A DNA stretch of 64,000 bases, taken from Cognatitamlana onchidii. GTDB taxonomy: Bacteria > Bacteroidota > Bacteroidia > Flavobacteriales > Flavobacteriaceae. This document shows, piece by piece, positions 1-64,000 of this stretch. Position numbers and translations under genes: made by a program. Location of the stretch: the NCBI RefSeq assembly GCF_004804355.1, contig NZ_SRWZ01000003.1, positions 434,001-498,000 of the forward strand, given 5' to 3'. The notes under the pieces were generated by a model. It worked only from the letters and a program-made list of their open reading frames with translations, did no database searches and was not told the DNA's origin. Numbering within the stretch: position 1 is the stretch's first letter; every line of letters starts with the position of its first letter.

Positions 1-444
1 GAAGCACTATATAAACTTGAAGTACTAGCCAAAGATGAAAGTTTAAATGATATCACTATTTGGGATATTAACTCTGTTTTTACGCTAGTTCAAATTGCAG
101 AAAAAGTTTTAAGAGCTGAAATATTAGCCACTCAAGGTGATTATGAGCGTAGCATAAATTTATTAAAAAAAGCCGTTTTTATGGAAGATCAATTAAATTA
201 CAACGAACCGCCCGATTGGTTTTTCTCAATTAGACATCATTTAGGAGACAAACAAATTAAAGCCAAACACTATGAGGAAGCTATTACGACATATAAGGAA
301 GATTTAGCGCACTTCCCAAAAAATGGCTGGGCTTATCATGGCTTGAAAAAGGCTTATACTGCACTTAATGATGTTGAAAATATTGCACAAGTAAACGGGC
401 TTCTTTCAGAAAGTTGGGCACATGCAGATTTTGAGATTAAATAA
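1..444 (+). CDS. TPR-repeat protein, C-terminal part (5' end outside window)
   Basis: The frame is open from base 1 to the stop at 442-444, giving the last 147 residues of a longer protein. The helical, Ala/Tyr/Leu-patterned pairs (for example around AKHYEEAITTYKEDL and GWAYHGLKKAYTAL) are typical of tetratricopeptide repeats, which act as protein-protein scaffolds. The internal ATG at 181 is not a credible start because the helical pattern continues upstream of it. The function of the full protein cannot be read from this fragment. No hairpin follows the stop before the small leftward ORF at 457-597. Confidence 0.75.
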   Translation, partial: EALYKLEVLAKDESLNDITIWDINSVFTLVQIAEKVLRAEILATQGDYERSINLLKKAVFMEDQLNYNEPPDWFFSIRHHLGDKQIKAKHYEEAITTYKEDLAHFPKNGWAYHGLKKAYTALNDVENIAQVNGLLSESWAHADFEIK

Positions 445-456
445 AATCTTTAACTA

Positions 457-597
457 TTACTTGGCAACTTTCAAGCTTCTAAATGTTTGAAATTTAATTT
501 CTCCTTCTATTCTTTTTGAAGGCGTTCCAGTAAACCAACCAAATCCTAAAAAAGGATTAAGAAGTTTATTGGAAGCTAATTTTTTTTTAGTTTTCAT
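457..597 (-). CDS. possible small basic protein (46 aa), unknown
   Basis: A short reading frame (ATG at 595-597, stop at 457-459) encodes a lysine-rich peptide starting MKTKKKLASNK and ending SLKVAK. I recognise no family. No clear ribosome-binding site or TAnnTTTG promoter box precedes it. It lies between a convergent TPR gene and the lpdA terminator. It may be a real small gene or a chance frame; the basic, aromatic-containing composition is the only argument for coding. Confidence 0.3.
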   Translation of the reverse strand: MKTKKKLASNKLLNPFLGFGWFTGTPSKRIEGEIKFQTFRSLKVAK

Positions 598-676
598 TTG
601 TTGATTGATTTTGATTGATGTTGTGATTATATTATTAAAGACGACCGAAACAGAAAAAGGTTACATAAAAAGCAAA

Positions 677-704
677 AAAAAAGCAGCTTTCCAGCTGCTT
701 TTTT
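677..704 (-). terminator. intrinsic terminator after lpdA
   Basis: A perfect palindrome GCAGCT-TTCC-AGCTGC is flanked by A-runs on the left and T-runs on the right. It lies 25 bases past the lpdA stop and is symmetric, so it could act in both directions. Read on the minus strand it gives a 12-bp stem followed by a U-rich tail. Confidence 0.85.
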
Positions 705-728
705 CTACTTATTTTTAAAATATGCTTT

Positions 729-2129
729 CTAAATATGTAAAGCCCTATCTTCGGTTGCTACTAAAGCCGCTTCCTTAATAGCCTCTGTAAATGTAGGGTG
801 TGCATGAGACATTCTTGAAATATCTTCAGCAGACGCTCTGTACTCCATAGCAACAACGGCTTCAGCAATCATGTCGGCAGCCCGTGCTCCAATCATGTGG
901 ACTCCTAAAATCTCGTCGGTTGATTTATCTGCTAAAATTTTCACAAAACCATCTAAATCCATACTCGCTCTGCTACGTCCTAAAGCTCGCATAGGAAACG
1001 ATCCTGTTTTATAAGCTATTCCCGCTTCTTTTAATTGCTCTTCGGTTTTCCCAACGGCAGCAACTTCAGGCCATGTGTAAACCACACCCGGAATTAAATT
1101 ATAATCTATATGCGGTTTTTGTCCTGCAATAGTCTCAGCAACAAAAACACCTTCTTCTTCTGCTTTATGAGCCAACATAGCTCCTTTTACAACATCTCCA
1201 ATGGCATAAATATTCGATGCCGACGTTTGTAAATGATCATCTACTTCAACCTGCCCTCTATCGTTTAATTTTACACCAGCTGCTTCTGCATTTAAGCCAT
1301 CTGTATAGGGACGACGTCCGACAGATACTAAACAATAATCTCCTTTTATTTCAACCTCTTCACCTTTCTTATTGTCGGCCTTAACAATAACCTCATCTCC
1401 CACACGCTCTACCGACTTCACTTTGTGAGATACATTCATTTTAAACTTGGCCTTTTTAAACACTTTATTAAGTTCTTTTGATAAACCAGCATCCATAGTA
1501 GGGATAATTCTATCCATATACTCAACCACAGTCACCTCGGCACCTAAACGACGATATACCTGCCCAAGCTCTAAACCGATAACACCGCCTCCTATCACAA
1601 TCATATGCTTAGGGATTTCTTTTAGCTTTAAAGCCTCCGTAGATGTTATAATACGCTCCTTATCAATATTAATAAATGGTAAACTTGACGGCTTACTACC
1701 TGTAGCGATAATGGAATTTTTAGCTTCAATTTCAACAGGCTCATCCCCAGCAATGGTAATATGTGTGGCATCCTTAAAACTCCCTAAACCTTGGTAAACA
1801 TCAATGTTATTCTTCTTCATCAAGAAATCAATACCTCCAGTAGTCTGATCTACAACAGCTTGTTTTCTTGCTATCATTTTTTCTAAATTCACTTTAACAT
1901 CTCCAGGGATCTCAATACCGTGTTCTTCAAAATGCTTGACTGCATCTTCATAATGATGTGAGGAGTCCAAGAGCGCTTTACTTGGTATACAGCCCACATT
2001 TAAACATGTACCACCTAGTGTTGCATATTTTTCTATTATGGCAGTTTTCATGCCTAATTGTGCACAACGTATAGCTGCCACATAACCTCCAGGACCCGAG
2101 CCAATAACGGCTACATCATATGAATTCAT
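729..2129 (-). CDS. lpdA: dihydrolipoamide dehydrogenase (E3)
   Basis: FAD-dependent E3 subunit that reoxidises dihydrolipoamide in the pyruvate and 2-oxoglutarate dehydrogenase complexes and the glycine cleavage system, using NAD+; cytosolic. The 466-residue protein has the N-terminal FAD motif GSGPGG (residues 10-15), the redox-active pair in CLNVGCIPSK (C42/C47), a second nucleotide motif GGGVIGLELG, the FAD motif YAIGDV and the C-terminal catalytic HPTFTEAIKE. Length is normal. The frame stays open to a TTG at 2201, but a promoter at 2172-2201 and the family N-terminus (MNSYDVAVIG) favour the ATG at 2127-2129. It is monocistronic and divergent from smpB. Confidence 0.97.
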   Translation of the reverse strand: MNSYDVAVIGSGPGGYVAAIRCAQLGMKTAIIEKYATLGGTCLNVGCIPSKALLDSSHHYEDAVKHFEEHGIEIPGDVKVNLEKMIARKQAVVDQTTGGIDFLMKKNNIDVYQGLGSFKDATHITIAGDEPVEIEAKNSIIATGSKPSSLPFINIDKERIITSTEALKLKEIPKHMIVIGGGVIGLELGQVYRRLGAEVTVVEYMDRIIPTMDAGLSKELNKVFKKAKFKMNVSHKVKSVERVGDEVIVKADNKKGEEVEIKGDYCLVSVGRRPYTDGLNAEAAGVKLNDRGQVEVDDHLQTSASNIYAIGDVVKGAMLAHKAEEEGVFVAETIAGQKPHIDYNLIPGVVYTWPEVAAVGKTEEQLKEAGIAYKTGSFPMRALGRSRASMDLDGFVKILADKSTDEILGVHMIGARAADMIAEAVVAMEYRASAEDISRMSHAHPTFTEAIKEAALVATEDRALHI

Positions 2130-2171
2130 ATTAATATTTATTTTGAATTTTAATTTTAAAAAATAGAATAT

Positions 2172-2201
2172 CAAAAATACAAATGTTTTATTGGGCAGCA
2201 A
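2172..2201 (-). promoter_or_regulatory. Bacteroidota-type promoter of lpdA
   Basis: On the minus strand TTG (2199-2201), a 19-nt spacer and TATTTTTG (2172-2179) match the Bacteroidota sigma consensus TTTG/TAnnTTTG. Transcription would begin near 2165, giving a leader of about 36 nt to the ATG at 2129 and excluding the upstream TTG start. Confidence 0.65.
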
Positions 2202-2341
2202 TGAAAATTAAGTGATATACTAAATAATTGTAATTCACTTAATGAAGGTGGTTATTATTTACGAAAATCTAATTATTTTAAACCTAGATAAACTTATTTT
2301 TTGAATCCTTTAATTTTAAAATGAAACTTCATAAAATTATG

Positions 2342-2349
2342 TAGTTTTG
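2342..2349 (+). promoter_or_regulatory. -7 box before smpB (possible leaderless start)
   Basis: TAGTTTTG matches TAnnTTTG. Its last base lies only 6 nt before the smpB ATG, so the transcript would start at or very near the start codon. I see no clear TTTG -33 element at 19-21 nt upstream, so this is a partial match. Confidence 0.4.
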
Positions 2350-2355
2350 TGACGC

Positions 2356-2814
2356 ATGCAAAAGACCATTAACATACAGAATAAAAAAGCTAGGTTTCAA
2401 TACGATATCTTAGATAAATATACCGCTGGGATTGTTTTAACTGGTACAGAAATAAAATCTATTCGAAACAGTAGAGCCTCTATAGCAGAAAGTTTCTGTG
2501 AATTTAACGAACAGGGTGAACTCTTTGTGATAAATATGACTATTGAAGAGTATATTTATGGTACCTATTACAATCATAAACCAAAAGCAGAAAGAAAACT
2601 ACTCTTGAATAAAAGAGAGTTAAAAAAGCTAAATAAAGAGGTGCAAAACACAGGACTAACCATTATACCACTTCGTTTATTTATTAATGAGAAGGGATAT
2701 GCCAAATTAGATATTGCCCTAGCTAAGGGTAAAAAATTATACGATAAACGAGAAAGTATTAAAGATAGAGATAATAAACGTAATCTGGATAGAATAAAAA
2801 AAGCTTATAAATAA
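2356..2814 (+). CDS. smpB: SsrA-binding protein SmpB
   Basis: Binds tmRNA and delivers it to stalled ribosomes in trans-translation. The 152-residue protein has the family landmarks: the N-terminal NKKARFQYDILD strand, the GTEIKSIRNSRASIAESF segment, HKPKAERKLLLNKRELKKL, and the basic C-terminal tail (KGKKLYDKRESIKDRD) that enters the mRNA channel. Length is standard. The ATG sits just behind a TAGTTTTG box. The gene is divergent from lpdA, and the tmRNA gene itself is not in this window. Confidence 0.96.
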   Translation: MQKTINIQNKKARFQYDILDKYTAGIVLTGTEIKSIRNSRASIAESFCEFNEQGELFVINMTIEEYIYGTYYNHKPKAERKLLLNKRELKKLNKEVQNTGLTIIPLRLFINEKGYAKLDIALAKGKKLYDKRESIKDRDNKRNLDRIKKAYK

Positions 2815-2865
2815 TTTAGTCCTTCTTAATTCGTTTAATACATGTATTTACATAAACTTTAAAAC

Positions 2866-3423
2866 ATGAAAAAAGTATTTTTTGTTGTCTTATTACTGCT
2901 TATTTCTTTTAGAGTTTTAGCCCAGAACACCAGCAAAAAAGGAACTACTCAAGAACCCATAGAGTTTGAAATTGATAGTACCGTGGTGCTCACCATGGAT
3001 AATATCATTAAGTCACTTTACACTGTTATTTCGGGAGAAAAAGGAGCAAAAAGAAATTGGAAACAGTTCAAATTTTTGTTCAAAAAAGATAGTAAGCTTA
3101 TACCTTCTGGAAAAACAAAAAAAGACAATTACAAAGTTAACTTTATGTCGCCTGATGATTATATAAAATCGGCCACAAAGTGGTTTGAGTCAAACGGTTT
3201 TTATGAAAAAGAAATTTTAAGGCGGGTCGAATACTTTGGCAACATGGCTCATGCATTCAGTTCTTACGAATGTTTTCATTCTTTAAAAGATAAAGAACCT
3301 TTTATGAGAGGCATAAACAGTATTCAGCTTTTTAATGATGGTGACAGATGGTGGATAATCAATATATTTTGGGCTCAGGAGTCTGAGGAAAGCCCTATTC
3401 CAGAAGTCTATTTAAAACGATAA
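2866..3423 (+). CDS. exported protein of unknown function (NTF2-like fold possible)
   Basis: 185 residues with a clear signal peptide (MKKVFFVVLLLLISFRVLAQ, cleavage after A-Q), so probably periplasmic. The mature part alternates helices and strands and ends with a Trp-rich stretch (DGDRWWIINIFW) of the kind seen in SnoaL/NTF2-like domains; that assignment is an inference. No catalytic motif was recognised. It follows smpB by 51 bp without a visible terminator and may be cotranscribed. Its stop lies one base from the stop of the convergent pcm gene. Confidence 0.8.
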   Translation: MKKVFFVVLLLLISFRVLAQNTSKKGTTQEPIEFEIDSTVVLTMDNIIKSLYTVISGEKGAKRNWKQFKFLFKKDSKLIPSGKTKKDNYKVNFMSPDDYIKSATKWFESNGFYEKEILRRVEYFGNMAHAFSSYECFHSLKDKEPFMRGINSIQLFNDGDRWWIINIFWAQESEESPIPEVYLKR

Positions 3424-3424
3424 A

Positions 3425-4066
3425 CTAGTTTTTATCCTCCAACAAAGGCACAAACCTAAACTCGCCAAACTCTTCTTGTTCAAACTCTTTAGGACCTTTT
3501 CTAGTAAACATGGTCATTACTTGAATATTATCTCCAACTGGAATAACCAAGCGTCCTCCAATTTTTAATTGTCCTAATAAAGCTTTTGGTACAAATGGAG
3601 CTCCTGCAGTTACAATAATACCATCAAAAGGAGCTTCCTCTTTTAAACCAATGTAACCATCTCCAAAAATAAGTTTCTTTGCACGATACCCTAATTTAGG
3701 CAAAAACTTACTCGTTTTTTTAAATAATTCATTTTGGCGTTCTACGCTATACACTTTTGCTCCCAGTTCACATAAAACCGCTGTTTGATAACCGCTTCCA
3801 GTACCAATTTCAAGAATTTTATCCCCGTTTTTAATATGTAATAGTTCCGACTGAAACGCTACCGTATAAGGTTGCGAAATGGTCTGATCTGCAGCAATAG
3901 GAAACGCCTTATCCTGATAAGCATGATCTAAAAAACTGGAATCCATAAACAAATGGCGTGGTATGTTACCAATAGCGCTCAATACAGCTTTATCTGTTAT
4001 TCCCTTGTTTATTAAAACATTAACAAGTTGTTGTCTTAATCCTTTATGCTTAAAAGTATCTTTCAA
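3425..4066 (-). CDS. pcm: protein-L-isoaspartate O-methyltransferase
   Basis: Methylates isoaspartyl residues from SAM so that damaged proteins are repaired; cytosolic. The 213-residue sequence shows the PCMT signature: PRHLFMD, the TISQPYTVAFQSELL block, the SAM-binding ILEIGTGSGYQTAVL (about residues 85-99), GDGYIGLKEEAPFDGIIVTAGA and PKALLGQLKIGGRLVIPVG. Length is normal. It is convergent with the exported-protein gene, leaving a single base between the stops and no room for a separate terminator. Confidence 0.95.
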   Translation of the reverse strand: MKDTFKHKGLRQQLVNVLINKGITDKAVLSAIGNIPRHLFMDSSFLDHAYQDKAFPIAADQTISQPYTVAFQSELLHIKNGDKILEIGTGSGYQTAVLCELGAKVYSVERQNELFKKTSKFLPKLGYRAKKLIFGDGYIGLKEEAPFDGIIVTAGAPFVPKALLGQLKIGGRLVIPVGDNIQVMTMFTRKGPKEFEQEEFGEFRFVPLLEDKN

Positions 4067-4197
4067 TTTGGTTTGGGTTTAGCAGGCTAAAATTAGGTAA
4101 AGATTTTTTAGAGTGAAACAATTTTAGAAGATTTAATTTTCAATAGAAAATCATCAAAAAAATAATGCCAATTATCTGTCTTCAACCATTAAAATCT

Positions 4198-4205
4198 TAT
4201 TTTTG
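4198..4205 (+). promoter_or_regulatory. -7 box upstream of the 4.2-8 kb gene run
   Basis: TATTTTTG fits TAnnTTTG, 17 nt before the ATG at 4223. No convincing TTTG -33 element stands at the expected distance. It would drive the oxidoreductase gene and those behind it. Confidence 0.45.
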
Positions 4206-4222
4206 TTTAAAACCGAAACATT

Positions 4223-5182
4223 ATGCTAAAAGCTGGAGTACTTGGTGCTGGTCACTTAGGAAAAATACACTTAAGACTACTTAATCAATCTGAAAAATAT
4301 GAACTGGTTGGTTTTTTTGATGCTGATGAAGAAAATGCTAAAAAGGTAGTTGCCGAATTTGGCTATACCTACTTTAATTCTATTGATGCATTAATTGATG
4401 CAGTAGACGTGGTAGACATTGTAACTCCAACTTTATCGCATTATGATTGTGCTAAACAGGCCATAGCTAAGGGCAAGCATATCTTTATTGAAAAGCCAAT
4501 AACTAACACCGTTGAGGAGGCTGAGCATATTAGAGAACTGTTAGCCGAAAATAATTTACGCGGACAAGTGGGGCATGTGGAACGCTTTAACCCTGCTTTT
4601 ATTGCGGTTAAAGACGATATTAATGCGCCAATGTTTATTGAAACGCATAGACTTGCCGAATTTAACCCAAGAGGAACCGATGTGCCAGTGGTACTAGACT
4701 TAATGATTCATGATATTGATATTATATTGAGTATCGTTAAATCGAAAGTAAAACATATTTCTGCCAGCGGTGTTTCGGTAATTAGCGATACACCAGATAT
4801 TGCGAATGCTCGATTAGAATTTGAAAATGGTTGTGTGGCGAATTTAACGGCAAGCAGGATTTCATTAAAGAAAATGCGCAAAGCAAGATTTTTTCAAAAA
4901 GATGCTTACATTTCTGTTGATTTTTTAACGAAAAAATGTGAAGTAGTTAAAATGAAAGACGCTCCAGAAAACCCCGGAGATTTTGATATGATTTTACAAA
5001 ATGCGGAAGGTATTAAAAAGCAGATATATTTTGATAACCCTAGCATTCCGGATAATAATTCAATTTTAGATGAACTAGAAACTTTTGCAGAAGCAATAAA
5101 TAATAACAGAGCCCCAATAGTTACTCTGCACGATGGCACCGAAGCATTACGCGTTGCCACCCAAATTATAAACAGTTTTTAA
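4223..5182 (+). CDS. Gfo/Idh/MocA-family oxidoreductase
   Basis: NAD(P)-dependent oxidoreductase of 319 residues. The Rossmann motif GAGHLGKIH is at residues 7-15, the family EKP motif (FIEKPITNT, about residue 92) marks the catalytic lysine, and the C-terminal alpha/beta domain carries VVLDLMIHDIDIIL with the usual His/Asp pair. The substrate cannot be deduced; sugars or sugar acids are usual. It is followed after 1 nt by a 3-hydroxyacyl-CoA dehydrogenase gene, so the two are cotranscribed. Confidence 0.88.
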   Translation: MLKAGVLGAGHLGKIHLRLLNQSEKYELVGFFDADEENAKKVVAEFGYTYFNSIDALIDAVDVVDIVTPTLSHYDCAKQAIAKGKHIFIEKPITNTVEEAEHIRELLAENNLRGQVGHVERFNPAFIAVKDDINAPMFIETHRLAEFNPRGTDVPVVLDLMIHDIDIILSIVKSKVKHISASGVSVISDTPDIANARLEFENGCVANLTASRISLKKMRKARFFQKDAYISVDFLTKKCEVVKMKDAPENPGDFDMILQNAEGIKKQIYFDNPSIPDNNSILDELETFAEAINNNRAPIVTLHDGTEALRVATQIINSF

Positions 5183-5183
5183 T

Positions 5184-6074
5184 ATGAAAAATATTGCTGT
5201 AATTGGAGCCGGAACTATGGGTAATGGTATCGCTCATACTTTTGCTCAAAGTGGTTTTAAAGTCCAATTAATTGATATAAACAAAGAGGCTCTAAAAACA
5301 GGCATTCAAACTATTGCTACCAATTTAGACAGAATGGTAAGCAAGGACAAAATCACAACGCAGCAAAAAACAGAAACCTTAAATAATATCACACTATTTA
5401 CTAATATAAAAGAAGGTGTTGATTATGCCGCACTGGTCATAGAAGCAGCTACTGAAAACTTAGACTTAAAGCTAAAAATATTTAAGGAACTAGATTCTGT
5501 TTGTTCTGATAATGCCATTTTAGCTACCAACACGTCGTCTATTTCTATTACACAAATAGCTGCAGCCACAACCAAACCAGAACGTGTTATTGGTATGCAT
5601 TTTATGAACCCTGTACCTTTAATGAAATTAGTTGAAATTATTAGAGGTTACAATACAAGTCATGAAGTGGCCCAGTCTGTCATGCAATTGGCTAAAACCT
5701 TAGAAAAAGTTCCTGTTGAAGTTAATGATTATCCAGGTTTTGTTGCTAATAGAATTTTAATGCCTATGCTAAATGAATCCATTGAAACACTTTACAATGG
5801 TGTTGCAGGTGTTTATGAAATTGATACGGTAATGAAATTAGGTATGGCCCATCCTATGGGTCCCCTTCAATTAGCCGATTTTATAGGATTAGATGTATGT
5901 CTGTCTATACTAGAAGTCATGCATAATGGATTTAAAAATCCTAAATATGCACCTTGTCCGTTGTTGGTTAATATGGTAAGAGCTGGTAAATTAGGTGTAA
6001 AATCTGGAGAAGGGTTTTATGATTATTCAGAGAATAAAAAAGCGGAAAAGGTTGCTTCGCAATTTTTAAAATAA
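5184..6074 (+). CDS. 3-hydroxybutyryl-CoA dehydrogenase
   Basis: Short-form (296 aa) 3-hydroxyacyl-CoA dehydrogenase that interconverts 3-hydroxybutyryl-CoA and acetoacetyl-CoA with NAD(P). It shows the Rossmann motif GAGTMGNGIAHTFAQSG, the substrate-binding ATNTSSISIT, the catalytic-His segment MHFMNPVPLMKLVEII, and the C-terminal GFVANRILMPMLNE and MGPLQLADFIGLDVCL helices. Length matches the single-function Hbd family rather than the fused FadB type. It starts 1 nt after the preceding gene. Confidence 0.93.
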   Translation: MKNIAVIGAGTMGNGIAHTFAQSGFKVQLIDINKEALKTGIQTIATNLDRMVSKDKITTQQKTETLNNITLFTNIKEGVDYAALVIEAATENLDLKLKIFKELDSVCSDNAILATNTSSISITQIAAATTKPERVIGMHFMNPVPLMKLVEIIRGYNTSHEVAQSVMQLAKTLEKVPVEVNDYPGFVANRILMPMLNESIETLYNGVAGVYEIDTVMKLGMAHPMGPLQLADFIGLDVCLSILEVMHNGFKNPKYAPCPLLVNMVRAGKLGVKSGEGFYDYSENKKAEKVASQFLK

Positions 6075-6108
6075 CAACAGCTTTATAAGCAGAATTCAAC
6101 TACTTTTA

Positions 6109-6777
6109 ATGTCGATAGCCAAAAACTTAGAAAAAGTAAAATCCACAATACCGGCTCACGTAACTTTAGTGGCTGTTTCAAAAACAAAACCTTTAAACGA
6201 TTTATTACAAGCCTACCAATCAGGTCAGCGTATTTTTGGTGAAAACAAAATTCAAGAAATGGTTGAAAAGCATGAGGCGCTTCCCAAAGACATTGAGTGG
6301 CACATGATAGGCCATGTTCAGCGTAATAAGGTTAAGTATATGGCATCCTTTGTAAGCCTAATTCATGGTGTTGATAATTTGAAACTTCTTAAAGAAATTA
6401 ATAACCAGGCCAAAAAACACGACAGAGTTATTAATTGTTTGCTTCAAATAAAAATAGCCTCTGAAGACTCTAAATTCGGAATGGATCTCAACTCAGCGGA
6501 AACCATTATTAAATCTGAAACCTTTAAAGAACTCAAGAATATCTGTATCGTTGGGGTCATGGGAATGGCTACTTTTACAGATGACAAAACTCAAATTGAA
6601 GTTGAATTTAGATCACTAAAATCTGAATTTGACCGACTAACACTTTTTAAATCAGACAATTTCACACCCCAAATTATTAGTATGGGTATGAGCGGCGACT
6701 ATCAATTAGCTATAGCCTGTGGCAGTACTATGGTTAGAGTAGGAAGCAGTATATTTGGCGCAAGAAATTATAATTAG
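6109..6777 (+). CDS. YggS-family PLP-binding protein (PLP homeostasis)
   Basis: Single-domain alanine-racemase-fold protein (222 aa) that binds pyridoxal phosphate and keeps PLP balance. The PLP lysine lies in VAVSKTKP (residues 22-29). Other family marks are FGENKIQE, WHMIGHVQRNKVK, LLQIKIASEDSKFGM, GVMGMATF and the C-terminal SMGMSGDYQLAIACGSTMVRVGSSIFG region. It lacks the second domain of true racemases. It lies 34 nt behind the dehydrogenase gene and probably shares its transcript. Confidence 0.94.
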   Translation: MSIAKNLEKVKSTIPAHVTLVAVSKTKPLNDLLQAYQSGQRIFGENKIQEMVEKHEALPKDIEWHMIGHVQRNKVKYMASFVSLIHGVDNLKLLKEINNQAKKHDRVINCLLQIKIASEDSKFGMDLNSAETIIKSETFKELKNICIVGVMGMATFTDDKTQIEVEFRSLKSEFDRLTLFKSDNFTPQIISMGMSGDYQLAIACGSTMVRVGSSIFGARNYN

Positions 6778-6792
6778 CTAAAAAAAGAGTAT

Positions 6793-8160
6793 TTGTACGC
6801 AATTTTAGACATAGAAACGACTGGTGGAAAATATAATGAAGAAGGCATAACAGAAATTGCTATTTACAAATATGATGGCCATGAAGTCGTCGACCAATTC
6901 ATTAGTCTTATTAATCCCGAACGGGAAATCCAGCCTTTTGTTGTTAACCTTACAGGTATAAACAGTAACATGCTGCGCAATGCCCCTAAGTTTTATGAAG
7001 TAGCTAAACGCATTGTTGAAATAACCAGTGACTGCATTTTGGTTGCCCATAATGCTCAATTCGATTATCGTATTCTTTGTACAGAGTTTAAAAGGTTAGG
7101 TTTTGAATATGATCGTAAATCGTTATGCACAGTTGAGTTATCTAAAGATCTTATTCCCGGACAGCCCTCCTACAGCCTTGGCAAATTGGTACGGTCTTTA
7201 GGTATCCCTGTAACGGATAGACATCGCGCATCTGGCGATGCCCTAGCAACCGTCAAATTGTTCAAAATGTTATTAGATAAAGATTCTAATAAGCAGATTA
7301 TTCAAAACTCTGTAAGGCTTAATCCAAAACGTCAGTTGGATCCAAGGCATATTGATATTATTGAAGACTTACCTGCAATTACCGGGGTTTACTATATTCA
7401 TAATGAAGAAGGAGATATTATTTATATAGGAAAAAGTAAAAACATCAAAAAACGTATCAATCAGCATTTTACTGGCACGAATGCCAAATCAAAAAAGATT
7501 CAGGCAAAAGTGGCTTCGGTAACTTACGAATCTACTGGTAGTGAACTCGTGGCCTTGTTAAAGGAAAGTGAAGAAATTAAACGTGTAAAACCCATATATA
7601 ATAGAGCCTTAAGACGATCCATCTTCACACATGCCCTTTATTTCTTTAAAGATGAGCACAATTATATTAACCTGAAAATAGATATCGCTGATGGTCGAAA
7701 AAAACCAATTACTACGTTTAGCAACAGGCAAAGCGGAAAGAGTTTTATAACTAAAGCAGTAGAAGACTATAACCTTTGTCAAAAATTAACCGGTCTATAC
7801 AAAACCAAGACAAGTTGCTTTAACTACGATATAAAATCCTGTGAAGGAGCTTGTATTCAAAAAGAACCACCAGAATACTACAACACGAGAGTTTCTAAAC
7901 TTATTGATAAAAATAGTTACTCTAACAAAAACATGGTTATTATAGACAAGGGACGAGATATTGATGAAAAAAGTGCCATACTTATTGAAAATGGTATTTT
8001 TAAAGGTATCGGGTTTTTTAATCTAAATTATCAAATCACTAATCTGGAAGTGTTGTCGTCCATCATTACCCCTATGCAAAGTAACAGAGACACCCAACAT
8101 ATTATACAAAGCTATTTACGACGCAATAAACGTGTGAAAATTATCAATATTGATTCATGA
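6793..8160 (+). CDS. DnaQ-like exonuclease fused to a GIY-YIG nuclease domain
   Basis: 455 residues with two nuclease modules. Residues 1-165 are a DEDDh 3'-5' exonuclease: DIETTG, HNAQFDYRIL and HRASGDA hold the acidic and His ligands. Residues about 195-275 are a UvrC-type GIY-YIG domain (TGVYYIHNEEGDIIYIGKSK followed by NIKKRINQHF). The remainder has four Cys (CFNYDIKSCEGAC) resembling the UvrC/Cho region. This architecture is widespread in Bacteroidota and probably serves DNA repair. The start is TTG; the homologous N-terminus MYAILDIETTGG begins exactly there. The 3' end overlaps the next gene by 4 nt. Confidence 0.9.
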   Translation: MYAILDIETTGGKYNEEGITEIAIYKYDGHEVVDQFISLINPEREIQPFVVNLTGINSNMLRNAPKFYEVAKRIVEITSDCILVAHNAQFDYRILCTEFKRLGFEYDRKSLCTVELSKDLIPGQPSYSLGKLVRSLGIPVTDRHRASGDALATVKLFKMLLDKDSNKQIIQNSVRLNPKRQLDPRHIDIIEDLPAITGVYYIHNEEGDIIYIGKSKNIKKRINQHFTGTNAKSKKIQAKVASVTYESTGSELVALLKESEEIKRVKPIYNRALRRSIFTHALYFFKDEHNYINLKIDIADGRKKPITTFSNRQSGKSFITKAVEDYNLCQKLTGLYKTKTSCFNYDIKSCEGACIQKEPPEYYNTRVSKLIDKNSYSNKNMVIIDKGRDIDEKSAILIENGIFKGIGFFNLNYQITNLEVLSSIITPMQSNRDTQHIIQSYLRRNKRVKIINIDS

Positions 8161-10118
8161 TTAGAAAAGCCCTTCTACCTTTAGTTTTGTTACTATCCTG
8201 TCAAAACTTCGCTCAAGAAAATTATAATTCAGAAACTATTATTGTTACCCATGGAGATATTTCTGCGACTACATTTAAAAAAGATTCTACGGCTAACGCT
8301 TTAGTTATTTTTGAATCTGGGAAGTCTTACGTTCACAGGGGGGAATACGACTTAAGAACAGAAAAAAAAATCAAAATTAAAATTCTTAATAAATCGGGGT
8401 TTGATAACGCAAATATTACTATACCACTTTATAATAACGAGAGAAGTAGGGAGAAAGTAAAAGATATTTTTGCAACGACCTACAACGAAATTGATGGGGA
8501 AATTGTAAGAACTAAATTAAAAGAAGAAAATATTTTCGAAGAAAAATATGACGAAAACCATACCCTAATAAAGTTTACACTACCAAACATAAAAGAGGGG
8601 TCTGTAATAACATATGGGTATAAAATTATATCTCCGTTTATGTTTAAATACCATGGTTGGCATTTTCAAGGTGACTTACCTAAACTATACAGTGAGTATA
8701 ACACGAGTATTCCAGCAAATTGGACATATCATATCAAATTGGTAGGCGGTAAAAAGCTATCAGTAAATGAGTCAAAAATAGAAAAAAAATGTTTGGAAAT
8801 GTCCTATGGGGCTTCTGCAGATTGTTCGGAAAGTATCTACGCTATGAAAGATATTCCAGCCTTTATTGAAGAAGATTACACAACAACTCGAGATAATTAT
8901 CTGGCGCGTATTGAATATGAATTAGAGTCTTTTCAGGGTATGGATGGCGTTATAAAACATTATACAAAAACCTGGAAAGATGTTGATAAAGAATTAAGGA
9001 CCGACAAGGAAATTGGAAAACAATTAAAAAAAACACTCGATTTAGAGGATTATTTTGACGCGAGCCTGATAAACGAAAAAGACGAACTAAAAAAAGCAAA
9101 AGCCATCTATAATTTTGTGCAAACTAATTATAAATGGAATGGAGCTTATAACATTTTCAATGATGTATCGATTAAAGACCTTCAAAAGAACAAATCTGGT
9201 AATGTTTCATCAATAAATATTTTGTTGCACAATCTTTTAAAAGAAGCCAATATTAACGTAAAACCGGTGCTTTTATCCACCCGAAATAACGGGTTCCCTA
9301 CAACTATTTATCCAGTATTATACGACTATAATTATCTCATAGCGCAAGTTACAATTAACAACAAAGACTATCTACTTGATGCCACAGACGAATACCTAAG
9401 CTTTGGTACAATTCCTTTTAGGTGTTTAAACCAATATGGTAGGCTGATAGATTTTAAAAATGGTAGTAAATGGATAGATTTAAAGGCCAATACTATATCT
9501 AGAGTTTTTTATAATGTAACCTTAGACCTTCAGGAAAATGATATGACAAGGGGCTCTGTTAATTCCAAAATAACTGGCTATCATGCCTTAAATTTAAAAA
9601 AGAAGTATTTCTCCAATAAAAATGGATACATAGAAAAACTGGATGGTCTGAATGAAGACCTAGAAGTCACAAATCTTACAATTGACTGCAACAATAAAAC
9701 GAGTCCTGAATTTAAAGAATCTTACACCATTGAGTATTTTCCTGAGGATACTGGAGACAACATATATCTAAACCCATTTTTCATCACCTTTTTTGATGAA
9801 AACCCTTTTAAACTTCAAGAGCGCTCTTACCCCATCGATTTTGGTTATACAGACACGTATTACTACGCTGTAAAATTAAATTTACCAGAAGCCTACACTA
9901 TTGCTGAGGCACCAAAGGATTTAAAAATGATGCTTCCTAACAATGCAGGTCAGTTTATGCTTAGTTCAAAACAAATGGGAAAAGCTTTAGTTTTGAACTT
10001 AAGGATTAGCTTTAAAGAGTCCATATATCCACCGGAATACTACCCATATTTAAAAGAGTTTATGAATAACATAGTTGATATTCAAAACAATTCGTTGGTT
10101 GTGCTTAGAAAAAAGTAA
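8157..10118 (+). CDS. exported DUF3857 / transglutaminase-like protein
   Basis: 653 residues: signal peptide (residues 1-19, ending CQNFAQ), an N-terminal DUF3857 beta-rich domain (about 30-280), a transglutaminase-like core (about 290-420) and a C-terminal beta domain. In the core the expected Cys of the catalytic triad is replaced (SGNVSSINILLHNLL) and the usual His lies in a run without His (YDYNYLIAQV), while the Asp (LLDATDEY) remains. The fold is kept but hydrolase activity looks lost. Its start overlaps the preceding stop by 4 nt. The role is unknown; periplasmic or surface location is likely. Confidence 0.88.
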   Translation: MIRKALLPLVLLLSCQNFAQENYNSETIIVTHGDISATTFKKDSTANALVIFESGKSYVHRGEYDLRTEKKIKIKILNKSGFDNANITIPLYNNERSREKVKDIFATTYNEIDGEIVRTKLKEENIFEEKYDENHTLIKFTLPNIKEGSVITYGYKIISPFMFKYHGWHFQGDLPKLYSEYNTSIPANWTYHIKLVGGKKLSVNESKIEKKCLEMSYGASADCSESIYAMKDIPAFIEEDYTTTRDNYLARIEYELESFQGMDGVIKHYTKTWKDVDKELRTDKEIGKQLKKTLDLEDYFDASLINEKDELKKAKAIYNFVQTNYKWNGAYNIFNDVSIKDLQKNKSGNVSSINILLHNLLKEANINVKPVLLSTRNNGFPTTIYPVLYDYNYLIAQVTINNKDYLLDATDEYLSFGTIPFRCLNQYGRLIDFKNGSKWIDLKANTISRVFYNVTLDLQENDMTRGSVNSKITGYHALNLKKKYFSNKNGYIEKLDGLNEDLEVTNLTIDCNNKTSPEFKESYTIEYFPEDTGDNIYLNPFFITFFDENPFKLQERSYPIDFGYTDTYYYAVKLNLPEAYTIAEAPKDLKMMLPNNAGQFMLSSKQMGKALVLNLRISFKESIYPPEYYPYLKEFMNNIVDIQNNSLVVLRKK

Positions 10119-10125
10119 ACTTCAC

Positions 10126-10133
10126 TATTTTTG
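10126..10133 (+). promoter_or_regulatory. -7 box before the ion-channel gene
   Basis: TATTTTTG matches TAnnTTTG and ends 5 nt before the ATG at 10139, so any transcript from it would be essentially leaderless. No -33 TTTG is at the standard distance. Confidence 0.4.
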
Positions 10134-10138
10134 AATAT

Positions 10139-10984
10139 ATGAGAAGTAAAAGTTGGAAGGACTGGAAAACCAAACTTCATGATATTATTTATGAAGCAGA
10201 GACGCCTGCCGGTAAACTATTTGACATCATTCTTCTGATAGCAATTATTGCCAGTATAATACTGGTTATGCTTGAGAGTGTTGAAAGTTTTGATAACAAA
10301 TTTCACAACTTCCTTAACATTTCAGAATGGATTATTACCATTCTGTTTAGTATTGAATATGTTGCAAGAGTTATCACAGTAAAAAAACCATTAAAGTATA
10401 TTACAAGTTTTTACGGTGTGATAGACTTATTGTCTACAATTCCAAAGTACATTTCTTTACTTTTTGGTGGGATCCATGCCCTGGCAGCATTGAGAGCTCT
10501 GCGCTTATTGCGCGTTTTTAGAATTTTAAAATTGGCAAGGTACTTAGGTGCTTCCCAAGTGCTTACTTCAGCCATTAAAGCTAGTAGAGCCAAAATTTCG
10601 GTGTTTTTGTTTGCAGTGCTCATACTATGCGTCATTTTTGGAACTCTTATGTATTTAATAGAAGGTGAAGCAAGTGGTTTTACTAGTATTCCTGTTAGTG
10701 TATACTGGTGTATTGTAACCCTAACAACGGTAGGCTTCGGAGATATTGCTCCTGTGACCCCAATTGGGCAGCTTATAGCGGCGCTTATTATGATTTTAGG
10801 GTATGGAATTATTGCTGTGCCAACAGGCATTGTTTCTGCTGAGTACACCAACCGTCATAAGAATGATAAGCACCCAAACGATCATGTACAGCTGAACTCT
10901 CATTCCTGTGAAAACTGCCTAGCAGAACACCATAGCGATCGTGCTGAATTCTGCTATAACTGTGGTAAAAAGCTTAAGAGTTAA
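10139..10984 (+). CDS. voltage-gated-like potassium channel with C-terminal zinc ribbon
   Basis: Six-helix ion transporter (281 aa). S4 carries regularly spaced arginines (ALRALRLLRVFRILKLARYL, about residues 118-137), and the pore has the K+ selectivity filter in TLTTVGFGDIAP (about 195-206). After the last helix a soluble tail contains two CxxC pairs (CENC and CYNC, about residues 258-277), a small zinc ribbon. The family is inner-membrane, tetrameric and K+-selective. The tail may be a metal- or redox-sensing element (inference). Confidence 0.92.
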   Translation: MRSKSWKDWKTKLHDIIYEAETPAGKLFDIILLIAIIASIILVMLESVESFDNKFHNFLNISEWIITILFSIEYVARVITVKKPLKYITSFYGVIDLLSTIPKYISLLFGGIHALAALRALRLLRVFRILKLARYLGASQVLTSAIKASRAKISVFLFAVLILCVIFGTLMYLIEGEASGFTSIPVSVYWCIVTLTTVGFGDIAPVTPIGQLIAALIMILGYGIIAVPTGIVSAEYTNRHKNDKHPNDHVQLNSHSCENCLAEHHSDRAEFCYNCGKKLKS

Positions 10985-11036
10985 TCAAGGCCCCTGCCCT
11001 GCATTTAATCTAATTCAGGTATTTTAAGGGTAAAGG

Positions 11037-11067
11037 TTTGTGCAATCCTTTTTTCAATTTAACTTTG
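11037..11067 (+). promoter_or_regulatory. consensus Bacteroidota promoter overlapping the miaA 5' end
   Basis: TTTG (11037-11040), exactly 19 nt, then TAACTTTG (11060-11067): a full match to the TTTG/TAnnTTTG consensus. Transcription would start near 11074, downstream of the only canonical in-frame start codon of the miaA-GNAT frame (GTG at 11040). Confidence 0.7.
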
Positions 11068-12683
11068 CTTACAACAAAACACCAGGTGCAATAGAGACAC
11101 AAACAAAATATCTAATTTCCGTCATTGGCCCAACAGCTATAGGAAAAACAGCTTTAAGCATTGAGCTTGCAAAACACTTTAATACCGATATTATTTCTGC
11201 AGATTCAAGACAGTTTTTTAAAGAAATGCAAATAGGTACTGCAGCGCCAACATCGGAAGAATTATCACAAGCTAAACATCATTTTATTCACAACAAATCT
11301 ATTAAAGAACATTACAGTGTTGGTTCTTTTGAAAAAGAGGCTCTGCACTGCTTAGAGAATTTGTTTCAAACCAAAGATATTGTGATTATGGTTGGTGGCT
11401 CTGGACTATATGTTGATGCTGTCACCAAGGGTCTTGATACTTTTCCTGATGTAGATTCAAGTATAAGAAACCAATTGAATACAGATTTAGAAACAAAGGG
11501 ACTAGAGTATTTGCAACAGCAATTAAAAAAATTAGATCCGCAATCGTTTCGCACCATCGCCATTGATAACCCGCATCGCGTTATTAGAGCTTTAGAAATT
11601 TGTCTCGGTACCAGACAGCCCTTCTCATCTTTTTTAAACAAAGAGAAACGGGTACGTCCTTTTAAAACCATTACTATTGGGCTAACTGCGGAACGAGAGC
11701 TCATATATAATCGCATTAATCAGCGCGTTGATATTATGATTAAACAGGGTTTGATTGATGAAGCTAAAACCTTGTTACCGTACAAGGAACTCAATGCTCT
11801 AAATACGGTTGGATATAAAGAAATTTTTAATGCTTTAGAAGGTCATACTGAAATAGATGTGGCAATCTCTGAAATTAAAAAAAACACGCGAAGATTTGCA
11901 AAACGTCAACTCACATGGTTTAAAAAGAATACTGCAGCATATTGGTTTGATTATAACACACCAATATCTTTTATCATTGAGAAAATAGAGTCTATTATTA
12001 GGTTTAAATCCAATGAATTTGTTTTAGATAATCCTGTTTGGTTTGCATTAACCGAAAAGCAGCAAGACCCATGTTTAAAACTTAATAAGCTAAAATTCTA
12101 CGCACCCGAATACGCCCCTTTTGGAGCCTTTATAGGTCCTCAAGATAGCACTGCTGCCATTGAATCCTATTCTAAATTAATAGACACCTTCTATATAGTT
12201 GGCAATAAACCAAAGGTTCCTGCTCATTTTAAGGAGCCCGTAAAATATATAGGCTTACAAATGATTAATTATAATAAAATAAATCACCCTATTACAACTA
12301 ATATTGTTGAACTTAAAAGTAATCATCACAAAGATTTAATTGATTTGGTCAATATGGTATATCCAGATTTTTTTAAACCAAAAACTTTTTTGCTAGGACG
12401 ATATTATGGTATATACCGAAACAACAAACTGGTTGCTGCAGCTGGAGAGCGTATGCAAACGCAAAATTTCACAGAAATTAGTGCTGTAGTCACCCATCCA
12501 AAACATGTAGGCAAAGGTTTTGCTAAACAACTTATTACACATGCTACCAATGAGATATTCAGGAATAATAAAATCCCTTTTCTGCATGTTGATGAAACCA
12601 ATTTAGGTCCCATACAATTATATAAAAAACTTGGGTTTTCGGTAAGAAGAAAAATGGCATACTGGAAAGTTGATGCCAAATAG
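11040..12683 (+). CDS. miaA: MiaA tRNA dimethylallyltransferase fused to a GNAT acetyltransferase
   Basis: Residues about 24-310 are MiaA, which transfers a dimethylallyl group to A37 of tRNAs reading UNN codons: P-loop GPTAIGKTALS, DIISADSRQFF, VGGSGLYVDA, NPHRVIRALEI and the ARRFAKRQLTWF-like KNTRRFAKRQLTWF. Residues about 325-547 form a second unit starting near NEFVLDNPVW and ending in a GNAT domain (ISAVVTHPKHVGKGFAKQL for acetyl-CoA, then LYKKLGFSVRRKM). MiaA alone is about 300 aa, so this is a fusion. The start is uncertain: GTG 11040 lies inside a promoter, and the next in-frame near-start is ATA at 11091, just before ETQTKYLISV. The stop abuts the convergent gene's stop with no gap. 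Confidence 0.88.
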   Translation: MQSFFQFNFAYNKTPGAIETQTKYLISVIGPTAIGKTALSIELAKHFNTDIISADSRQFFKEMQIGTAAPTSEELSQAKHHFIHNKSIKEHYSVGSFEKEALHCLENLFQTKDIVIMVGGSGLYVDAVTKGLDTFPDVDSSIRNQLNTDLETKGLEYLQQQLKKLDPQSFRTIAIDNPHRVIRALEICLGTRQPFSSFLNKEKRVRPFKTITIGLTAERELIYNRINQRVDIMIKQGLIDEAKTLLPYKELNALNTVGYKEIFNALEGHTEIDVAISEIKKNTRRFAKRQLTWFKKNTAAYWFDYNTPISFIIEKIESIIRFKSNEFVLDNPVWFALTEKQQDPCLKLNKLKFYAPEYAPFGAFIGPQDSTAAIESYSKLIDTFYIVGNKPKVPAHFKEPVKYIGLQMINYNKINHPITTNIVELKSNHHKDLIDLVNMVYPDFFKPKTFLLGRYYGIYRNNKLVAAAGERMQTQNFTEISAVVTHPKHVGKGFAKQLITHATNEIFRNNKIPFLHVDETNLGPIQLYKKLGFSVRRKMAYWKVDAK

Positions 12684-14204
12684 CTATTGAGTTACTACAT
12701 TGCTATACTTAGCGCTAATAACAATACTTTTTCCCGAAGCTAGACTTCCGGACGAAAAATTGGACGTGTTTTCTTTTGATAGTTTCTCAGGGTGTGAAAA
12801 TCGACATCTCGTTCCTTTAAATTGAAAACTACAATCAACCTTCGGAAGCGTTATAAGGGCATCTCCATTTTGAAGAATAATATTCATACTTGTAAAATCA
12901 TCGCCTATATTATCAATCCTCAGGTCTCCAATATTAGCATCTATTATAGCACTTTCAAGTAAGTTTGTCACATCAATATTAGAGGATATTGAATTTAAAA
13001 CAATGTGTTTTACATTATTCAATTCTGCCTGCTCCACATAGTTTAAATTTAGCTTTCCTAAATTCCAATTAGAAACTTGTACAGGAGAATAGGAGGCATT
13101 GATGGAAGTTTGACTTCCATCAATGCTATTAGCTTTAAACTTTGTATACGCTAAATCTGCTTTTAAATTTAAAATAGCGCTTGCAAACTCTATCTCCCCA
13201 TGTCGTACATCTACTTTAAGCTTAGCCTTTTTCGGCATCTTAATCTTTATCGTTTTTTTAACCTTATTACTGGGTTTTTTGAGCATTAAGTCTTGTATTT
13301 CCTCTTGGCGATCTTCCAGCAGCCTAATACGTTCATGCTGTCTAACTGCTCGTTCTTTTGTTCGCATTGCTCTTTCCTGGGCGCGTGCTGCCGTGCGTTC
13401 CGCATGAGCCACATGTCTTTCTACTTCTTGTTCAATAATTGTGGCATGGCGTTCACCCAAAGTTTCCATACGTTCAACAAATTCTTCTGTATTAAACTCC
13501 TGTTCATACTTCTCTGCCCATTTTTCAATCTTGTCTGTATATTTATCTTTCCATTCTTTACTAAATGATTCTCCCCAAGCCTCCATTTCTCTTACAAAAT
13601 CTTCACCGTACTTTTCTTCAAACTCTTTCGCATAGAATTCTAAATACTTATCGCCATCTTTCTTATAGGCCTCATAATCAAATTTTATAGCTTTAACACC
13701 TTCTGGCAATTTTGGCAACCTTGGAAGTTCTGGAATTTCCGGCAATTCTGGAAGTTCTGGAAATTCATGCGGCTCAACTACTACATCTAACTCGACATCC
13801 GGTAGCTTGGCAAGCTCATATTGTAATTCTTTTAAAACTGCCTTAACAACGTCTTCATCTCTATGGTGACCAATACTATAAACCCATGTTTTATAACCAC
13901 TGCCATCAGTTTTCACAGCCACTTTATCTAGCGAAGCATCAATATCTAGTTCCCACGCTTCAAGAGCTTCTTGCAATTCATCGGGACTTAAATCATCGGC
14001 TTCTACATATGCCTCCACTTCTACAACATCTCTGTTCCACGTGTCGAATATAATGTTACATTGACTCGTATTAAGATCAATTTTAACATCTTTATTTACT
14101 TTAATAGATTGTGAAACCTTGGTTAATTTCTCCTGAGCCATTATCCAACTGCTGCAAAAAAGCAGCGTAGATAAAAGCATTATTTTTATTAATTTTCTGT
14201 TCAT
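12684..14204 (-). CDS. exported adhesin-like protein with Leu-Pro repeats and a charged coil (DUF4097-like C-terminus)
   Basis: 506 residues. A signal peptide (residues 1-23, ending SWIMAQ) is followed by a beta-rich region, a short ELPELPEIPELPRLPKLPEG proline repeat (about 153-175), a long Lys/Glu-rich stretch, an Ala/Arg/Glu coiled coil (HAERTAARAQERAMRTKERA, about 260-300) and a C-terminal beta-solenoid-like part of the DUF4097 type (INASYSPVQVSNWNLGKLNL). It is the last gene of an ECF-sigma operon, 10 nt behind the membrane regulator. The role is unknown; a periplasmic or outer-membrane target of the sigma factor is plausible. Confidence 0.85.
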   Translation of the reverse strand: MNRKLIKIMLLSTLLFCSSWIMAQEKLTKVSQSIKVNKDVKIDLNTSQCNIIFDTWNRDVVEVEAYVEADDLSPDELQEALEAWELDIDASLDKVAVKTDGSGYKTWVYSIGHHRDEDVVKAVLKELQYELAKLPDVELDVVVEPHEFPELPELPEIPELPRLPKLPEGVKAIKFDYEAYKKDGDKYLEFYAKEFEEKYGEDFVREMEAWGESFSKEWKDKYTDKIEKWAEKYEQEFNTEEFVERMETLGERHATIIEQEVERHVAHAERTAARAQERAMRTKERAVRQHERIRLLEDRQEEIQDLMLKKPSNKVKKTIKIKMPKKAKLKVDVRHGEIEFASAILNLKADLAYTKFKANSIDGSQTSINASYSPVQVSNWNLGKLNLNYVEQAELNNVKHIVLNSISSNIDVTNLLESAIIDANIGDLRIDNIGDDFTSMNIILQNGDALITLPKVDCSFQFKGTRCRFSHPEKLSKENTSNFSSGSLASGKSIVISAKYSNVVTQ

Positions 14205-14214
14205 TTTTTGATTT

Positions 14215-14793
14215 TTAAATAGATTGTTCTACCGTCTTATCTGCTTCAGTGTCTCCAAAATTTTCAATTTGAGATCTCAAACGGTATAATAAGTTTAGAC
14301 GAAACTTTAAATTATCAATTAACGCATTTACAGTTAGCTCTGTAGGCCCAGAATTTGTTAATTCTTTAGAAAGTCTTTGATATTCTATGTCGAGGATATT
14401 TAACTGTTCTAAAAAACTATCTATTAGATCTTTGGTTTCCGGGGTTGGATCCATTTTAGCAAGTTCAAGGTTTATACTTGCTAAGTAATAATCCTCCACT
14501 TCCTTTAACCCTGGAGAAACATCTCCGAGCGTTTTAGTTGCGTTAGTTTCATTATTTACAACGCTGTGCTTTGGCATATCAATAACTTCTGGTTGCACAT
14601 ATTTAAAACCACCATAGCTAAGTCCTAATACCAAAAGAATACTAGCCGCTACCTTAATCCAACTAGGAAAAAGTGCTTTCTTAATAGGTAACACCTGATC
14701 GAGCTTTTCTAAAAACCTTCCTTGATGATTTTCAGGCATTTTCTCAGTTAGTTTAAGCTCCTCTTTAAACAAATCTTTAATATCTCGTGCCAT
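14215..14793 (-). CDS. single-pass membrane protein, probable anti-sigma-type regulator
   Basis: 192 residues: a cytoplasmic N-terminus of about 43 residues (KMPENHQGRFLEKLDQVLP), one transmembrane helix (WIKVAASILLVLGLSYGGF, about 44-62) and a mainly helical periplasmic domain. Its start overlaps the sigma-factor gene by 17 nt, the classic place for an anti-sigma factor. It lacks the zinc-binding HCxxC motif of ZAS anti-sigma factors, so the function is inferred from topology and position only. Confidence 0.78.
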   Translation of the reverse strand: MARDIKDLFKEELKLTEKMPENHQGRFLEKLDQVLPIKKALFPSWIKVAASILLVLGLSYGGFKYVQPEVIDMPKHSVVNNETNATKTLGDVSPGLKEVEDYYLASINLELAKMDPTPETKDLIDSFLEQLNILDIEYQRLSKELTNSGPTELTVNALIDNLKFRLNLLYRLRSQIENFGDTEADKTVEQSI

Positions 14794-15328
14794 TCTTTTT
14801 AAGTTTTAAGGCGTCTTGCAATTTAGACTTTCCTCTTGATAATTGAGTTCTTGAAGCTACTTCTGAAATTTTCAATATTTCGGAAATTTCTTGATGATCA
14901 TAGCCTTCAATTAAATACAACATCACTACATACCGATACTTATCTGGCAAAGCCTCTATGGCTTCTTTTATATCTTGTAATGTGACTGAATCTTCAACTA
15001 ACCATTTGTCATCAATAACTGTATCAACTACTTTAAGGTGCACCTCATCTAATTCAACTAAATGCTGCTTCTTAGACTTTAAGACATCAATACTCATATT
15101 AACAACAATACGTTTTAACCATGCACCAAAAGTTACCTCAGCTTTATATTGATGAAGTTTTGTAAAAGCTTTGATAAAGGCTTCTTGTACCACATCTTCG
15201 GCGTCGGTAGCATCTTTCAAAAACCGTTTAGCCACAATATACATCCCTTCACAGTATTGGTTGTATAACTGCATTTGTGCCTGTCTGTTGTTTTGTTTAC
15301 ATTTTTCAATAATGTCAACTTGAAACAT
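14777..15328 (-). CDS. ECF RNA polymerase sigma factor
   Basis: 183-residue sigma-70 family protein of the extracytoplasmic-function group. Region 2 spans about residues 20-90 (DAEDVVQEAFIKAFTKLHQY is 2.2-2.3; TFGAWLKRIVVNMSIDVLK is 2.4). Region 4 lies at about 120-172 (LPDKYRYVVMLYLIEGYDHQEI, then the HTH ISEILKISEVASRTQLSRGK). Regions 1.1 and 3 are absent, as expected. It heads an operon with the membrane regulator and the adhesin-like gene. A TAGATTTG box on the minus strand at 15422-15429 could be its promoter, but the -33 half is missing. Confidence 0.93.
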   Translation of the reverse strand: MFQVDIIEKCKQNNRQAQMQLYNQYCEGMYIVAKRFLKDATDAEDVVQEAFIKAFTKLHQYKAEVTFGAWLKRIVVNMSIDVLKSKKQHLVELDEVHLKVVDTVIDDKWLVEDSVTLQDIKEAIEALPDKYRYVVMLYLIEGYDHQEISEILKISEVASRTQLSRGKSKLQDALKLKKNGTRY

Positions 15329-15500
15329 GCTGTTTTTCTTTTGGTATAAGTTAGTTCATTTTAAAGACGATTGAAAAATGCAGGTGTGGCAAAAAATTTA
15401 TTTTTTTATGCATTATCATAACAAATCTAAATAAAACTGCGTTTGCACTTTAGCGGTTATTCCTTTTTAAATATCTTTATACCTTATTAAATTGCTATCT

Positions 15501-16070
15501 ATGAACTCCTTTTTAAAACGTGTATTAATTTTATTATCTGTAGTTGCTATAGGTTTATTTTTATATTCTGTATTTGTTGAAAATTTATTTGCTCAAAGAT
15601 TGAGCCCTAAGGATACAGTAGAGTATAAATTAAATGACCTGAAACTTGAGGTATTTTATAATAGACCATTTAAAAAGGATCGAGAGATTTTTGGTGGATT
15701 AGTTCCCTATAATCAAGTATGGCGAACTGGAGCTAATGAAGCTACTACTTTTGAAACCAATAAAGCGCTAGCCATAGAAGGGATGCCTTTAGAAGCAGGC
15801 AAGTATACCCTTTGGACGGTTCCTAAAGACACCGTATGGAATGTAATATTTAACTCGAAACAATATAAATGGGGAGTCAATGCGCAAATGCAACCAATGT
15901 GGGATCCTAATTATGATGTGATTAATGTTGAAGTTCCTGTGCAAAAACTAGATAACTACGTTGAACAATTTACCATAGGGTTTGATAATTCTACCGATAA
16001 CTTGTTCTTAACTCTAGCCTGGGATAATGTAAAAGTAGCAGTGCCTTTAAAATACAGCTCTGTAAAGTAA
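15501..16070 (+). CDS. DUF2911 exported protein
   Basis: 189 residues from the ATG at 15501; the frame is open three codons earlier to a TTG at 15492, but the ATG is the better start. One N-terminal hydrophobic segment (VLILLSVVAIGLFLYSVFV) serves as signal anchor. The rest matches the DUF2911 family: LEVFYNRPFKKDREIFGGLV, QVWRTGANEATTFETN and GKYTLWTVPKDTVWNVIFN. The biochemical role is not known. It is divergent from the ECF operon, with about 170 bp between them. Confidence 0.85.
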   Translation: MNSFLKRVLILLSVVAIGLFLYSVFVENLFAQRLSPKDTVEYKLNDLKLEVFYNRPFKKDREIFGGLVPYNQVWRTGANEATTFETNKALAIEGMPLEAGKYTLWTVPKDTVWNVIFNSKQYKWGVNAQMQPMWDPNYDVINVEVPVQKLDNYVEQFTIGFDNSTDNLFLTLAWDNVKVAVPLKYSSVK

Positions 16071-16112
16071 ATTTGAATTTGCCTTTTTTCTGCTTAGTTA
16101 AACCATTCTGAA

Positions 16113-17189
16113 GTGTCTAAAAAAAAGAAATCTGCTCTAAGTACCAAGCAAGGTGTTTCTCAAAATGAAATGGCTAATAGTTCATCTATTTCTAAAATTA
16201 GACAAAAAAGAAAAGTCAATTTGAATGCAGATAGCATAGTGGCTCGTATTTTAGATAGAGATATTACAGCTTTAAGCAGGGCGATTACTTTAATAGAAAG
16301 TAAGAATACTAAGCATACTGAGTTAGCAAAAAATATTATTCAAACATGCTTACCACATGCCAATAAGTCTATTAGAATAGGAATAACTGGTGTTCCTGGC
16401 GTAGGAAAAAGCACTTTTATAGAGGCACTAGGAAAACATTTAACCCATACTGGAAAACGTGTGGCGGTTTTAGCCATAGATCCAAGTAGTTCAATAACCA
16501 AAGGCAGTATACTAGGAGACAAAACCAGAATGGAAGACTTAGTTAGAGATGACAAGGCTTATATCAGGCCATCTGCCTCTGGTGAAACCTTAGGGGGTGT
16601 GGCTCGAAAAACCAGAGAATCTATAATTCTTTGCGAAGCTGCAGGCTTTGATGTCGTAATTATTGAAACGGTTGGTGTTGGCCAAAGTGAAACTGTAGTG
16701 CATAGCATGGTAGACTTCTTTTTACTGCTCAAACTGGCAGGTGCAGGAGACGAACTTCAGGGCATTAAACGAGGGATCATTGAAATGGCCGATGCCATTG
16801 TTATAAATAAAGCGGATGGCGATAACCTAAAAAAAGCTAAACTTGCTCAAGTTGAATTTAAACGAGCCCTTCACCTCTACCCAAAAAAGGAATCCAACTG
16901 GCAACCTCAAGTATCTCTGTGCAGTGCATTAAATAATGAAGGGGTTTCAGATATTTGGAACCTTATTTTAAATTTTATTGAAATTACTTCTCATAATGGT
17001 TACTTTGAACGTAAGCGCAAGCAACAAAGTAAACACTGGTTATTACAAACTATTGAAAACCAGCTAAAATCAGATTTTTTTAAAAGTCCAAAAATACAAG
17101 ACGAATTAAATAGGCAATTGGTTTTGATTGAAAACAACAAGACAACCCCATTCGTTGCTGCAGATTGCTTATTAAAACTAATTAAGTAA
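16113..17189 (+). CDS. meaB: MeaB/ArgK-family GTPase (methylmalonyl-CoA mutase chaperone)
   Basis: G3E P-loop GTPase, 358 aa, that guards and reloads cobalamin in methylmalonyl-CoA mutase. It shows Walker A GVPGVGKSTF (about residues 87-96), AIDPSSSITKGSILGDKTRM, the Mg-site region RPSASGETLGGVARKTRE, the switch EAAGFDVVIIETVGVGQSE, and the guanine-specificity NKADG. The start is GTG at 16113. The mutase genes are not in this window. Its 3' end overlaps the convergent PAP2 gene by 8 nt. Confidence 0.94.
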   Translation: MSKKKKSALSTKQGVSQNEMANSSSISKIRQKRKVNLNADSIVARILDRDITALSRAITLIESKNTKHTELAKNIIQTCLPHANKSIRIGITGVPGVGKSTFIEALGKHLTHTGKRVAVLAIDPSSSITKGSILGDKTRMEDLVRDDKAYIRPSASGETLGGVARKTRESIILCEAAGFDVVIIETVGVGQSETVVHSMVDFFLLLKLAGAGDELQGIKRGIIEMADAIVINKADGDNLKKAKLAQVEFKRALHLYPKKESNWQPQVSLCSALNNEGVSDIWNLILNFIEITSHNGYFERKRKQQSKHWLLQTIENQLKSDFFKSPKIQDELNRQLVLIENNKTTPFVAADCLLKLIK

Positions 17190-17751
17190 CCCTATACTTT
17201 TTTAACAAGTATTGACAAATTTTATAAAACAACCAACCTGAAATTACGCCAAAGCTAAGCCCACAAATAACGTCTAGCGGATAATGGACTCCTAAATATA
17301 TTCTGCTGTAAGCTACTATTAGGCTCCATACTAATAATATGTATATCAAGTTTTTATAAAATGGTTTAAGCGTTAAACCTGCAAAAATAGCTGCAGCCAT
17401 AGAATTTGAAGAATGCCCAGAAAAAAAACCATATTTACCACACCTCACAGCTATAAACCGCATTTGATCAATAAGATCTGCTTCACCACAAGGTCTTGGT
17501 CTCATAAACCCACGTTTAAAAACATTTGTTATTTGATCAGTAAAAGTAATCATCAAGGCAACTACCACAACAAAAACAAGCATTGATTTTGCCCCGAACT
17601 TCTTGTAAAGCAAAAATAACAATAATGCATATAAAGGAATGGAACTTAACTTATCTGTAACTACTAGCCAAAATCCATCCCAAGTAGTAGACCCTAGATT
17701 ATTCAGGAACAAAAAAAGTTCTGTATCGTATTTTAATAATTGTTCTATCAC
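17182..17751 (-). CDS. PAP2-family membrane phosphatase
   Basis: 189-residue integral membrane protein with the three PAP2 phosphatase motifs: KRGFMRPRP (motif 1), FSGHSSNS (motif 2, proton-donor His) and SRIYLGVHYPLD (motif 3, nucleophile His). Substrates in the family are lipid phosphates such as undecaprenyl diphosphate or phosphatidate phosphates; which one applies here is unknown. It ends a MATE / 75-aa protein / PAP2 operon and overlaps the end of meaB by 8 nt on the opposite strand. Confidence 0.92.
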   Translation of the reverse strand: MIEQLLKYDTELFLFLNNLGSTTWDGFWLVVTDKLSSIPLYALLLFLLYKKFGAKSMLVFVVVVALMITFTDQITNVFKRGFMRPRPCGEADLIDQMRFIAVRCGKYGFFSGHSSNSMAAAIFAGLTLKPFYKNLIYILLVWSLIVAYSRIYLGVHYPLDVICGLSFGVISGWLFYKICQYLLKKYRVT

Positions 17752-17761
17752 TACCGTAAAA

Positions 17762-17989
17762 TTAATCTTCGTATTGCGCTATTTCATTATCATAAAACGC
17801 TGTAGCCAATTTAATGGCATTTTCAGTTTCTACTTTTAATTCTTTCTGGTCTTCAGCATCAAAATCTTCAAACCATTCTACCTCATCATTCTCTAGATTG
17901 ATGATAAATCGCGGAAACTCTGTATGAACAACAAAAATAGCATTTGGAAATGCGGTATTATCACCTAAAATAAACTTTGGAAGACTCAT
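17762..17989 (-). CDS. small conserved-looking acidic protein, unknown
   Basis: 75 residues, soluble, acidic, with no signal peptide. The N-terminal half is beta-like (FVVHTEFPRFIINLENDEVE) and the C-terminal half a helix (KVETENAIKLATAFYDNEIA). It lies 5 nt after the MATE stop and 10 nt before the PAP2 start, so it is cotranscribed with both. I do not recognise a characterised family. Confidence 0.75.
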   Translation of the reverse strand: MSLPKFILGDNTAFPNAIFVVHTEFPRFIINLENDEVEWFEDFDAEDQKELKVETENAIKLATAFYDNEIAQYED

Positions 17990-17994
17990 AATTT

Positions 17995-19374
17995 TTACGC
18001 TTTGCTTGACAAAATTAACCTTTTCGTTAAATAATTAAACCTAATGTACAATAAAATAGCAGCTGTAGTTAATCCTGCTAACAACCCTAACCAAATACCA
18101 AAGCTACCATAAACATCTGCCTTTCCTAAAAACCAACTAATGGGAAAACCAACCAACCAGTAAGAAACGAACGTTATTAATGTTGGAATCTTCACATCCT
18201 GCAAGCCTCTCAAGGCCCCTAAAACTAGTACCTGAATACTATCGCTTATTTGAAATATAGCAGCCGCAATTAATAATTTGGATGCTATACCAACCACCTC
18301 TAAATTATCTAAAAGGTTGTCCAAATCATCATAATCAACATAAATTTTTGGTAACTGATTATGAAACACGAAAAAGATAATAGCGAACGATATAGCAAAC
18401 AGTGTACCCATTAAAAATAATGAGAATGCTATTCGTCTTAATTCAAAATAGGCCTTAAGCCCTTTTTGATTCCCAACTCTAATCATGGCAGCTACACTTA
18501 ATCCCATAGCCACCATAAACGTCATAGAACTTAAATTTAGTGCAATTTGATTGGCAGCTTGCGGGTTTTTACCTAACAACCCACTCAGCCAAATAGCGGC
18601 TGTAAAAATGGCTACTTCAAAAAACATTTGCATAGCACTGGGCGCCCCGAGGTTTAGCAGTTTTTTAAGCATTGAATTGTCCAATATCAAAAATTGTATT
18701 CGTATAACAAACTGGTTCGTTTTTTCTTTGCCTTTTAATAAATACCAAATGTGCCAAACCATAATAACGCGCGATGCTAAGGTGCCATAAGCTGCTCCAA
18801 CTATACCCAGCTCAGGAAAACCAAACTTTCCGAAAATTAGTAGATAGTTTAGAATTACATTAACAATGTTACCCAAAAGCGTTGCGTACATAGGGTACTT
18901 GGTCATAGACATACCATCTCCAAACTGCTTAAAAGCTTGAAAAACTACCAAGGGAATTAGTGAGATGGCTACCAAATCTAAGTAGGGTCCTGCTAAGGCC
19001 ACAACCTCAGGAGGTTGTTTCATATAATACATGAGCGGTTTGGAAAAGAAAACCAATAAAAAAAGAAGGATGCCGATAATCGTACAAAGGAATAAACCAT
19101 GCTTAAAAGCGGACTTACCTGTTTTAAAATTGTTCGAAGCATCTGCGGCTGCAACAACTGGAGTGATGGCTGTTGAAAAGCCAATCCCTAAGGACATAGC
19201 AACAAACATAAAACTATTTCCTAGAGAAACGGCTGCCAACTCGGCCGTTCCCAGCTGACCAACCATGATATTATCTATAAAACTAACAAAGGTATGTCCC
19301 AACATACCCAACATAACAGGTGCTGCTAATTGCCAATTGTATTTAAACTCTTTTGTGTAGGCCGAAAAATACAT
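17995..19374 (-). CDS. MATE-family efflux transporter
   Basis: 459-residue polytopic protein with about 12 hydrophobic helices in two related halves. It begins with the MATE N-terminal motif (WQLAAPVMLGMLGHTFVSFI, then DNIMVGQLGTAELAAVSLGN), and the second half repeats it (LNLGAPSAMQMFFEVAIFTA). The family exports cationic drugs or metabolites using Na+ or H+; substrate unknown. It is the first gene of a three-gene leftward operon. A TATTTTTG box stands 4 nt before the ATG. Confidence 0.93.
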   Translation of the reverse strand: MYFSAYTKEFKYNWQLAAPVMLGMLGHTFVSFIDNIMVGQLGTAELAAVSLGNSFMFVAMSLGIGFSTAITPVVAAADASNNFKTGKSAFKHGLFLCTIIGILLFLLVFFSKPLMYYMKQPPEVVALAGPYLDLVAISLIPLVVFQAFKQFGDGMSMTKYPMYATLLGNIVNVILNYLLIFGKFGFPELGIVGAAYGTLASRVIMVWHIWYLLKGKEKTNQFVIRIQFLILDNSMLKKLLNLGAPSAMQMFFEVAIFTAAIWLSGLLGKNPQAANQIALNLSSMTFMVAMGLSVAAMIRVGNQKGLKAYFELRRIAFSLFLMGTLFAISFAIIFFVFHNQLPKIYVDYDDLDNLLDNLEVVGIASKLLIAAAIFQISDSIQVLVLGALRGLQDVKIPTLITFVSYWLVGFPISWFLGKADVYGSFGIWLGLLAGLTTAAILLYIRFNYLTKRLILSSKA

Positions 19375-19378
19375 AGCG

Positions 19379-19386
19379 CAAAAATA
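19379..19386 (-). promoter_or_regulatory. -7 box before the MATE gene
   Basis: On the minus strand TATTTTTG matches TAnnTTTG and ends 4 nt before the start codon; a transcript from it would be leaderless. No -33 element is seen at 19-21 nt. Confidence 0.35.
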
Positions 19387-19447
19387 GGGGATAATTTAGG
19401 GGAATTCTATTTTTTTTAAGAACGTAGTTCTAATTCATAGAAAAGCC

Positions 19448-20386
19448 TTAATATTTTAAGACGTTATTTTTAACATCTTCAAACTCCGTCATTATATTTT
19501 CTACAATTTCTGATACAGGTAAAATATCATGAATTAAACCAGAAATTTGACCAATTTCTAACTCGCCTTCTTCTAAATCGCCTTCAAACATCCCTTTCTT
19601 TGCTCTTGCTCTTCCTAGCAATTTTTTTAACTCCAGAATTGTTGGAGAAGATTTATAAAGTTCTTGGACTTGATAATAAAATTCATTCTTCATTAAACGA
19701 ACTGGCGCCAATTCTTTAAGTGTTAACTGCGTAGCGCCTTCCTTAGCCTCTGCAACGGCTTCCTTAAAAGCAAGATGGGCAGAACTCTCTTCACTTGCCA
19801 CAAACCTGCTCCCTATTTGCACCCCATCTGCTCCTAAGACCATTGCTGCTAACATCCCTCTGCCTGTAGCAATACCACCAGCCGCTATCAGCGGTACTTT
19901 TATTAGTTCTTTTACCATAGGAATTAAGGTAAAGGTTGTGGTTTCATCTCTTCCATTATGACCACCAGCCTCAAAGCCTTCAGCAACAACAGCGTCCACA
20001 CCAGCTTCTTGAGCTTTAAGAGCAAATTTAACACTGCTAACAACATGTACCACAATTACTCCTCTTTCTTGTAACCAACGAGTCCATGTTTTAGGGTTGC
20101 CTGCAGATGTGAAAACAATCTTTACCCCCTCTTCAATAATAATGGTCATAATATCCTCTATATTTGGATATAGCATTGGAATATTGACTCCAAAAGGTTT
20201 ATTCGTTGCTTTTTTACATTTTTGTATATGTTCACGAAGTACTTCAGGATACATAGAACCTGCTCCAATAAGCCCAAGTATACCAGAATTACTGGATGCT
20301 GAAGCCAAACGCCATCCACTATTCCAGACCATTCCTGCCTGAACAATAGGATGCTGGATACCAAATAATTGTGTTACCTTATTCAT
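19448..20386 (-). CDS. nitronate monooxygenase-like FMN enzyme
   Basis: 312-residue TIM-barrel flavoenzyme of the nitronate monooxygenase / FabK-type group. Marks are QHPIVQAGM at the N-terminus, GVNIPM, VVAEGFEAGGHNGRDET (phosphate- and substrate-site His), PLIAAGGIATGRGMLAAMVLGADGVQIGSRFVAS (FMN phosphate binding). Members oxidise alkyl nitronates or reduce enoyl-ACP, and sequence reading alone does not separate the two; the AGGHxGR motif favours nitronate monooxygenase. It stands alone and leftward, with 185 bp to mnmA. Confidence 0.85.
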   Translation of the reverse strand: MNKVTQLFGIQHPIVQAGMVWNSGWRLASASSNSGILGLIGAGSMYPEVLREHIQKCKKATNKPFGVNIPMLYPNIEDIMTIIIEEGVKIVFTSAGNPKTWTRWLQERGVIVVHVVSSVKFALKAQEAGVDAVVAEGFEAGGHNGRDETTTFTLIPMVKELIKVPLIAAGGIATGRGMLAAMVLGADGVQIGSRFVASEESSAHLAFKEAVAEAKEGATQLTLKELAPVRLMKNEFYYQVQELYKSSPTILELKKLLGRARAKKGMFEGDLEEGELEIGQISGLIHDILPVSEIVENIMTEFEDVKNNVLKY

Positions 20387-20571
20387 GCTTTACAAATAGT
20401 TTCTAATACAAAACCCCATTATCTTTAGAGATATAGGTGCTTTTCAAAATGATTAATTGTTAATATCGTCTCTTATTGACAAAATAAGGTACAAAAACCT
20501 ATATAATTCCTTAAAAATTTAGAAGACCATCTTAGAATGACAGCCTATTATTAATCAAAACCGATAATAGC

Positions 20572-21759
20572 TTATGAAATTACCCCCGAACCTATTAATT
20601 CATCGTCAACATACCATGCTACAAACTGACCTTCGGTAATGGCCGATTGCAAATTTTCAAATTCAACGTAAAGACCAGCATCCACTTTAAACAACTTAGC
20701 TTTCTCAAGAGGTTGTCTATATCTTATTCTGGCAATGACATCCATAGTTTTGTCAAGCTTAATGGCTAAATCTTCTCTAATCCAATGCAACTCATCGTTC
20801 GAGACAAAAAGCACTTTTTTTAACAAACCCGGGTGCTTTTTACCTTGTCCCGTATAAATTACATTTTCCTGTACATCGGTATCAATAACAAATAATGGCT
20901 CTATAGTTCCACCTACGGCTAAACCTTTACGTTGACCTTTAGTAAAATAATGTGCTCCTTGATGTTTACCAACAACTTTTCCAAAGCTTGTATGATATTG
21001 AATCTTTCTAGACTGATACGCTAATTCTTGCTCTTTCGAATCAAAGTATTTTACTTCTTCCTTATATATCTCCTGTTCTTTTGGTATTTCAACAATAACA
21101 CCCTCTTTTGGTTTTAGTTGCTGCTGAAGAAAGTCTGGCAATTTCACTTTCCCAATAAAACATAACCCTTGAGAATCTTTCTTTTCGGCCGTAACTAAGT
21201 TTAATTTTGTTGCTAATTCTCTAACTTCAGGTTTGGTTAATTCTCCTATCGGAAAAAGAGATTTCGACAATTGTTCTTGAGATAATTGACATAAAAAATA
21301 AGACTGGTCCTTATTATTATCGATGCCAGCTAATAGCCGATAGACTTCTTTTCCTTTGTGCTTAACAATTCCTTTTCTACAATAGTGACCTGTAGCCACA
21401 AAGTCGGCTCCTAATTCTATAGCTATTTTCATGAAAACATCGAACTTAATCTCTCTATTGCAAAGCACATCGGGATTTGGAGTACGTCCTTTTTCGTATT
21501 CATGAAACATATAATCTACAATTCGCTCCTTATACTGTTCACTTAAATCAACAGTTTGAAATGGTATTCCTAATTTTTCAGCCACCAACATAGCATCATT
21601 ACTATCGTCTAGCCAAGGGCATTCATTTGAGATTGTAACGGTATCATCGTGCCAATTTTTCATAAAAAGCCCTATCACCTCATAACCTTGTTCCTTTAAC
21701 AAGTACGCGGCTACACTGGAATCTACCCCCCCAGAAAGACCAATAACAACTCTTTTCAT
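20572..21759 (-). CDS. mnmA: tRNA-specific 2-thiouridylase MnmA
   Basis: Thiolates U34 of tRNA Lys, Glu and Gln. The 395-residue protein has the PP-loop [15 protein letters not shown] (residues 6-20), the first catalytic Cys in [31 protein letters not shown], the second Cys in [11 protein letters not shown], and the C-terminal [13 protein letters not shown] and RYRQP tRNA-binding part. The frame extends two codons to a TTG, but the ATG at 21757-21759 is the natural start, just behind a TATCTTTG box. Confidence 0.96.
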
Positions 21760-21776
21760 ACCCAAAAATTAGGTCG

Positions 21777-21784
21777 CAAAGATA
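21777..21784 (-). promoter_or_regulatory. -7 box before mnmA
   Basis: Minus-strand TATCTTTG matches TAnnTTTG, 17 nt before the ATG. No TTTG at the proper distance; partial promoter match. Confidence 0.4.
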
Positions 21785-21878
21785 CATATTATTCTAACAA
21801 TTTAGCGGTCTTGCGTATTTACAAAATATCGATGAAACACTATTTTGTTTATTTTTTTTAAAAAAAAATGAAACAAAA

Positions 21879-21911
21879 TTTGGATTTATGTTTAACTATT
21901 TTATATTTTTG
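21879..21911 (+). promoter_or_regulatory. promoter of the fasciclin lipoprotein gene
   Basis: TTTG (21879-21882), 21 nt, TATTTTTG (21904-21911). The start site would be near 21918, about 46 nt before the ATG at 21964, which rules out the in-frame ATG at 21868 as a start. Confidence 0.6.
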
Positions 21912-21963
21912 TCAAACAGAATTACAAAATATCTTGAAATTCAAACCATTAAAAATAGTAAAC

Positions 21964-23403
21964 ATGAAAAATTTAAATTATTTAAAACGAATTAGTTTAG
22001 TGATACTAGCGATATTCACGTTATCCGCTTGTAGTGATGATGATAATCCGACAACGCCACCCCCAACACCGAAAAATATTGTTGAAATCGCTCTTGAAAC
22101 CCCAGAATTAACCGCTTTAGTAGCTGCCCTTCAAGCAGCTGATGGAAACTTAGTAGATGTATTACAAGGACCTGGTCCTTTTACCGTTTTAGCTCCTACA
22201 AATGCGGCTTTTACAGCATTCCTGAACGACAAAGGGTTTTCAGGTTTAGATGATGTTCCAACAGATGTGCTAGCACAGATCCTTCTAAATCATGTGATTA
22301 TGGCAGATGTTAAAGCCGGTGATTTAATTGCTAGCGGTGCAGGCTATGCCTCTGGAAGTTCAACAAATAGTAATGGCGATGCTATAAGTATTTATTTTGA
22401 AGCGCCATCTGCAGACAACGTTAGATTTAACAATGCTGGTAAGGTTACCGCCGCTGACATTTCAGCTTCAAATGGAACCATCCATATTATAGATGCTGTT
22501 CTTGACCTTCCAGACGTGGTTGACCACGCCATAAACAATCCAACAGCGTTCTCAAGTTTAGTGACGGCCTTAGGTGCAGCAGATGGTGACTTAGTAAATG
22601 TTTTAAGAGGTGCTGGTCCGTTTACTGTTTTAGCACCAGATAATGCAGCATTCTCAACATTTTTAGATGGCGCAGATCTTGGAAGTGTAGATACAGCCGT
22701 GTTATCACAAATACTATTAAACCATGTTATTTCTGGATCTTTGAAAGCTGAGGATTTAGTAGCGCTTGGTGCTGGATACGCAAAAACATCGGCCACGGGT
22801 CCTGGAGACAATCCTATAGACCTTTATTTTAACACCTCTTCTGGAGTAACTTTTAACGGCATTTCTTCTGTATTTCAAGCAGATGTAGTTGGTACCAATG
22901 GTGTTATTCATGCCATAGATGCTGTTATTGGTATTCCAACCGTAGTAACCTTTGTTGCGGCAGATCCTAACTTCTCGACGCTACTTACAGCTTTAACAAC
23001 GTCTACACCTGCAACTCCATTCGAAGAAATTTTGGCAAGAACTGAAGTAGGTAGTCCAGCAGATGGTATTAATCCAGACTTTACGGTATTCGCTCCAACA
23101 AATGATGCCTTTGGAAAATTAGAATCGATCCCAGGAGAAACGGTGTTAACCCAAGTATTATTACACCATGTTATTAGTGAAGCAAACGTAACATCTGGTA
23201 TGCTAACAAATCCAGGTGATACCTCGCCTACTATGTTAAACGGTCAAATGATTACAATTACTTTGCCAGGAACTTCTCCTAATATAGCAGATGTTAAAGA
23301 TGGAGCAGGAAACGAAGGTATTGGAATTATTAAAGTAGATGTACAAGCTGGTAACGGAGTTATACATGTTTTAGATACAGTATTACTTCCAGCCTTACCA
23401 TAA
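21964..23403 (+). CDS. lipoprotein with three fasciclin (FAS1) domains
   Basis: 479 residues from the ATG at 21964. A lipoprotein signal with lipobox LSAC (Cys23) is followed by an acidic SDDDN stretch, the kind that directs Bacteroidota lipoproteins outward. Three FAS1 domains follow, at about 36-170, 175-310 and 315-478. Each has the hallmark pair: GPFTVLAPTNAAF / VLLNH-like in domain 1, GPFTVLAPDNAAF in domain 2, FTVFAPTNDAF in domain 3, plus a closing GxIHxIDxVL strand. FAS1 proteins mediate adhesion. The first two domains are close copies, pointing to internal duplication. Confidence 0.93.
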   Translation: MKNLNYLKRISLVILAIFTLSACSDDDNPTTPPPTPKNIVEIALETPELTALVAALQAADGNLVDVLQGPGPFTVLAPTNAAFTAFLNDKGFSGLDDVPTDVLAQILLNHVIMADVKAGDLIASGAGYASGSSTNSNGDAISIYFEAPSADNVRFNNAGKVTAADISASNGTIHIIDAVLDLPDVVDHAINNPTAFSSLVTALGAADGDLVNVLRGAGPFTVLAPDNAAFSTFLDGADLGSVDTAVLSQILLNHVISGSLKAEDLVALGAGYAKTSATGPGDNPIDLYFNTSSGVTFNGISSVFQADVVGTNGVIHAIDAVIGIPTVVTFVAADPNFSTLLTALTTSTPATPFEEILARTEVGSPADGINPDFTVFAPTNDAFGKLESIPGETVLTQVLLHHVISEANVTSGMLTNPGDTSPTMLNGQMITITLPGTSPNIADVKDGAGNEGIGIIKVDVQAGNGVIHVLDTVLLPALP

Positions 23404-23483
23404 AATAAGATTTTAGTTTGGTTTGTTGATTTGTAGGCAATCACTTTAGTCATTCCCTCTAAACATTGTCTATGAAAAAGAGG

Positions 23484-23512
23484 CCCCCTAGCTTTAGGGG
23501 GTTTTCTTTTTG
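23484..23512 (+). terminator. terminator between the fasciclin gene and the convergent MORN gene
   Basis: CCCCCTA-GCTT-TAGGGGG followed by GTTTTCTTTTT. The same hairpin has a short T-rich side on the minus strand and overlaps the last codons of the convergent gene, so it can serve both. Confidence 0.8.
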
Positions 23513-24198
23513 TATTTAGGGTAATAAGTAAAATCTTTTTCTCGCACTAATTCACCGCGCTCATAATACTTCCAAACTCCATCTTTCTTATCTCTTTTAT
23601 ACTGGCCTTGGCATATTAGTTGCCCTGAAGCATTAAAAAATCTCGCAGCACCATGAAGCTCTCCTTTTTCATACAGCATTTCCTTTAGAACAATACCACT
23701 TTTTGAGTACCAAACTATTAAACCATCTAATTTTCCATTAAGGTAGTTCTGCTTCTCTGATACTTGCCTGTTCGGATAATAAATGAGACGCTCTCCTTCT
23801 AATTCTCCTTGATTGTTATAGTGTTCTATTGTAAGAAGCTCATTTGAATTCTTTTGATAATACTTCCAGGTTCCAACGTAAGTCTTTCCATCCATCACAC
23901 CCTCACTAATAACTTTACCCTTTGAACTTAAAAAGGTTACTTCAGCTTTATCGTTCTCACTATTAAAAACTTTTGTTGCGCTTAACACAGATTTACCTCT
24001 TATATTTTTATAGAACTTAAACGTGCCTACCTCTTTTCCATGCTTAAACTGTCCTTGATACCTAATAATATTTGTGCCTTCAAACGTTTTTTCCCAAATG
24101 CCATGACGTTTTCCTTGATCATCATATTGATTAATATCTTGCGCTATGGTATAACTACAAAAAACTAAAAAAATCAAAAAACTACTAAAATGTCTCAT
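23494..24198 (-). CDS. exported MORN-variant / YwqK-like repeat protein
   Basis: 234 residues: signal peptide (MRHFSSFLIFLVFCSYTIAQ), then repeated MORN-2-like units of the form YxxGxxxGxWxxY/F (for example GKRHGIWEKTF, GKEVGTFKFY, GKLDGLIVWYS, GELHGAARFF, KKDGVWKYYERGELV). Databases often label such proteins YwqK-family antitoxins; here a signal peptide and no partner toxin argue against a toxin-antitoxin role. The function is unknown, probably periplasmic. It is a single gene between two terminators. Confidence 0.85.
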   Translation of the reverse strand: MRHFSSFLIFLVFCSYTIAQDINQYDDQGKRHGIWEKTFEGTNIIRYQGQFKHGKEVGTFKFYKNIRGKSVLSATKVFNSENDKAEVTFLSSKGKVISEGVMDGKTYVGTWKYYQKNSNELLTIEHYNNQGELEGERLIYYPNRQVSEKQNYLNGKLDGLIVWYSKSGIVLKEMLYEKGELHGAARFFNASGQLICQGQYKRDKKDGVWKYYERGELVREKDFTYYPKYKKKTP

Positions 24199-24254
24199 CT
24201 TAAATACTGCTTATTTTGTTTCAATTTGGTTAAAACTTAAAGTATTCTTAACAA

Positions 24255-24289
24255 AAAAAGCTACCAAAATATTGTAATGGCAGCTTTTT
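24255..24289 (-). terminator. terminator after yidC
   Basis: On the minus strand AAAGCTGCCA and TGGTAGCTTT-type arms pair (one mismatch) around an AT-rich loop, then a run of seven T. It lies 20 nt after the yidC stop. Confidence 0.75.
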
Positions 24290-24309
24290 GATATAGAAAA
24301 AGTCTTTAT

Positions 24310-26205
24310 TTATTTACGTCTTTTTTGCTGTGCCTGCTTCTGTTGCTCTGCTTGTTCCATCATTTCAGCCATTTTCTTTTGAAACTTACTTTGCTTTTTA
24401 GGCTTCTTCTTGTTTTCTTGGATTTGAGCATGAATCTTATCTTCATCAAGGATATAATTCTTAATTACCAAAATAATTCCGATACTAATTAAATTCGAAA
24501 TAAAGTAATATAAACTTAAACCAGAAGCATAATTGTTAAAGAAAAACAACATCATTATTGGAGAGAAATACATCATGTATTTCATCATCTTAGCCATATC
24601 TGGCATCCCTTCTTGCTGCGGTTGCGCTTGCATATTTTGACCAGTTGTTAGCCTCATGTAAAAGAAGATAGCTATAGACGCCAAAATTGGAAATAGGCTT
24701 ACATGATTTCCATAAAATGGAATATTAAAAGGCAAGTTTGCAATGGTATCGTATGACGATAAATCATCTGCCCAAAGAAAGGATTTCTGTCTTAAATCAA
24801 AAGCCGATGGAAAAAACTGAAACAAGGCATAAAACACGGGAAGTTGAACCAAGGCAGGTAAACAACCAGCCATAGGACTAGCCCCAGCTTTAGTTTGCAA
24901 CGCCATAGTTTCCTGTTGTGCTTTCATTTTATTATTTTTATACTTCTCTCGTATTGCATCTAGTTCTGGCTTTAAAATTTTCATTTTAGCCTGAGATAAA
25001 AATTGCTTGTACTGTACAAAAGAGAGCATAATTTTCACCAAAATTGTCATGACCACAATGGCAATTCCGTAAGGCATAAAACCACCTAAAAAGCTAAAGA
25101 GTGGCATAAAAACATAGCGGTTAATCCATCCGAATAACCCCCATCCAAAAGGTACTAATTCATCAAGATTCCTCCCATAGGCATTTAAAACCTTAAAATC
25201 ACTTGGCCCGTAATACCAATCCATAGACTCGTTAATCTCACCTCCCTGAAGCTCTAAGGGCATTTTTGCTGCAAATAGCTTCGTGTAAACCGTATCTATA
25301 GTTTCATCTTCAACTAAATTCTTGGCAGATATATTGGCTTTTTTAAAGGCCTTATCTGTTAACAAGACAGATGAAAAGAAGTGCTGCTTGTACCCTATCC
25401 ATGTTACATCATCAAGCTCTTCGTCGGCATCTCTGGCCCCCGTATAATCATCTTTTCCCCCTTCATATTCATAATGAATATCGGTATATCTGTTTTCGTA
25501 AGAAATACTTTTTGCATGGCGATACCCTTTAAGTTTCCAATCTAAATTAATCGCATGCGAACTGTTTATAATATCACTTAAGCCTTGAGACCTTATATTA
25601 AAATTAATCATGTAGTCGCCTTCCTTAATCTCATATAGATATTCAAGAAACTGGCTTTCAGAAACCTTTAATTTCATGGAAACTCTTGTTAAATCTCCGT
25701 TTTTTGAAACTGAGGGTATAAAAGGTAAATCTTTGGTGTTTAAAATACGACTATCTGTTGTACCAAAATTTATATTAAAAGAGGCGTTATTATCTTTAAC
25801 CAAATAAATAGGAATAGAATCGTAATCAACAAATTCCTTCAATCTAATTTCTGACAAATACCCACCCTTACTACTAAATTTTAGCGCAAATAAATCACTT
25901 TCAACAATAGTTTCATCTTTGGTTGCATTAATTGCAGAATATGCGAATGCCCCTAACTTATTGTTAAGCTTTACTTGTTGAATTGAATCTAACTGATTTC
26001 CAGAAACATACTGCGATGCAGCATTTTCTATTGATAGAGCTTTCTCTTCTGCTTTTTTTTCTGCCTCAACTTGCTCTTGCTTCGCTTTTTCCTGAGCTTC
26101 TATTTCTTCAGGAGTTGGTGCATTTTGATATAGCATGTAGGCTAATATTCCAAAAATAAGAACAAATCCTATAATCGAATTAATGTCTAGTTTCTTTTCT
26201 TCCAT
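24310..26205 (-). CDS. yidC: membrane protein insertase YidC
   Basis: Inserts and folds inner-membrane proteins with or without SecYEG. 631 residues: N-terminal helix (IIGFVLIFGILAYMLYQNAP), a charged Glu/Lys/Ala linker, a large periplasmic beta domain (about 90-345), and the conserved core from about 355 (YVFMPLFSFL, MTILVKIMLSFVQYKQFLSQAKM, GCLPALVQLPVFYALFQFF) with five helices. The tail is strongly basic (KKPKKQSKFQKK), as usual for ribosome contact. Length suits the Gram-negative form. It lies 73 nt downstream of pyrG on the same strand. Confidence 0.97.
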   Translation of the reverse strand: MEEKKLDINSIIGFVLIFGILAYMLYQNAPTPEEIEAQEKAKQEQVEAEKKAEEKALSIENAASQYVSGNQLDSIQQVKLNNKLGAFAYSAINATKDETIVESDLFALKFSSKGGYLSEIRLKEFVDYDSIPIYLVKDNNASFNINFGTTDSRILNTKDLPFIPSVSKNGDLTRVSMKLKVSESQFLEYLYEIKEGDYMINFNIRSQGLSDIINSSHAINLDWKLKGYRHAKSISYENRYTDIHYEYEGGKDDYTGARDADEELDDVTWIGYKQHFFSSVLLTDKAFKKANISAKNLVEDETIDTVYTKLFAAKMPLELQGGEINESMDWYYGPSDFKVLNAYGRNLDELVPFGWGLFGWINRYVFMPLFSFLGGFMPYGIAIVVMTILVKIMLSFVQYKQFLSQAKMKILKPELDAIREKYKNNKMKAQQETMALQTKAGASPMAGCLPALVQLPVFYALFQFFPSAFDLRQKSFLWADDLSSYDTIANLPFNIPFYGNHVSLFPILASIAIFFYMRLTTGQNMQAQPQQEGMPDMAKMMKYMMYFSPIMMLFFFNNYASGLSLYYFISNLISIGIILVIKNYILDEDKIHAQIQENKKKPKKQSKFQKKMAEMMEQAEQQKQAQQKRRK

Positions 26206-26229
26206 GTATTGTATATCTATGAATAAAGG

Positions 26230-26272
26230 TTCCTGCTAAAGCAGGAAGGCTAATAGCTTAACAATAAGCTAT
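26230..26272. repeat. two adjacent perfect hairpins between pyrG and yidC
   Basis: TTCCTGC-TAAA-GCAGGAA (26230-26247) and ATAGCTTA-ACAA-TAAGCTAT (26253-26272) are perfect inverted repeats with four-base loops. Neither has a good T-tract on either strand, so they are weak terminators at best. They may attenuate or stabilise the pyrG-yidC transcript. Confidence 0.6.
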
Positions 26273-26278
26273 CCAATA

Positions 26279-27928
<1,650 letters not shown>

Positions 27929-27939
27929 TTAAACGCAGG

Positions 27940-27955
27940 CAAATTTACAAAATTA
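27940..27955 (-). promoter_or_regulatory. tandem -7 boxes before pyrG
   Basis: On the minus strand TAATTTTG (27948-27955) and TAAATTTG (27940-27947) lie side by side and both fit TAnnTTTG, 20-28 nt before the ATG. No -33 TTTG at the usual spacing, so confidence is moderate. Confidence 0.35.
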
Positions 27956-28044
27956 AAACAGTTATTTAAGAATTGTTTTTAGTTATTTAAATGCATCTCT
28001 TTGATGCAGGTACAACTCCCAAAACGCAACTTATTTTAACAGAA

Positions 28045-28305
28045 CTAGTTTTGTTTGAAAACGTAGGTATACAACCACATTAGTGTAAACGTAGGTATAA
28101 TATCTAAACCAGGTACGGCTTCCTCTACAAAGGCAACTAATCCAGCAATTTTACCTTCCTTACCTTTATATAATTTTGTCATTAACCAACCTGCTACGGG
28201 CGCCCAAATAACATCAAAAAACTCTCCAATTCCTGGCAAGAAGTAAGAAATACAACCAATAACATCTAGTATGATACCTATTAGCAACTTTTTATATTTA
28301 CTCAT
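28045..28305 (-). CDS. small membrane protein, unknown
   Basis: 86 residues with two or three hydrophobic stretches (LLIGIILDVIGCISYFLPGI, DVIWAPVAGWLMTKLY, FTLMWLYTYVF) separated by a short GKEGKIAGLVAFVEE loop. Pro- and Gly-rich turns (LPGIGEF, VPGLDIIP) are distinctive. I recognise no characterised family. It sits between folE and pyrG, same strand, 51 nt after folE, so it may share the folE transcript. Confidence 0.72.
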   Translation of the reverse strand: MSKYKKLLIGIILDVIGCISYFLPGIGEFFDVIWAPVAGWLMTKLYKGKEGKIAGLVAFVEEAVPGLDIIPTFTLMWLYTYVFKQN

Positions 28306-28356
28306 GTTTTATTATTTGCTAATTATTTAACAATAAGCATACCAACAAATTAACGA

Positions 28357-28944
28357 TTACTTTCCGATAAGTTTTAAAAATTCGTTTCGAGTTTCTATTT
28401 TTTCAAACTGACCTCTAAACCCAGACGTAGTAGTCAACGAGTTCTGTTTTTGAACCCCACGCATCATCATGCACATATGCGATGCCTCAATAACCACAGC
28501 CACCCCTTGCGGTTTTAAGGTATCATTTATACAATCTAAAACCTGTTCGGTTAGGCGCTCCTGTACTTGCAATCGTCTTGCGAACACATCCACAATTCGA
28601 GGTAACTTACTTAGCCCAACTATATAACCATTGGGTATATATGCGATGTGTGCTTTTCCAAAGAAAGGTAAAATATGGTGTTCGCACAATGAATAAAGTT
28701 CTATATCCTTAACAATAACCATTTCATTATAAGACTCCTTAAACATGGCTCCTTTTAAAATAGCAACAGGGTCTTGCTCATAACCTTGTGTTAAAAACTG
28801 CATGGCTTTTGCCGCACGCTCGGGTGTTTTTAATAAACCGTCTCTTTGCGTGTCTTCCCCTAAATCACTAATAATACTTTTATATCTATTCTTAACATCG
28901 TCTGTAACCTGCATGTTATATTCTTCAAAACTCTTATATGGCAT
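28357..28944 (-). CDS. folE: GTP cyclohydrolase I
   Basis: Opens the imidazole ring of GTP to 7,8-dihydroneopterin triphosphate, the first step to tetrahydrofolate and pterins. 195 residues with [16 protein letters not shown], the zinc site [38 protein letters not shown] and the second zinc Cys in [12 protein letters not shown]. Length is near the short bacterial form. No downstream folate genes are adjacent. Confidence 0.96.
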
Positions 28945-29217
28945 CTTTTTTTTATTGAAGTTTTAGTTTTAAAGTTAGTAAAATATGCATTACACACACT
29001 AGAGCAAAACAATTAGGTGTTTAATTTTTATAAATAAAAGAATAATAGCGTCTAACTGCAATCTTACCATAGGGTTATGAATAAAAGAAACAAATGCTGT
29101 TTTAAAATGGCACCGATAGATTTATTATCTTGAAATAAAGAAATATACAAGAGCAAGTCTAATAGATAATTGTACATCAATTCATAATGTGTTAATTTCA
29201 CCGTTCAAAACTCGGCA

Positions 29218-29889
29218 ATGATTCAAGCAAAGAACATCCATAAGTATTACGGAAACCTTCAAGTTTTAAAAGGCGTTAATATTGAAATTAAAAAAGGTGA
29301 AGTTATCTCTATTGTTGGAGCATCTGGAGCAGGAAAAACTACGCTGCTACAGATTTTAGGGACACTTGATACCGCTTCTAACAAAGAACCTTTCGAATTA
29401 AGCATTAATGACACAGATATAAGTAGCTTGAATGATAGAAGCCTTGCTAAATTTAGAAACGAGCATATAGGATTTATTTTTCAATTCCATCAATTGTTAC
29501 CAGAATTTACAGCCTTAGAAAACGTATGTATACCCGCCTTTATTAAAGGCACCAATGAAAAAGAGGTAGAAAAGCGGGCCAAAGAACTTTTAGATTTTTT
29601 AGGGCTTTCTAATAGATATCATCATAAACCAAACGAATTATCTGGAGGCGAACAACAGCGTGTTGCTGTAGCAAGAGCACTTATAAATAACCCTGATTAT
29701 ATTTTTGCAGATGAACCCTCTGGAAATTTAGACAGTGAATCTGCCGAAAACTTGCACAATCTTTTTTTTAAACTGAGAGATGAATATGGGCAAACATTTG
29801 TTATTGTAACTCATAACGCCGATTTAGCCAATATGGCCGATAGAAAACTTACTATGGTTGATGGTAAAATTATCCACCAAAGCAATTAA
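29218..29889 (+). CDS. LolD-like ABC transporter ATP-binding protein
   Basis: 223-residue ATPase of the LolD/MacB type: Walker [11 protein letters not shown] (about residues 36-45), Q-loop [18 protein letters not shown], signature [15 protein letters not shown], Walker [14 protein letters not shown] and the H-loop VTHN. The [15 protein letters not shown] and SGNLDS features suit LolD, which powers release of lipoproteins from the inner membrane. No permease gene is next to it; its LolC/E partners must be elsewhere. It is preceded by 273 bp in which I see no other feature. Confidence 0.9.
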
Positions 29890-29952
29890 TAAAACACGTA
29901 TTCCTTTGTGCTTGATTTGCGCAAATATTAAGAACGAAATCATAAAATTGCT

Positions 29953-31131
29953 CTAAACCTCATTTCTTTTTTTAAACAATGCTATAAGTCCTAAAATCGG
30001 GCCAATTGCCAAGACCATAAACACATTTTTATTATCAACAATATTTAGCAAATAACTTATAATTTGAATACTTATGATTGTTATTGCAAAGCCCGTGCAA
30101 TTTACAATAGTTAAGGCTGTTCCTGTTTTTGATTGGCTAATATTTTGAGCAACCAATGTTGAAAATAAAGGAGAATCTGCAATAACCACCATGCCCCAAA
30201 ATACAATGCACATTAGAAACATTGATTTTGATTGGATTTCAAAAAATACCGGAGATAATAAACAGCACAAGCATGATAAAAATAAGCTTACTCCTGCCAC
30301 TCGCCTTGCACTAAACTTAATCGAAAGCTTTCCTGAAAGCAAACAAGCTAAACTTCCTACACCGATAATAACAAAACTCCAAAAAGGCACGTTAAAACTT
30401 ACGTCCATTTTATTAGAAGCATAAGTTTCTAACAAAACAGGGGTGAATGCCCAAAAGGCATAGAGTTCCCACATATGTCCGAAATACCCAAACGCAACAG
30501 ACCTAAATTTACTGTTTTTAAACAACCTTAACCATAACCCAGCATCAAACCCCTTGAGAGGTTTTCTAAAAGGACCATCATCTACCAATGCAAAAATTAA
30601 AAACCCTCCTAAGACTGCCATACTTGAAGTAATGACCATCATAACTCTCCAAGGAACTACGCCTGAAAAACTTCCTTTAATAATATGAGGAAACGCCGTA
30701 CCCAAAACTAATGCGCCTACCAGAAAACCTAGTGCACTACCTAAACCTTCTTGGTAATAATCGGAAGCTATTTTCATTCCAACAGGATAAATCCCTGCTA
30801 AAAAAAAACCTGTGAGAAACCTACACAGAATAAGACCAAACAGATTCTGGTCTTCCAAAATCATCCCTAAATTAAAAAAGGCACCAAGTAAGGCACTAAA
30901 AAAGAATACTTTCGATGGCGAAAACCTGTCTGTTACTGTAAATAATGCGAATAATAAGGTTCCAAATATGAAACCCAATTGAACGGCCGAAGTAAGATGG
31001 CCTAGAGCAGAAAAATCTAGTTGAAAGCTTTGTATTAAATCTTCAAGAACAGCATTACTTGCAAACCATAAAGAAGTACAGCAAAACTGAGAAAACACGA
31101 TTAAGGCTAAAACTTTGCTGCTCTGCTTCAT
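29953..31131 (-). CDS. major facilitator superfamily transporter
   Basis: 392 residues with about 12 hydrophobic helices. The loop between helices 2 and 3 (ALFTVTDRFSPSKVFFFSALLG) is the MFS motif A position, and the RFLTGFFLAGIYPVGMKIASDY segment in helices 4-5 is typical. The overall type resembles the CynX/NimT or metabolite:H+ groups, but the substrate is not deducible. It lies 78 nt behind a lipoprotein gene on the same strand, with a hairpin between them. Confidence 0.85.
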   Translation of the reverse strand: MKQSSKVLALIVFSQFCCTSLWFASNAVLEDLIQSFQLDFSALGHLTSAVQLGFIFGTLLFALFTVTDRFSPSKVFFFSALLGAFFNLGMILEDQNLFGLILCRFLTGFFLAGIYPVGMKIASDYYQEGLGSALGFLVGALVLGTAFPHIIKGSFSGVVPWRVMMVITSSMAVLGGFLIFALVDDGPFRKPLKGFDAGLWLRLFKNSKFRSVAFGYFGHMWELYAFWAFTPVLLETYASNKMDVSFNVPFWSFVIIGVGSLACLLSGKLSIKFSARRVAGVSLFLSCLCCLLSPVFFEIQSKSMFLMCIVFWGMVVIADSPLFSTLVAQNISQSKTGTALTIVNCTGFAITIISIQIISYLLNIVDNKNVFMVLAIGPILGLIALFKKRNEV

Positions 31132-31145
31132 TAAATAAAATAAGC

Positions 31146-31168
31146 TTCCAAATTAGTTAAATTTGGAA
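31146..31168 (-). terminator. probable hairpin terminator after the lipoprotein gene
   Basis: TTCCAAATT-AGTTA-AATTTGGAA is a perfect 9-bp inverted repeat, followed on the minus strand by GCTTATTTTATTT. It separates the lipoprotein gene from the MFS gene. Confidence 0.5.
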
Positions 31169-31209
31169 ACTTAGTCTATCTCAATTAATAAAATTACAAA
31201 AACTTGTTT

Positions 31210-32028
31210 TTATTTTACTAAAATTGGGTATTCAACTCCTAAAATAGTAACAGTAGAATTGTTGTAATTTAGTTCAATATCTTTAATCTTACCGATATCA
31301 ATATTCAATATACCAGACTTAATAGATCTTGGTAATAATACAAAATGTAATGGTTCTTTAACAGACAGAGTATAATCAATACCTTTAGAGTTTACACCAT
31401 TCTGCGTTCCCTCCAGCTCGTATTCGTCATCCCAGATATTAATAGGCGTATTAGATCCGGCCACCCAGGTTCTAAAAGAATCTTCGGTATACGTAATAAC
31501 TTCATCTTCCGCTGTAGTTATCTTCCCGTTTTTAATAGTTACAGCATATCGTAACTCATCATTATTATTCTTTCCTAAGTTTTTTACAAAATGCGTCCCT
31601 TCTACTAGGTAATCATTGTGATAATAATTATCAAAAGTCGCCGTATGCTCACTCCCCTCTTGTCCATACCAATTTGTGGATACAACAGTGATAACTCCTT
31701 TTCTAGTGACACCATCTTTACAAAGTATACCAGACTTAAAATCTATAACAATCGTTTTAGGAAATGTATTTAAATCAAAAGGTGTTACAGTAATAGTGGG
31801 TTCGTCCTTTGTGGAGGTCTTCTTATTAGTGTTAACCGATGTTTCTGCTGACAAAACAGCATCTCCATTGTTGTTTCCAACATCTTGGAATATTCTATTA
31901 ACTAATACATATTCATTCAAAGCTTCAATAGTTGCCGTTGGATCAGCAGTTTCTACATTGTCTTTAATATTGTCTTCATCACAACTCATAAAAAGCATGA
32001 CTAACAATAAGGTTATAATCTTTTTCAT
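31210..32028 (-). CDS. lipoprotein of unknown function
   Basis: 272 residues. The N-terminus KKIITLLLVMLFMSCDEDN is a lipoprotein signal with Cys16 followed by acidic residues. The mature part is beta-rich, with GVTRKGVITVVSTNWYGQEG and a TITxDGxxE-like region, and resembles secreted Bacteroidota lipoproteins, but I recognise no named domain. Base composition is like its neighbours. Outer-membrane location is likely. Confidence 0.8.
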   Translation of the reverse strand: MKKIITLLLVMLFMSCDEDNIKDNVETADPTATIEALNEYVLVNRIFQDVGNNNGDAVLSAETSVNTNKKTSTKDEPTITVTPFDLNTFPKTIVIDFKSGILCKDGVTRKGVITVVSTNWYGQEGSEHTATFDNYYHNDYLVEGTHFVKNLGKNNNDELRYAVTIKNGKITTAEDEVITYTEDSFRTWVAGSNTPINIWDDEYELEGTQNGVNSKGIDYTLSVKEPLHFVLLPRSIKSGILNIDIGKIKDIELNYNNSTVTILGVEYPILVK

Positions 32029-32241
32029 GGTTTATTATGTTTATTAATCGAATTAACGAATTCTGTTGAGTTTTAGTCTTAAAACGTTCTAGCAATCGAT
32101 AAACAACACTGTAATAATGTATTTCGTCGATATTTTTAGTCTTTTACAGATAAAAATCTCATGATTCACAATAACATACGTATCCTACTAAAAGTTATAT
32201 ATTGTATTTTTACCATAGATTTATTAGAATAAAACATACCA

Positions 32242-33006
32242 TTGCAGCATAAAGAATTAAAAGAATTTCTCGACACAAAAGTTGAAAATTACAATAACCC
32301 TAAGTTCATTGAAAGCGATCCCATTCAAATACCTCATCAGTTTAATAGAAAAGAAGACATTGAAATATCCGGTTTTTTAACAGCCACTATTGCTTGGGGA
32401 AATCGAAAAAGTATTATTAATAATGCCAAGAAACTCATGGAGCTTCTAGATTTTTCTCCCTATGACTTTGTTATAAACCATGAGAATAAAGATTTAGAAA
32501 AGCTCAAAACGTTTGTTCATAGAACTTTTAATGGTGATGATTGTCTTCAGTTCATTAAATCCTTAAAGCATATTTACAACTCATATAATGGCCTTGAAAC
32601 TATTTTCGAAAACCATTTAGAAAATGAGTCGTTACAGCCAGCTATTTCAAAATTCAAATCGATATTCTTTGAAATAGATCATTTAAAGAGGACTGAAAAA
32701 CACGTTAGTGATCCAATGAAAAATTCGGCCGCAAAACGTATTAATATGTTTTTAAGATGGATGGTTAGAACCGATAACGCTGGCGTAGATTTTGGTATTT
32801 GGACATCTTTAAAGCCATCTGCTTTATCTTGTCCTTTAGATGTTCACTCCGGAAATGTAGCTAGAAAATTGGGGTTATTAACCAGAAAACAGAATGATGC
32901 GAAGGCATTACTAGAATTGGATACCCGTTTACGGGCGCTTGACGCCGATGACCCTGTAAAATACGATTTCGCTTTGTTTGGATTAGGCGTTTTTGAGGGA
33001 TTCTAA
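32242..33006 (+). CDS. TIGR02757 family protein (DUF2400)
   Basis: 254-residue soluble protein of a family found mainly in Bacteroidota and spirochaetes. Characteristic runs are KFIESDPIQIPHQFNRKEDI near the N-terminus, TIAWGNRKSIINNAKKLM, RTFNGDDCLQFIKSL, KRINMFLRWMVRTDNAGVDF and the C-terminal LDVHSGNVARKLGLLTRKQND region and DPVKYDFALFGLGV. The function is unknown. The start is TTG at 32242; no ATG exists before the conserved N-terminus. Confidence 0.9.
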   Translation: MQHKELKEFLDTKVENYNNPKFIESDPIQIPHQFNRKEDIEISGFLTATIAWGNRKSIINNAKKLMELLDFSPYDFVINHENKDLEKLKTFVHRTFNGDDCLQFIKSLKHIYNSYNGLETIFENHLENESLQPAISKFKSIFFEIDHLKRTEKHVSDPMKNSAAKRINMFLRWMVRTDNAGVDFGIWTSLKPSALSCPLDVHSGNVARKLGLLTRKQNDAKALLELDTRLRALDADDPVKYDFALFGLGVFEGF

Positions 33007-33052
33007 AAAATAAGTATCATTACCTTTACAAATCCATAAACTTATAGATACT

Positions 33053-34549
33053 ATGAAAAACCTTTTTTTGGCCATATTTATTTTTATAACCAGTTTTGGC
33101 GTATCTCAAAACCTTGAATTACCTGTTGATACTATTGTAGTTACGTCTCATTCAGCAACCATTAAAAATGAAAGTGTTTCCTATACTGCCACAGCGGGAA
33201 CGCAGCCTGTCTGGAACAAAAAAGGAGAAGTTATTGCCTCATTATACTATACTTATTATGAACGAAAAAACGTAAGTAATAAAGCTAATAGACCATTGAT
33301 TGTCTCTTTTAATGGCGGCCCAGGGTCGGCGTCTGTTTGGATGCATATTGCATATACAGGTCCTAAAGTTTTAAACCTTGATGATGAGGGTTATCCAATT
33401 CAACCTTATGGCGTATCAGACAACCCAAATTCGATTCTTGATGTGGCTGATATTGTTTATGTAAACCCCGTAAACACCGCATATTCAAGAATGATTCCTA
33501 ATAAAGAAGGAGAACTTCCTAAACGCGAAACTTTTTTTGGTATTAATGCCGATATAAGCTATTTAGCTGAATGGATAAACACATTTGTCACTAGAATTAA
33601 CCGATGGGAATCTCCTAAATATCTTATTGGTGAAAGTTATGGAGGCACCCGAGTTATGGGACTTGCTAATGAATTGCAAAACAAGCAATGGATGTATTTA
33701 AATGGTGTGATTTTAGTATCTCCTGCAGACTATAAACTTTATAATACCAATCAGCCTGTTTATTCTGCTTTAAATCTGCCATATTTTACGGCTGCCGCAT
33801 GGTATCAAAAAATGCTTCCTAATGAATTACAAGAAAAAGATTTGACAGATATTTTACCTCAAGCCGAAAAATTTGCCATACATAGTTTAATGCCTGCTCT
33901 AGCAAAAGGTGGGTTTATTAATGAAACGGAAAAACTACAAATTGCAAAAAAAATGGCCTTTTACTCTGGGTTAAGCGAAAAATCTATTTTACAGAATAAT
34001 CTAGACGTGCCTACAGCCTTTTTTTGGAAGGAGCTTTTAAGAGACAAAACAGGACATACTATTGGAAGGTTAGATTCTAGGTATTTAGGATTAGATAAAA
34101 GAGAAACAGGTAGTAGTCCTGATTATAGTCCAGAACTCATGTCATGGAATCATGCCTTTACCCCAGCTATAAACTACTACATTAGAAAACACTTAAATTT
34201 TAAAACAGATATTAAATACCAAGTTTTTGGAGATGTGCATCCTTGGGACAAAAGAAATGACAATACACGTGACGGCCTAAGGCAAGCCATGGCACAGAAC
34301 CCCTTTTTAAAAGTCCTTATACAATCTGGTTACTATGACGGCGCTACCACTTACTTCGGGGCTAAATACACAATGTGGCAAATTGATCCGAGTGGAAAGA
34401 TGAAGGACCGCTTTACATTTAAAGGCTACAGAAGTGGTCATATGATGTATTTGCGTAATGAAGACTTAATTACAGCTAACAATGATCTTCGTGCATTTAT
34501 AAATAACAGTTTAAGCAAAGGAAAAGCAGCCAAATACATGAAGGAATAG
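33053..34549 (+). CDS. exported serine carboxypeptidase-like protein (S10 family)
   Basis: 498 residues: signal peptide (residues 1-18, ending SFGVSQ), then an alpha/beta-hydrolase of peptidase family S10. The oxyanion segment is FNGGPGSASVWMHIAYTGP, the nucleophile lies in LIGESYGGTRVMGLA (Ser about 195), and the Asp and His are probably in SGYYDGATTYFG and YRSGHMMY. The family releases C-terminal residues from peptides, here in the periplasm or outside. It follows the TIGR02757 gene by 46 bp. Confidence 0.92.
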   Translation: MKNLFLAIFIFITSFGVSQNLELPVDTIVVTSHSATIKNESVSYTATAGTQPVWNKKGEVIASLYYTYYERKNVSNKANRPLIVSFNGGPGSASVWMHIAYTGPKVLNLDDEGYPIQPYGVSDNPNSILDVADIVYVNPVNTAYSRMIPNKEGELPKRETFFGINADISYLAEWINTFVTRINRWESPKYLIGESYGGTRVMGLANELQNKQWMYLNGVILVSPADYKLYNTNQPVYSALNLPYFTAAAWYQKMLPNELQEKDLTDILPQAEKFAIHSLMPALAKGGFINETEKLQIAKKMAFYSGLSEKSILQNNLDVPTAFFWKELLRDKTGHTIGRLDSRYLGLDKRETGSSPDYSPELMSWNHAFTPAINYYIRKHLNFKTDIKYQVFGDVHPWDKRNDNTRDGLRQAMAQNPFLKVLIQSGYYDGATTYFGAKYTMWQIDPSGKMKDRFTFKGYRSGHMMYLRNEDLITANNDLRAFINNSLSKGKAAKYMKE

Positions 34550-34761
34550 CGAATTTAGAATACTTAACCTGCTCTTATTTTTAAATGCTGATTTTAACTC
34601 ATTTTCATTTTTAACCAGAAAAAGCACCCTTTAGATTTGATTTAATTAACTCATAAAGTAAGCATATATAAAGTATCAAAAAAATGTTATGAGATAATTC
34701 ACTATAGCTAATCAAAACGTAGCCATTGCATTAAATAGGTTTTTCGCCTTATTTATAAGTC

Positions 34762-35874
34762 CTAAAGACCAAATCGATACTGTAGACCGGTCATAAAAAA
34801 CTTTTGATCATCACGATATCCTAGTTCAGCCCTGTACATCCAATGTGGAGATATCTCAAAATTAAAACCTATTTGGGTACTCCAATTATCAATAATCTCC
34901 TTCTTAATACTATAATTTATGGCGTCTGAATTTTCTACTCTATCGGCCGCAGAATCAAGTCTGTCCGCTCTAGCATATAAGTCCATTAACTTCTCATCCT
35001 TTCCCGGAGTAGCATCAGGTAAACTTTCCCAAAAGGTTATTTGTTCATTATTAATAGCAGAAAAACCATCTATAGCTCTGAGCATGGCTTCATCCAATTC
35101 TGGCACTCCAATAGACCCTGTATTATTTTCTTTATTTACAAAATCACGATACATGGCACCAACATATACCGCTAGCTTCATATTGTTATTAAATACCACT
35201 CTCCGTCCTATTCTAGCAGAGCCTACAAAAAAAGTAACCGTCTGGGTCAATAAATCTGATGTAGTCCAAGTAATATTACCATCCGTACTAACAAAATAGT
35301 CATCCCAACCGTAAACAAGTGTAGTCCCAAATCCAAATGAATTTGTGTTAAATACTACTGCCGGTACATCTATGGGCTTCTCAAGTGTTCTTATTTCTTT
35401 TAAGTTTCCATTTGGACCTAAATTATTTTCAACAACCTGCGGTTGAAAAGACACCTTAGTTGTACCTTGGTTCTTTGAATAAATTCCGTAAAAGTTCAAA
35501 AAAGGTAATATCCAAGCATCAGCTCTTAAATTTACTCCATTTGTTGTTGCAACCGTCTCAGTAAAATTTAAAGTTTCTGGATTAATTATATCATCTAAAT
35601 TTTCTCCATCGAAAAAATTCATACTAAACTCTGTTAATTCCAGCGACATTTGATTAAACACATAATTCACATTGAAACCAAACGGTAATTGTAATTCAAA
35701 ATTCCTATCGACTACTTTTTGCCCCCAAATGGGTAAGCTATATGGCCAATCCTTAGACACATTAGTGGAATCTTTTTTTGGAAATTGTATACCACTTTGT
35801 GCGTTTACTTCTAGCAAATTTAATACTAGAAAAAGCAGCATTAATAGAGTTCTAAATTTGTTTATCATTTTCAT
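34762..35874 (-). CDS. probable outer-membrane beta-barrel protein
   Basis: 370 residues with a signal peptide (cleavage after VNAQ). The mature part alternates short amphipathic strands with polar turns and ends in an aromatic strand (HWMYRAELGYRDDQKFFMTG then LQYRFGL), as in outer-membrane barrels. It contains a helical excursion (MDLYARADRLDSAADRVENSD). No specific transporter family was recognised. It is a single gene flanked by 212 bp and 479 bp of noncoding DNA. Confidence 0.75.
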   Translation of the reverse strand: MKMINKFRTLLMLLFLVLNLLEVNAQSGIQFPKKDSTNVSKDWPYSLPIWGQKVVDRNFELQLPFGFNVNYVFNQMSLELTEFSMNFFDGENLDDIINPETLNFTETVATTNGVNLRADAWILPFLNFYGIYSKNQGTTKVSFQPQVVENNLGPNGNLKEIRTLEKPIDVPAVVFNTNSFGFGTTLVYGWDDYFVSTDGNITWTTSDLLTQTVTFFVGSARIGRRVVFNNNMKLAVYVGAMYRDFVNKENNTGSIGVPELDEAMLRAIDGFSAINNEQITFWESLPDATPGKDEKLMDLYARADRLDSAADRVENSDAINYSIKKEIIDNWSTQIGFNFEISPHWMYRAELGYRDDQKFFMTGLQYRFGL

Positions 35875-36297
35875 AATTTCTAAATAAATTTTCTTGCTTT
35901 ACACCTCTAATTTATAATAAGTCATATCAATTCAATGAACCACAAAAAAAACCTGTAGATAGCCGTATGCTTAAATTTGAAGTGGAAATTAATCGTAAAT
36001 AATTGAAACACAAACTTAGGTATTATTTTAATGAATTACACTATTTAATAAAAATATAGGTTAGGTTCAAGCTCATTTTTTTATCTAAAATTCACATTCG
36101 TTCGCTACAAAAATTGTCGGCTTATTACTAAATTATCAATCTCTATTTAGCATTATATTTTGCCCTTTTGGAGATAAATGCCACGAAAACTATACATTGA
36201 ACCAATGCTCTTAATTAATCTACTAAGTCAACTTTATTCTGTAAATTTTATTTTGATAGAAATAATATCATCCCTACTCAAATTATTAACACAAAAA
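35875..36297. other. long noncoding stretch, nothing identified
   Basis: About 420 AT-rich bases between the barrel-protein gene and the terminator of the M61 gene. The longest frames are under 40 codons and show no family resemblance. One, ATG at 36179, follows GGAG but stops at 36289. No promoter with both boxes was found for either flanking gene. Confidence 0.5.
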
Positions 36298-36300
36298 AAA

Positions 36301-36332
36301 AAGGATTGGTAAATAATAGTTTACCAATCCTT
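36301..36332 (-). terminator. strong terminator after the M61 peptidase gene
   Basis: AAGGATTGGTAAA-TAATAG-TTTACCAATCCTT is a perfect 13-bp inverted repeat, followed on the minus strand by a run of about ten T. Confidence 0.9.
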
Positions 36333-36353
36333 TAATATCATATAGATTTAGTC

Positions 36354-38246
36354 CTAGCCCTTCAACCAAGCCTCGCGCAACACTTTCTGCGCCTCAGAAG
36401 CATCCGCCATTTCCATAATAGCCGTACCATTAGTATATGTTTTTGTGGTCGTGGTTTTAATGACAACTTCCTCGCCATTTCTATCTAATACAACTTCAAT
36501 ATCCTTTCCTGGCTTCCACATAAAAACCTCTTGCAAAAGGTTATTAGCGTTTGCCATTTTCATCTCTTTTCCGTCTATTTTCTTTATAACATCGTTGGCT
36601 TCTACTCCTTGATCTGCCCAAAAACTGTTTTCTAAAACCTTTTCCGTAAAGAAAATGGTTCCTTTTTCTGGATCACCGCTTACAATAGGCATGCCGTTCA
36701 TTAAAATGTAGTTAGTTTCAACTCTTCCTTCACCAATTTCTAAACCCACTTTGTTTAAAAAATCATTATATTTAATTGGAATATCCCCTTCTACATGAGT
36801 TTCAAAAAATACTCCAACAGACGGATAAGTCATAGCTGTAATTTCTTCGATAAGCTTGTCGTCTTCAAAAGGTTTATTCTTCCCATATTTATTACTCAAC
36901 TCTTTCATTAAAGACAAAATACCTCTTTGACCATTACTTTCTTCACGCAACAAAATATCAATACACATACCTATTAAAGCACCTTTTTGATATACGTTCA
37001 AATATTGGTCCTTATAAGGAACCTTTAAAATATTCTCACTCATTATTGTAAAACTCATGGCATCATCCAATCGCTTAGACCCATCAATTTTAGTCATCAT
37101 TTTGTTATAAAACTCACGCTCGTCAATCAACCCTTGATCTACCTGAAATAAATTAGCAAAATACTCTGTTACCCCCTCATACATCCATAAATGTTTTGAA
37201 AAGGTTGGGTTGTTATAATCAAAATAATGCACATCTTCAGAATGCACACTTAACGGTGTAACTATATGGAAAAATTCATGAGATACTACATCTATCATAC
37301 TACTCGCCAAGGTCTCTTCAGACATAGATTCAGGAAATACAACCACCGTGGACGTATGGTGTTCTAAGGCTCCAAAACCTTTAGGAGAATCTCCTTTCTC
37401 TTCCGATAGATATAAATAAATATCGTATCTAGGAGTTACATTAATATCACCTAAATACGCTTTTTGGGCTTGCATCATTTTTAAAACCGTTTCCTTAAGA
37501 GATGCTGCTGAATGAACCTGATTTGGTGAATAGACACTTAATACAATCTTAATATCTCCAACCTGAAATTCTTCTACATCTAGATTACCGTACATCATCG
37601 GGTTATCTGTAATATCAAAATACCTAGGCGCAAAATAACTGGTTGTTATGGTTGTTCCATCTTCGCCAGTAGTAGAATTCATAGTTTGAAGTGCAGAAGA
37701 ACGCACAAAATCCGCAGGCGCAGCAATATCGAGCTTGTATTGATTATTTTTTAACGAATCAAAATAACCAATAAAGCCATGTAAATTTAAAACATAATTT
37801 TTTGACTCTATATTAGTTCCAGCAGGAGAAAATGGGGTATCCTTTCCAATACCCCCAGTTACTTCAATATCATAGGTGTCGTTTACTAAGTAGGTAATTT
37901 TATCTAAATTCTTGGCACTAGATACAGTCCATGTATTGGTATCAATTTTATTAACGGGTAATTCATTACCTTCATAATCAATAGCCTTAAAATCGTCAAT
38001 ATATTTTCCAAAATTACTTATCGAATAGGTTCCTTGAATAACTCGTGGTAGTCTGTAAGTTACAGTTTCAACAGTAAAACGCCCTGGGTTAACTGTTACT
38101 GGTGCTCTATCGTCGTTAATGTTCATTAAATCGATAGAAGTTTCAATAGGCACATTAATGGCTAAATCGTTTTTACTATTTTTTGTGGAGCTACAACTTG
38201 CTAGTAAAAAAGCTACGAATAAGACTGATAATATACGTGAATTCAT
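36354..38246 (-). CDS. M61-family metallopeptidase lipoprotein with PDZ domain
   Basis: 630 residues. Lipoprotein signal with LLASC (Cys18), a beta-rich M61 N-terminal domain (FTVETVTYRLPRVIQGTYSI), the zinc motif HEFFH (in DVVSHEFFHIVTPLS, about residue 320) with the third ligand in YEGVTEYFANL, and a C-terminal PDZ domain (FWADQGVEANDVIKKIDGKE). M61 enzymes are glycyl aminopeptidases or broader; the target is unknown. Both catalytic signatures are intact. It lies alone, ended by a strong terminator. Confidence 0.93.
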   Translation of the reverse strand: MNSRILSVLFVAFLLASCSSTKNSKNDLAINVPIETSIDLMNINDDRAPVTVNPGRFTVETVTYRLPRVIQGTYSISNFGKYIDDFKAIDYEGNELPVNKIDTNTWTVSSAKNLDKITYLVNDTYDIEVTGGIGKDTPFSPAGTNIESKNYVLNLHGFIGYFDSLKNNQYKLDIAAPADFVRSSALQTMNSTTGEDGTTITTSYFAPRYFDITDNPMMYGNLDVEEFQVGDIKIVLSVYSPNQVHSAASLKETVLKMMQAQKAYLGDINVTPRYDIYLYLSEEKGDSPKGFGALEHHTSTVVVFPESMSEETLASSMIDVVSHEFFHIVTPLSVHSEDVHYFDYNNPTFSKHLWMYEGVTEYFANLFQVDQGLIDEREFYNKMMTKIDGSKRLDDAMSFTIMSENILKVPYKDQYLNVYQKGALIGMCIDILLREESNGQRGILSLMKELSNKYGKNKPFEDDKLIEEITAMTYPSVGVFFETHVEGDIPIKYNDFLNKVGLEIGEGRVETNYILMNGMPIVSGDPEKGTIFFTEKVLENSFWADQGVEANDVIKKIDGKEMKMANANNLLQEVFMWKPGKDIEVVLDRNGEEVVIKTTTTKTYTNGTAIMEMADASEAQKVLREAWLKG

Positions 38247-38298
38247 GAATCTATATTTTATTTTTTAAATGACAAGCAAAATACCATTATGTTACCAG

Positions 38299-38326
38299 TT
38301 GCATTCTTAAGGTTTTGTTAAATTCG
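38299..38326 (+). promoter_or_regulatory. possible promoter of the glycosyltransferase gene
   Basis: TTG (38299-38301), 17 nt, TAAATTCG (38319-38326), one mismatch to TAnnTTTG. The box ends 4 nt before the ATG, so a leaderless transcript would be expected. Confidence 0.35.
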
Positions 38327-38330
38327 CATC

Positions 38331-39338
38331 ATGGAAAACCCACTTATAAGTATTCTCATTCCCTTTAAAAACACAGAATCCTTTTTAAAAGAATGCCTTG
38401 ATTCTGTACTAAAGCAAACTTATTCTAATTGGGAATTAATAATCATTGATGACGGATCAACAGATGCTAGTTATTCGATTGTAAAAACGTATGCAAAGCA
38501 AGATTCTAGAATTAAACTACTTAAAAACCCAGGAAAAGGAATTATTGAAGCACTACGTTACGCGTTTAGTAAGTCTGGCGGAGCGCTGATTACAAGAATG
38601 GATAGTGATGATATTATGCAACCTAAAAAACTTGAAGTATTAAGTACTAGTTTACTTAATTCTGGGAAACGTCATGTGGCAATTGGCATGGTAAATTACT
38701 TCTCTGAAACAGGAATAAAGGCGGGATATAAAAGCTATGAAACCTGGTTAAACCAACTAACTAAAACAGGTGCAAATTATTCTGAAATATATAAAGAATG
38801 TGTTATTCCTTCGCCATGCTGGATGGTATACAGAGAAGACCTAATTGCATGTAATGCCTTTAACCCTAACCGATACCCAGAAGATTATGATTTAGCCTTT
38901 AGATTTTATAAACACCAATACAAATGCCTTCCTTGTAATGAAGTATTGCATGACTGGCGCGATTATAATACCAGAACTTCCAGAACTCATGAGCATTATG
39001 CCGAAAACCATTTTATTGGTATAAAACTGCATTACTTTTTAGAGTTAGACTTTAATAAGACAAAAACATTGGTAATTTGGGGAGCTGGTAAAAAAGGAAA
39101 AAAAGTAGCAAAGATCTTAATTGATAAAGGGATTGATTTTGAATGGATTTGTGACAACCCCAAAAAGATTGGTAAAGACATTTATGGAGTTGTTTTAAAA
39201 CCGTTTGATTTTTTAAAAAAGATAGAAAATGCTCAAAGCATTATTACCGTTGCTAATAAAGGTGATCAAAATGACATATTGCACTATATGACATCGTTAG
39301 ACTTAAAACCTATTGAAGATTATGTTTTCTTTTGTTAA
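38331..39338 (+). CDS. family 2 glycosyltransferase with C-terminal Rossmann-like domain
   Basis: 335 residues in two parts. Residues 1-225 are a GT-A glycosyltransferase: ISILIPFKNTESFLKECLDS, IIDDGSTDASY, TRMDSDDIM (the DxD metal site), CWMVYREDL and PEDYDLAFRF. Residues about 238-335 look like a small nucleotide-binding fold (LVIWGAGKKGKKVAKILID, then FEWICDNPKKIGKDIYGV), as in methyltransferase or sugar-modifying enzymes where a sugar-nucleotide is bound. The donor and acceptor sugars are unknown. No membrane helix. Confidence 0.88.
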   Translation: MENPLISILIPFKNTESFLKECLDSVLKQTYSNWELIIIDDGSTDASYSIVKTYAKQDSRIKLLKNPGKGIIEALRYAFSKSGGALITRMDSDDIMQPKKLEVLSTSLLNSGKRHVAIGMVNYFSETGIKAGYKSYETWLNQLTKTGANYSEIYKECVIPSPCWMVYREDLIACNAFNPNRYPEDYDLAFRFYKHQYKCLPCNEVLHDWRDYNTRTSRTHEHYAENHFIGIKLHYFLELDFNKTKTLVIWGAGKKGKKVAKILIDKGIDFEWICDNPKKIGKDIYGVVLKPFDFLKKIENAQSIITVANKGDQNDILHYMTSLDLKPIEDYVFFC

Positions 39339-39360
39339 TGAAAAAAAATATGTAGGTTTG
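39331..39360 (+). promoter_or_regulatory. promoter of the BatA-like / PyrC-like operon
   Basis: TTTG (39331-39334), 18 nt, TAGGTTTG (39353-39360): good consensus. The start site would be near 39367, about 11 nt before the ATG at 39378. It overlaps the last codons of the glycosyltransferase gene. Confidence 0.65.
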
Positions 39361-39377
39361 TTTAATCGAAATTAGAC

Positions 39378-41303
39378 ATGCAGTTTAAACACCCCGAACT
39401 TCTTTACGCTTTATTTTTACTGCTTATTCCCATAATAGTTCATCTTTTTCAACTCCGAAAATTTAAGAAAATTGAGTTTACGAATGTCGCTTTTTTAAAA
39501 GAGGCAAAGTTGCAGACAAGAAAGAGTTCTAGAATTAAAAAATGGCTTATTCTAAGCATCAGACTGCTACTACTGACAACATTAGTTATTGCTTTTGCTC
39601 AACCATACATATCAAATTCTGATGCCTTTAATGTTGAAAAAGAAACAGTCGTGTATCTTGACAACTCTTTTAGCATGCAAGCCAAAGGCAATCAAGGTGA
39701 ACTTTTAAAAAGAGCTGTACAAGATCTCATTAACAACATACCAAGTGAAGAAACCTTTTCTTTAATTACTAATGATGATACTTATAAAAACACGACTATT
39801 GAAGCCATAAAAAACGATTTATTAAAGTTAGAATACTCTTCAACGAAACTAAATCATGAAGCTGCATTATTGAAAAGTCAAGCGCTATTTTCAAAAAAAG
39901 AAGGCGTGTTGAAAAACTTAATATTTATTTCCGACTTTCAAGAAGATGCATCCGAACTTAGCGCAAATTCTTCACAGCTTTCAAACATTCATTTTGTGCA
40001 ACTAGTAACTGCGGAAACCAACAATATTAGTTTAGACAGCGTTTTTATATCTAGCACATCACCCACTTCCATTACTCTAAATGTCAAACTATCAAATAGC
40101 GGTTCTCCTTTAGAAAACTTGCCTGTTTCTTTATTTAACAGAGAAACCCTTATTGCAAAAACATCTGTAGCTATAAATGAAACGGCCGAAACCTCATTCT
40201 CAATACCCAGTAATGAAGCTATTGATGGCCAAATAAGCATTGAAGATTCTAATTTACAGTTTGATAACTCACTTTATTTCAATATCAATAGAACTGCAAA
40301 AATTAAAGTATTAAGCATTAATGAAGCGGAAGATTCTTTCTTAAAAAAGATATACACGTCTAGTGAGTTCGACTACCTAGCAACATCAAAAAACCAATTA
40401 GATTTCAATATTTTAGAGCAGCAAAATCTTATCGTTCTTAATGAACTTGAGAATATTCCAACAGCATTATCTATAACCCTTACTCAATTTTTAAAACTTG
40501 GTGGTTCTTTACTAATCATTCCGTCTTCCTCATTAAATAAAGACTCGTATAATGTATTGATTTCCCCATATGGCTGTGAGATTATAGAAGAAATAACCAC
40601 TACTAAGTTAGTAACCAACATAAACTATGCACATCCTTTATACAATAAAGGTGTGTTTGAAAAACAGGTAAATAATTTTCAATATCCCAGAACCAACAAA
40701 TACTATAGTTTAAGAAGCTCTAGATTTTCTAACACTTTATCCTTTGAAGACGGCAACGCCTTTCTGACTAGTTATAAGCATGTTTACCTATTTACATCTG
40801 CTCTTAACAATGATAACTCAAACTTTAAAAACTCCCCACTTATTGTTCCTACGTTATATAACATTGGAAGAAACAGCTATAAAATACCTGAGATATATTA
40901 CAATATAGGTGAGGCAAACACATTTGAAGTTGAGGCACAAATGAAACAAGACGCTGTATTATCTTTAAATAAAGGCGCTATTAGCATCATTCCAAGACAA
41001 CAATACTTTAATTCTAAAGTTAGAATAAGCTCGATAGAAGAACCTTCTAAAGCAGGTACATATGCTGTTTTAAACAATAAAGATTCAATATTAAATGTAA
41101 GTTATAATTACTCAAGAAATGAAAGTAAATTAGTTTACAAAAATTTATCTCAAATAAGTAATGCAAGTGTAAACAACTCTGTCGTTGCTGTTCTTGACGC
41201 AATAAAAAGTGATACAAAAGTTAATGAGCTATGGAAATGGTTTGTTATTTTTGCCCTAGTCTTATTAATCACTGAAATGCTCATATTAAAATTCTTTAAA
41301 TGA
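39378..41303 (+). CDS. BatA-domain (aerotolerance-type) membrane protein
   Basis: 641 residues. The first 80 match the BatA N-terminal domain: FKHPELLYALFLLLIPIIVH, LRKFKKIEFTNVAFLKEA, and a second helix ending IAFAQPYI. A von Willebrand A-like strand carries the metal motif DNSFS (VVYLDNSFSMQAKGNQ). A long periplasmic region follows, then a C-terminal helix (WKWFVIFALVLLITEMLIL). In Bacteroides the Bat proteins were linked to oxygen tolerance; the exact role is unknown. It is coupled to the next gene by a 4-nt overlap. Confidence 0.88.
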   Translation: MQFKHPELLYALFLLLIPIIVHLFQLRKFKKIEFTNVAFLKEAKLQTRKSSRIKKWLILSIRLLLLTTLVIAFAQPYISNSDAFNVEKETVVYLDNSFSMQAKGNQGELLKRAVQDLINNIPSEETFSLITNDDTYKNTTIEAIKNDLLKLEYSSTKLNHEAALLKSQALFSKKEGVLKNLIFISDFQEDASELSANSSQLSNIHFVQLVTAETNNISLDSVFISSTSPTSITLNVKLSNSGSPLENLPVSLFNRETLIAKTSVAINETAETSFSIPSNEAIDGQISIEDSNLQFDNSLYFNINRTAKIKVLSINEAEDSFLKKIYTSSEFDYLATSKNQLDFNILEQQNLIVLNELENIPTALSITLTQFLKLGGSLLIIPSSSLNKDSYNVLISPYGCEIIEEITTTKLVTNINYAHPLYNKGVFEKQVNNFQYPRTNKYYSLRSSRFSNTLSFEDGNAFLTSYKHVYLFTSALNNDNSNFKNSPLIVPTLYNIGRNSYKIPEIYYNIGEANTFEVEAQMKQDAVLSLNKGAISIIPRQQYFNSKVRISSIEEPSKAGTYAVLNNKDSILNVSYNYSRNESKLVYKNLSQISNASVNNSVVAVLDAIKSDTKVNELWKWFVIFALVLLITEMLILKFFK

Positions 41304-42556
41304 ACGTACTTATAAAATCTGCCACAATAATAGATCCTAAGAGTGAATTTCATAATGCCACGAAAGATATATTAGTTGAAAATGGTGTGATTACTAAGAT
41401 TGCGAATGCTATAAAAAACGCTAAAAGCTATAAAGAGATTAAGTTAGACAACCTACATGTTTCGCAAGGTTGGTTTGATAGTAGCGTGAGTTTTGGAGAA
41501 CCTGGTTTTGAAGAACGTGAAACTATAGATAACGGGCTTGAAACCGCCGCACATTCAGGCTTTACAGCTATTGCACTTAACCCCAACACAAATCCAGTTA
41601 TTGATTCCAATACAGACATTTCTTTTCTTAATTCTAAAGCAGTTAAGAGTGCTGTTTCTTTATTACCCATTGGTGCCCTAACTGTAAAAAGTAAGGGTGA
41701 AGATTTGGCGGAGTTATACGACATGAGTCAAGCTGGAGCAAAGGCTTTCTATGACTATAAAAAAGCTATCTCTAACCCTAACCTGATGAAAATTGCATTG
41801 CAATATGCAAGTAATTTTGATGGCTTAGTTTGTTCATTCCCACAAGAAAACAAAATTGCTGGAAATGGTGTGATGAACGAACATATTACCAGTACAAAAT
41901 TGGGGCTTAAAGGACTTCCTGCTCTGGCAGAAGCCTTACAAGTAGCAAGGGATTTATTTCTTTTAGAATATACTGGAGGTAAATTACACATACCTACCAT
42001 ATCAACAGAACAGTCTGTAGAATTAATACGAGAAGCAAAAAAGAAAAAACTTGATGTTTCGTGTAGTGTTGCGATTCATAATTTATACTTTACGGATGAT
42101 GTTTTAAGTGAGTTTAACACCAATTTTAAGGTGTTGCCTCCGTTGCGGACTAAGAAAGATGTGGATGCTTTAATTGAGGGGGTTAAAGACGGAACGATAG
42201 ACATGGTAACCTCAGACCATACCCCCATCGATATTGAAGAAAAAAAGGTGGAATTTGACTTGGCTAATTATGGTAGCATTGGTCTAGAATCTGCTTTTGG
42301 AGCCTTGCAAAACATATTCACAACAAAAAAGACTATTGACCTTTTAACTAGAGGGAAATCCAGATTTGGTTTAAAACAGACTCCCATAGAAATTGGGGAA
42401 CGTGCAAATTTGAGCCTTTTTAACCCAGATATGAGCACTAGCTTTACAAAAACGAATATGAGGTCGAAATCGAAAAATGCCATTTTTGAAAACGAAGTTT
42501 TAAAAGGAAAAGTCTACGGCATTATAGCAAACAATAAAGCAGTAATAATTGCATAA
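41300..42556 (+). CDS. dihydroorotase-like protein, probably catalytically impaired
   Basis: 418-residue amidohydrolase-fold protein closely resembling PyrC: GEPGFEERETIDNG, ALNPNTNPVID, NGVMNEHITSTKLGLKGLPALAEAL, FKVLPPLRTKKDVDAL and VTSDHTPIDIEEK. The HxH metal pair before REPG is replaced by WFDSSVSFGEP, the carboxylated-Lys region is altered, and the later His of HICHxST is Pro (LHIPTISTEQSVELI). Only the SDHTP Asp and some loops remain. It looks like a pseudoenzyme or a hydrolase with changed chemistry. It overlaps the BatA-like gene by 4 nt and is followed after 2 nt. Confidence 0.88.
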   Translation: MNVLIKSATIIDPKSEFHNATKDILVENGVITKIANAIKNAKSYKEIKLDNLHVSQGWFDSSVSFGEPGFEERETIDNGLETAAHSGFTAIALNPNTNPVIDSNTDISFLNSKAVKSAVSLLPIGALTVKSKGEDLAELYDMSQAGAKAFYDYKKAISNPNLMKIALQYASNFDGLVCSFPQENKIAGNGVMNEHITSTKLGLKGLPALAEALQVARDLFLLEYTGGKLHIPTISTEQSVELIREAKKKKLDVSCSVAIHNLYFTDDVLSEFNTNFKVLPPLRTKKDVDALIEGVKDGTIDMVTSDHTPIDIEEKKVEFDLANYGSIGLESAFGALQNIFTTKKTIDLLTRGKSRFGLKQTPIEIGERANLSLFNPDMSTSFTKTNMRSKSKNAIFENEVLKGKVYGIIANNKAVIIA

Positions 42557-42558
42557 TT

Positions 42559-42891
42559 ATGACCACACAAGATATTGAAAAAGGTAGAAAAAATGCTATT
42601 ATAAGTTATATCACGATTTTTGGAACCATAATAGCCTACTATTTAAATAACGACAACAAAAGTCCTTTTGCTAGTTTCCATATAAGACAATCTTTAGGGC
42701 TATGGCTTACCTTTTATGCCTTAGGGTATATTGTTGGAAGTTTTGATAGTTGGCTAGTTACCTCCGGGTTTTACTTATTTTTTGCTGTTTTATTTGTTTA
42801 TGGCTTCTCTAATGCCATTAGCAGAAAAGCCCAGCCTATTCCCCTTGTTGGTGATTTTTATCAAAAAATATTTTCTAATCTCGGAAACTAA
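42559..42891 (+). CDS. small multi-pass membrane protein (DUF4870/Tic20-like)
   Basis: 110 residues with three hydrophobic helices (AIISYITIFGTIIAYYL, SLGLWLTFYALGYIVGSF, FYLFFAVLFVYGFSNAI). The order and the FASFHIRQSLGLWL motif resemble DUF4870 proteins; the function is unknown. It sits third in the BatA-like operon, 2 nt after the dihydroorotase-like gene and directly adjoining the esterase start. Confidence 0.8.
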   Translation: MTTQDIEKGRKNAIISYITIFGTIIAYYLNNDNKSPFASFHIRQSLGLWLTFYALGYIVGSFDSWLVTSGFYLFFAVLFVYGFSNAISRKAQPIPLVGDFYQKIFSNLGN

Positions 42892-43548
42892 ATGCTCAAT
42901 ACCTCACTTTCTCTCAATCATGTAATAAAAGCATCTACTTTAACAGAAAATGCGCCATTATTAATTATGATGCATGGTTACGGTAGCGATGAAAATGATT
43001 TGTTTTCTTTTGCTTCAGAATTACCAGATGAACTTTTTATTATTTCCGTAAGAGCTCCTTACCCTATACAACCTTATGGCAATGCTTGGTATGCCATTAA
43101 TTTTGATGCAGAACGTGGCAAATGGAATGACATTGAACAAGCTAAAGCATCTAGGGATTTGATTTCTAGGTTTATTGATGAAGCTATTTCTACATATCCT
43201 GTTAATAAAGATAATGTGTCCTTACTAGGTTTTAGTCAAGGGAGCATTTTAAGTTATGCCATTGCGCTAACATATCCCGAAAAAGTAAAGAATATAGTAG
43301 CTTTAAGCGGTTATATTGTACCTGAAGTATTTCCTGAAAGTTTAAAAGCAAAAGACTATAGTTACTTAGATTTCTATTGCTCTCATGGAAGTGTAGACCA
43401 AGTAATTCCTATTGATTGGGCTAGACAGGCCCCATCGTTTTTAAATAGTTTAAATATAAAAAACCAATTTTCAGAATTTCCTGTAGGTCATGGTGTAGCG
43501 CCTCAGAATTTCTATGAGTTCAAAGAATGGTTAAAAAAGCGTATTTAA
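42892..43548 (+). CDS. carboxylesterase / phospholipase-type alpha/beta hydrolase
   Basis: 218-residue single-domain hydrolase of the acyl-protein thioesterase/carboxylesterase type: oxyanion loop LIMMHGYGSDENDLFSFA, nucleophile GFSQGSILSYA (Ser about 114), and the Asp and His in HGSVDQVIP and PVGHGVAP. No signal peptide, so cytosolic. The substrate is unknown. It is the last gene of the operon and is followed by a strong terminator. Confidence 0.92.
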   Translation: MLNTSLSLNHVIKASTLTENAPLLIMMHGYGSDENDLFSFASELPDELFIISVRAPYPIQPYGNAWYAINFDAERGKWNDIEQAKASRDLISRFIDEAISTYPVNKDNVSLLGFSQGSILSYAIALTYPEKVKNIVALSGYIVPEVFPESLKAKDYSYLDFYCSHGSVDQVIPIDWARQAPSFLNSLNIKNQFSEFPVGHGVAPQNFYEFKEWLKKRI

Positions 43549-43596
43549 GGAGACACTAATTATTCTGTCCAAAAAGATAAATATCCTAAAAACAAA

Positions 43597-43626
43597 AAAA
43601 GCCTCTCAAAATATTGAGAGGCTTTT
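43597..43626. terminator. bidirectional terminator between the esterase gene and tRNA-His
   Basis: AAAAGCCTCTCAA-AATA-TTGAGAGGCTTTT is a perfect 13-bp stem flanked by A-run and T-run, so it can end both the rightward esterase operon and the leftward tRNA. Confidence 0.9.
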
Positions 43627-43633
43627 ATTTTTG

Positions 43634-43707
43634 GGTGGATGATGGGATTCGAACCCACGACCCTTGGTACCACAAACCAATGCTCTAACCAACTGAGCTA
43701 CAACCAC
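43634..43707 (-). tRNA. tRNA-His (anticodon GTG)
   Basis: Minus-strand cloverleaf: acceptor GTGGTTG, D arm GCTC/GAGC, anticodon arm TTGGT-TTGTGGT-ACCAA with anticodon GTG, T arm GTGGG-TTCGAAT-CCCAT and discriminator C73. A G at 43708 provides the extra -1 G of tRNA-His. CCA is not encoded. The acceptor 3' strand CATCCAC leaves a U5-U68 mismatch. A consensus promoter lies at 43736-43767. Confidence 0.95.
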
Positions 43708-43735
43708 CGTGTAACTGCATTTTGCAATGCGTGTG

Positions 43736-43767
43736 CAAATGTAATTGATTTAAGTCTTATCTACAAA
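43736..43767 (-). promoter_or_regulatory. promoter of tRNA-His
   Basis: Minus strand TTTG (43764-43767), 20 nt, TACATTTG (43736-43743). The start site would be near 43729, about 22 nt before the mature 5' end. Confidence 0.65.
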
Positions 43768-43822
43768 GACTTTTTTTAATATTTTCAACCTAATTTCAAA
43801 ATTAAAAAAACGTATTTCCTAA

Positions 43823-44542
43823 CTACTTTAAATCTAATAAACTATCCACAGCTGGATACCTTTCAACGGTAAAGCCTTCGGCATGCTCAACGCCAACTAG
43901 GCGGCCTAAATCTCTTGCTCTGTAGATAATACTATCTGTAAAGTTCTTACTCGAAATAGGGGTTTTAGGTTCTTTACTTTCAGCGTTATAAAACTGTGTT
44001 TTATAAGCCAAAACTGCCGCCATTTTAGTATCTATATATCCAGATACGTCCACCACAACATCTGGCTCAAGGTTTTTCCATTGTATATAATGATATACCT
44101 GTTTAGGCCTCCATGCTTCTTGGACCTCACCTCCATTCAAGTTTGTTTTAATTTTAATTAAACCACTTAAAAAACAGGCATCACTAACCAATTTACTCCC
44201 CTTTCCATGATCAATATGTCGATCATCAACAGCATTGCATATTACAATTTCTGGTTGGTACTTCCTTATAACCTTTATAACTTCCAACTGATGCTTTTTA
44301 TCATTACAAAAAAAGCCGTCGTCGAAGGCTAGGTTTTCTCTTATTTTAACTCCTAATATTACAGCAGCATCTTTGGCTTCATTATCTCTAATTTCAGCAC
44401 TACCTCTGGTTCCTAATTCCCCACGGGTTAAATCAAGTATCCCAACTTTTTTTCCTCGAGCCACCTCCTTTGCCAGTGTTGCACCACAACTTAATTCCAC
44501 ATCATCAGGATGTGCGCCAATGGCCAAAATATCTAATTTCAT
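43823..44542 (-). CDS. bshB1: bacillithiol biosynthesis deacetylase BshB1
   Basis: Zinc-dependent LmbE-family deacetylase, 239 aa, that removes acetate from GlcNAc-malate in bacillithiol synthesis. The zinc motif is AHPDDVELSCGA (residues 9-20); other family marks are DLTRGELGTRGS, NLAFDDGFF, PEIVICNAVDDRHIDHGKGSKL, and VVVDVSGYIDTKMAAVLAYKTQFY. Length and the tripartite HxDD / RHxDHxxG pattern fit BshB1 well. It stands alone; bshA and bshC are not in the window. Confidence 0.94.
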   Translation of the reverse strand: MKLDILAIGAHPDDVELSCGATLAKEVARGKKVGILDLTRGELGTRGSAEIRDNEAKDAAVILGVKIRENLAFDDGFFCNDKKHQLEVIKVIRKYQPEIVICNAVDDRHIDHGKGSKLVSDACFLSGLIKIKTNLNGGEVQEAWRPKQVYHYIQWKNLEPDVVVDVSGYIDTKMAAVLAYKTQFYNAESKEPKTPISSKNFTDSIIYRARDLGRLVGVEHAEGFTVERYPAVDSLLDLK

Positions 44543-44824
44543 ATCAATTTATCTGTATTTACATTACAAAGTGTTCTACAAAACTTAAAAAAATAACCTC
44601 ACAAACAACAATTTTAATAAAGATATTAAGAATACTTAAATTCTCATTATTACTATTACGTTTTCGTCTGGCACATTCCTATATTAGCCCCTCAAATAAT
44701 CATAATTACGAAAAAATAAGATGTATTTTTAAAGTATGATATTAGTCATAATGCACCCTCAAATACTATGGTAATTTTACCTCGTAAGAAATAAAAGATT
44801 AAATCTAATAAACAATTACAGAAT

Positions 44825-46666
44825 ATGATCTATTTAATGCTCGCAATTTTAGTAATTACCATTGGCCTCTTTGTTTGGGGAAAGTTTACACCAGATATTG
44901 TTGCTTTAATCTCCATGTTAAGTTTATACCTTACAGGGATTTTAACATCTTCGGAAACTTTAAGTGGTTTTAGCAACCCTACTGTTATTATGATTGCTGC
45001 CTTGTTTATAATAGGTGAAGGTATAGCTCAGACCGGTTGGACAGCAATGGCCGGTAAGAAATTTGTTGAATGGGCTGGAAAAAGTGTACCTAAACTATTG
45101 GTTATAGTAACTCTTGGTGCTGGGGTTCTTTCTGGGTTTGTAAGTAATACAGGAACAGTAGCTACATTGATGCCACTTACCATCTCATCTGCATGGAGTA
45201 TTGGAACCTTACCTTCAAAAATGTTAATGCCTGTTGCCTTTGGATCTAATACTGGAGGGTTGTTAACACTAACAGGTACGCCTCCTAACATTATTGCTAG
45301 CAACGCGTTGGTAGATGCTGGTTTCGAAGGTTTTTCATTTTTTGAATTTGCCTTAATTGGTGTGCCATTATTAATTATTGCCTTACTATATTTTAGATAT
45401 ATTGGATATAAATTATTGCCTAATAATAAAACTAACAATAAACCTGTAAATATTGAATCTACTCTACACAACTGGATTGGAGCATATCAAATAGACAATG
45501 GTTATTATAGACTTAGGGTAAGATCTATTTCTCCTCTTTTAAATACTAAAATAGAGGCATGGAAATTTGAAAAAACCTATAATGTTTCTATTATTCGTAT
45601 TAAAAGAAGACACCCAAATGTATTGAAAGGAGTTCCTCAGTTTATTGAATTTCCCGATCCAAGCACAGAGTTTTTATACCACGATATCATTACTATTAAA
45701 GGAGATACTGAGGCTATTAATAAAATGATGATTACTTTTCGCTTAGGTCTTTTACCACTTGAGCCAATTACAGACGAGCTTAAAAACAATCTTATTAATC
45801 AAGAAGTTGGTATGACCGAAGTTATTGTTAATCCTAACTCTATGTTAGTTGGCAGAAAATATAAATTAGGAGATTATTTTAAGCGATTTGGAATTCAGCT
45901 ATTAGCGGCATCAAGAAATAATAAACCGTTAAAAGATAAAGAAATAATCATTAAAGCAGGGGATGCTTTTTTACTTAGAGGCAGTTGGAATAGTATTGAA
46001 GATTTAAAGAAACAGCACGAGCACCTTGTTATTATTGGTAGTCCCGAGGGCATGGCAAAAAATGTGGATAGCTTAAGTTCAAAATCGTATATAGCCTTAG
46101 GAGCTCTAATTCTTATGATTATATTTATGGTTTTCAAAATCGTTCCTGGTTCTATAGCAGCCTTAATATCGGCTGGTGTGGTATTATTAACCGGTTGCGT
46201 ACCCATTTCAAAAGCGTATAAAGGTATTAGCTGGACTAGTGTGGTTATGATTGCCGCTATGATCCCGATGGGAATTGCTCTTCAAAAAACAGGCACCGCA
46301 CAACTTATTGCTAATGCCTTGGTAGAATACTTAGGCGCGATACACCCATTGCTATTGCTGGGAGGGATATTCCTATTAACCACAACCTTTAGTCAAGTAA
46401 TAAACAATTCGGCTACAGCGGTTCTTATGGCCCCAATTGCTATTTTAGCTGCCCAGTCTTTAGATTTATCCCCCGCCCCGTTTATGATTGTAGTTGCAAT
46501 AAGCGCCTCTACAGCTTTTTTAACCCCAATTGGCACAACAACCAATGCCATGGTAATGACCGCTGGAGGCTATAAATTTATGAACTACCTAAAAGTAGGC
46601 GCGCCGTTGTTACTTGTGTTCTTAATTATATCTCTTATTTTGGTTCCATTAATATGGCCTTTTTAA
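44825..46666 (+). CDS. SLC13/divalent-anion:Na+ symporter with TrkA-C domains
   Basis: 613-residue permease with about ten helices in two halves, each with the conserved NxP/T-type hairpin (FGSNTGGLLTLTGTPPNIIAS and NNSATAVLMAPIAILAAQSL, ending FLTPIGTTTNAMVM). Between them, about residues 215-415, are two TrkA-C/RCK-like regulatory modules (SIIRIKRRHPNVLKG, IITIKGDTEAINKM; then GAQAFLLRG-like AGDAFLLRGSWN). Likely transports dicarboxylates or sulfate; the ion cannot be fixed. Upstream lie 282 bp without a recognised feature. Confidence 0.9.
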   Translation: MIYLMLAILVITIGLFVWGKFTPDIVALISMLSLYLTGILTSSETLSGFSNPTVIMIAALFIIGEGIAQTGWTAMAGKKFVEWAGKSVPKLLVIVTLGAGVLSGFVSNTGTVATLMPLTISSAWSIGTLPSKMLMPVAFGSNTGGLLTLTGTPPNIIASNALVDAGFEGFSFFEFALIGVPLLIIALLYFRYIGYKLLPNNKTNNKPVNIESTLHNWIGAYQIDNGYYRLRVRSISPLLNTKIEAWKFEKTYNVSIIRIKRRHPNVLKGVPQFIEFPDPSTEFLYHDIITIKGDTEAINKMMITFRLGLLPLEPITDELKNNLINQEVGMTEVIVNPNSMLVGRKYKLGDYFKRFGIQLLAASRNNKPLKDKEIIIKAGDAFLLRGSWNSIEDLKKQHEHLVIIGSPEGMAKNVDSLSSKSYIALGALILMIIFMVFKIVPGSIAALISAGVVLLTGCVPISKAYKGISWTSVVMIAAMIPMGIALQKTGTAQLIANALVEYLGAIHPLLLLGGIFLLTTTFSQVINNSATAVLMAPIAILAAQSLDLSPAPFMIVVAISASTAFLTPIGTTTNAMVMTAGGYKFMNYLKVGAPLLLVFLIISLILVPLIWPF

Positions 46667-46707
46667 TCTATTTTTAACAGGGTAATCTTATAGTTTAAAT
46701 AAATTCG

Positions 46708-46732
46708 AAAGGAGCTCTAAAAGGGCTCCTTT
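46708..46732 (+). terminator. terminator between the SLC13 gene and rlmF
   Basis: AAAGGAGC-TCTAAAAGG-GCTCCTTT is a perfect 8-bp stem followed by an AT-rich tail. It lies between convergent genes and may work for both. Confidence 0.6.
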
Positions 46733-46751
46733 ATTATATCCTCAAATATTG

Positions 46752-47570
46752 TTATTGAAACGTCCAAGCCACCATACGAGAGATTTTATTACCCTGCCCC
46801 ATATTAACAGTTTTAATATCTGTGGCTCCTAATTTATTTAACGAAGAATACATTCCTTTAAGCAAATCTTTTTTCGAAACCAATGAGGTAAACCAATGAC
46901 ATTGTTCTTTAAATAAAGAGCTTTCGTATAAATAGTTATGAAGAAAAGCTTTTTCTCCTCCATTATAATATAGCTCATTACTTTGGCCCGAGAAGTTACG
47001 AGTTTCCAAGGTCTGCCCTTCTTTATTTAGTCCTTTTAGCTTCCTTTTATTTTCGGCTTTAGCATCTTTTTCAGATTTATAAAAAGGAGGGTTACACATT
47101 GAGGCAGAAAACGCATCGGTATCCTTAATAATATTGCTTAATACATGAGAGCTATCCTTTTGAAACCTTAAAGTTATACTACTTGATAATCTATTTCTAT
47201 TAATTATGCTTTTGGCATTTTTTAAAGAGTTCTTATCAATATCAGAGCCCACGAATGTCCAGTTGTATTCAGAATTCCCTAAGAGGGGATAAATACAGGT
47301 CGCTCCCGTTCCTATATCTAAAATACTAACATTCGCGGCAATTCCAGAACGCTTTAACAAATCGCAGAGGTGATGTATATAATCTACTCGTCCAGGTATG
47401 GGTGGACATAAATTTGTATCTGGAAACTCCCAAAAACTAATATTATAATATTTAATTAGTAAGGCTTTGTTTAATGCTTTAACCGCCCTAGGTTTTGCAA
47501 AATCAATAGTCCTTGTTTTGAACTTGTTTTCGAATACAAACTGCTCCAAAGATGGTAATACATCGCACAA
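46752..47570 (-). CDS. rlmF: 23S rRNA (adenine-1618-N6)-methyltransferase RlmF, start unclear
   Basis: SAM-dependent methyltransferase (RlmF/YbiN) for A1618 of 23S rRNA. Diagnostic blocks are IDFAKPRAVKALNKALL, CPPIPGRVDYIHHLCDLL, the SAM site ILDIGTGATCIYPLLG, FVGSDID, and the catalytic NPPF of CNPPFYKSEKDA. From the TTG at 47570 the protein has 272 aa, but the frame is open 22 codons further, to 47636, and that stretch encodes LHPKNKHNTSYDFDAL, the conserved N-terminus of the family. No ATG, GTG or TTG precedes it in frame. A run of seven A at about 47621-47627 is a candidate frameshift site. Confidence 0.85.
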   Translation of the reverse strand: MCDVLPSLEQFVFENKFKTRTIDFAKPRAVKALNKALLIKYYNISFWEFPDTNLCPPIPGRVDYIHHLCDLLKRSGIAANVSILDIGTGATCIYPLLGNSEYNWTFVGSDIDKNSLKNAKSIINRNRLSSSITLRFQKDSSHVLSNIIKDTDAFSASMCNPPFYKSEKDAKAENKRKLKGLNKEGQTLETRNFSGQSNELYYNGGEKAFLHNYLYESSLFKEQCHWFTSLVSKKDLLKGMYSSLNKLGATDIKTVNMGQGNKISRMVAWTFQ

Positions 47571-47736
47571 CGCATCAAAGTCGTAACTAGTGTTATGTTT
47601 ATTTTTGGGGTGTAAATCGATTGTTTTTTTGATAAGCTACTATGTTTAATTTCGTTTGGATAAATACCATTTCTAATTAACAAAATTAGCAAATAGAAAT
47701 TACAAATTGGGTTTAGGTAGTTGAAACGAATTCTTA

Positions 47737-47744
47737 TATCTTCG
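47737..47744 (+). promoter_or_regulatory. -7-like box before the HAD phosphatase gene
   Basis: TATCTTCG differs by one base from TAnnTTTG; it ends 14 nt before the ATG at 47759. No -33 element at standard distance. Confidence 0.35.
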
Positions 47745-47758
47745 CACAAAAATTTAAA

Positions 47759-48415
47759 ATGTTAAAAGCAGTTATTTTTGACATGGATGGTGTTATTATT
47801 GATAGTGAACCTATGCATAATAAGGCGTATCATGACATGTTTGATGAAGTTGGTATTCGTGTTTCTTCAGAACTTTACGAATCTTTCACGGGACAGTCTA
47901 CCATTAATATCTGCAAACGTTTGTGCGATCATTTTAATCTTAACGAAGCTCCTGAAACCTTAGTAGCGCTAAAACGTAAACATTATAAACAGTTTTTCGA
48001 TACTAATTCTAAATTGGGTTTAATAGATGGTGTTCTAGATTTAATTAAAGACTACCATAAAAACGGTTTAAATCTAGTACTAGCTTCTTCTGCTGCTATG
48101 ACCAGTATAAACCAGGTATTTAATAGATTTGATTTAAACCAATACTTTATATCTAAATTAAGCGGAGGTGACCTAAAAGAGTCTAAACCTCATCCAGAAA
48201 TTTTCATTAAAGCTGCGCAAGCCACTGGCTTCTCAAAAGAGGAATGTATGGTGATAGAAGATTCTACCAATGGCATTGAAGCTGCAAAAAGCGCTGATAT
48301 TTTTTGTGTTGGGTATGATAGCTTTCATTCAAAGAATCAGGACTACACAAAGGCAGATATGGTAATTTCAGATTTTAGAGAGGTTTCATTTAACAAAATA
48401 AAAACTAGATTTTAG
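47759..48415 (+). CDS. HAD-superfamily phosphatase (beta-phosphoglucomutase-like)
   Basis: 218-residue HAD-IA hydrolase with the nucleophile motif FDMDGVIIDSEP (Asp9, Asp11), motif II LASSAA (Ser about 114), Lys in ESKPHPEIF and the acidic motif MVIEDSTNGIEAAKSA. The cap domain is the helical C1 type. Substrates such as sugar phosphates are usual; beta-phosphoglucomutase or phosphatase cannot be separated here. Its stop overlaps the stop of a convergent small gene by 3-4 nt. Confidence 0.9.
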   Translation: MLKAVIFDMDGVIIDSEPMHNKAYHDMFDEVGIRVSSELYESFTGQSTINICKRLCDHFNLNEAPETLVALKRKHYKQFFDTNSKLGLIDGVLDLIKDYHKNGLNLVLASSAAMTSINQVFNRFDLNQYFISKLSGGDLKESKPHPEIFIKAAQATGFSKEECMVIEDSTNGIEAAKSADIFCVGYDSFHSKNQDYTKADMVISDFREVSFNKIKTRF

Positions 48416-48564
48416 CGCTGTGCTTCATTCGATTTTTGAATAATAGCTTTTAATCGTGCTTTTCTCAAACTAGCCTCTTCCTTTTTCTTGTTTTTCTTTT
48501 GAGCCATAAGCCTGGCATGCTTTGCTTTATTCTTAGTATTCTTTTCGCTCCCTTCTTTAGCCAT
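48412..48564 (-). CDS. small basic protein of unknown function (50 aa)
   Basis: Start ATG at 48562-48564 and stop at 48412-48414. The 50-residue product begins MAKEGSEKNTKNKAKHARLM and continues as a single Lys/Arg/Ala-rich helix ending KSNEAQR. Such short basic proteins occur widely in Flavobacteriaceae and are annotated only as hypothetical; an RNA- or ribosome-associated role is a guess. It overlaps the HAD gene's stop on the opposite strand. No -7 box could be fixed upstream. Confidence 0.6.
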   Translation of the reverse strand: MAKEGSEKNTKNKAKHARLMAQKKNKKKEEASLRKARLKAIIQKSNEAQR

Positions 48565-48715
48565 AAACTCTATTATGAAATATCAAATTGATGGTCAAAG
48601 ATATTAAGATTATCCTTTTTAAACTATTACGGTTTTTTATAATCTTAAGAAATAATATTTAAAAATATCATCTTAAAAACTAATATTACAAATTATTAAT
48701 TAATTAGCTAATATT

Positions 48716-48746
48716 TTTGTGATTATAGTTAAAAACAGTACATTTG
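48716..48746 (+). promoter_or_regulatory. promoter of the SatD-like / DUF3307 pair
   Basis: TTTG (48716-48719), exactly 19 nt, TACATTTG (48739-48746). The start site would be near 48753, 14 nt before the ATG at 48767, and downstream of the GTG at 48719, which therefore is not the start. Confidence 0.7.
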
Positions 48747-48766
48747 GTACAACGAGATCTTTTGAC

Positions 48767-49369
48767 ATGACAACAATTATAACTGGCGATATCATTAATT
48801 CTAAGGAAGTTCCTCCAGAGTTATGGCTAGCTGCGCTTAAATCTGTACTCAATTCTTTAGGGAATACACCCAAAACTTGGGATATATTTAGAGGTGATAG
48901 CTTTCAATTTGAAGTCCCTCCCCAAAAAGCACTTCATGCTTGCTTGTTAATTAAAGCGACCATAAAACAATTTAAAAATTTAGATGTTAGGCTCGCTATT
49001 GGTTTAGGTAACAAAACCTTTGATTCAGAAAGGATTACAGAATCGAACGGCACAGCTTTCATTAATTCTGGAGCATGTTTTGAGGCTTTAAAAAAAACCA
49101 CGTTAGCTATAAAATCGCCTTTTGAGGCATTCGATATTCCGATGAATATCATGATACAGTTAGCTCTTTTAACAATAAACTATTGGACACAAACCACGGC
49201 AGGACTTGTAAAGACTACTTTAGAACACCCAGAGTTAAATCAAAAACAAATAGCCAATCTTTTAGGAAAAACACAAGGCAACATTAGTCAAGGATTAAAA
49301 CGCGCTGGTTTTGATGAACTGTCTATATTACTAGAATACTATAAAACCCAAATTAACACCTTATGTTAA
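48767..49369 (+). CDS. SatD-like regulator with cyclase-like fold and C-terminal HTH
   Basis: 200 residues from the ATG at 48767, chosen because the promoter lies just upstream. The C-terminal part has a helix-turn-helix (LNQKQIANLLGKTQGNISQG, about residues 157-176), as in SatD-family proteins. Residues 1-110 carry TIITGDIINSKEVP, then RGDSFQFEVP, LDVRLAIGLG and SNGTAFINSG. These are spaced like the metal Asp pair, the GD loop and the LRxGIGxG / GxAxNxA parts of class III nucleotide cyclases and related folds. Whether it binds or makes a nucleotide is unknown. It overlaps the DUF3307 gene by 7 nt. Confidence 0.78.
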   Translation: MTTIITGDIINSKEVPPELWLAALKSVLNSLGNTPKTWDIFRGDSFQFEVPPQKALHACLLIKATIKQFKNLDVRLAIGLGNKTFDSERITESNGTAFINSGACFEALKKTTLAIKSPFEAFDIPMNIMIQLALLTINYWTQTTAGLVKTTLEHPELNQKQIANLLGKTQGNISQGLKRAGFDELSILLEYYKTQINTLC

Positions 49370-50085
49370 CATTAGCCATTAAACTAATTCTAGCCCACCT
49401 TATTGGCGATTTTTTACTTCAACCACAAAAATGGGTATTACATAAAGAAGCCCACAAACACACGTCAAAATTTCTATATTGGCATATTGCAGTTCACGGC
49501 CTAACCTTACTAATTTTATTAGGATTTAATTTCAAATACTGGATTGGTATTTTAATCATAGTAAGCTCGCACCTCATTATCGACATAACTAAGTTGCACC
49601 TGAAACCCAAAGTAAATAACAGGCTTTTATTTGGCCTAGACCAATTAGCTCACTTTATTGTTATAGCCTTAGTGATACAACTGTATGAACCCTATACCAT
49701 TAATTTAAACACGCTTTTTAGCTCCCAAATTCTCCTGTTTTTAACAGCTATTCTTTGTGCGACAAAAGTATCATCAATCATCATGAAAACCCTTATTTCC
49801 AAATGGAATTTAAGAGCATACACAGAAGAAGCTTCTTTAAAAGATGCAGGAGCTTATATTGGCATACTAGAACGCTTATTTGTATTTGCATTCATTATCA
49901 CCAATCATTGGGAAGGTGTAGGTTTTTTAATAGCCGCTAAATCTGTTTTTAGATTTGGAGACTTATCAAAAGCTAAAGACCGAAAACTCACAGAATACAT
50001 TTTAATTGGAACTTTACTAAGTTTTGGCTTAGCTATCTTGGTTGCATTAGGGTATGTATATGTTTCAGGATTGATTGAAAATTAA
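49363..50085 (+). CDS. DUF3307 membrane protein
   Basis: 240 residues with five or more hydrophobic helices. The DUF3307 signature is at the N-terminus (KLILAHLIGDFLLQPQKWV), with HKEAHKHTSKFLYWHIAVHG and SSHLIIDITKLHLKPK giving conserved His and Asp residues in or near the membrane. The function is unknown. It overlaps the SatD-like gene by 7 nt, so translation is coupled. DUF3307 next to a SatD-like gene recurs in other bacteria, so the two probably act together. Confidence 0.85.
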   Translation: MLTLAIKLILAHLIGDFLLQPQKWVLHKEAHKHTSKFLYWHIAVHGLTLLILLGFNFKYWIGILIIVSSHLIIDITKLHLKPKVNNRLLFGLDQLAHFIVIALVIQLYEPYTINLNTLFSSQILLFLTAILCATKVSSIIMKTLISKWNLRAYTEEASLKDAGAYIGILERLFVFAFIITNHWEGVGFLIAAKSVFRFGDLSKAKDRKLTEYILIGTLLSFGLAILVALGYVYVSGLIEN

Positions 50086-50182
50086 CCCAATACTATAATT
50101 TGATTTAAATGATGCCAAAGACGCGCAAAATAATCCGAAATAAAAAAAAATAAATCGGACTTTTTACCATTAATAAAACATC

Positions 50183-53100
50183 TTACTTTTTATAAAACTT
50201 GGCATACCCACGATAAGCGAAAAAACCAAGTATCGCAATAATTGCGCAAGCGATAGCAATAAACTTAACACTTACAATTTGGTCTCCACTAGCATAACTA
50301 TGTAGTCCCGCCAAATAGAAATTTACCCCAAAATAAGTCATTAAGATACTTGAAAAGGCAATTATAGACATGAGATTAAAAAACCATCGTCCACGCAACC
50401 CTGGGACTAAGCGCATATGGATAACAAAAGCATAAACCATAATACTAATAAGCGCCCAAGTTTCTTTGGGATCCCAACCCCAATAACGTCCCCAACTCTC
50501 ATTAGCCCACATACCACCTAAAAAGTTACCGATAGTAAGCATCACTAAACCAACCGTTAAAGACATCTCGTTGATTATAGTAAGCTCTTTTATGTTTAAA
50601 TCCATTTTCAACTTATTAGACTCGGTTGTAAAAATCATAAGAAGCAAAGACACAATACCTAAAATCATCCCTAAGGTAAAAGGACCATAACTTGCTACAA
50701 TAACCGCCACATGAATCATGAGCCAATAGCTATTTAATACGGGCTGTAAATTAGCAATTGCCGGATCCATCCAGTTCCAATGAGCTATCATTAAAATCAT
50801 AGCCGTTACAAAGGATGTTGCTGCAATGGTTAAATCACTTTTTCTACCAAAGGCCAAACCAAAAAACATGGTAGCCCAAGCCACATATATCATGGATTCG
50901 TAGGCGTCACTCCAAGGGGCATGACCTGAAATGTACCAACGTACAATAAGCCCAGCCGTATGTAACACAAAAAGCCCAAGTATCGCAATTTTAAATACCG
51001 AAACACCTGTATTTACCAGTTTCCTTTTATCATTAAAAATTTGAATAATTAATAAAATAAATAGTAAGCTACCTGCATATAAATACCAACTGAATAATTT
51101 TTTAAATATGTCATACTTATTATATAACACCTCGGTCTTTATCTTATCATCACTTAACATTACAGCACCTCCATATCGGTGTTGCGTCTTTTTAAAGGCT
51201 TCCAGAAGTTTTTCTGCTTCCGAAAAATCCCCTGTTTTTTTTGCACCATCTAAGGTAACTAAATATGCGGTAAACCCATTCTTTACAAAGTTTCTATACA
51301 ACGTGTCTTTAATCACAGTTATGTCTTGTCTAAAATCGTAATTAGATATCCAAGTATTATTGTCATCTTCGGGAACAGGAAATATCTTCATAGACATCCC
51401 TTCAATAGCATTATATAACAAGCTAACTCTTTGATCTGTTTCTTTGAATTCCTTCTGAAAACCATTAGGCACTTGCGCTTTATAGGCTTCATTTAAAAAG
51501 GGTGCTAATTTGTACTGGCCTCGATCGGTGAAAAAATCTGCTAAAGCGATATGCTTCTTATCTTTTGAAACACCAATAATACTTCTTATAGAATCTCCCT
51601 TTTTAGGTTTTAAATATATAATAGGAACATTATACCAAAGTCTAGGGCTTTCTTGAATGGACAAAAACACCTGATTGGCATCAAACTCCTCGTAAACATC
51701 ACTCTTGCTCAACTTACGAAGCATCTCTGAAGCGTAGGTGTTAACAGGCATCATACGACCACTTAAATCTTGAACAACGAGATGCCCAAACTTATCGGCA
51801 TGTGCTTTAGGTGTAATATTTGCCTTTAGAATTGAATCTATTTGGAATTTTGATGGTGTAGCATGGTCATGACCATTATGAGCGCCATGTTCCTGAGTAA
51901 AACCTTGCAGCCCCAAACATAAAACGATTATTGCAGTAAGCTTAGCTTTCTTAGACTTTACATTCTCTAAATGCTTTTTTAAATCTCCAAATCGAGACCC
52001 TTTTACAAAAAGAATCGCCATTAAACCAAAATACAACATTAAATATCCTGCATAGGTAATTAATGTACCCCAATAATCATGATTAACAGAAAGTATCGTT
52101 CCTTTTTCATCAGGATCAAAACTGGATTGAAAAAATCGGTAACCATCATGATCTAATATATTGTTCATGAATATTTTATAATCAAAGCTTTGAGTTCTCT
52201 CATCTATAACCGTTACTTCACTAGAAAAAGCAGAAAACCCTCGCTCTGTACCTGGGTAACGTTCGGCTTCAAAATCGTTTAGTTTAATTGAAAACGGCAA
52301 CTCTAATACTTTCGACCCGTACTTAAAAGCAAAATCTAAGCCACCAACTTGTATTTGCTTAAACCTTCCATTACTACCTTTTCCACCTAATATAGCAACA
52401 CTTTTACTTTCCCCATTAGTGGTCACCTTAAGCTTAACGCCATCCTCATTACTGCTTTTCAATAAACCTGATGGTTTTACAATATCAAATACCCCCTTAA
52501 CGACGGGTTTAGGAAATACCATTTGCATATTTCCAATAACATATCTTGACCTTAAATGAAGTGGTTGCAAACTATCTTTTACTAATTTCCCTTGAGCCCT
52601 AGTAGCCATGGTCATATACTCCCCTTCAAAGGGCGAATTGATAGTTAACTTGTTGTCTTCAAATGTGATATTAATCGCGCCTTCCGTGGGTATATTGAGT
52701 GCAAAAAGAATGTTGTGAATACTAGACACTTGCCCCACCTTTAAGAAATGGTTATGAGGTCCATTACTTCCAGCTTCTACTATTTTTAAATAAGACTCCC
52801 CATTGGAATCTGGAATAATATCCTCTTCTGCCCCAACAATAAATTTCTCCAATTCTATTGTTATGGGCTGTTGGTCGTATTTTGTATTAACCTTGAATTT
52901 GTTGTTAAGTCGCCCAGAAAAATCCACTTCACGTTCTAAAGTAAGTCGTTGTGGTACGCCGTCAATTTTGTAATCACCATCAATATAAGTCGTGATATAG
53001 GTTTTCTGAGAAAGAAACGTATTTTCGGTCGCCCCCTCTCGAATGGCCATCATGCCTTCAAAACTTGCGTAACGTGTAATGAACGCACCAAGTAGAATAA

Positions 53101-53371
53101 AAATGAAAGATAAATGCAAAATAAATGTGGCCCATTTCTCTTTTTTATAGAGCCTAAACCTAAAAATATTGCCAAGAAAATTAATAATAAAAAAGACCAT
53201 AATGGCTTCAAACCACCAAGCATTATAAATTAAATTTCTTGTGTAAGGCGTTGGAGATGTTTCTTGTCCTGCATCTAAAAATGTTCCTGTAGCCATAGCT
53301 GCAGCAAAAACAATAAATAACACAGCGGTAAGTCTTGTAGAAAAGAAAATGTTGGCGAGTTTTTTTTGCAT
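50183..53371 (-). CDS. fused cytochrome c biogenesis protein (ResB-CcsA)
   Basis: 1062-residue system II cytochrome c synthase that exports haem and attaches it to apocytochrome c on the periplasmic side. The N-terminal half is ResB/Ccs1-like (STRLTAVLFIVFAAAMATGT, then FIINFLGNIFRFRLYKKEKW and a large periplasmic domain). The C-terminal third is CcsA: multiple helices and the haem-handling tryptophan motif WANESWGRYWGWDPKETWAL (residues about 970-989). A His-rich insert (EHGAHNGHDHATPSKF) lies between them. Fused CcsBA proteins are usual in Bacteroidota. A TAAATTTG box on the minus strand is at 53398-53405. Confidence 0.95.
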   Translation of the reverse strand: MQKKLANIFFSTRLTAVLFIVFAAAMATGTFLDAGQETSPTPYTRNLIYNAWWFEAIMVFFIINFLGNIFRFRLYKKEKWATFILHLSFIFILLGAFITRYASFEGMMAIREGATENTFLSQKTYITTYIDGDYKIDGVPQRLTLEREVDFSGRLNNKFKVNTKYDQQPITIELEKFIVGAEEDIIPDSNGESYLKIVEAGSNGPHNHFLKVGQVSSIHNILFALNIPTEGAINITFEDNKLTINSPFEGEYMTMATRAQGKLVKDSLQPLHLRSRYVIGNMQMVFPKPVVKGVFDIVKPSGLLKSSNEDGVKLKVTTNGESKSVAILGGKGSNGRFKQIQVGGLDFAFKYGSKVLELPFSIKLNDFEAERYPGTERGFSAFSSEVTVIDERTQSFDYKIFMNNILDHDGYRFFQSSFDPDEKGTILSVNHDYWGTLITYAGYLMLYFGLMAILFVKGSRFGDLKKHLENVKSKKAKLTAIIVLCLGLQGFTQEHGAHNGHDHATPSKFQIDSILKANITPKAHADKFGHLVVQDLSGRMMPVNTYASEMLRKLSKSDVYEEFDANQVFLSIQESPRLWYNVPIIYLKPKKGDSIRSIIGVSKDKKHIALADFFTDRGQYKLAPFLNEAYKAQVPNGFQKEFKETDQRVSLLYNAIEGMSMKIFPVPEDDNNTWISNYDFRQDITVIKDTLYRNFVKNGFTAYLVTLDGAKKTGDFSEAEKLLEAFKKTQHRYGGAVMLSDDKIKTEVLYNKYDIFKKLFSWYLYAGSLLFILLIIQIFNDKRKLVNTGVSVFKIAILGLFVLHTAGLIVRWYISGHAPWSDAYESMIYVAWATMFFGLAFGRKSDLTIAATSFVTAMILMIAHWNWMDPAIANLQPVLNSYWLMIHVAVIVASYGPFTLGMILGIVSLLLMIFTTESNKLKMDLNIKELTIINEMSLTVGLVMLTIGNFLGGMWANESWGRYWGWDPKETWALISIMVYAFVIHMRLVPGLRGRWFFNLMSIIAFSSILMTYFGVNFYLAGLHSYASGDQIVSVKFIAIACAIIAILGFFAYRGYAKFYKK

Positions 53372-53397
53372 AATTGTAACCCTTTTTTGAGGTCGTG

Positions 53398-53405
53398 CAA
53401 ATTTA
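53398..53405 (-). promoter_or_regulatory. -7 box before the ResB-CcsA gene
   Basis: Minus-strand TAAATTTG fits TAnnTTTG, about 27 nt before the ATG at 53371. No matching -33 TTTG was found. Confidence 0.35.
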
Positions 53406-53488
53406 AGGATTTATGTTTATTCCTTCGTGTTAAAGTATTTAAAAAACCAGCTGTAAATTCAATGAACTTAGACATTTGTGAGTCACAA

Positions 53489-53890
53489 CTATTGTTGTCT
53501 TGCTTCAAAGATTTTGAGGTATAAAAACGAACCCATTTTTCTCGCCCTTCGTTTCGCGTTTTCGGCATAATCACCTGCAAAAAATTCATCAATGGTTTGG
53601 AACCATAAATTTAACCAAAGTCCAAAGTGTAATTCCGTAATAGCATGATTATTAACCTTATCTACTTTGATATGCGCCTCTAATGGGTCTCCTTGATATC
53701 TTTGCTCTAATTTTCGTGTAATAAATAAGCTAGACTCCCAGAATGTGGTTAACCTATTTATATGGCTGTCCCAATCTGTGATTAAATCATTAAAAAAAGG
53801 CCCTAAGATATCATCCCTTCTTACCTTAGCATAAAATTGAGAAACCAATAAAAACACATCTTCCCTAGTTGAAATATCCTTTTTTACCAT
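53489..53890 (-). CDS. group III truncated haemoglobin
   Basis: 133 residues of the 2-on-2 globin fold. It shows the group III pattern DDILGPFFNDLITDWDSHI, then LTTFWESSLF and AHIKV for the distal helix and ITELHFGLWLNLWFQTIDEFF carrying the proximal His. Members bind O2, NO or other small ligands and may assist NO or peroxide defence; no partner is evident. It precedes the ResB-CcsA gene on the same strand by 117 bp and is divergent from the DUF2520 gene. Confidence 0.92.
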   Translation of the reverse strand: MVKKDISTREDVFLLVSQFYAKVRRDDILGPFFNDLITDWDSHINRLTTFWESSLFITRKLEQRYQGDPLEAHIKVDKVNNHAITELHFGLWLNLWFQTIDEFFAGDYAENAKRRARKMGSFLYLKIFEARQQ

Positions 53891-53895
53891 AGCAA

Positions 53896-53903
53896 CAAAG
53901 ATA
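53896..53903 (-). promoter_or_regulatory. -7 box before the truncated haemoglobin gene
   Basis: Minus-strand TATCTTTG fits TAnnTTTG and ends 5 nt before the ATG, another near-leaderless arrangement. No -33 TTTG at 19-21 nt. Confidence 0.4.
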
Positions 53904-53949
53904 AAGTAATAGGTTTTTAAATCAGGTAATTATAACTATTTTAGCACAT

Positions 53950-54708
53950 ATGATTTCAGTTGTATTACTCGGTGCGGGAAATGTTGCTACGCACCTATTT
54001 AAAGCTTTTAAAACCAACTCCGATGTTTCTGTAATTCAATGGTATAACAGAACACTAAACAGTATTACTTCGTATCAAAACGAGGTTGCAATTACTGATA
54101 ATATAAACCATTTAGCAGATGCTGATGTTTATATTTTAGCGGTGAGCGATGATGCTATTGCGCGACTTTCTTCAAAAATACCCTATGAAGATAAATTGGT
54201 TGTTCATATTTCTGGAAGCATTAACGTTTACGATTTAGATAAGAAGCACAAGCGTGGGGTCCTTTACCCATTACAAACCTTTAGTAAAGAAGCTACTATT
54301 GATTTTACGGAAGTCCCTATTTGCATTGAAACCATTGACAAAGCATGCTATCCGATACTTAAAACACTTGCAAAAGCCCTTGGCGGCCCTACAAAACGTG
54401 TAAATAGCAATCAGCGTCGTGTACTTCATTTAGCAGCTGTTTATGTGAATAATTTCACCAATCAGCTCTACAGAATAGGTCATGAGATAACCGAAAGCGA
54501 AGGTGCCGAGTTTGACCTGCTCAAACCACTTATTCTTGAAACAGCTAAAAAAATTCAAAATATGTCCCCATACATGGCACAAACAGGACCTGCCAAACGG
54601 CATGATAAAAAAACTATTTCAGCCCATTTAAAATTGCTAAAAAACGAACAACATAAAGACATCTACAATCTCTTAACAGACTCAATACAAAAAACTCATG
54701 GAAGCTAA
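53950..54708 (+). CDS. DUF2520 / Rossmann-fold dehydrogenase-like protein
   Basis: 252 residues with an N-terminal dinucleotide site (VVLLGAGNVATHLFKAF, residues 4-20), ADVYILAVSDDAIARLSS, VVHISGSINV, then the DUF2520 C-terminal helical domain (HLAAVYVNNFTNQLYRIG, GPAKRHDKKTISAHL). It resembles 6-phosphogluconate dehydrogenase-type proteins; the reaction is unknown. It overlaps kdsC by 11 nt and begins the DUF2520-kdsC-ubiA-maf-lipoprotein operon. Confidence 0.88.
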   Translation: MISVVLLGAGNVATHLFKAFKTNSDVSVIQWYNRTLNSITSYQNEVAITDNINHLADADVYILAVSDDAIARLSSKIPYEDKLVVHISGSINVYDLDKKHKRGVLYPLQTFSKEATIDFTEVPICIETIDKACYPILKTLAKALGGPTKRVNSNQRRVLHLAAVYVNNFTNQLYRIGHEITESEGAEFDLLKPLILETAKKIQNMSPYMAQTGPAKRHDKKTISAHLKLLKNEQHKDIYNLLTDSIQKTHGS

Positions 54709-55228
54709 AAGTTATAAAGAATATTTAGAACACATCACGACATTTATTTTTGATGTTGATGGCGTACTTACCGATGGCTCGGTTACGGTAACTACTTCTG
54801 GTGAAATGCTTAGAACCATGAATATTAAAGATGGCTATGCCTTAAAAACGGCTGTTGACCAAGGTTTTAATGTTTGTATTATTTCTGGGGGTTCAAATGA
54901 AGGCGTTAGGTTGCGTTTAAAAGGTTTAGGGATTACTGATATTTATTTGGGAGCTCATAATAAAATAGAGCAGCTAAATGACTACTTCAACAAAAAGGGA
55001 GTAAAATCTGAAAACGCTTTATATATGGGTGATGATATTCCAGATTTTCCGGTTATGAAAGTTATTGGTTTGCCTTGTTGCCCCCAAGATGCCGTTCCCG
55101 AAATAAAGGCTATTTCAAAATATATATCCCATCAAAATGGTGGTAAAGGAGCCGTTAGGGATGTTATTGAACAAGTTTTAAAGGTTCAAAGTAAATGGAG
55201 TGGTAATTTTAGTGCTAAGTATGATTAG
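54698..55228 (+). CDS. kdsC: 3-deoxy-D-manno-octulosonate 8-phosphate phosphatase
   Basis: HAD-III phosphatase, 176 aa, giving free Kdo for lipopolysaccharide. Nucleophile motif FIFDVDGVLTDGSVTV (Asp19, Asp21), IKDGYALKTAVDQGFNVCIISGG (motif II Ser), and the C-terminal ALYMGDDIPDFPVMKVIGLPCCPQDAVPEIK and GGKGAVRDVIE. All family marks are present and length is normal. It overlaps the DUF2520 gene and stands 18 nt before the UbiA-family gene. Other Kdo genes are not nearby. Confidence 0.93.
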   Translation: MEAKSYKEYLEHITTFIFDVDGVLTDGSVTVTTSGEMLRTMNIKDGYALKTAVDQGFNVCIISGGSNEGVRLRLKGLGITDIYLGAHNKIEQLNDYFNKKGVKSENALYMGDDIPDFPVMKVIGLPCCPQDAVPEIKAISKYISHQNGGKGAVRDVIEQVLKVQSKWSGNFSAKYD

Positions 55229-55246
55229 TTTTTGAATTAAAATAAC

Positions 55247-56161
55247 TTGAACTTCTTAAACCTTATTCGCTGGAAAAACCTTCTCATGATTGCACTTGTG
55301 CAATTACTTATTAAATATGCGCTCTTGGAGCCTTTTGGCGCTCAAACAAGTCTCAATAGTGCAGGAATTTTTCTTCTCATAATTGCAACCACATGTATTG
55401 CTGCTGCTGGTAATATTATTAATGATATTAACGATATTCAAACCGATCTAATTAATAAACCCGACAAAATAATTGTAGGGCATTCTATTTCCCTTAAAAC
55501 GGCTTACAACCTATATATCGTTTTCACCTCTTTTGGTGTTATTATAGGTTTTTTACTGACAAAACTAATTAACCAATCAAGCTTTTTTATTCTGTTTGTA
55601 GTTATTTCGGCACTGCTATACGTTTATGCAACCCAATTAAAGCGCACCTTTTTAATTGGCAACATTGTTATATCCTTTTTAGTAGGGTCTAGCATCCTTA
55701 TTGTTGGAGTTTTTGAGTTATTACCAAATATAACAGCTCTTAACAGAGCAACTCAAATAGTTTTTTTTAAGACAATCTTTGATTATGGTGTTTTTGCTTT
55801 TGCATTGACCCTACTTAGAGAAATAGCTAAAGACATTGAAGACATTGATGGTGATTACAATGCTAACATGAATACTTTACCTATCGTTATAGGCAGAGCG
55901 CGTGCAAAACATGTGTTATCTGTATTAAATTTTTTCCCATTGGGAGCTATTATATTATATACCATTTTAAACTTATACAAACAGCCTATTGCGGTTCTAT
56001 ACTTTTTATTGCTTGTAATTGGTCCATTTATTTACATTTCTGTAAAAACCTTTAGCGCTAAATCAAAGAAAGATTTCCATGCAATAAGCAATCTCTATAA
56101 ATTGGTGATGCTTTTCGGGATGCTTTCCTTACTTTTATACAAGTACGTAATTCTTAATTAA
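55247..56161 (+). CDS. UbiA-family prenyltransferase (geranylgeranylglycerol-phosphate type)
   Basis: 304-residue membrane prenyltransferase with eight to nine helices. The first Asp-rich motif is NDINDIQTDLINKPDK (about residues 61-76); the second is DIEDIDGDYNANMNTLPIVIG (about 204-224). Bacteroidota members are annotated as geranylgeranylglycerol-phosphate geranylgeranyltransferases; the true substrate is not proven by sequence. The start is TTG at 55247 because the family begins with NFLNLIRWKNLLMIALVQ. The stop and the maf ATG share one base. Confidence 0.9.
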   Translation: MNFLNLIRWKNLLMIALVQLLIKYALLEPFGAQTSLNSAGIFLLIIATTCIAAAGNIINDINDIQTDLINKPDKIIVGHSISLKTAYNLYIVFTSFGVIIGFLLTKLINQSSFFILFVVISALLYVYATQLKRTFLIGNIVISFLVGSSILIVGVFELLPNITALNRATQIVFFKTIFDYGVFAFALTLLREIAKDIEDIDGDYNANMNTLPIVIGRARAKHVLSVLNFFPLGAIILYTILNLYKQPIAVLYFLLLVIGPFIYISVKTFSAKSKKDFHAISNLYKLVMLFGMLSLLLYKYVILN

Positions 56162-56754
56162 TGCTACACGAAAAACTTAAAAATCATCATCTTATATTGG
56201 CCTCTGGCTCTCCAAGAAGACAGACTTTTTTTAAAGATTTAGGGTTAGACTTTGAGGTTCGACTAAAACCAATAAAAGAAGAATACCCACCCCGGCTAAG
56301 ACATTTTGAAATTTGTAATTATTTAGCTCAGCTAAAAGCTCTTGCCTTCAAAAAAGAACTTAACCCTAAAGATATACTTATAACTAGCGACACTATTGTT
56401 TGGCATAATAATAAAGCCTTGGGCAAACCTTTAGACGAAAACGACGCTTTTTTAATTTTAAAAACGCTCAGCAATACCACTCACGAGGTTATTTCATCGG
56501 TTTGCTTTACCACTATAGATTATGAAAAAACCTTACATAGTATTACAAAGGTGACCTTTAAGTCACTTTCTGATGAAGAGATCAACTATTACCTTAAAAC
56601 CTTTAAACCATTTGATAAGGCTGGAGCCTATGGCATTCAAGATTGGATTGGTCAAATAGGTGTAACAAAAATTGAAGGCTCTTACTTTAATGTTATGGGG
56701 CTCCCCACTCACCTTGTTTACAAAACGTTAAATAGCATTGCGGAAAGACCTTAG
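56161..56754 (+). CDS. maf: Maf-family nucleotide pyrophosphatase
   Basis: Hydrolyses non-canonical or dTTP/UTP nucleotides to monophosphates. 197 residues with ILASGSPRRQTFFKDLGL (residues 13-30), the EEYPP motif, the catalytic ITSDTIVWHNNKALGKPLD, and the KAGAYGIQDW and GVTKIEGSYFNVMGLP segments. The SDTIV type and length fit the YhdE-like dTTP/UTP branch. It overlaps the UbiA stop by one base and precedes the lipoprotein gene by 17 nt. Confidence 0.94.
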   Translation: MLHEKLKNHHLILASGSPRRQTFFKDLGLDFEVRLKPIKEEYPPRLRHFEICNYLAQLKALAFKKELNPKDILITSDTIVWHNNKALGKPLDENDAFLILKTLSNTTHEVISSVCFTTIDYEKTLHSITKVTFKSLSDEEINYYLKTFKPFDKAGAYGIQDWIGQIGVTKIEGSYFNVMGLPTHLVYKTLNSIAERP

Positions 56755-56771
56755 CGTTGTAAATTTAAGGT

Positions 56772-57737
56772 ATGAAAACGTTAAAGAAACTTTTTAAGAG
56801 TATAAAATCGAAACCCATTTTTTCGTCAATTGCTGGTGTCTTCTTATTACTCACGGCATCATGTACCAATAAAGTTCAAACAAAAACTGTAGCACTAAAT
56901 AATGAGCCTTTAAACATAGAAAAGTCCATTCCTCAAAACAATCCATTACCTCCTGAATTTAATGATTATTGGTATACTGGTGAAGCTGAAATTTCGTCCT
57001 ACACGCTAGAGCAAGCTAGATATGGAGAACTAAGAAAAGGCCAAGCTGTGTTAATATATGTAACTGAAGATTTCTTACCTGAAATTCAAGTAAAAGCTGA
57101 TAATAGGCACAAAAACAACATCTCTGTTTTAAAGCTCAATGCCACCAAAACATTTAATACAGGTATCTATCCATATTCTATTATGCAAAGTACCTTCTAC
57201 CCTGTTACCAATAACAAACATGCTCTAAAAGTATCAAGTTCTATGCAGGAGTGGTGTGGTCATACCTACGTACAACTTAACAATAGAGAGCAATATGAAG
57301 TGACACTGCACTCCTATTTTGAAGGTGAAGCGGACAAAAAGCTTGTCATAGACAAATCTATTTTAGAAAACGAATTGTGGACACAACTAAGGTTAAATCC
57401 AAAATCTTTACCCATTGGTGATCTTAAAATAATCCCTGCTTTGGAATTTATAAGACTAAAGCATGTTCCTATTAAGGCTTACCCTGCTAAAGCAGTGCTA
57501 AAAAATGACATGTACCATATAACTTATCCAAGTTTAAACCGAACACTTACTATTACTTTCAATCCTGAATTTCCGTATGATATTTTAGGCTGGGAAGAAT
57601 CGTATAAGAGCGGGTTTGGTTCTAACTCTAAGGTTTTAACCACTAGAGCTTCCAAATTAAAATCCATTAAAACACCATACTGGAATAAAAACAGGAATTC
57701 GGATGAAGTTTTACGAGAAACACTAATGCTTAACTAA
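56772..57737 (+). CDS. lipoprotein of unknown function
   Basis: 321 residues. The basic N-terminus runs to a hydrophobic stretch and the lipobox LLTASC (Cys31), so it is a lipoprotein. Motifs such as DYWYTGEAEISSYTLEQARYG, HALKVSSSMQEWCGHTYVQL and FEGEADKKLV are conserved-looking but name no known domain. Database entries of this type are sometimes called septum formation inhibitor Maf, probably carried over from the adjacent maf gene; the sequence has no Maf motif. Confidence 0.82.
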   Translation: MKTLKKLFKSIKSKPIFSSIAGVFLLLTASCTNKVQTKTVALNNEPLNIEKSIPQNNPLPPEFNDYWYTGEAEISSYTLEQARYGELRKGQAVLIYVTEDFLPEIQVKADNRHKNNISVLKLNATKTFNTGIYPYSIMQSTFYPVTNNKHALKVSSSMQEWCGHTYVQLNNREQYEVTLHSYFEGEADKKLVIDKSILENELWTQLRLNPKSLPIGDLKIIPALEFIRLKHVPIKAYPAKAVLKNDMYHITYPSLNRTLTITFNPEFPYDILGWEESYKSGFGSNSKVLTTRASKLKSIKTPYWNKNRNSDEVLRETLMLN

Positions 57738-57757
57738 AATCTTATTGGTTTACAGCG

Positions 57758-57765
57758 TATCTTTG
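57758..57765 (+). promoter_or_regulatory. -7 box before the MscS gene
   Basis: TATCTTTG fits TAnnTTTG, 23 nt before the ATG at 57789. A TTTG at the standard distance is not seen. Confidence 0.45.
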
Positions 57766-57788
57766 TACTATATTTTAATTAAGTTTTT

Positions 57789-58325
57789 ATGTTTTTTGAA
57801 ACCTATCGCAGTGAGCTAATTATTTCAGCCTTTGTAATAGCTATTTTATTTATTCTAAGGTTAATTACCATTATTGCCATTAGAAAACTAGGAAGAAAAA
57901 GTGGTATAAACCAAGCAAGAATTAGTCTGATTTGTCGATATGTAAACGGCACAACCATACTTTTAGCATTAATTATTGAAGCCTTTATTTTTGGTGCCAG
58001 ATTTAGAGAATTGGCCGTTGTTTTCTCATCTGTTTTCGCTATTCTGGGGATTGCTCTCTTTGCTGTTTGGTCTATTTTAAGCAACGTGACCTCCGGTATT
58101 ATCATGTTTTTTAATTTCCCGTATAAGGTGGGAGATAAAATAAATATTCATGACAAAGATTTTCCTGTAGAAGCTATTATTGAAGATATTAGAGCATTTC
58201 ACTTATATCTTAGATTAAATAATGGCGACTTAATTACTTATCCAAATAATTTAATGCTTCAAAAAGCGGTTAGCATTGTAGAAAAAGATGCTATTGAAGA
58301 TAAGCCTGAAACAATTTCAAAATAA
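57789..58325 (+). CDS. short MscS-type mechanosensitive channel
   Basis: 178 residues: three helices, the third a pore-like Ala/Gly-rich segment (VVFSSVFAILGIALFAVWSILSN), then the MscS beta domain (SGIIMFFNFPYKVGDKINIHD) and an IIEDIRAFHLYLRLNNGDLITYPNNLM strand region. It is much shorter than MscS because the C-terminal alpha/beta part is missing. Such short forms are common in Bacteroidota. Opens on membrane tension to release solutes. Confidence 0.88.
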   Translation: MFFETYRSELIISAFVIAILFILRLITIIAIRKLGRKSGINQARISLICRYVNGTTILLALIIEAFIFGARFRELAVVFSSVFAILGIALFAVWSILSNVTSGIIMFFNFPYKVGDKINIHDKDFPVEAIIEDIRAFHLYLRLNNGDLITYPNNLMLQKAVSIVEKDAIEDKPETISK

Positions 58326-58353
58326 TTTTATATTTTTTTGGTAGATTTAGGGT

Positions 58354-59421
58354 ATGCCAAGAAAACGAGTTTATAGGTCAAAAAAAAAGCTTGGACAAGC
58401 TCCAGGAACTGTTGTCTACACAGGAGATAGACTCAAAGACGAGTTGGATTTAGTCGTTTTTGAGTATAATAAAGACACCTGTATTGAGAAGAATTTGAAA
58501 TCTGTTGAAGAAAGCTTTAATCTTAAACACACGGACACCATAACTTGGCTTAATTTAAATGGGCTTAATCATGTTAAAGATATTGAAAAGCTGGGATATC
58601 ATTTTGGATTTCATCCGCTTGTATTAGAAGATATTGTAAATATAGCGCAGCGCCCAAAAGTTGATGAATATGACGATTATATTTTTGTCGTATTAAAAAT
58701 GTTGAATTATACCCAAACACAGCAACTTGAATCTGAGCAGATAAGCTTTATTATTGGAAAAAACTATGTTATCTCTTTTCAGGAAGCTGAGAACGATGTT
58801 TTTGATACCGTTAGAAACCGTTTAAGACATGCTGTTGGAAGAATAAGGCAGATGCATGCAGATTATTTACTTTATGCGCTCATAGATACCGTAATAGATC
58901 ATTATTTTGGAATTATTGAAACATTAGGAGACAAAATTGAAGACCTAGAAAGCGCAATATTTAGTGGTGAAATCGATAAAAGTGCAGGCAGAACTATTCA
59001 AGACTTAAAAAGAGAGGTTTTAAGAGTGCGCAGAACTATTTTACCAATAAGAGAGGTCATTAACAAGGTTGAAAAAAGTCATCATGCACTTATCCAAAAA
59101 CAGACAACCACTTACTTTAAAGACATTAATGATCATATTTCTCAAGTTTCTGAAAACATTGAGATTTATCGTGAAATGATATGGAGTCTTATGGAGATGT
59201 ATATGACGACCATAAATAATAAAATGAATGAAATCATGAAGGTGCTTACCATTATGGCCTCTATTTTTATCCCACTAACCTTTATAACCGGTGTTTACGG
59301 AATGAACTTTCACAATATACCTGAACTCCACTATAAAAACGGTTATTATGTTGTTTGGGTTACTATGGCTATTATTGTTATTGCCATGCTCTGGTATTTT
59401 AGGCGAAAAAAGTGGCTTTAA
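58354..59421 (+). CDS. corA: CorA-family magnesium/cobalt transporter
   Basis: 355-residue inner-membrane channel for Mg2+ and Co2+. The N-terminal alpha/beta cytoplasmic domain contains TITWLNLNGLNH and FHPLVLEDIVNIAQRPKVDEYDDY; a long helix follows, then two C-terminal helices with the signature YGMNF (in TFITGVYGMNFHNIPELHYKNG). The tail FRRKKWL is the basic ring typical of CorA. It follows the MscS gene by 28 bp. Confidence 0.95.
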   Translation: MPRKRVYRSKKKLGQAPGTVVYTGDRLKDELDLVVFEYNKDTCIEKNLKSVEESFNLKHTDTITWLNLNGLNHVKDIEKLGYHFGFHPLVLEDIVNIAQRPKVDEYDDYIFVVLKMLNYTQTQQLESEQISFIIGKNYVISFQEAENDVFDTVRNRLRHAVGRIRQMHADYLLYALIDTVIDHYFGIIETLGDKIEDLESAIFSGEIDKSAGRTIQDLKREVLRVRRTILPIREVINKVEKSHHALIQKQTTTYFKDINDHISQVSENIEIYREMIWSLMEMYMTTINNKMNEIMKVLTIMASIFIPLTFITGVYGMNFHNIPELHYKNGYYVVWVTMAIIVIAMLWYFRRKKWL

Positions 59422-59558
59422 CTCTTCTAATCGTTTACATACTACACTACTAAAAACTAAAATGAGATTATCAGAAAAGTATTTTGAAGGCGTCATTACG
59501 AGAAACCCTCATTTCGAAGTATTCTTATAATAAGCAAGTTTGTTTTAAAAGAAAGCTA

Positions 59559-60263
59559 TTAGCTATTTACAACCAATCTAAAACCTTCACCATGAATATT
59601 TAAAATCTCAACTTTTTCGTCAAGTTTTAAATACTTTCGCAGTTTAGCAATATACACATCCATGCTTCGTGAGGTGAAGTAGTTGTCATCCCGCCATATT
59701 TTAGTTAAAGCCAGTTCTCTTGGCATTAAATCATTTTCATGCAATGCTAATAAGCGCAATAATTCATTCTCTTTAGGCGATAACTTTACTGGCTCTCCAC
59801 CATCGAATTTTAAAAACCTTAGCTTAGAGTTTAAATCGAAGCGTCCAATTTTAAATTCAAATTGTTTACTATCAGAAATAGTTTCTGTCGCCTTACGCTG
59901 TATAATGGCCTTAATTTTCATCAATAAAACCTCACTATCAAACGGTTTATTTAAATAATCGTCGGCTCCAACCTTGTATCCCTTTAATACATCTTCCTTC
60001 ATGGTCTTTGCTGTTAAGAAAATGATAGGGACATCTGTATTCTTTTCACGTATTTCTTTAGCTAGCGTAAAGCCATCTTTATATGGCATCATAACATCAA
60101 GAATGCATAAATCGAAATCATCTTTTTTAAACTTTTCAAACCCTTCCATACCATTTTTAGCATGAGTTACTTCGTAGTCATTCATCATTAAGTAATCCTT
60201 TAAAACTGTTCCAAAGTTAGGATCGTCTTCAACTAATAAAATGCGTTTTTTATATTCTTCCAT
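59559..60263 (-). CDS. OmpR/PhoB-family response regulator
   Basis: 234 residues. The receiver has acidic residues in LLVEDDPNFG, the phospho-acceptor Asp in LCILDVMMPYKDGF, Thr in IFLTAKT and Lys in YLNKPFDSE. The C-terminal winged helix (LSPKENELLRLLALHENDLM, then SRSMDVYIAKLRKYL and ILNIHGEGFRLV) binds DNA. It starts 2 nt after the histidine-kinase stop, so the pair forms one two-component system; targets are unknown. Confidence 0.95.
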   Translation of the reverse strand: MEEYKKRILLVEDDPNFGTVLKDYLMMNDYEVTHAKNGMEGFEKFKKDDFDLCILDVMMPYKDGFTLAKEIREKNTDVPIIFLTAKTMKEDVLKGYKVGADDYLNKPFDSEVLLMKIKAIIQRKATETISDSKQFEFKIGRFDLNSKLRFLKFDGGEPVKLSPKENELLRLLALHENDLMPRELALTKIWRDDNYFTSRSMDVYIAKLRKYLKLDEKVEILNIHGEGFRLVVNS

Positions 60264-60265
60264 AG

Positions 60266-61837
60266 TTATGATATTAGTGGAAGCTTAATTACAAACGTGC
60301 TTCCTTTGTCTTTTTCTGATTCTACTGACACATGACCTTGATGGTCTTCTACAATACGTTTAACATATGCTAAACCTAAGCCATGGCCTTTAACATTATG
60401 TATATTCCCAGTGTGCTCTCTATAAAACTTTTCAAACACTTTTTTTGCAGCGGCTTTGCTCATTCCGCTACCTTCATCTTTTATTTTAAGTATTATATTA
60501 GTTCCTGCATTTTCGGTAGACACTTCAATTCTCGGCGCATCTGGCGAATATTTAATCGCATTGTCTAATATATTAACTATTACATTTGTAAAGTGCGTTT
60601 CATTGGCTAAAACAGAGGATTTATCTGCACTAAAAAAAGTCTTGATATACCCTTTTCTATCTTCAACTATTAGTTCGACATGTGTAATAGCGTCTTCAAT
60701 CAAGTCATGTAATTCAACTCTGTCCTTACTAATGTTTAGTTCATTTTTTTCTAGTTTAGATATTCTTAGTACATTTTCTACTTGAGCATGCATGCGCTTA
60801 TTCTCCTCTTTTATCATCGAGAGATAACGAATTACCTTATCCTTATCATCAATAACCTTTGGATTTTTAATAGCATCTAAAGCTAAATTTATTGTAGCAA
60901 TAGGTGTTTTAAATTCATGGGTCATATTATTTATAAAATCCGTTTTAATCTGCGATATTTTACGTTGTTTAACCAACTGAAATAAGGCGCTGGCATAGGC
61001 CAAAATAATTACTGATGTAAACACAATAGACAATAAGATCATGCCAATTACACCAGATAAAATAAACTCTCTGTCGCCAGGAAAATTTACAAGTAATCGG
61101 TATAAACTTCTATTATTTTCATCATAAAAAACAGGCACACCAAAAGTTGATTTTTTGTCGTATTCAAAATTATCGCTGCGCACTTTGGTAGCCAAATCAT
61201 GACTATAAATGGCAAACTCGAAACCTATATCAATCCCGTATTTTTTGAGTTTCTCGGAAAGAAGTCTTTTAATTTCTTTTTCTGAAACTCTTTCGTAGAT
61301 GGGCTTTCTTTTAAAAACTTCCTTAAAGTTTTTCTTAAAACTCAATTTTTGAGCTTCATCTAAAGTACCGGTTCTAATTATTTCTGTTATCGGGCTTTTT
61401 AGATCTTTTTCTGGCACACTTTCATCTCTATAAATTTCTGTGCTAGAATTACCAATAATATTCGTAATATCAAGACTATCTAAACCAATGTCAAAGAGCG
61501 ATGAAGACAACTTATAGTCTACTTCTAAAACGTTACTTTTATATAAGAGTGTTTCTTTGGTACTATTGTTTTTTCTATAGATCAACAACTGCGAAACGGC
61601 CTCTTCGTCTGCTTTTTCTTCCTTATCTAAACTTAAATATTCTGAAAAATATTTCTCAAACTCTACTTCTTCAATGGTGTTAGATACATTATTTAAAACA
61701 GTCACCACGTTAAACTTAAAACGCGCTTTCTCATTTTTTACAGCATCATTAATGTAATAAGCTTGAATAGAGATAATACCTATAAGAGATAAGCTCATCA
61801 GTAATATTAGTAGGATAAAAACTCTCTTACTCATCAT
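60266..61837 (-). CDS. sensor histidine kinase
   Basis: 523 residues. An N-terminal helix (VFILLILLMSLSLIGIISIQAYYI), a periplasmic sensor of about 230 residues and a second helix (GVIGMILLSIVFTSVIILAYASAL) precede the cytoplasmic kinase. The H-box is NNMTHEFKTPIATINLALDAI, the N-box VIVNILDNAIKYSPDAP, G1 IKDEGSGM, and G2 GHGLGLAYVKRI. There is no clear HAMP domain. The stimulus is unknown; the sensor part matches nothing I know. It lies 60 nt downstream of coaE on the same strand. Confidence 0.93.
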   Translation of the reverse strand: MMSKRVFILLILLMSLSLIGIISIQAYYINDAVKNEKARFKFNVVTVLNNVSNTIEEVEFEKYFSEYLSLDKEEKADEEAVSQLLIYRKNNSTKETLLYKSNVLEVDYKLSSSLFDIGLDSLDITNIIGNSSTEIYRDESVPEKDLKSPITEIIRTGTLDEAQKLSFKKNFKEVFKRKPIYERVSEKEIKRLLSEKLKKYGIDIGFEFAIYSHDLATKVRSDNFEYDKKSTFGVPVFYDENNRSLYRLLVNFPGDREFILSGVIGMILLSIVFTSVIILAYASALFQLVKQRKISQIKTDFINNMTHEFKTPIATINLALDAIKNPKVIDDKDKVIRYLSMIKEENKRMHAQVENVLRISKLEKNELNISKDRVELHDLIEDAITHVELIVEDRKGYIKTFFSADKSSVLANETHFTNVIVNILDNAIKYSPDAPRIEVSTENAGTNIILKIKDEGSGMSKAAAKKVFEKFYREHTGNIHNVKGHGLGLAYVKRIVEDHQGHVSVESEKDKGSTFVIKLPLIS

Positions 61838-61897
61838 CCAAAATTAACATTTTAACATTTAGCAGGTTCTTGTTTTAACCTTACATTAACAAAAATG

Positions 61898-62488
61898 TTA
61901 AAATTTAATATTTCTTGTTATTTCCTTATGAATCTCAGCAACCTGCTCCCTTGTTTTTTCGATAGAAATATTCTCGATAACAAAGTTTGATAATTTTACC
62001 TTTGCGGAGTCTTCCCATTGATTTTTCATGATAGCCATAATCTTATCTGGAGATGTTTCATCTCGTTGCAGAACACGCTCAATCCTTAGTTCCTTTGGAG
62101 CCACAACTGTTATTACATAATCACAGGCTTTATACCCTCCGTTTTCAAACAACACAGCAACCTCTTTTATAACATAGGGAGATTTTTGCTTTAAAACCCA
62201 TTTTTCAAAATGCCTTGCTACCTTAGGATGAACAATAGCGTTCATTTTTTCAAGTAATGCTTTATCGTTAAAAATTTGCTTAGCTATATAAGGTCTATTT
62301 AAATCACCATTAACGTAAGCCTTATTTCCGAGTAATTCAATAAGTTTTCTTTTAATGACCTTAGACCTTCTCATCAGCGCCTTAGCCTCGTTATCGGCAA
62401 TATAAACAGGCACCCCTAGAGCTTCAAACGCCTTCGCTACCGTGGTTTTACCACTACCAATACCGCCTGTAAGTCCAACAACAATCAT
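61898..62488 (-). CDS. coaE: dephospho-CoA kinase
   Basis: Phosphorylates dephospho-CoA in the last step of coenzyme A synthesis. 196 residues: P-loop GLTGGIGSGKTTVAKAFEAL (residues 5-24), VYIADNEAKALM, the lid/CoA region HPKVARHFEKW and the VAPKELRIERVLQRD motif. Length is standard. The start overlaps the stop of the YbbR-like gene by 4 nt. Confidence 0.96.
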   Translation of the reverse strand: MIVVGLTGGIGSGKTTVAKAFEALGVPVYIADNEAKALMRRSKVIKRKLIELLGNKAYVNGDLNRPYIAKQIFNDKALLEKMNAIVHPKVARHFEKWVLKQKSPYVIKEVAVLFENGGYKACDYVITVVAPKELRIERVLQRDETSPDKIMAIMKNQWEDSAKVKLSNFVIENISIEKTREQVAEIHKEITRNIKF

Positions 62489-63441
62489 TTGGTAATTATA
62501 AATTCTATATGTTGATAATCTATTTTAGTATTTCTAACAGTTTTAGGATACCTAACTAATTCAGGTTTCAAGAATGTTTGATTATCGCTTATTTTGTTAA
62601 AATCACATACCACCATAAAATCTTTCTTTGTAACAGACTCGAAGTTGCTTAAACTTACATAATAGGATACTGTAACCTCTTTTGGAAAATATTTTACATT
62701 TAGCCCATTAGGAACATTCATCATTGTAACAGGAATTTTTAAAGTGCCTTCTGTAAATTTTTCAACTTCAGACTGCACTAATACTTCATCTACAGAAAAC
62801 TTTAAATCCTTACTATTCTTTGGTAGTTTTAGTTGAACGTTTTCGTTAATATTGATTCTTACATCCGTTAAACTAATTGTCTCTGTTTCCAAGGTATTTA
62901 GCTTTGAAACCAGCAAATCTGGGCCAACCACTACAATAGAGTCTGGGTCTACCCATAAAGCTGACGCCATATCGTAACCAGGGCTAAATTCAATATTGCT
63001 ACGAACCACAACAGGAACTTTTTTCACCATATTAACACCAAATCTAAATGTTAGTCTTTCTGGCTCAAGGCTTAATAAATCAACATTCTTGTCGAATTGG
63101 GTGTTTTTCAAATAAGATAGGGACTTGCTATATACAAAAACGCTATCCTCTTTATACACATCTTTGGTAAAATCAATCACTACTTTTGGCTTTGTTAAAT
63201 AATAATTTAACCATTTGAAACCATGCGTTTTTAATGTGATTTTCAGGTTTACAGAATCGTTTAAAATCACGTATTCCTGAGGTATATTAACTTTTTCTAT
63301 TCGAAATGAAACCGTATTTGTATACTCCTTTGAAAGCTTGGTAAATATTAAAATCACAAATGACGACAACAGAAATAACAGAAATACATTGATTCTCTTA
63401 TTCTTAAAGGAAGCTAATATTTGTGATTTTAAACTTTTCAT
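62485..63441 (-). CDS. YbbR-like domain protein, membrane-anchored
   Basis: 318 residues with one N-terminal transmembrane helix (INVFLLFLLSSFVILIFTKL) and a periplasmic region of repeated beta strands. The unit at about residues 135-205 (KKVPVVVRSNIEFSPGYD and DPDSIVVVGPDLLVSKLNTL) fits YbbR domains, as does VRNTKIDYQ near the end. YbbR domains have no known enzyme activity; in Firmicutes they act with diadenylate cyclase. Here the partners are coaE and a glycosyltransferase. It overlaps both neighbours by 4 nt. Confidence 0.75.
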   Translation of the reverse strand: MKSLKSQILASFKNKRINVFLLFLLSSFVILIFTKLSKEYTNTVSFRIEKVNIPQEYVILNDSVNLKITLKTHGFKWLNYYLTKPKVVIDFTKDVYKEDSVFVYSKSLSYLKNTQFDKNVDLLSLEPERLTFRFGVNMVKKVPVVVRSNIEFSPGYDMASALWVDPDSIVVVGPDLLVSKLNTLETETISLTDVRININENVQLKLPKNSKDLKFSVDEVLVQSEVEKFTEGTLKIPVTMMNVPNGLNVKYFPKEVTVSYYVSLSNFESVTKKDFMVVCDFNKISDNQTFLKPELVRYPKTVRNTKIDYQHIEFIITK

Positions 63442-64000
63442 GATTTCTTTCTAAAAAAAAGGTTCGGAAATTGATTTTCTGGCCTCTTATTTAAAACTGT
63501 TATCGCAATGGTTGATTTCAAAAAACCATAGCCATAACCTATAAACTGCACTAATATGGCTGGAATTGCAAGCATAGCAACCACTATATTTTTTGTAGAT
63601 ATCAGTGCTAAAAAAACTGCTATAATAAAATACAATATATAAGCCATAAACAACCAACTAAAACCAACCAATGCTAGCAGAATGGATACCATTAAACCTA
63701 GCATAAATATAGATGGGAACCAATACGTTAATTTTTTCGTGGCAGGATGCCACATATTTAAAATAGGCCTAACCATACCAAACTTATTTACCTGCTTATA
63801 AAACGTACTCCAAGAAATTCTGCGTTTATGATAAACAAAGGCTTTAGGTATTAATTTGGTTTTAAAACCTAAATTCCAAAGCCTTATGGACAAGTCTGGA
63901 TCTTCTCCAGGATGAATTCGACCAAAACCTTTTGAAGCCTCAAACGCTTTTTTTGAAAGCCCCATATTAAAGCTCCTAGGTTGAAACTTATCTATACTTT
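63438..64000 (-). CDS. family 2 glycosyltransferase, C-terminal part (5' end outside window)
   Basis: The frame is open to the window edge. The visible part begins inside the catalytic domain (FQPRSFNMGLSKKAFEASKG, then GEDPDLSIRLWNLGFK with the acidic catalytic-base residues) and includes QVNKFGMVRPIL before three or four C-terminal helices (FPSIFMLGLMVSILLALVGF, WLFMAYILYFIIAVFLALIS). It is a membrane-bound GT2; the ATG at 63965 is internal, since homology continues upstream. It overlaps the YbbR-like gene by 4 nt. The sugar is unknown. Confidence 0.88.
   Translation of the reverse strand, partial: SIDKFQPRSFNMGLSKKAFEASKGFGRIHPGEDPDLSIRLWNLGFKTKLIPKAFVYHKRRISWSTFYKQVNKFGMVRPILNMWHPATKKLTYWFPSIFMLGLMVSILLALVGFSWLFMAYILYFIIAVFLALISTKNIVVAMLAIPAILVQFIGYGYGFLKSTIAITVLNKRPENQFPNLFFRKKS

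Follow-up and report, generated by a model that had tools for sequence, protein, structure and literature searches.

SatD and DUF3307: a conserved gene pair predicted to join a cyclase-like palm domain, an HTH and a tandem operator array to a membrane protein

The locus and its two genes

The window analyzed here is a 64,000-nucleotide stretch of the Cognatitamlana onchidii genome (Flavobacteriaceae; assembly GCF_004804355.1, contig NZ_SRWZ01000003.1, positions 434,001 to 498,000 of the forward strand), and the positions given below count from its first letter. It contains a two-gene locus with the following genes and upstream features:

48610..48629, no strand: predicted operator copy 1, degenerate, 3 of 7 pairs mismatched, in the 28-bp register
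48638..48657, no strand: predicted operator copy 2, 2 of 7 pairs mismatched
48666..48685, no strand: predicted operator copy 3, 3 of 7 pairs mismatched
48694..48713, no strand: predicted operator copy 4, 2 of 7 pairs mismatched
48714..48719, plus strand: candidate -33 element TTTTTG, 19 bp before the -7 element, from sequence
48722..48741, no strand: where a fifth unit of the 28-bp register would stand, decayed, in the -33/-7 spacer, by eye
48739..48746, plus strand: candidate -7 element TACATTTG (TAnnTTTG), from sequence and from its phase to the array in the window and relatives
48767..49369, plus strand: SatD-like protein, 200 aa, with a predicted palm domain at about residues 1-120 and a C-terminal HTH at about 142-199
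48788..48790, plus strand: codon of D8, putative first metal-site Asp, at the end of strand 1, from conservation and alignment with Ma1120
48896..48898, plus strand: codon of D44, putative second metal-site Asp, in the strand 2-3 hairpin RGDSF, from conservation and alignment with Ma1120
49274..49306, plus strand: predicted HTH recognition helix, residues 170-180, including 172 and 175, whose identity tracks the operator half-site
49363..50085, plus strand: DUF3307 membrane protein, 240 aa, from a Pfam match and a structure model

The two genes share seven nucleotides (49363-49369, plus strand), an overlap already noticed when the DNA was first read; a program-made list of open reading frames begins the satD frame further upstream, at a GTG at 48719. 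The ordered motifs that had been pointed out in the SatD-like protein can all be located: GD(8)II.S(12), RGD(44)SFQ, DVRLAIGLG (73-81) and NGTAF (94-98). Against the Pfam SatD model (PF16264) the window protein scores E 2.3e-5 and 24.6 bits over residues 5-182, under the curated cut-off of 29. The same model is matched at E up to 0.1 by 24/29 members of one alignment of its relatives, the best at 6e-13, and a genome-wide search with it gave no match in the window's own genome nor in 14 control genomes. The nearest SatD homologues come from Tamlana, Flaviramulus and Algibacter, and haloarchaeal homologues carry the annotation 'SatD family protein', a family named after the sat operon of S. mutans. 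The second protein matches DUF3307 (PF11750) with 103.6 bits, above the cut-off of 23, and has His/Asp-rich helices in its N-terminal part and a C-terminal region with the invariant pattern ER...K...R...E....G...S.

SatD is predicted to combine a palm domain with an HTH

Examination of the AlphaFold2 model of SatD (44 sequences; mean pLDDT 95.7, pTM 0.92) reveals an N-terminal domain with the predicted order beta-alpha-beta-beta-alpha-beta-alpha-beta (strands at 2-10, 38-41, 45-50, 73-81, 83-85 and 113-116; helices at 17-31, 52-66 and 96-106), followed over residues 120-199 by helices, the HTH among them. In this model D8 closes strand 1 (2-10), and D44 lies in the strand 2-3 hairpin between 38-41 and 45-50. 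The top 50 Foldseek matches in the PDB are nearly all class III adenylyl, guanylyl or uridylyl cyclases, GGDEF domains, Cas10/Cmr2/Csm proteins or GTP cyclohydrolase III, with a best E of 2.7e-3 and none at 0.001 or below; most cyclase and GGDEF rows have an rmsd of 3-7, while Cas10 rows align poorly over the whole span (rmsd 12-14). Structure comparison by VIA-align gives Z 9.0 with GTP cyclohydrolase III (rmsd 3.6, 109 aligned residues), Z 9.0 with Cas10 (rmsd 3.1, 124 aligned), Z 8.7 with the GGDEF protein DosC (rmsd 3.0, 114 aligned) and Z 8.7 with a bacterial adenylyl cyclase (rmsd 3.4, 128 aligned), with the palms of Y-family DNA polymerases lower in the list at Z 8.0. For so common a fold, a Z of about 9 is moderate, as is a Foldseek E above 1e-3.

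When a sequence profile is built from the N-domains of 24 diverse members, the class III cyclase Ma1120 takes the top ranks with four sequences (E 0.0046-0.0093), and DosC comes at E 0.17; because MotB and congerin chains fall between the two (E 0.013-0.067), these E-values taken by themselves are suggestive rather than proof. The alignment with Ma1120 places D8 on the Asp of TDI, D44 on the Asp of GDG and the DVRLAIG strand on VRIGI. When the full-length SatD profile is searched against the PDB, HTH proteins lead and Ma1120 comes next (E 0.02), and a profile-profile comparison with a cyclase alignment is weak (probability 8%, E 0.0043, against E 0.35 for an unrelated control). The cyclase-like fold first proposed for the N-domain is thus supported by the predicted fold, by structure matches dominated by cyclase, GGDEF and Cas10 domains, and by the lead of Ma1120 in the N-domain profile search; the HTH said to follow it is present in the model. 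Together these observations allow us to predict with high confidence that SatD consists of a palm domain of the cyclase/GGDEF/Cas10 type and an HTH.

The predicted metal site is conserved

Residue conservation was counted over 149 distinct SatD sequences, two of them haloarchaeal, with denominators giving the sequences that have a letter at the site. Two sequences (L105 and L120) are gaps at D8, the choice of start having shortened them, and starts were shifted or re-read for the divergent genes L139, L140, L171, L182 and L187. D8 is kept in 146/147 distinct relatives and D44 in 147/148, with S12 in 145/147 and R75 in 145/148; in a diverse alignment of 25 members, again with two haloarchaeal sequences, only D8, S12, G43, D44, Q47 and R75 are invariant. 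The retention of both aspartates in homologues, on which the original prediction had staked its claim, therefore stands, with the exception of one orphan protein (L055). This sole SatD without both Asp also lacks S12, R75, a DUF3307 neighbor and an operator array, and the joint loss may be read as a natural test in favor of the module model developed below.

The cyclase domain had further been called degenerate. Since D8 and D44 are near-invariant, the metal site is not degenerate, and the term could apply at most to the transition-state residues of class III cyclases, whose places, in the helix after strand 4, we located by eye, taking the Gly of NGTAF as the reference. The place of the transition-state Arg holds Arg in 22/149 SatD sequences, mostly divergent non-flavobacterial ones, and not in the window protein; that of the Asn holds Ile or Val in 114/149, and an Asn stands one residue later in 74/149, the window protein included. 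Judged from these alignments, the metal site of SatD is intact, and the part specific to class III appears to be missing or shifted. GGDEF and mCpol/Cas10-like domains are active without the class III Asn and Arg. The GG(D/E)EF motif itself is absent: the window protein has RGDSF, and the family has Glu at position 45 in 17/149 sequences and Arg at position 42 in 137/149. Because GGDEF domains are nearly absent from the sampled genomes of the bacterial family (over the cut-off in 1 of 41, with no match in the window's own), c-di-GMP is an unlikely ligand or product of SatD. From the conserved residues we infer that SatD binds a nucleotide together with a divalent metal at D8 and D44.

A tandem operator array covaries with the HTH

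Upstream of satD lie tandem 20-bp palindromes (7+6+7) that follow an exact 28-bp period, as counted over 84 flavobacterial loci. There are 95 palindrome pairs spaced 28 bp apart, where 30 shuffle sets give a mean of 0.47 (maximum 2), and 76/84 loci have at least two in-register units, where 20 sets average 6.6; the shuffles are first-order Markov re-samplings rather than exact dinucleotide shuffles. Strict TAT...ATA sites occur 167 times in the 84 upstream regions (33 in shuffles) against 42 times in 482 control windows. None of the window's own operator copies passes the strict palindrome test, and its array scores 33.5, above the 95% shuffle level of 25.0 and below the highest of 129 shuffles, 35.9. 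Beyond these loci, the best of 25 periods compared is 28 or 29 bp at 13/15 distant loci drawn from plasmid records, viral contigs and archaea (11/13 when two near-identical pairs are counted once, one of the 13 positives being weak); here the 29-bp period was ranked against other periods only. The Fusobacterium and Sphingomonas loci do not have 28 or 29 bp as their best period. A 29-bp array also precedes 5 of 6 divergent flavobacterial SatD genes.

The half-sites vary by lineage (TATTAG, TATCGG, TATCTG, TATTCC and others), which permits a comparison with the protein. Every SatD residue was scanned against half-site bases 4-7, the other residues, which share the same tree, serving as an internal control; half-sites were forced to start with TAT, and the set comprised 129 distinct proteins, of which 114 pass the shuffle threshold and 65 loci remain after removal of relatives with at least 70% identity. 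In these 65 non-redundant loci the strongest association links residue 172 to base 5 (z 12.6), and ranks 2-4 belong to residue 175 with bases 4, 5 and 6 (z 12.4, 10.6 and 8.7), followed by residues 172 and 169 at z of about 5 and D39 at 4.8. Glu175 goes with C4 in 29/31 cases, Gln175 with A5 in 9/9 and Lys175 with C6 in 9/11. The SatD HTH is accordingly predicted to bind the palindrome array at its own promoter, a prediction strongly supported by this covariation, and because the operator bases covary more strongly with residues 172 and 175 than with any others, SatD probably regulates its own operon.

A broad SatD regulon was also considered and rejected. Exact sites of one half-site class fall into the satD array in 3/3, 2/2, 4/4, 4/5 and 2/3 cases in the genomes of five relatives, and with 15/17 sites so placed SatD looks like a dedicated regulator, which we regard as its probable role. 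The same exact-site pattern has one match in the window's own genome, away from the satD array, and a looser AT-rich pattern for the window's site class is scattered and uninformative (11 in its own genome against 3 in a control, among the matches listed).

The array is in phase with a candidate promoter

The candidate -33 and -7 elements were assigned by the Bacteroidota promoter consensus (TAnnTTTG at -7). At 50/66 loci the -7 box departs by no more than 1 bp from a single phase of the 28-bp register, against an expected number of about 7; 66/114 loci could be phased, and the remaining 48/114 have no TAnnTTTG box in the last 90 bp. In the window the unit in the -33/-7 spacer has decayed, yet the -7 box is in phase to within 1 bp. 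Because the box is phase-locked to the array, one unit fills the -33/-7 spacer, the place of a repressor, and this geometry suggests that SatD represses its own operon. The observed phase may be favored in part by the dinucleotide TA, with which the operator ends and the -7 box starts.

SatD and DUF3307 form a recurrent two-gene unit

By BLAST, SatD occurs in 85/149 genomes of the bacterial family, at about one copy per genome, and in 44/198 genomes of a draw from the phylum. DUF3307 is present in 91 of the same 149 genomes and both genes in 84 (Fisher p 4e-32), with DUF3307 directly downstream of SatD, on the same strand and within 250 bp, in all 84; the statement, made when the DNA was first read, that the two genes recur as neighbors agrees with this survey. 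Of the seven genomes with DUF3307 only, six carry a divergent SatD directly upstream that BLAST had missed, with a GDI-type first motif and KGDY as the second, and the last (G086) has just a 114-aa DUF3307. Conversely, one orphan SatD (L212, in genome G106) keeps D8, D44, R75 and the array, and no DUF3307 was found with it. Among loci fetched by SatD similarity, which are best SatD matches and not a random draw, DUF3307 accompanies SatD in 56/57 (the window's own included) and in 83/83 (three viral contigs included); a truncated SatD (L026) was left out of the comparison of gene spacing. Since no neighbor of at least 100 aa beyond the pair recurs in more than 17 of 80 loci, the unit consists of two genes. 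The flavobacterial neighbors, where inspected by eye, look like ordinary chromosomal genes.

Plasmid records carry the pair in Segatella, Enterobacter, Vibrio, Salinivibrio, Sphingomonas, Pseudomonas and haloarchaea, and further plasmid records with the pair, from Pseudoalteromonas (1.2 Mb) and Fusobacterium (2.1 Mb), are very large. Among records of 3.8-4.4 kb, six from Klebsiella and one from E. coli match both genes, and the two of them examined in detail hold little besides the pair; at the DNA level, two queries did not find the pair in complete E. coli genomes. Five distinct viral contigs hold DUF3307, and three of these (L139 and L140 among them) hold the pair; L199 opens immediately ahead of DUF3307, and L202 has a truncated DUF3307 and no SatD ORF of at least 120 aa among those listed. 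Lysis-, terminase- or HNH-type genes lie near the pair or DUF3307 in L140, L199 and L202, recognized by eye except for one HNH in L140. Named phage genomes yielded no relatives of the window SatD, the window DUF3307 or the E. coli DUF3307, and one short marginal match to the E. coli SatD. The pair stands beside GajA and GajB (Gabija), PycC and PycTM in the Sphingomonas plasmid; in that of Enterobacter, roughly 2 kb that include an IS element separate it from a GajB. No PADLOC defense model covers SatD or DUF3307, the only matches being weak HTH matches of the E. coli SatD.

The DUF3307 protein is modeled as nine long helices and nothing else (pLDDT 92.5). We could not assign it to a known fold, as comparison with the PDB gave no useful match (best Foldseek E 0.16, best VIA Z 7.3), and neither Pfam nor PDB structure comparison recognizes a nucleotide-binding domain in it. 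Across 140 distinct partners of SatD, F90, Q94, H97, G163, I166, G167, E170, R171, K193, R197, E211, G216 and S220 are invariant. The charged set at the C-terminus lies outside the Pfam domain and may mark a long form linked to SatD. Phage families also contain a short membrane protein of the DUF3307 kind (phrog_2470, 119 positions), filed under morons.

Proposed function and alternatives

In light of the above connections, we propose, with a probability of roughly 0.6, that SatD and DUF3307 constitute an autoregulated two-gene module, in which SatD is a nucleotide-binding and possibly nucleotide-making autorepressor that controls the membrane protein. With nucleotide and metal held in the palm domain through D8 and D44, the HTH would bind the 20-bp palindromes, repeated every 28-29 bp, at its own promoter, and SatD dimers lined up on the array would, from the geometry, keep the promoter covered and satD-DUF3307 repressed. 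DNA binding, DUF3307 activity or both might then alter when the nucleotide held by SatD changes or when SatD produces one, so that nucleotide state could be coupled to each; DUF3307 might conceivably act only under particular stress, for instance infection or envelope damage. Weighing against this proposal are the moderate fold scores, the weak profile-profile comparison, the orphan L212, which retains array and metal residues with no DUF3307 found, and the degenerate operators of the window. Signal synthesis by SatD and a defense role of the pair are speculative, and the membrane-sensed and nucleotide-making roles that the original prediction gave to the pair we carry forward as inference.

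The palm-like match might be a common alpha/beta arrangement unrelated to nucleotides, as its Z of about 9 is barely above the 7-8 typical for models without clear relatives; however, the matches fall into one superfamily, both Asp sit on catalytic positions, and sequence and structure agree independently, making coincidence very improbable. A stronger contender, possible although we lean against it, sees SatD as a ligand-binding transcription factor only, its palm binding a nucleotide without catalysis and DUF3307 being a regulated transporter or membrane enzyme. The scarcity of Arg at the transition-state place and the prevalence of Ile or Val at that of the Asn, both read by eye, fit this, as does the operator covariation, which shows that the HTH matters. 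Yet a mere ligand pocket need not keep both metal Asp across Bacteria and Archaea, the Asn found one residue later in about half of the sequences (74/149) may only be shifted, and GGDEF and mCpol domains, which also lack the class III pair, are active.

In two other explanations DUF3307 is harmful. In one, the pair would be an immune guard akin to Panoptes or Pycsar: SatD would actively synthesize a nucleotide that keeps DUF3307 off or switches it on, and a phage that disturbs the signal would cause DUF3307 to damage the membrane. Its layout of a palm-fold synthase with a transmembrane effector recalls Panoptes optSE (PMC12657218), and the pair is mobile, being found on 3.77-kb plasmids with little else and on three phage-like contigs, and lies beside Gabija and Pycsar genes on the Sphingomonas plasmid and near GajB on that of Enterobacter. 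Moreover, satD of S. pyogenes is reported to be essential yet accessory (PMC11323703), as expected if SatD restrains a harmful partner. We nevertheless consider the guard doubtful, given that no PADLOC model covers either protein, that DUF3307 has neither a recognized nucleotide-binding domain nor a PDB match, and that the flavobacterial neighbors look, by eye, like ordinary chromosomal ones. In the other, which resembles a toxin-antitoxin addiction module, DUF3307 would be a membrane toxin that retains plasmids and prophages, and SatD would act as a repressor in the style of an antitoxin. The overlapping or closely spaced two-gene operon, the geometry of autorepression, the mobile location and the same report on satD (PMC11323703) would suit it; but simple repression needs neither a palm domain nor a metal site, and about one copy per genome in 85/149 family genomes is unusual for such modules, so that addiction is decidedly unlikely.

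The preferred reading, an autoregulated nucleotide-binding module, has a more far-reaching form that we deem unlikely, namely a widespread immune or stress module of nucleotide signaling with a new layout, in which the signal synthase is itself the DNA-bound repressor. If it were true, a palm-HTH protein would make or hold a nucleotide that restrains a membrane protein while sitting on a ladder of operators 28-29 bp apart, an attack on the nucleotide would at once release the effector and induce more of it, and this layout would be common to Bacteria, Archaea, plasmids and phage-like elements. Independently of that form, SatD and DUF3307, hitherto names without function, become a testable signaling module through the metal site of nucleotide-signal synthases that SatD retains and an operator code legible from sequence, and the analysis predicts the ligand class, the DNA site, the specificity residues (172/175) and disabling mutations (D8/D44). 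A restraining SatD also offers a possible reason for the reported behavior of satD in S. pyogenes, which, though essential in the tested strains, is carried by only 178/249 genomes (PMC11323703).

Comparison with known systems

In excerpts of the open-access literature DUF3307 appears as a table entry of a jumbo phage. We found no open-access description of the fold, operator or partner of SatD, or of the SatD-DUF3307 pair; descriptions elsewhere may exist. As far as the open-access searches go, the tandem operator array, its covariation with the HTH and the phase of the -7 box are new here. Most of the SatD relatives match PF16264, whose curated cut-off the window protein falls under. With class III cyclases (Ma1120, Rv1264 and PycC of Pycsar) it shares the fold, the motif order and the positions of both metal Asp, one on strand 1 and one in the strand 2-3 hairpin of the model; in contrast to them it has a C-terminal HTH, and the window protein shows no Arg at the mapped transition-state place and has the Asn at best shifted by one. 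Compared to GGDEF domains, its RGD(S/E)F hairpin stands where GG(D/E)EF does, with the full motif absent, and DosC and Cmr2/Cas10 represent the GGDEF and Cas10/mCpol palm domains among its structure matches. DUF2652 is an earlier case of an uncharacterized bacterial family placed in the cyclase fold (PMC4886424); it is distinct from SatD, and the excerpted text of that report mentions no HTH or DUF3307 partner.

The nearest parallel in organization is Panoptes optSE, described as a palm-fold synthase with putative active-site residues Asp6 and Asp57 and a transmembrane effector, which is restrained by the synthase product, a cyclic dinucleotide (PMC12657218). What the two have in common is the layout, an operon that pairs a gene for a palm-fold protein with one for a membrane protein, and it is by layout that we liken them. 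DUF3307 matches PF11750 only and is modeled as all-helix, differing in this from the S-2TMbeta effector of Panoptes, and SatD differs from the Panoptes synthase in its HTH and operator array.

Plasmid carriage and neighbors of the pair

The pair formed by SatD, the predicted palm-domain and HTH regulator, and the membrane protein DUF3307 is carried by very small enterobacterial plasmids with hardly any other cargo (L188, pEC34A, 3770 bp; L205), and also by a Sphingomonas plasmid, L191. Directly 5' of it, both on L191 and on the phage-like contig L140, lies a gene pair coding for an HTH protein and an ImmA/IrrE-like peptidase.

L191, 1245-12520: cluster around the pair, with Gabija, a TIR protein, a Pycsar cyclase and effector, and a cysteine-rich E2-associated protein
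L191, 6170-7079: HTH and ImmA/IrrE-like peptidase pair (annotated)
L140, 3798-4624, minus strand: HTH and ImmA/IrrE-like peptidase pair (by eye)

Solitary and divergent versions

Each partner was also found without the other:

L202, 5019-5525: DUF3307 with a shortened N-terminus, phage-like contig
L211, 1644-1985, minus strand: DUF3307 N-domain alone (114 aa), adjoining an EngB-like GTPase (by eye)
L055, 1477-2103, minus strand: orphan SatD, with D8, S12, D44 and R75 all lost
L212, 2055-2660, minus strand: SatD that retains the 28-bp array and whose site is intact

No SatD was found among the ORFs of at least 120 aa listed for L202, where the genes flanking DUF3307 match L199 genes; the L211 domain likewise stands without SatD. 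The L055 locus has neither a DUF3307 neighbor nor the palindromic operator array, and its SatD is a decayed or repurposed copy. DUF3307 has no match in G106, the genome holding L212, whose SatD possibly acts on a target in trans or recently lost its partner.

A second, divergent flavobacterial SatD type, with the motif KGDY(I/L)E, is seen at six loci, five of which carry a 29-bp array. It is flanked by pabB-like and tilS-like genes (named by eye) in four genomes (L206, L207, L208, L209) and occurs in other contexts at L210 and L174.

Candidate nucleotide signals

Given that the window's own genome (G000; C9, C11) has matches to two ordinary class III cyclases and none to the GGDEF domain, cyclic mononucleotides would be likelier signals in this cell than c-di-GMP.
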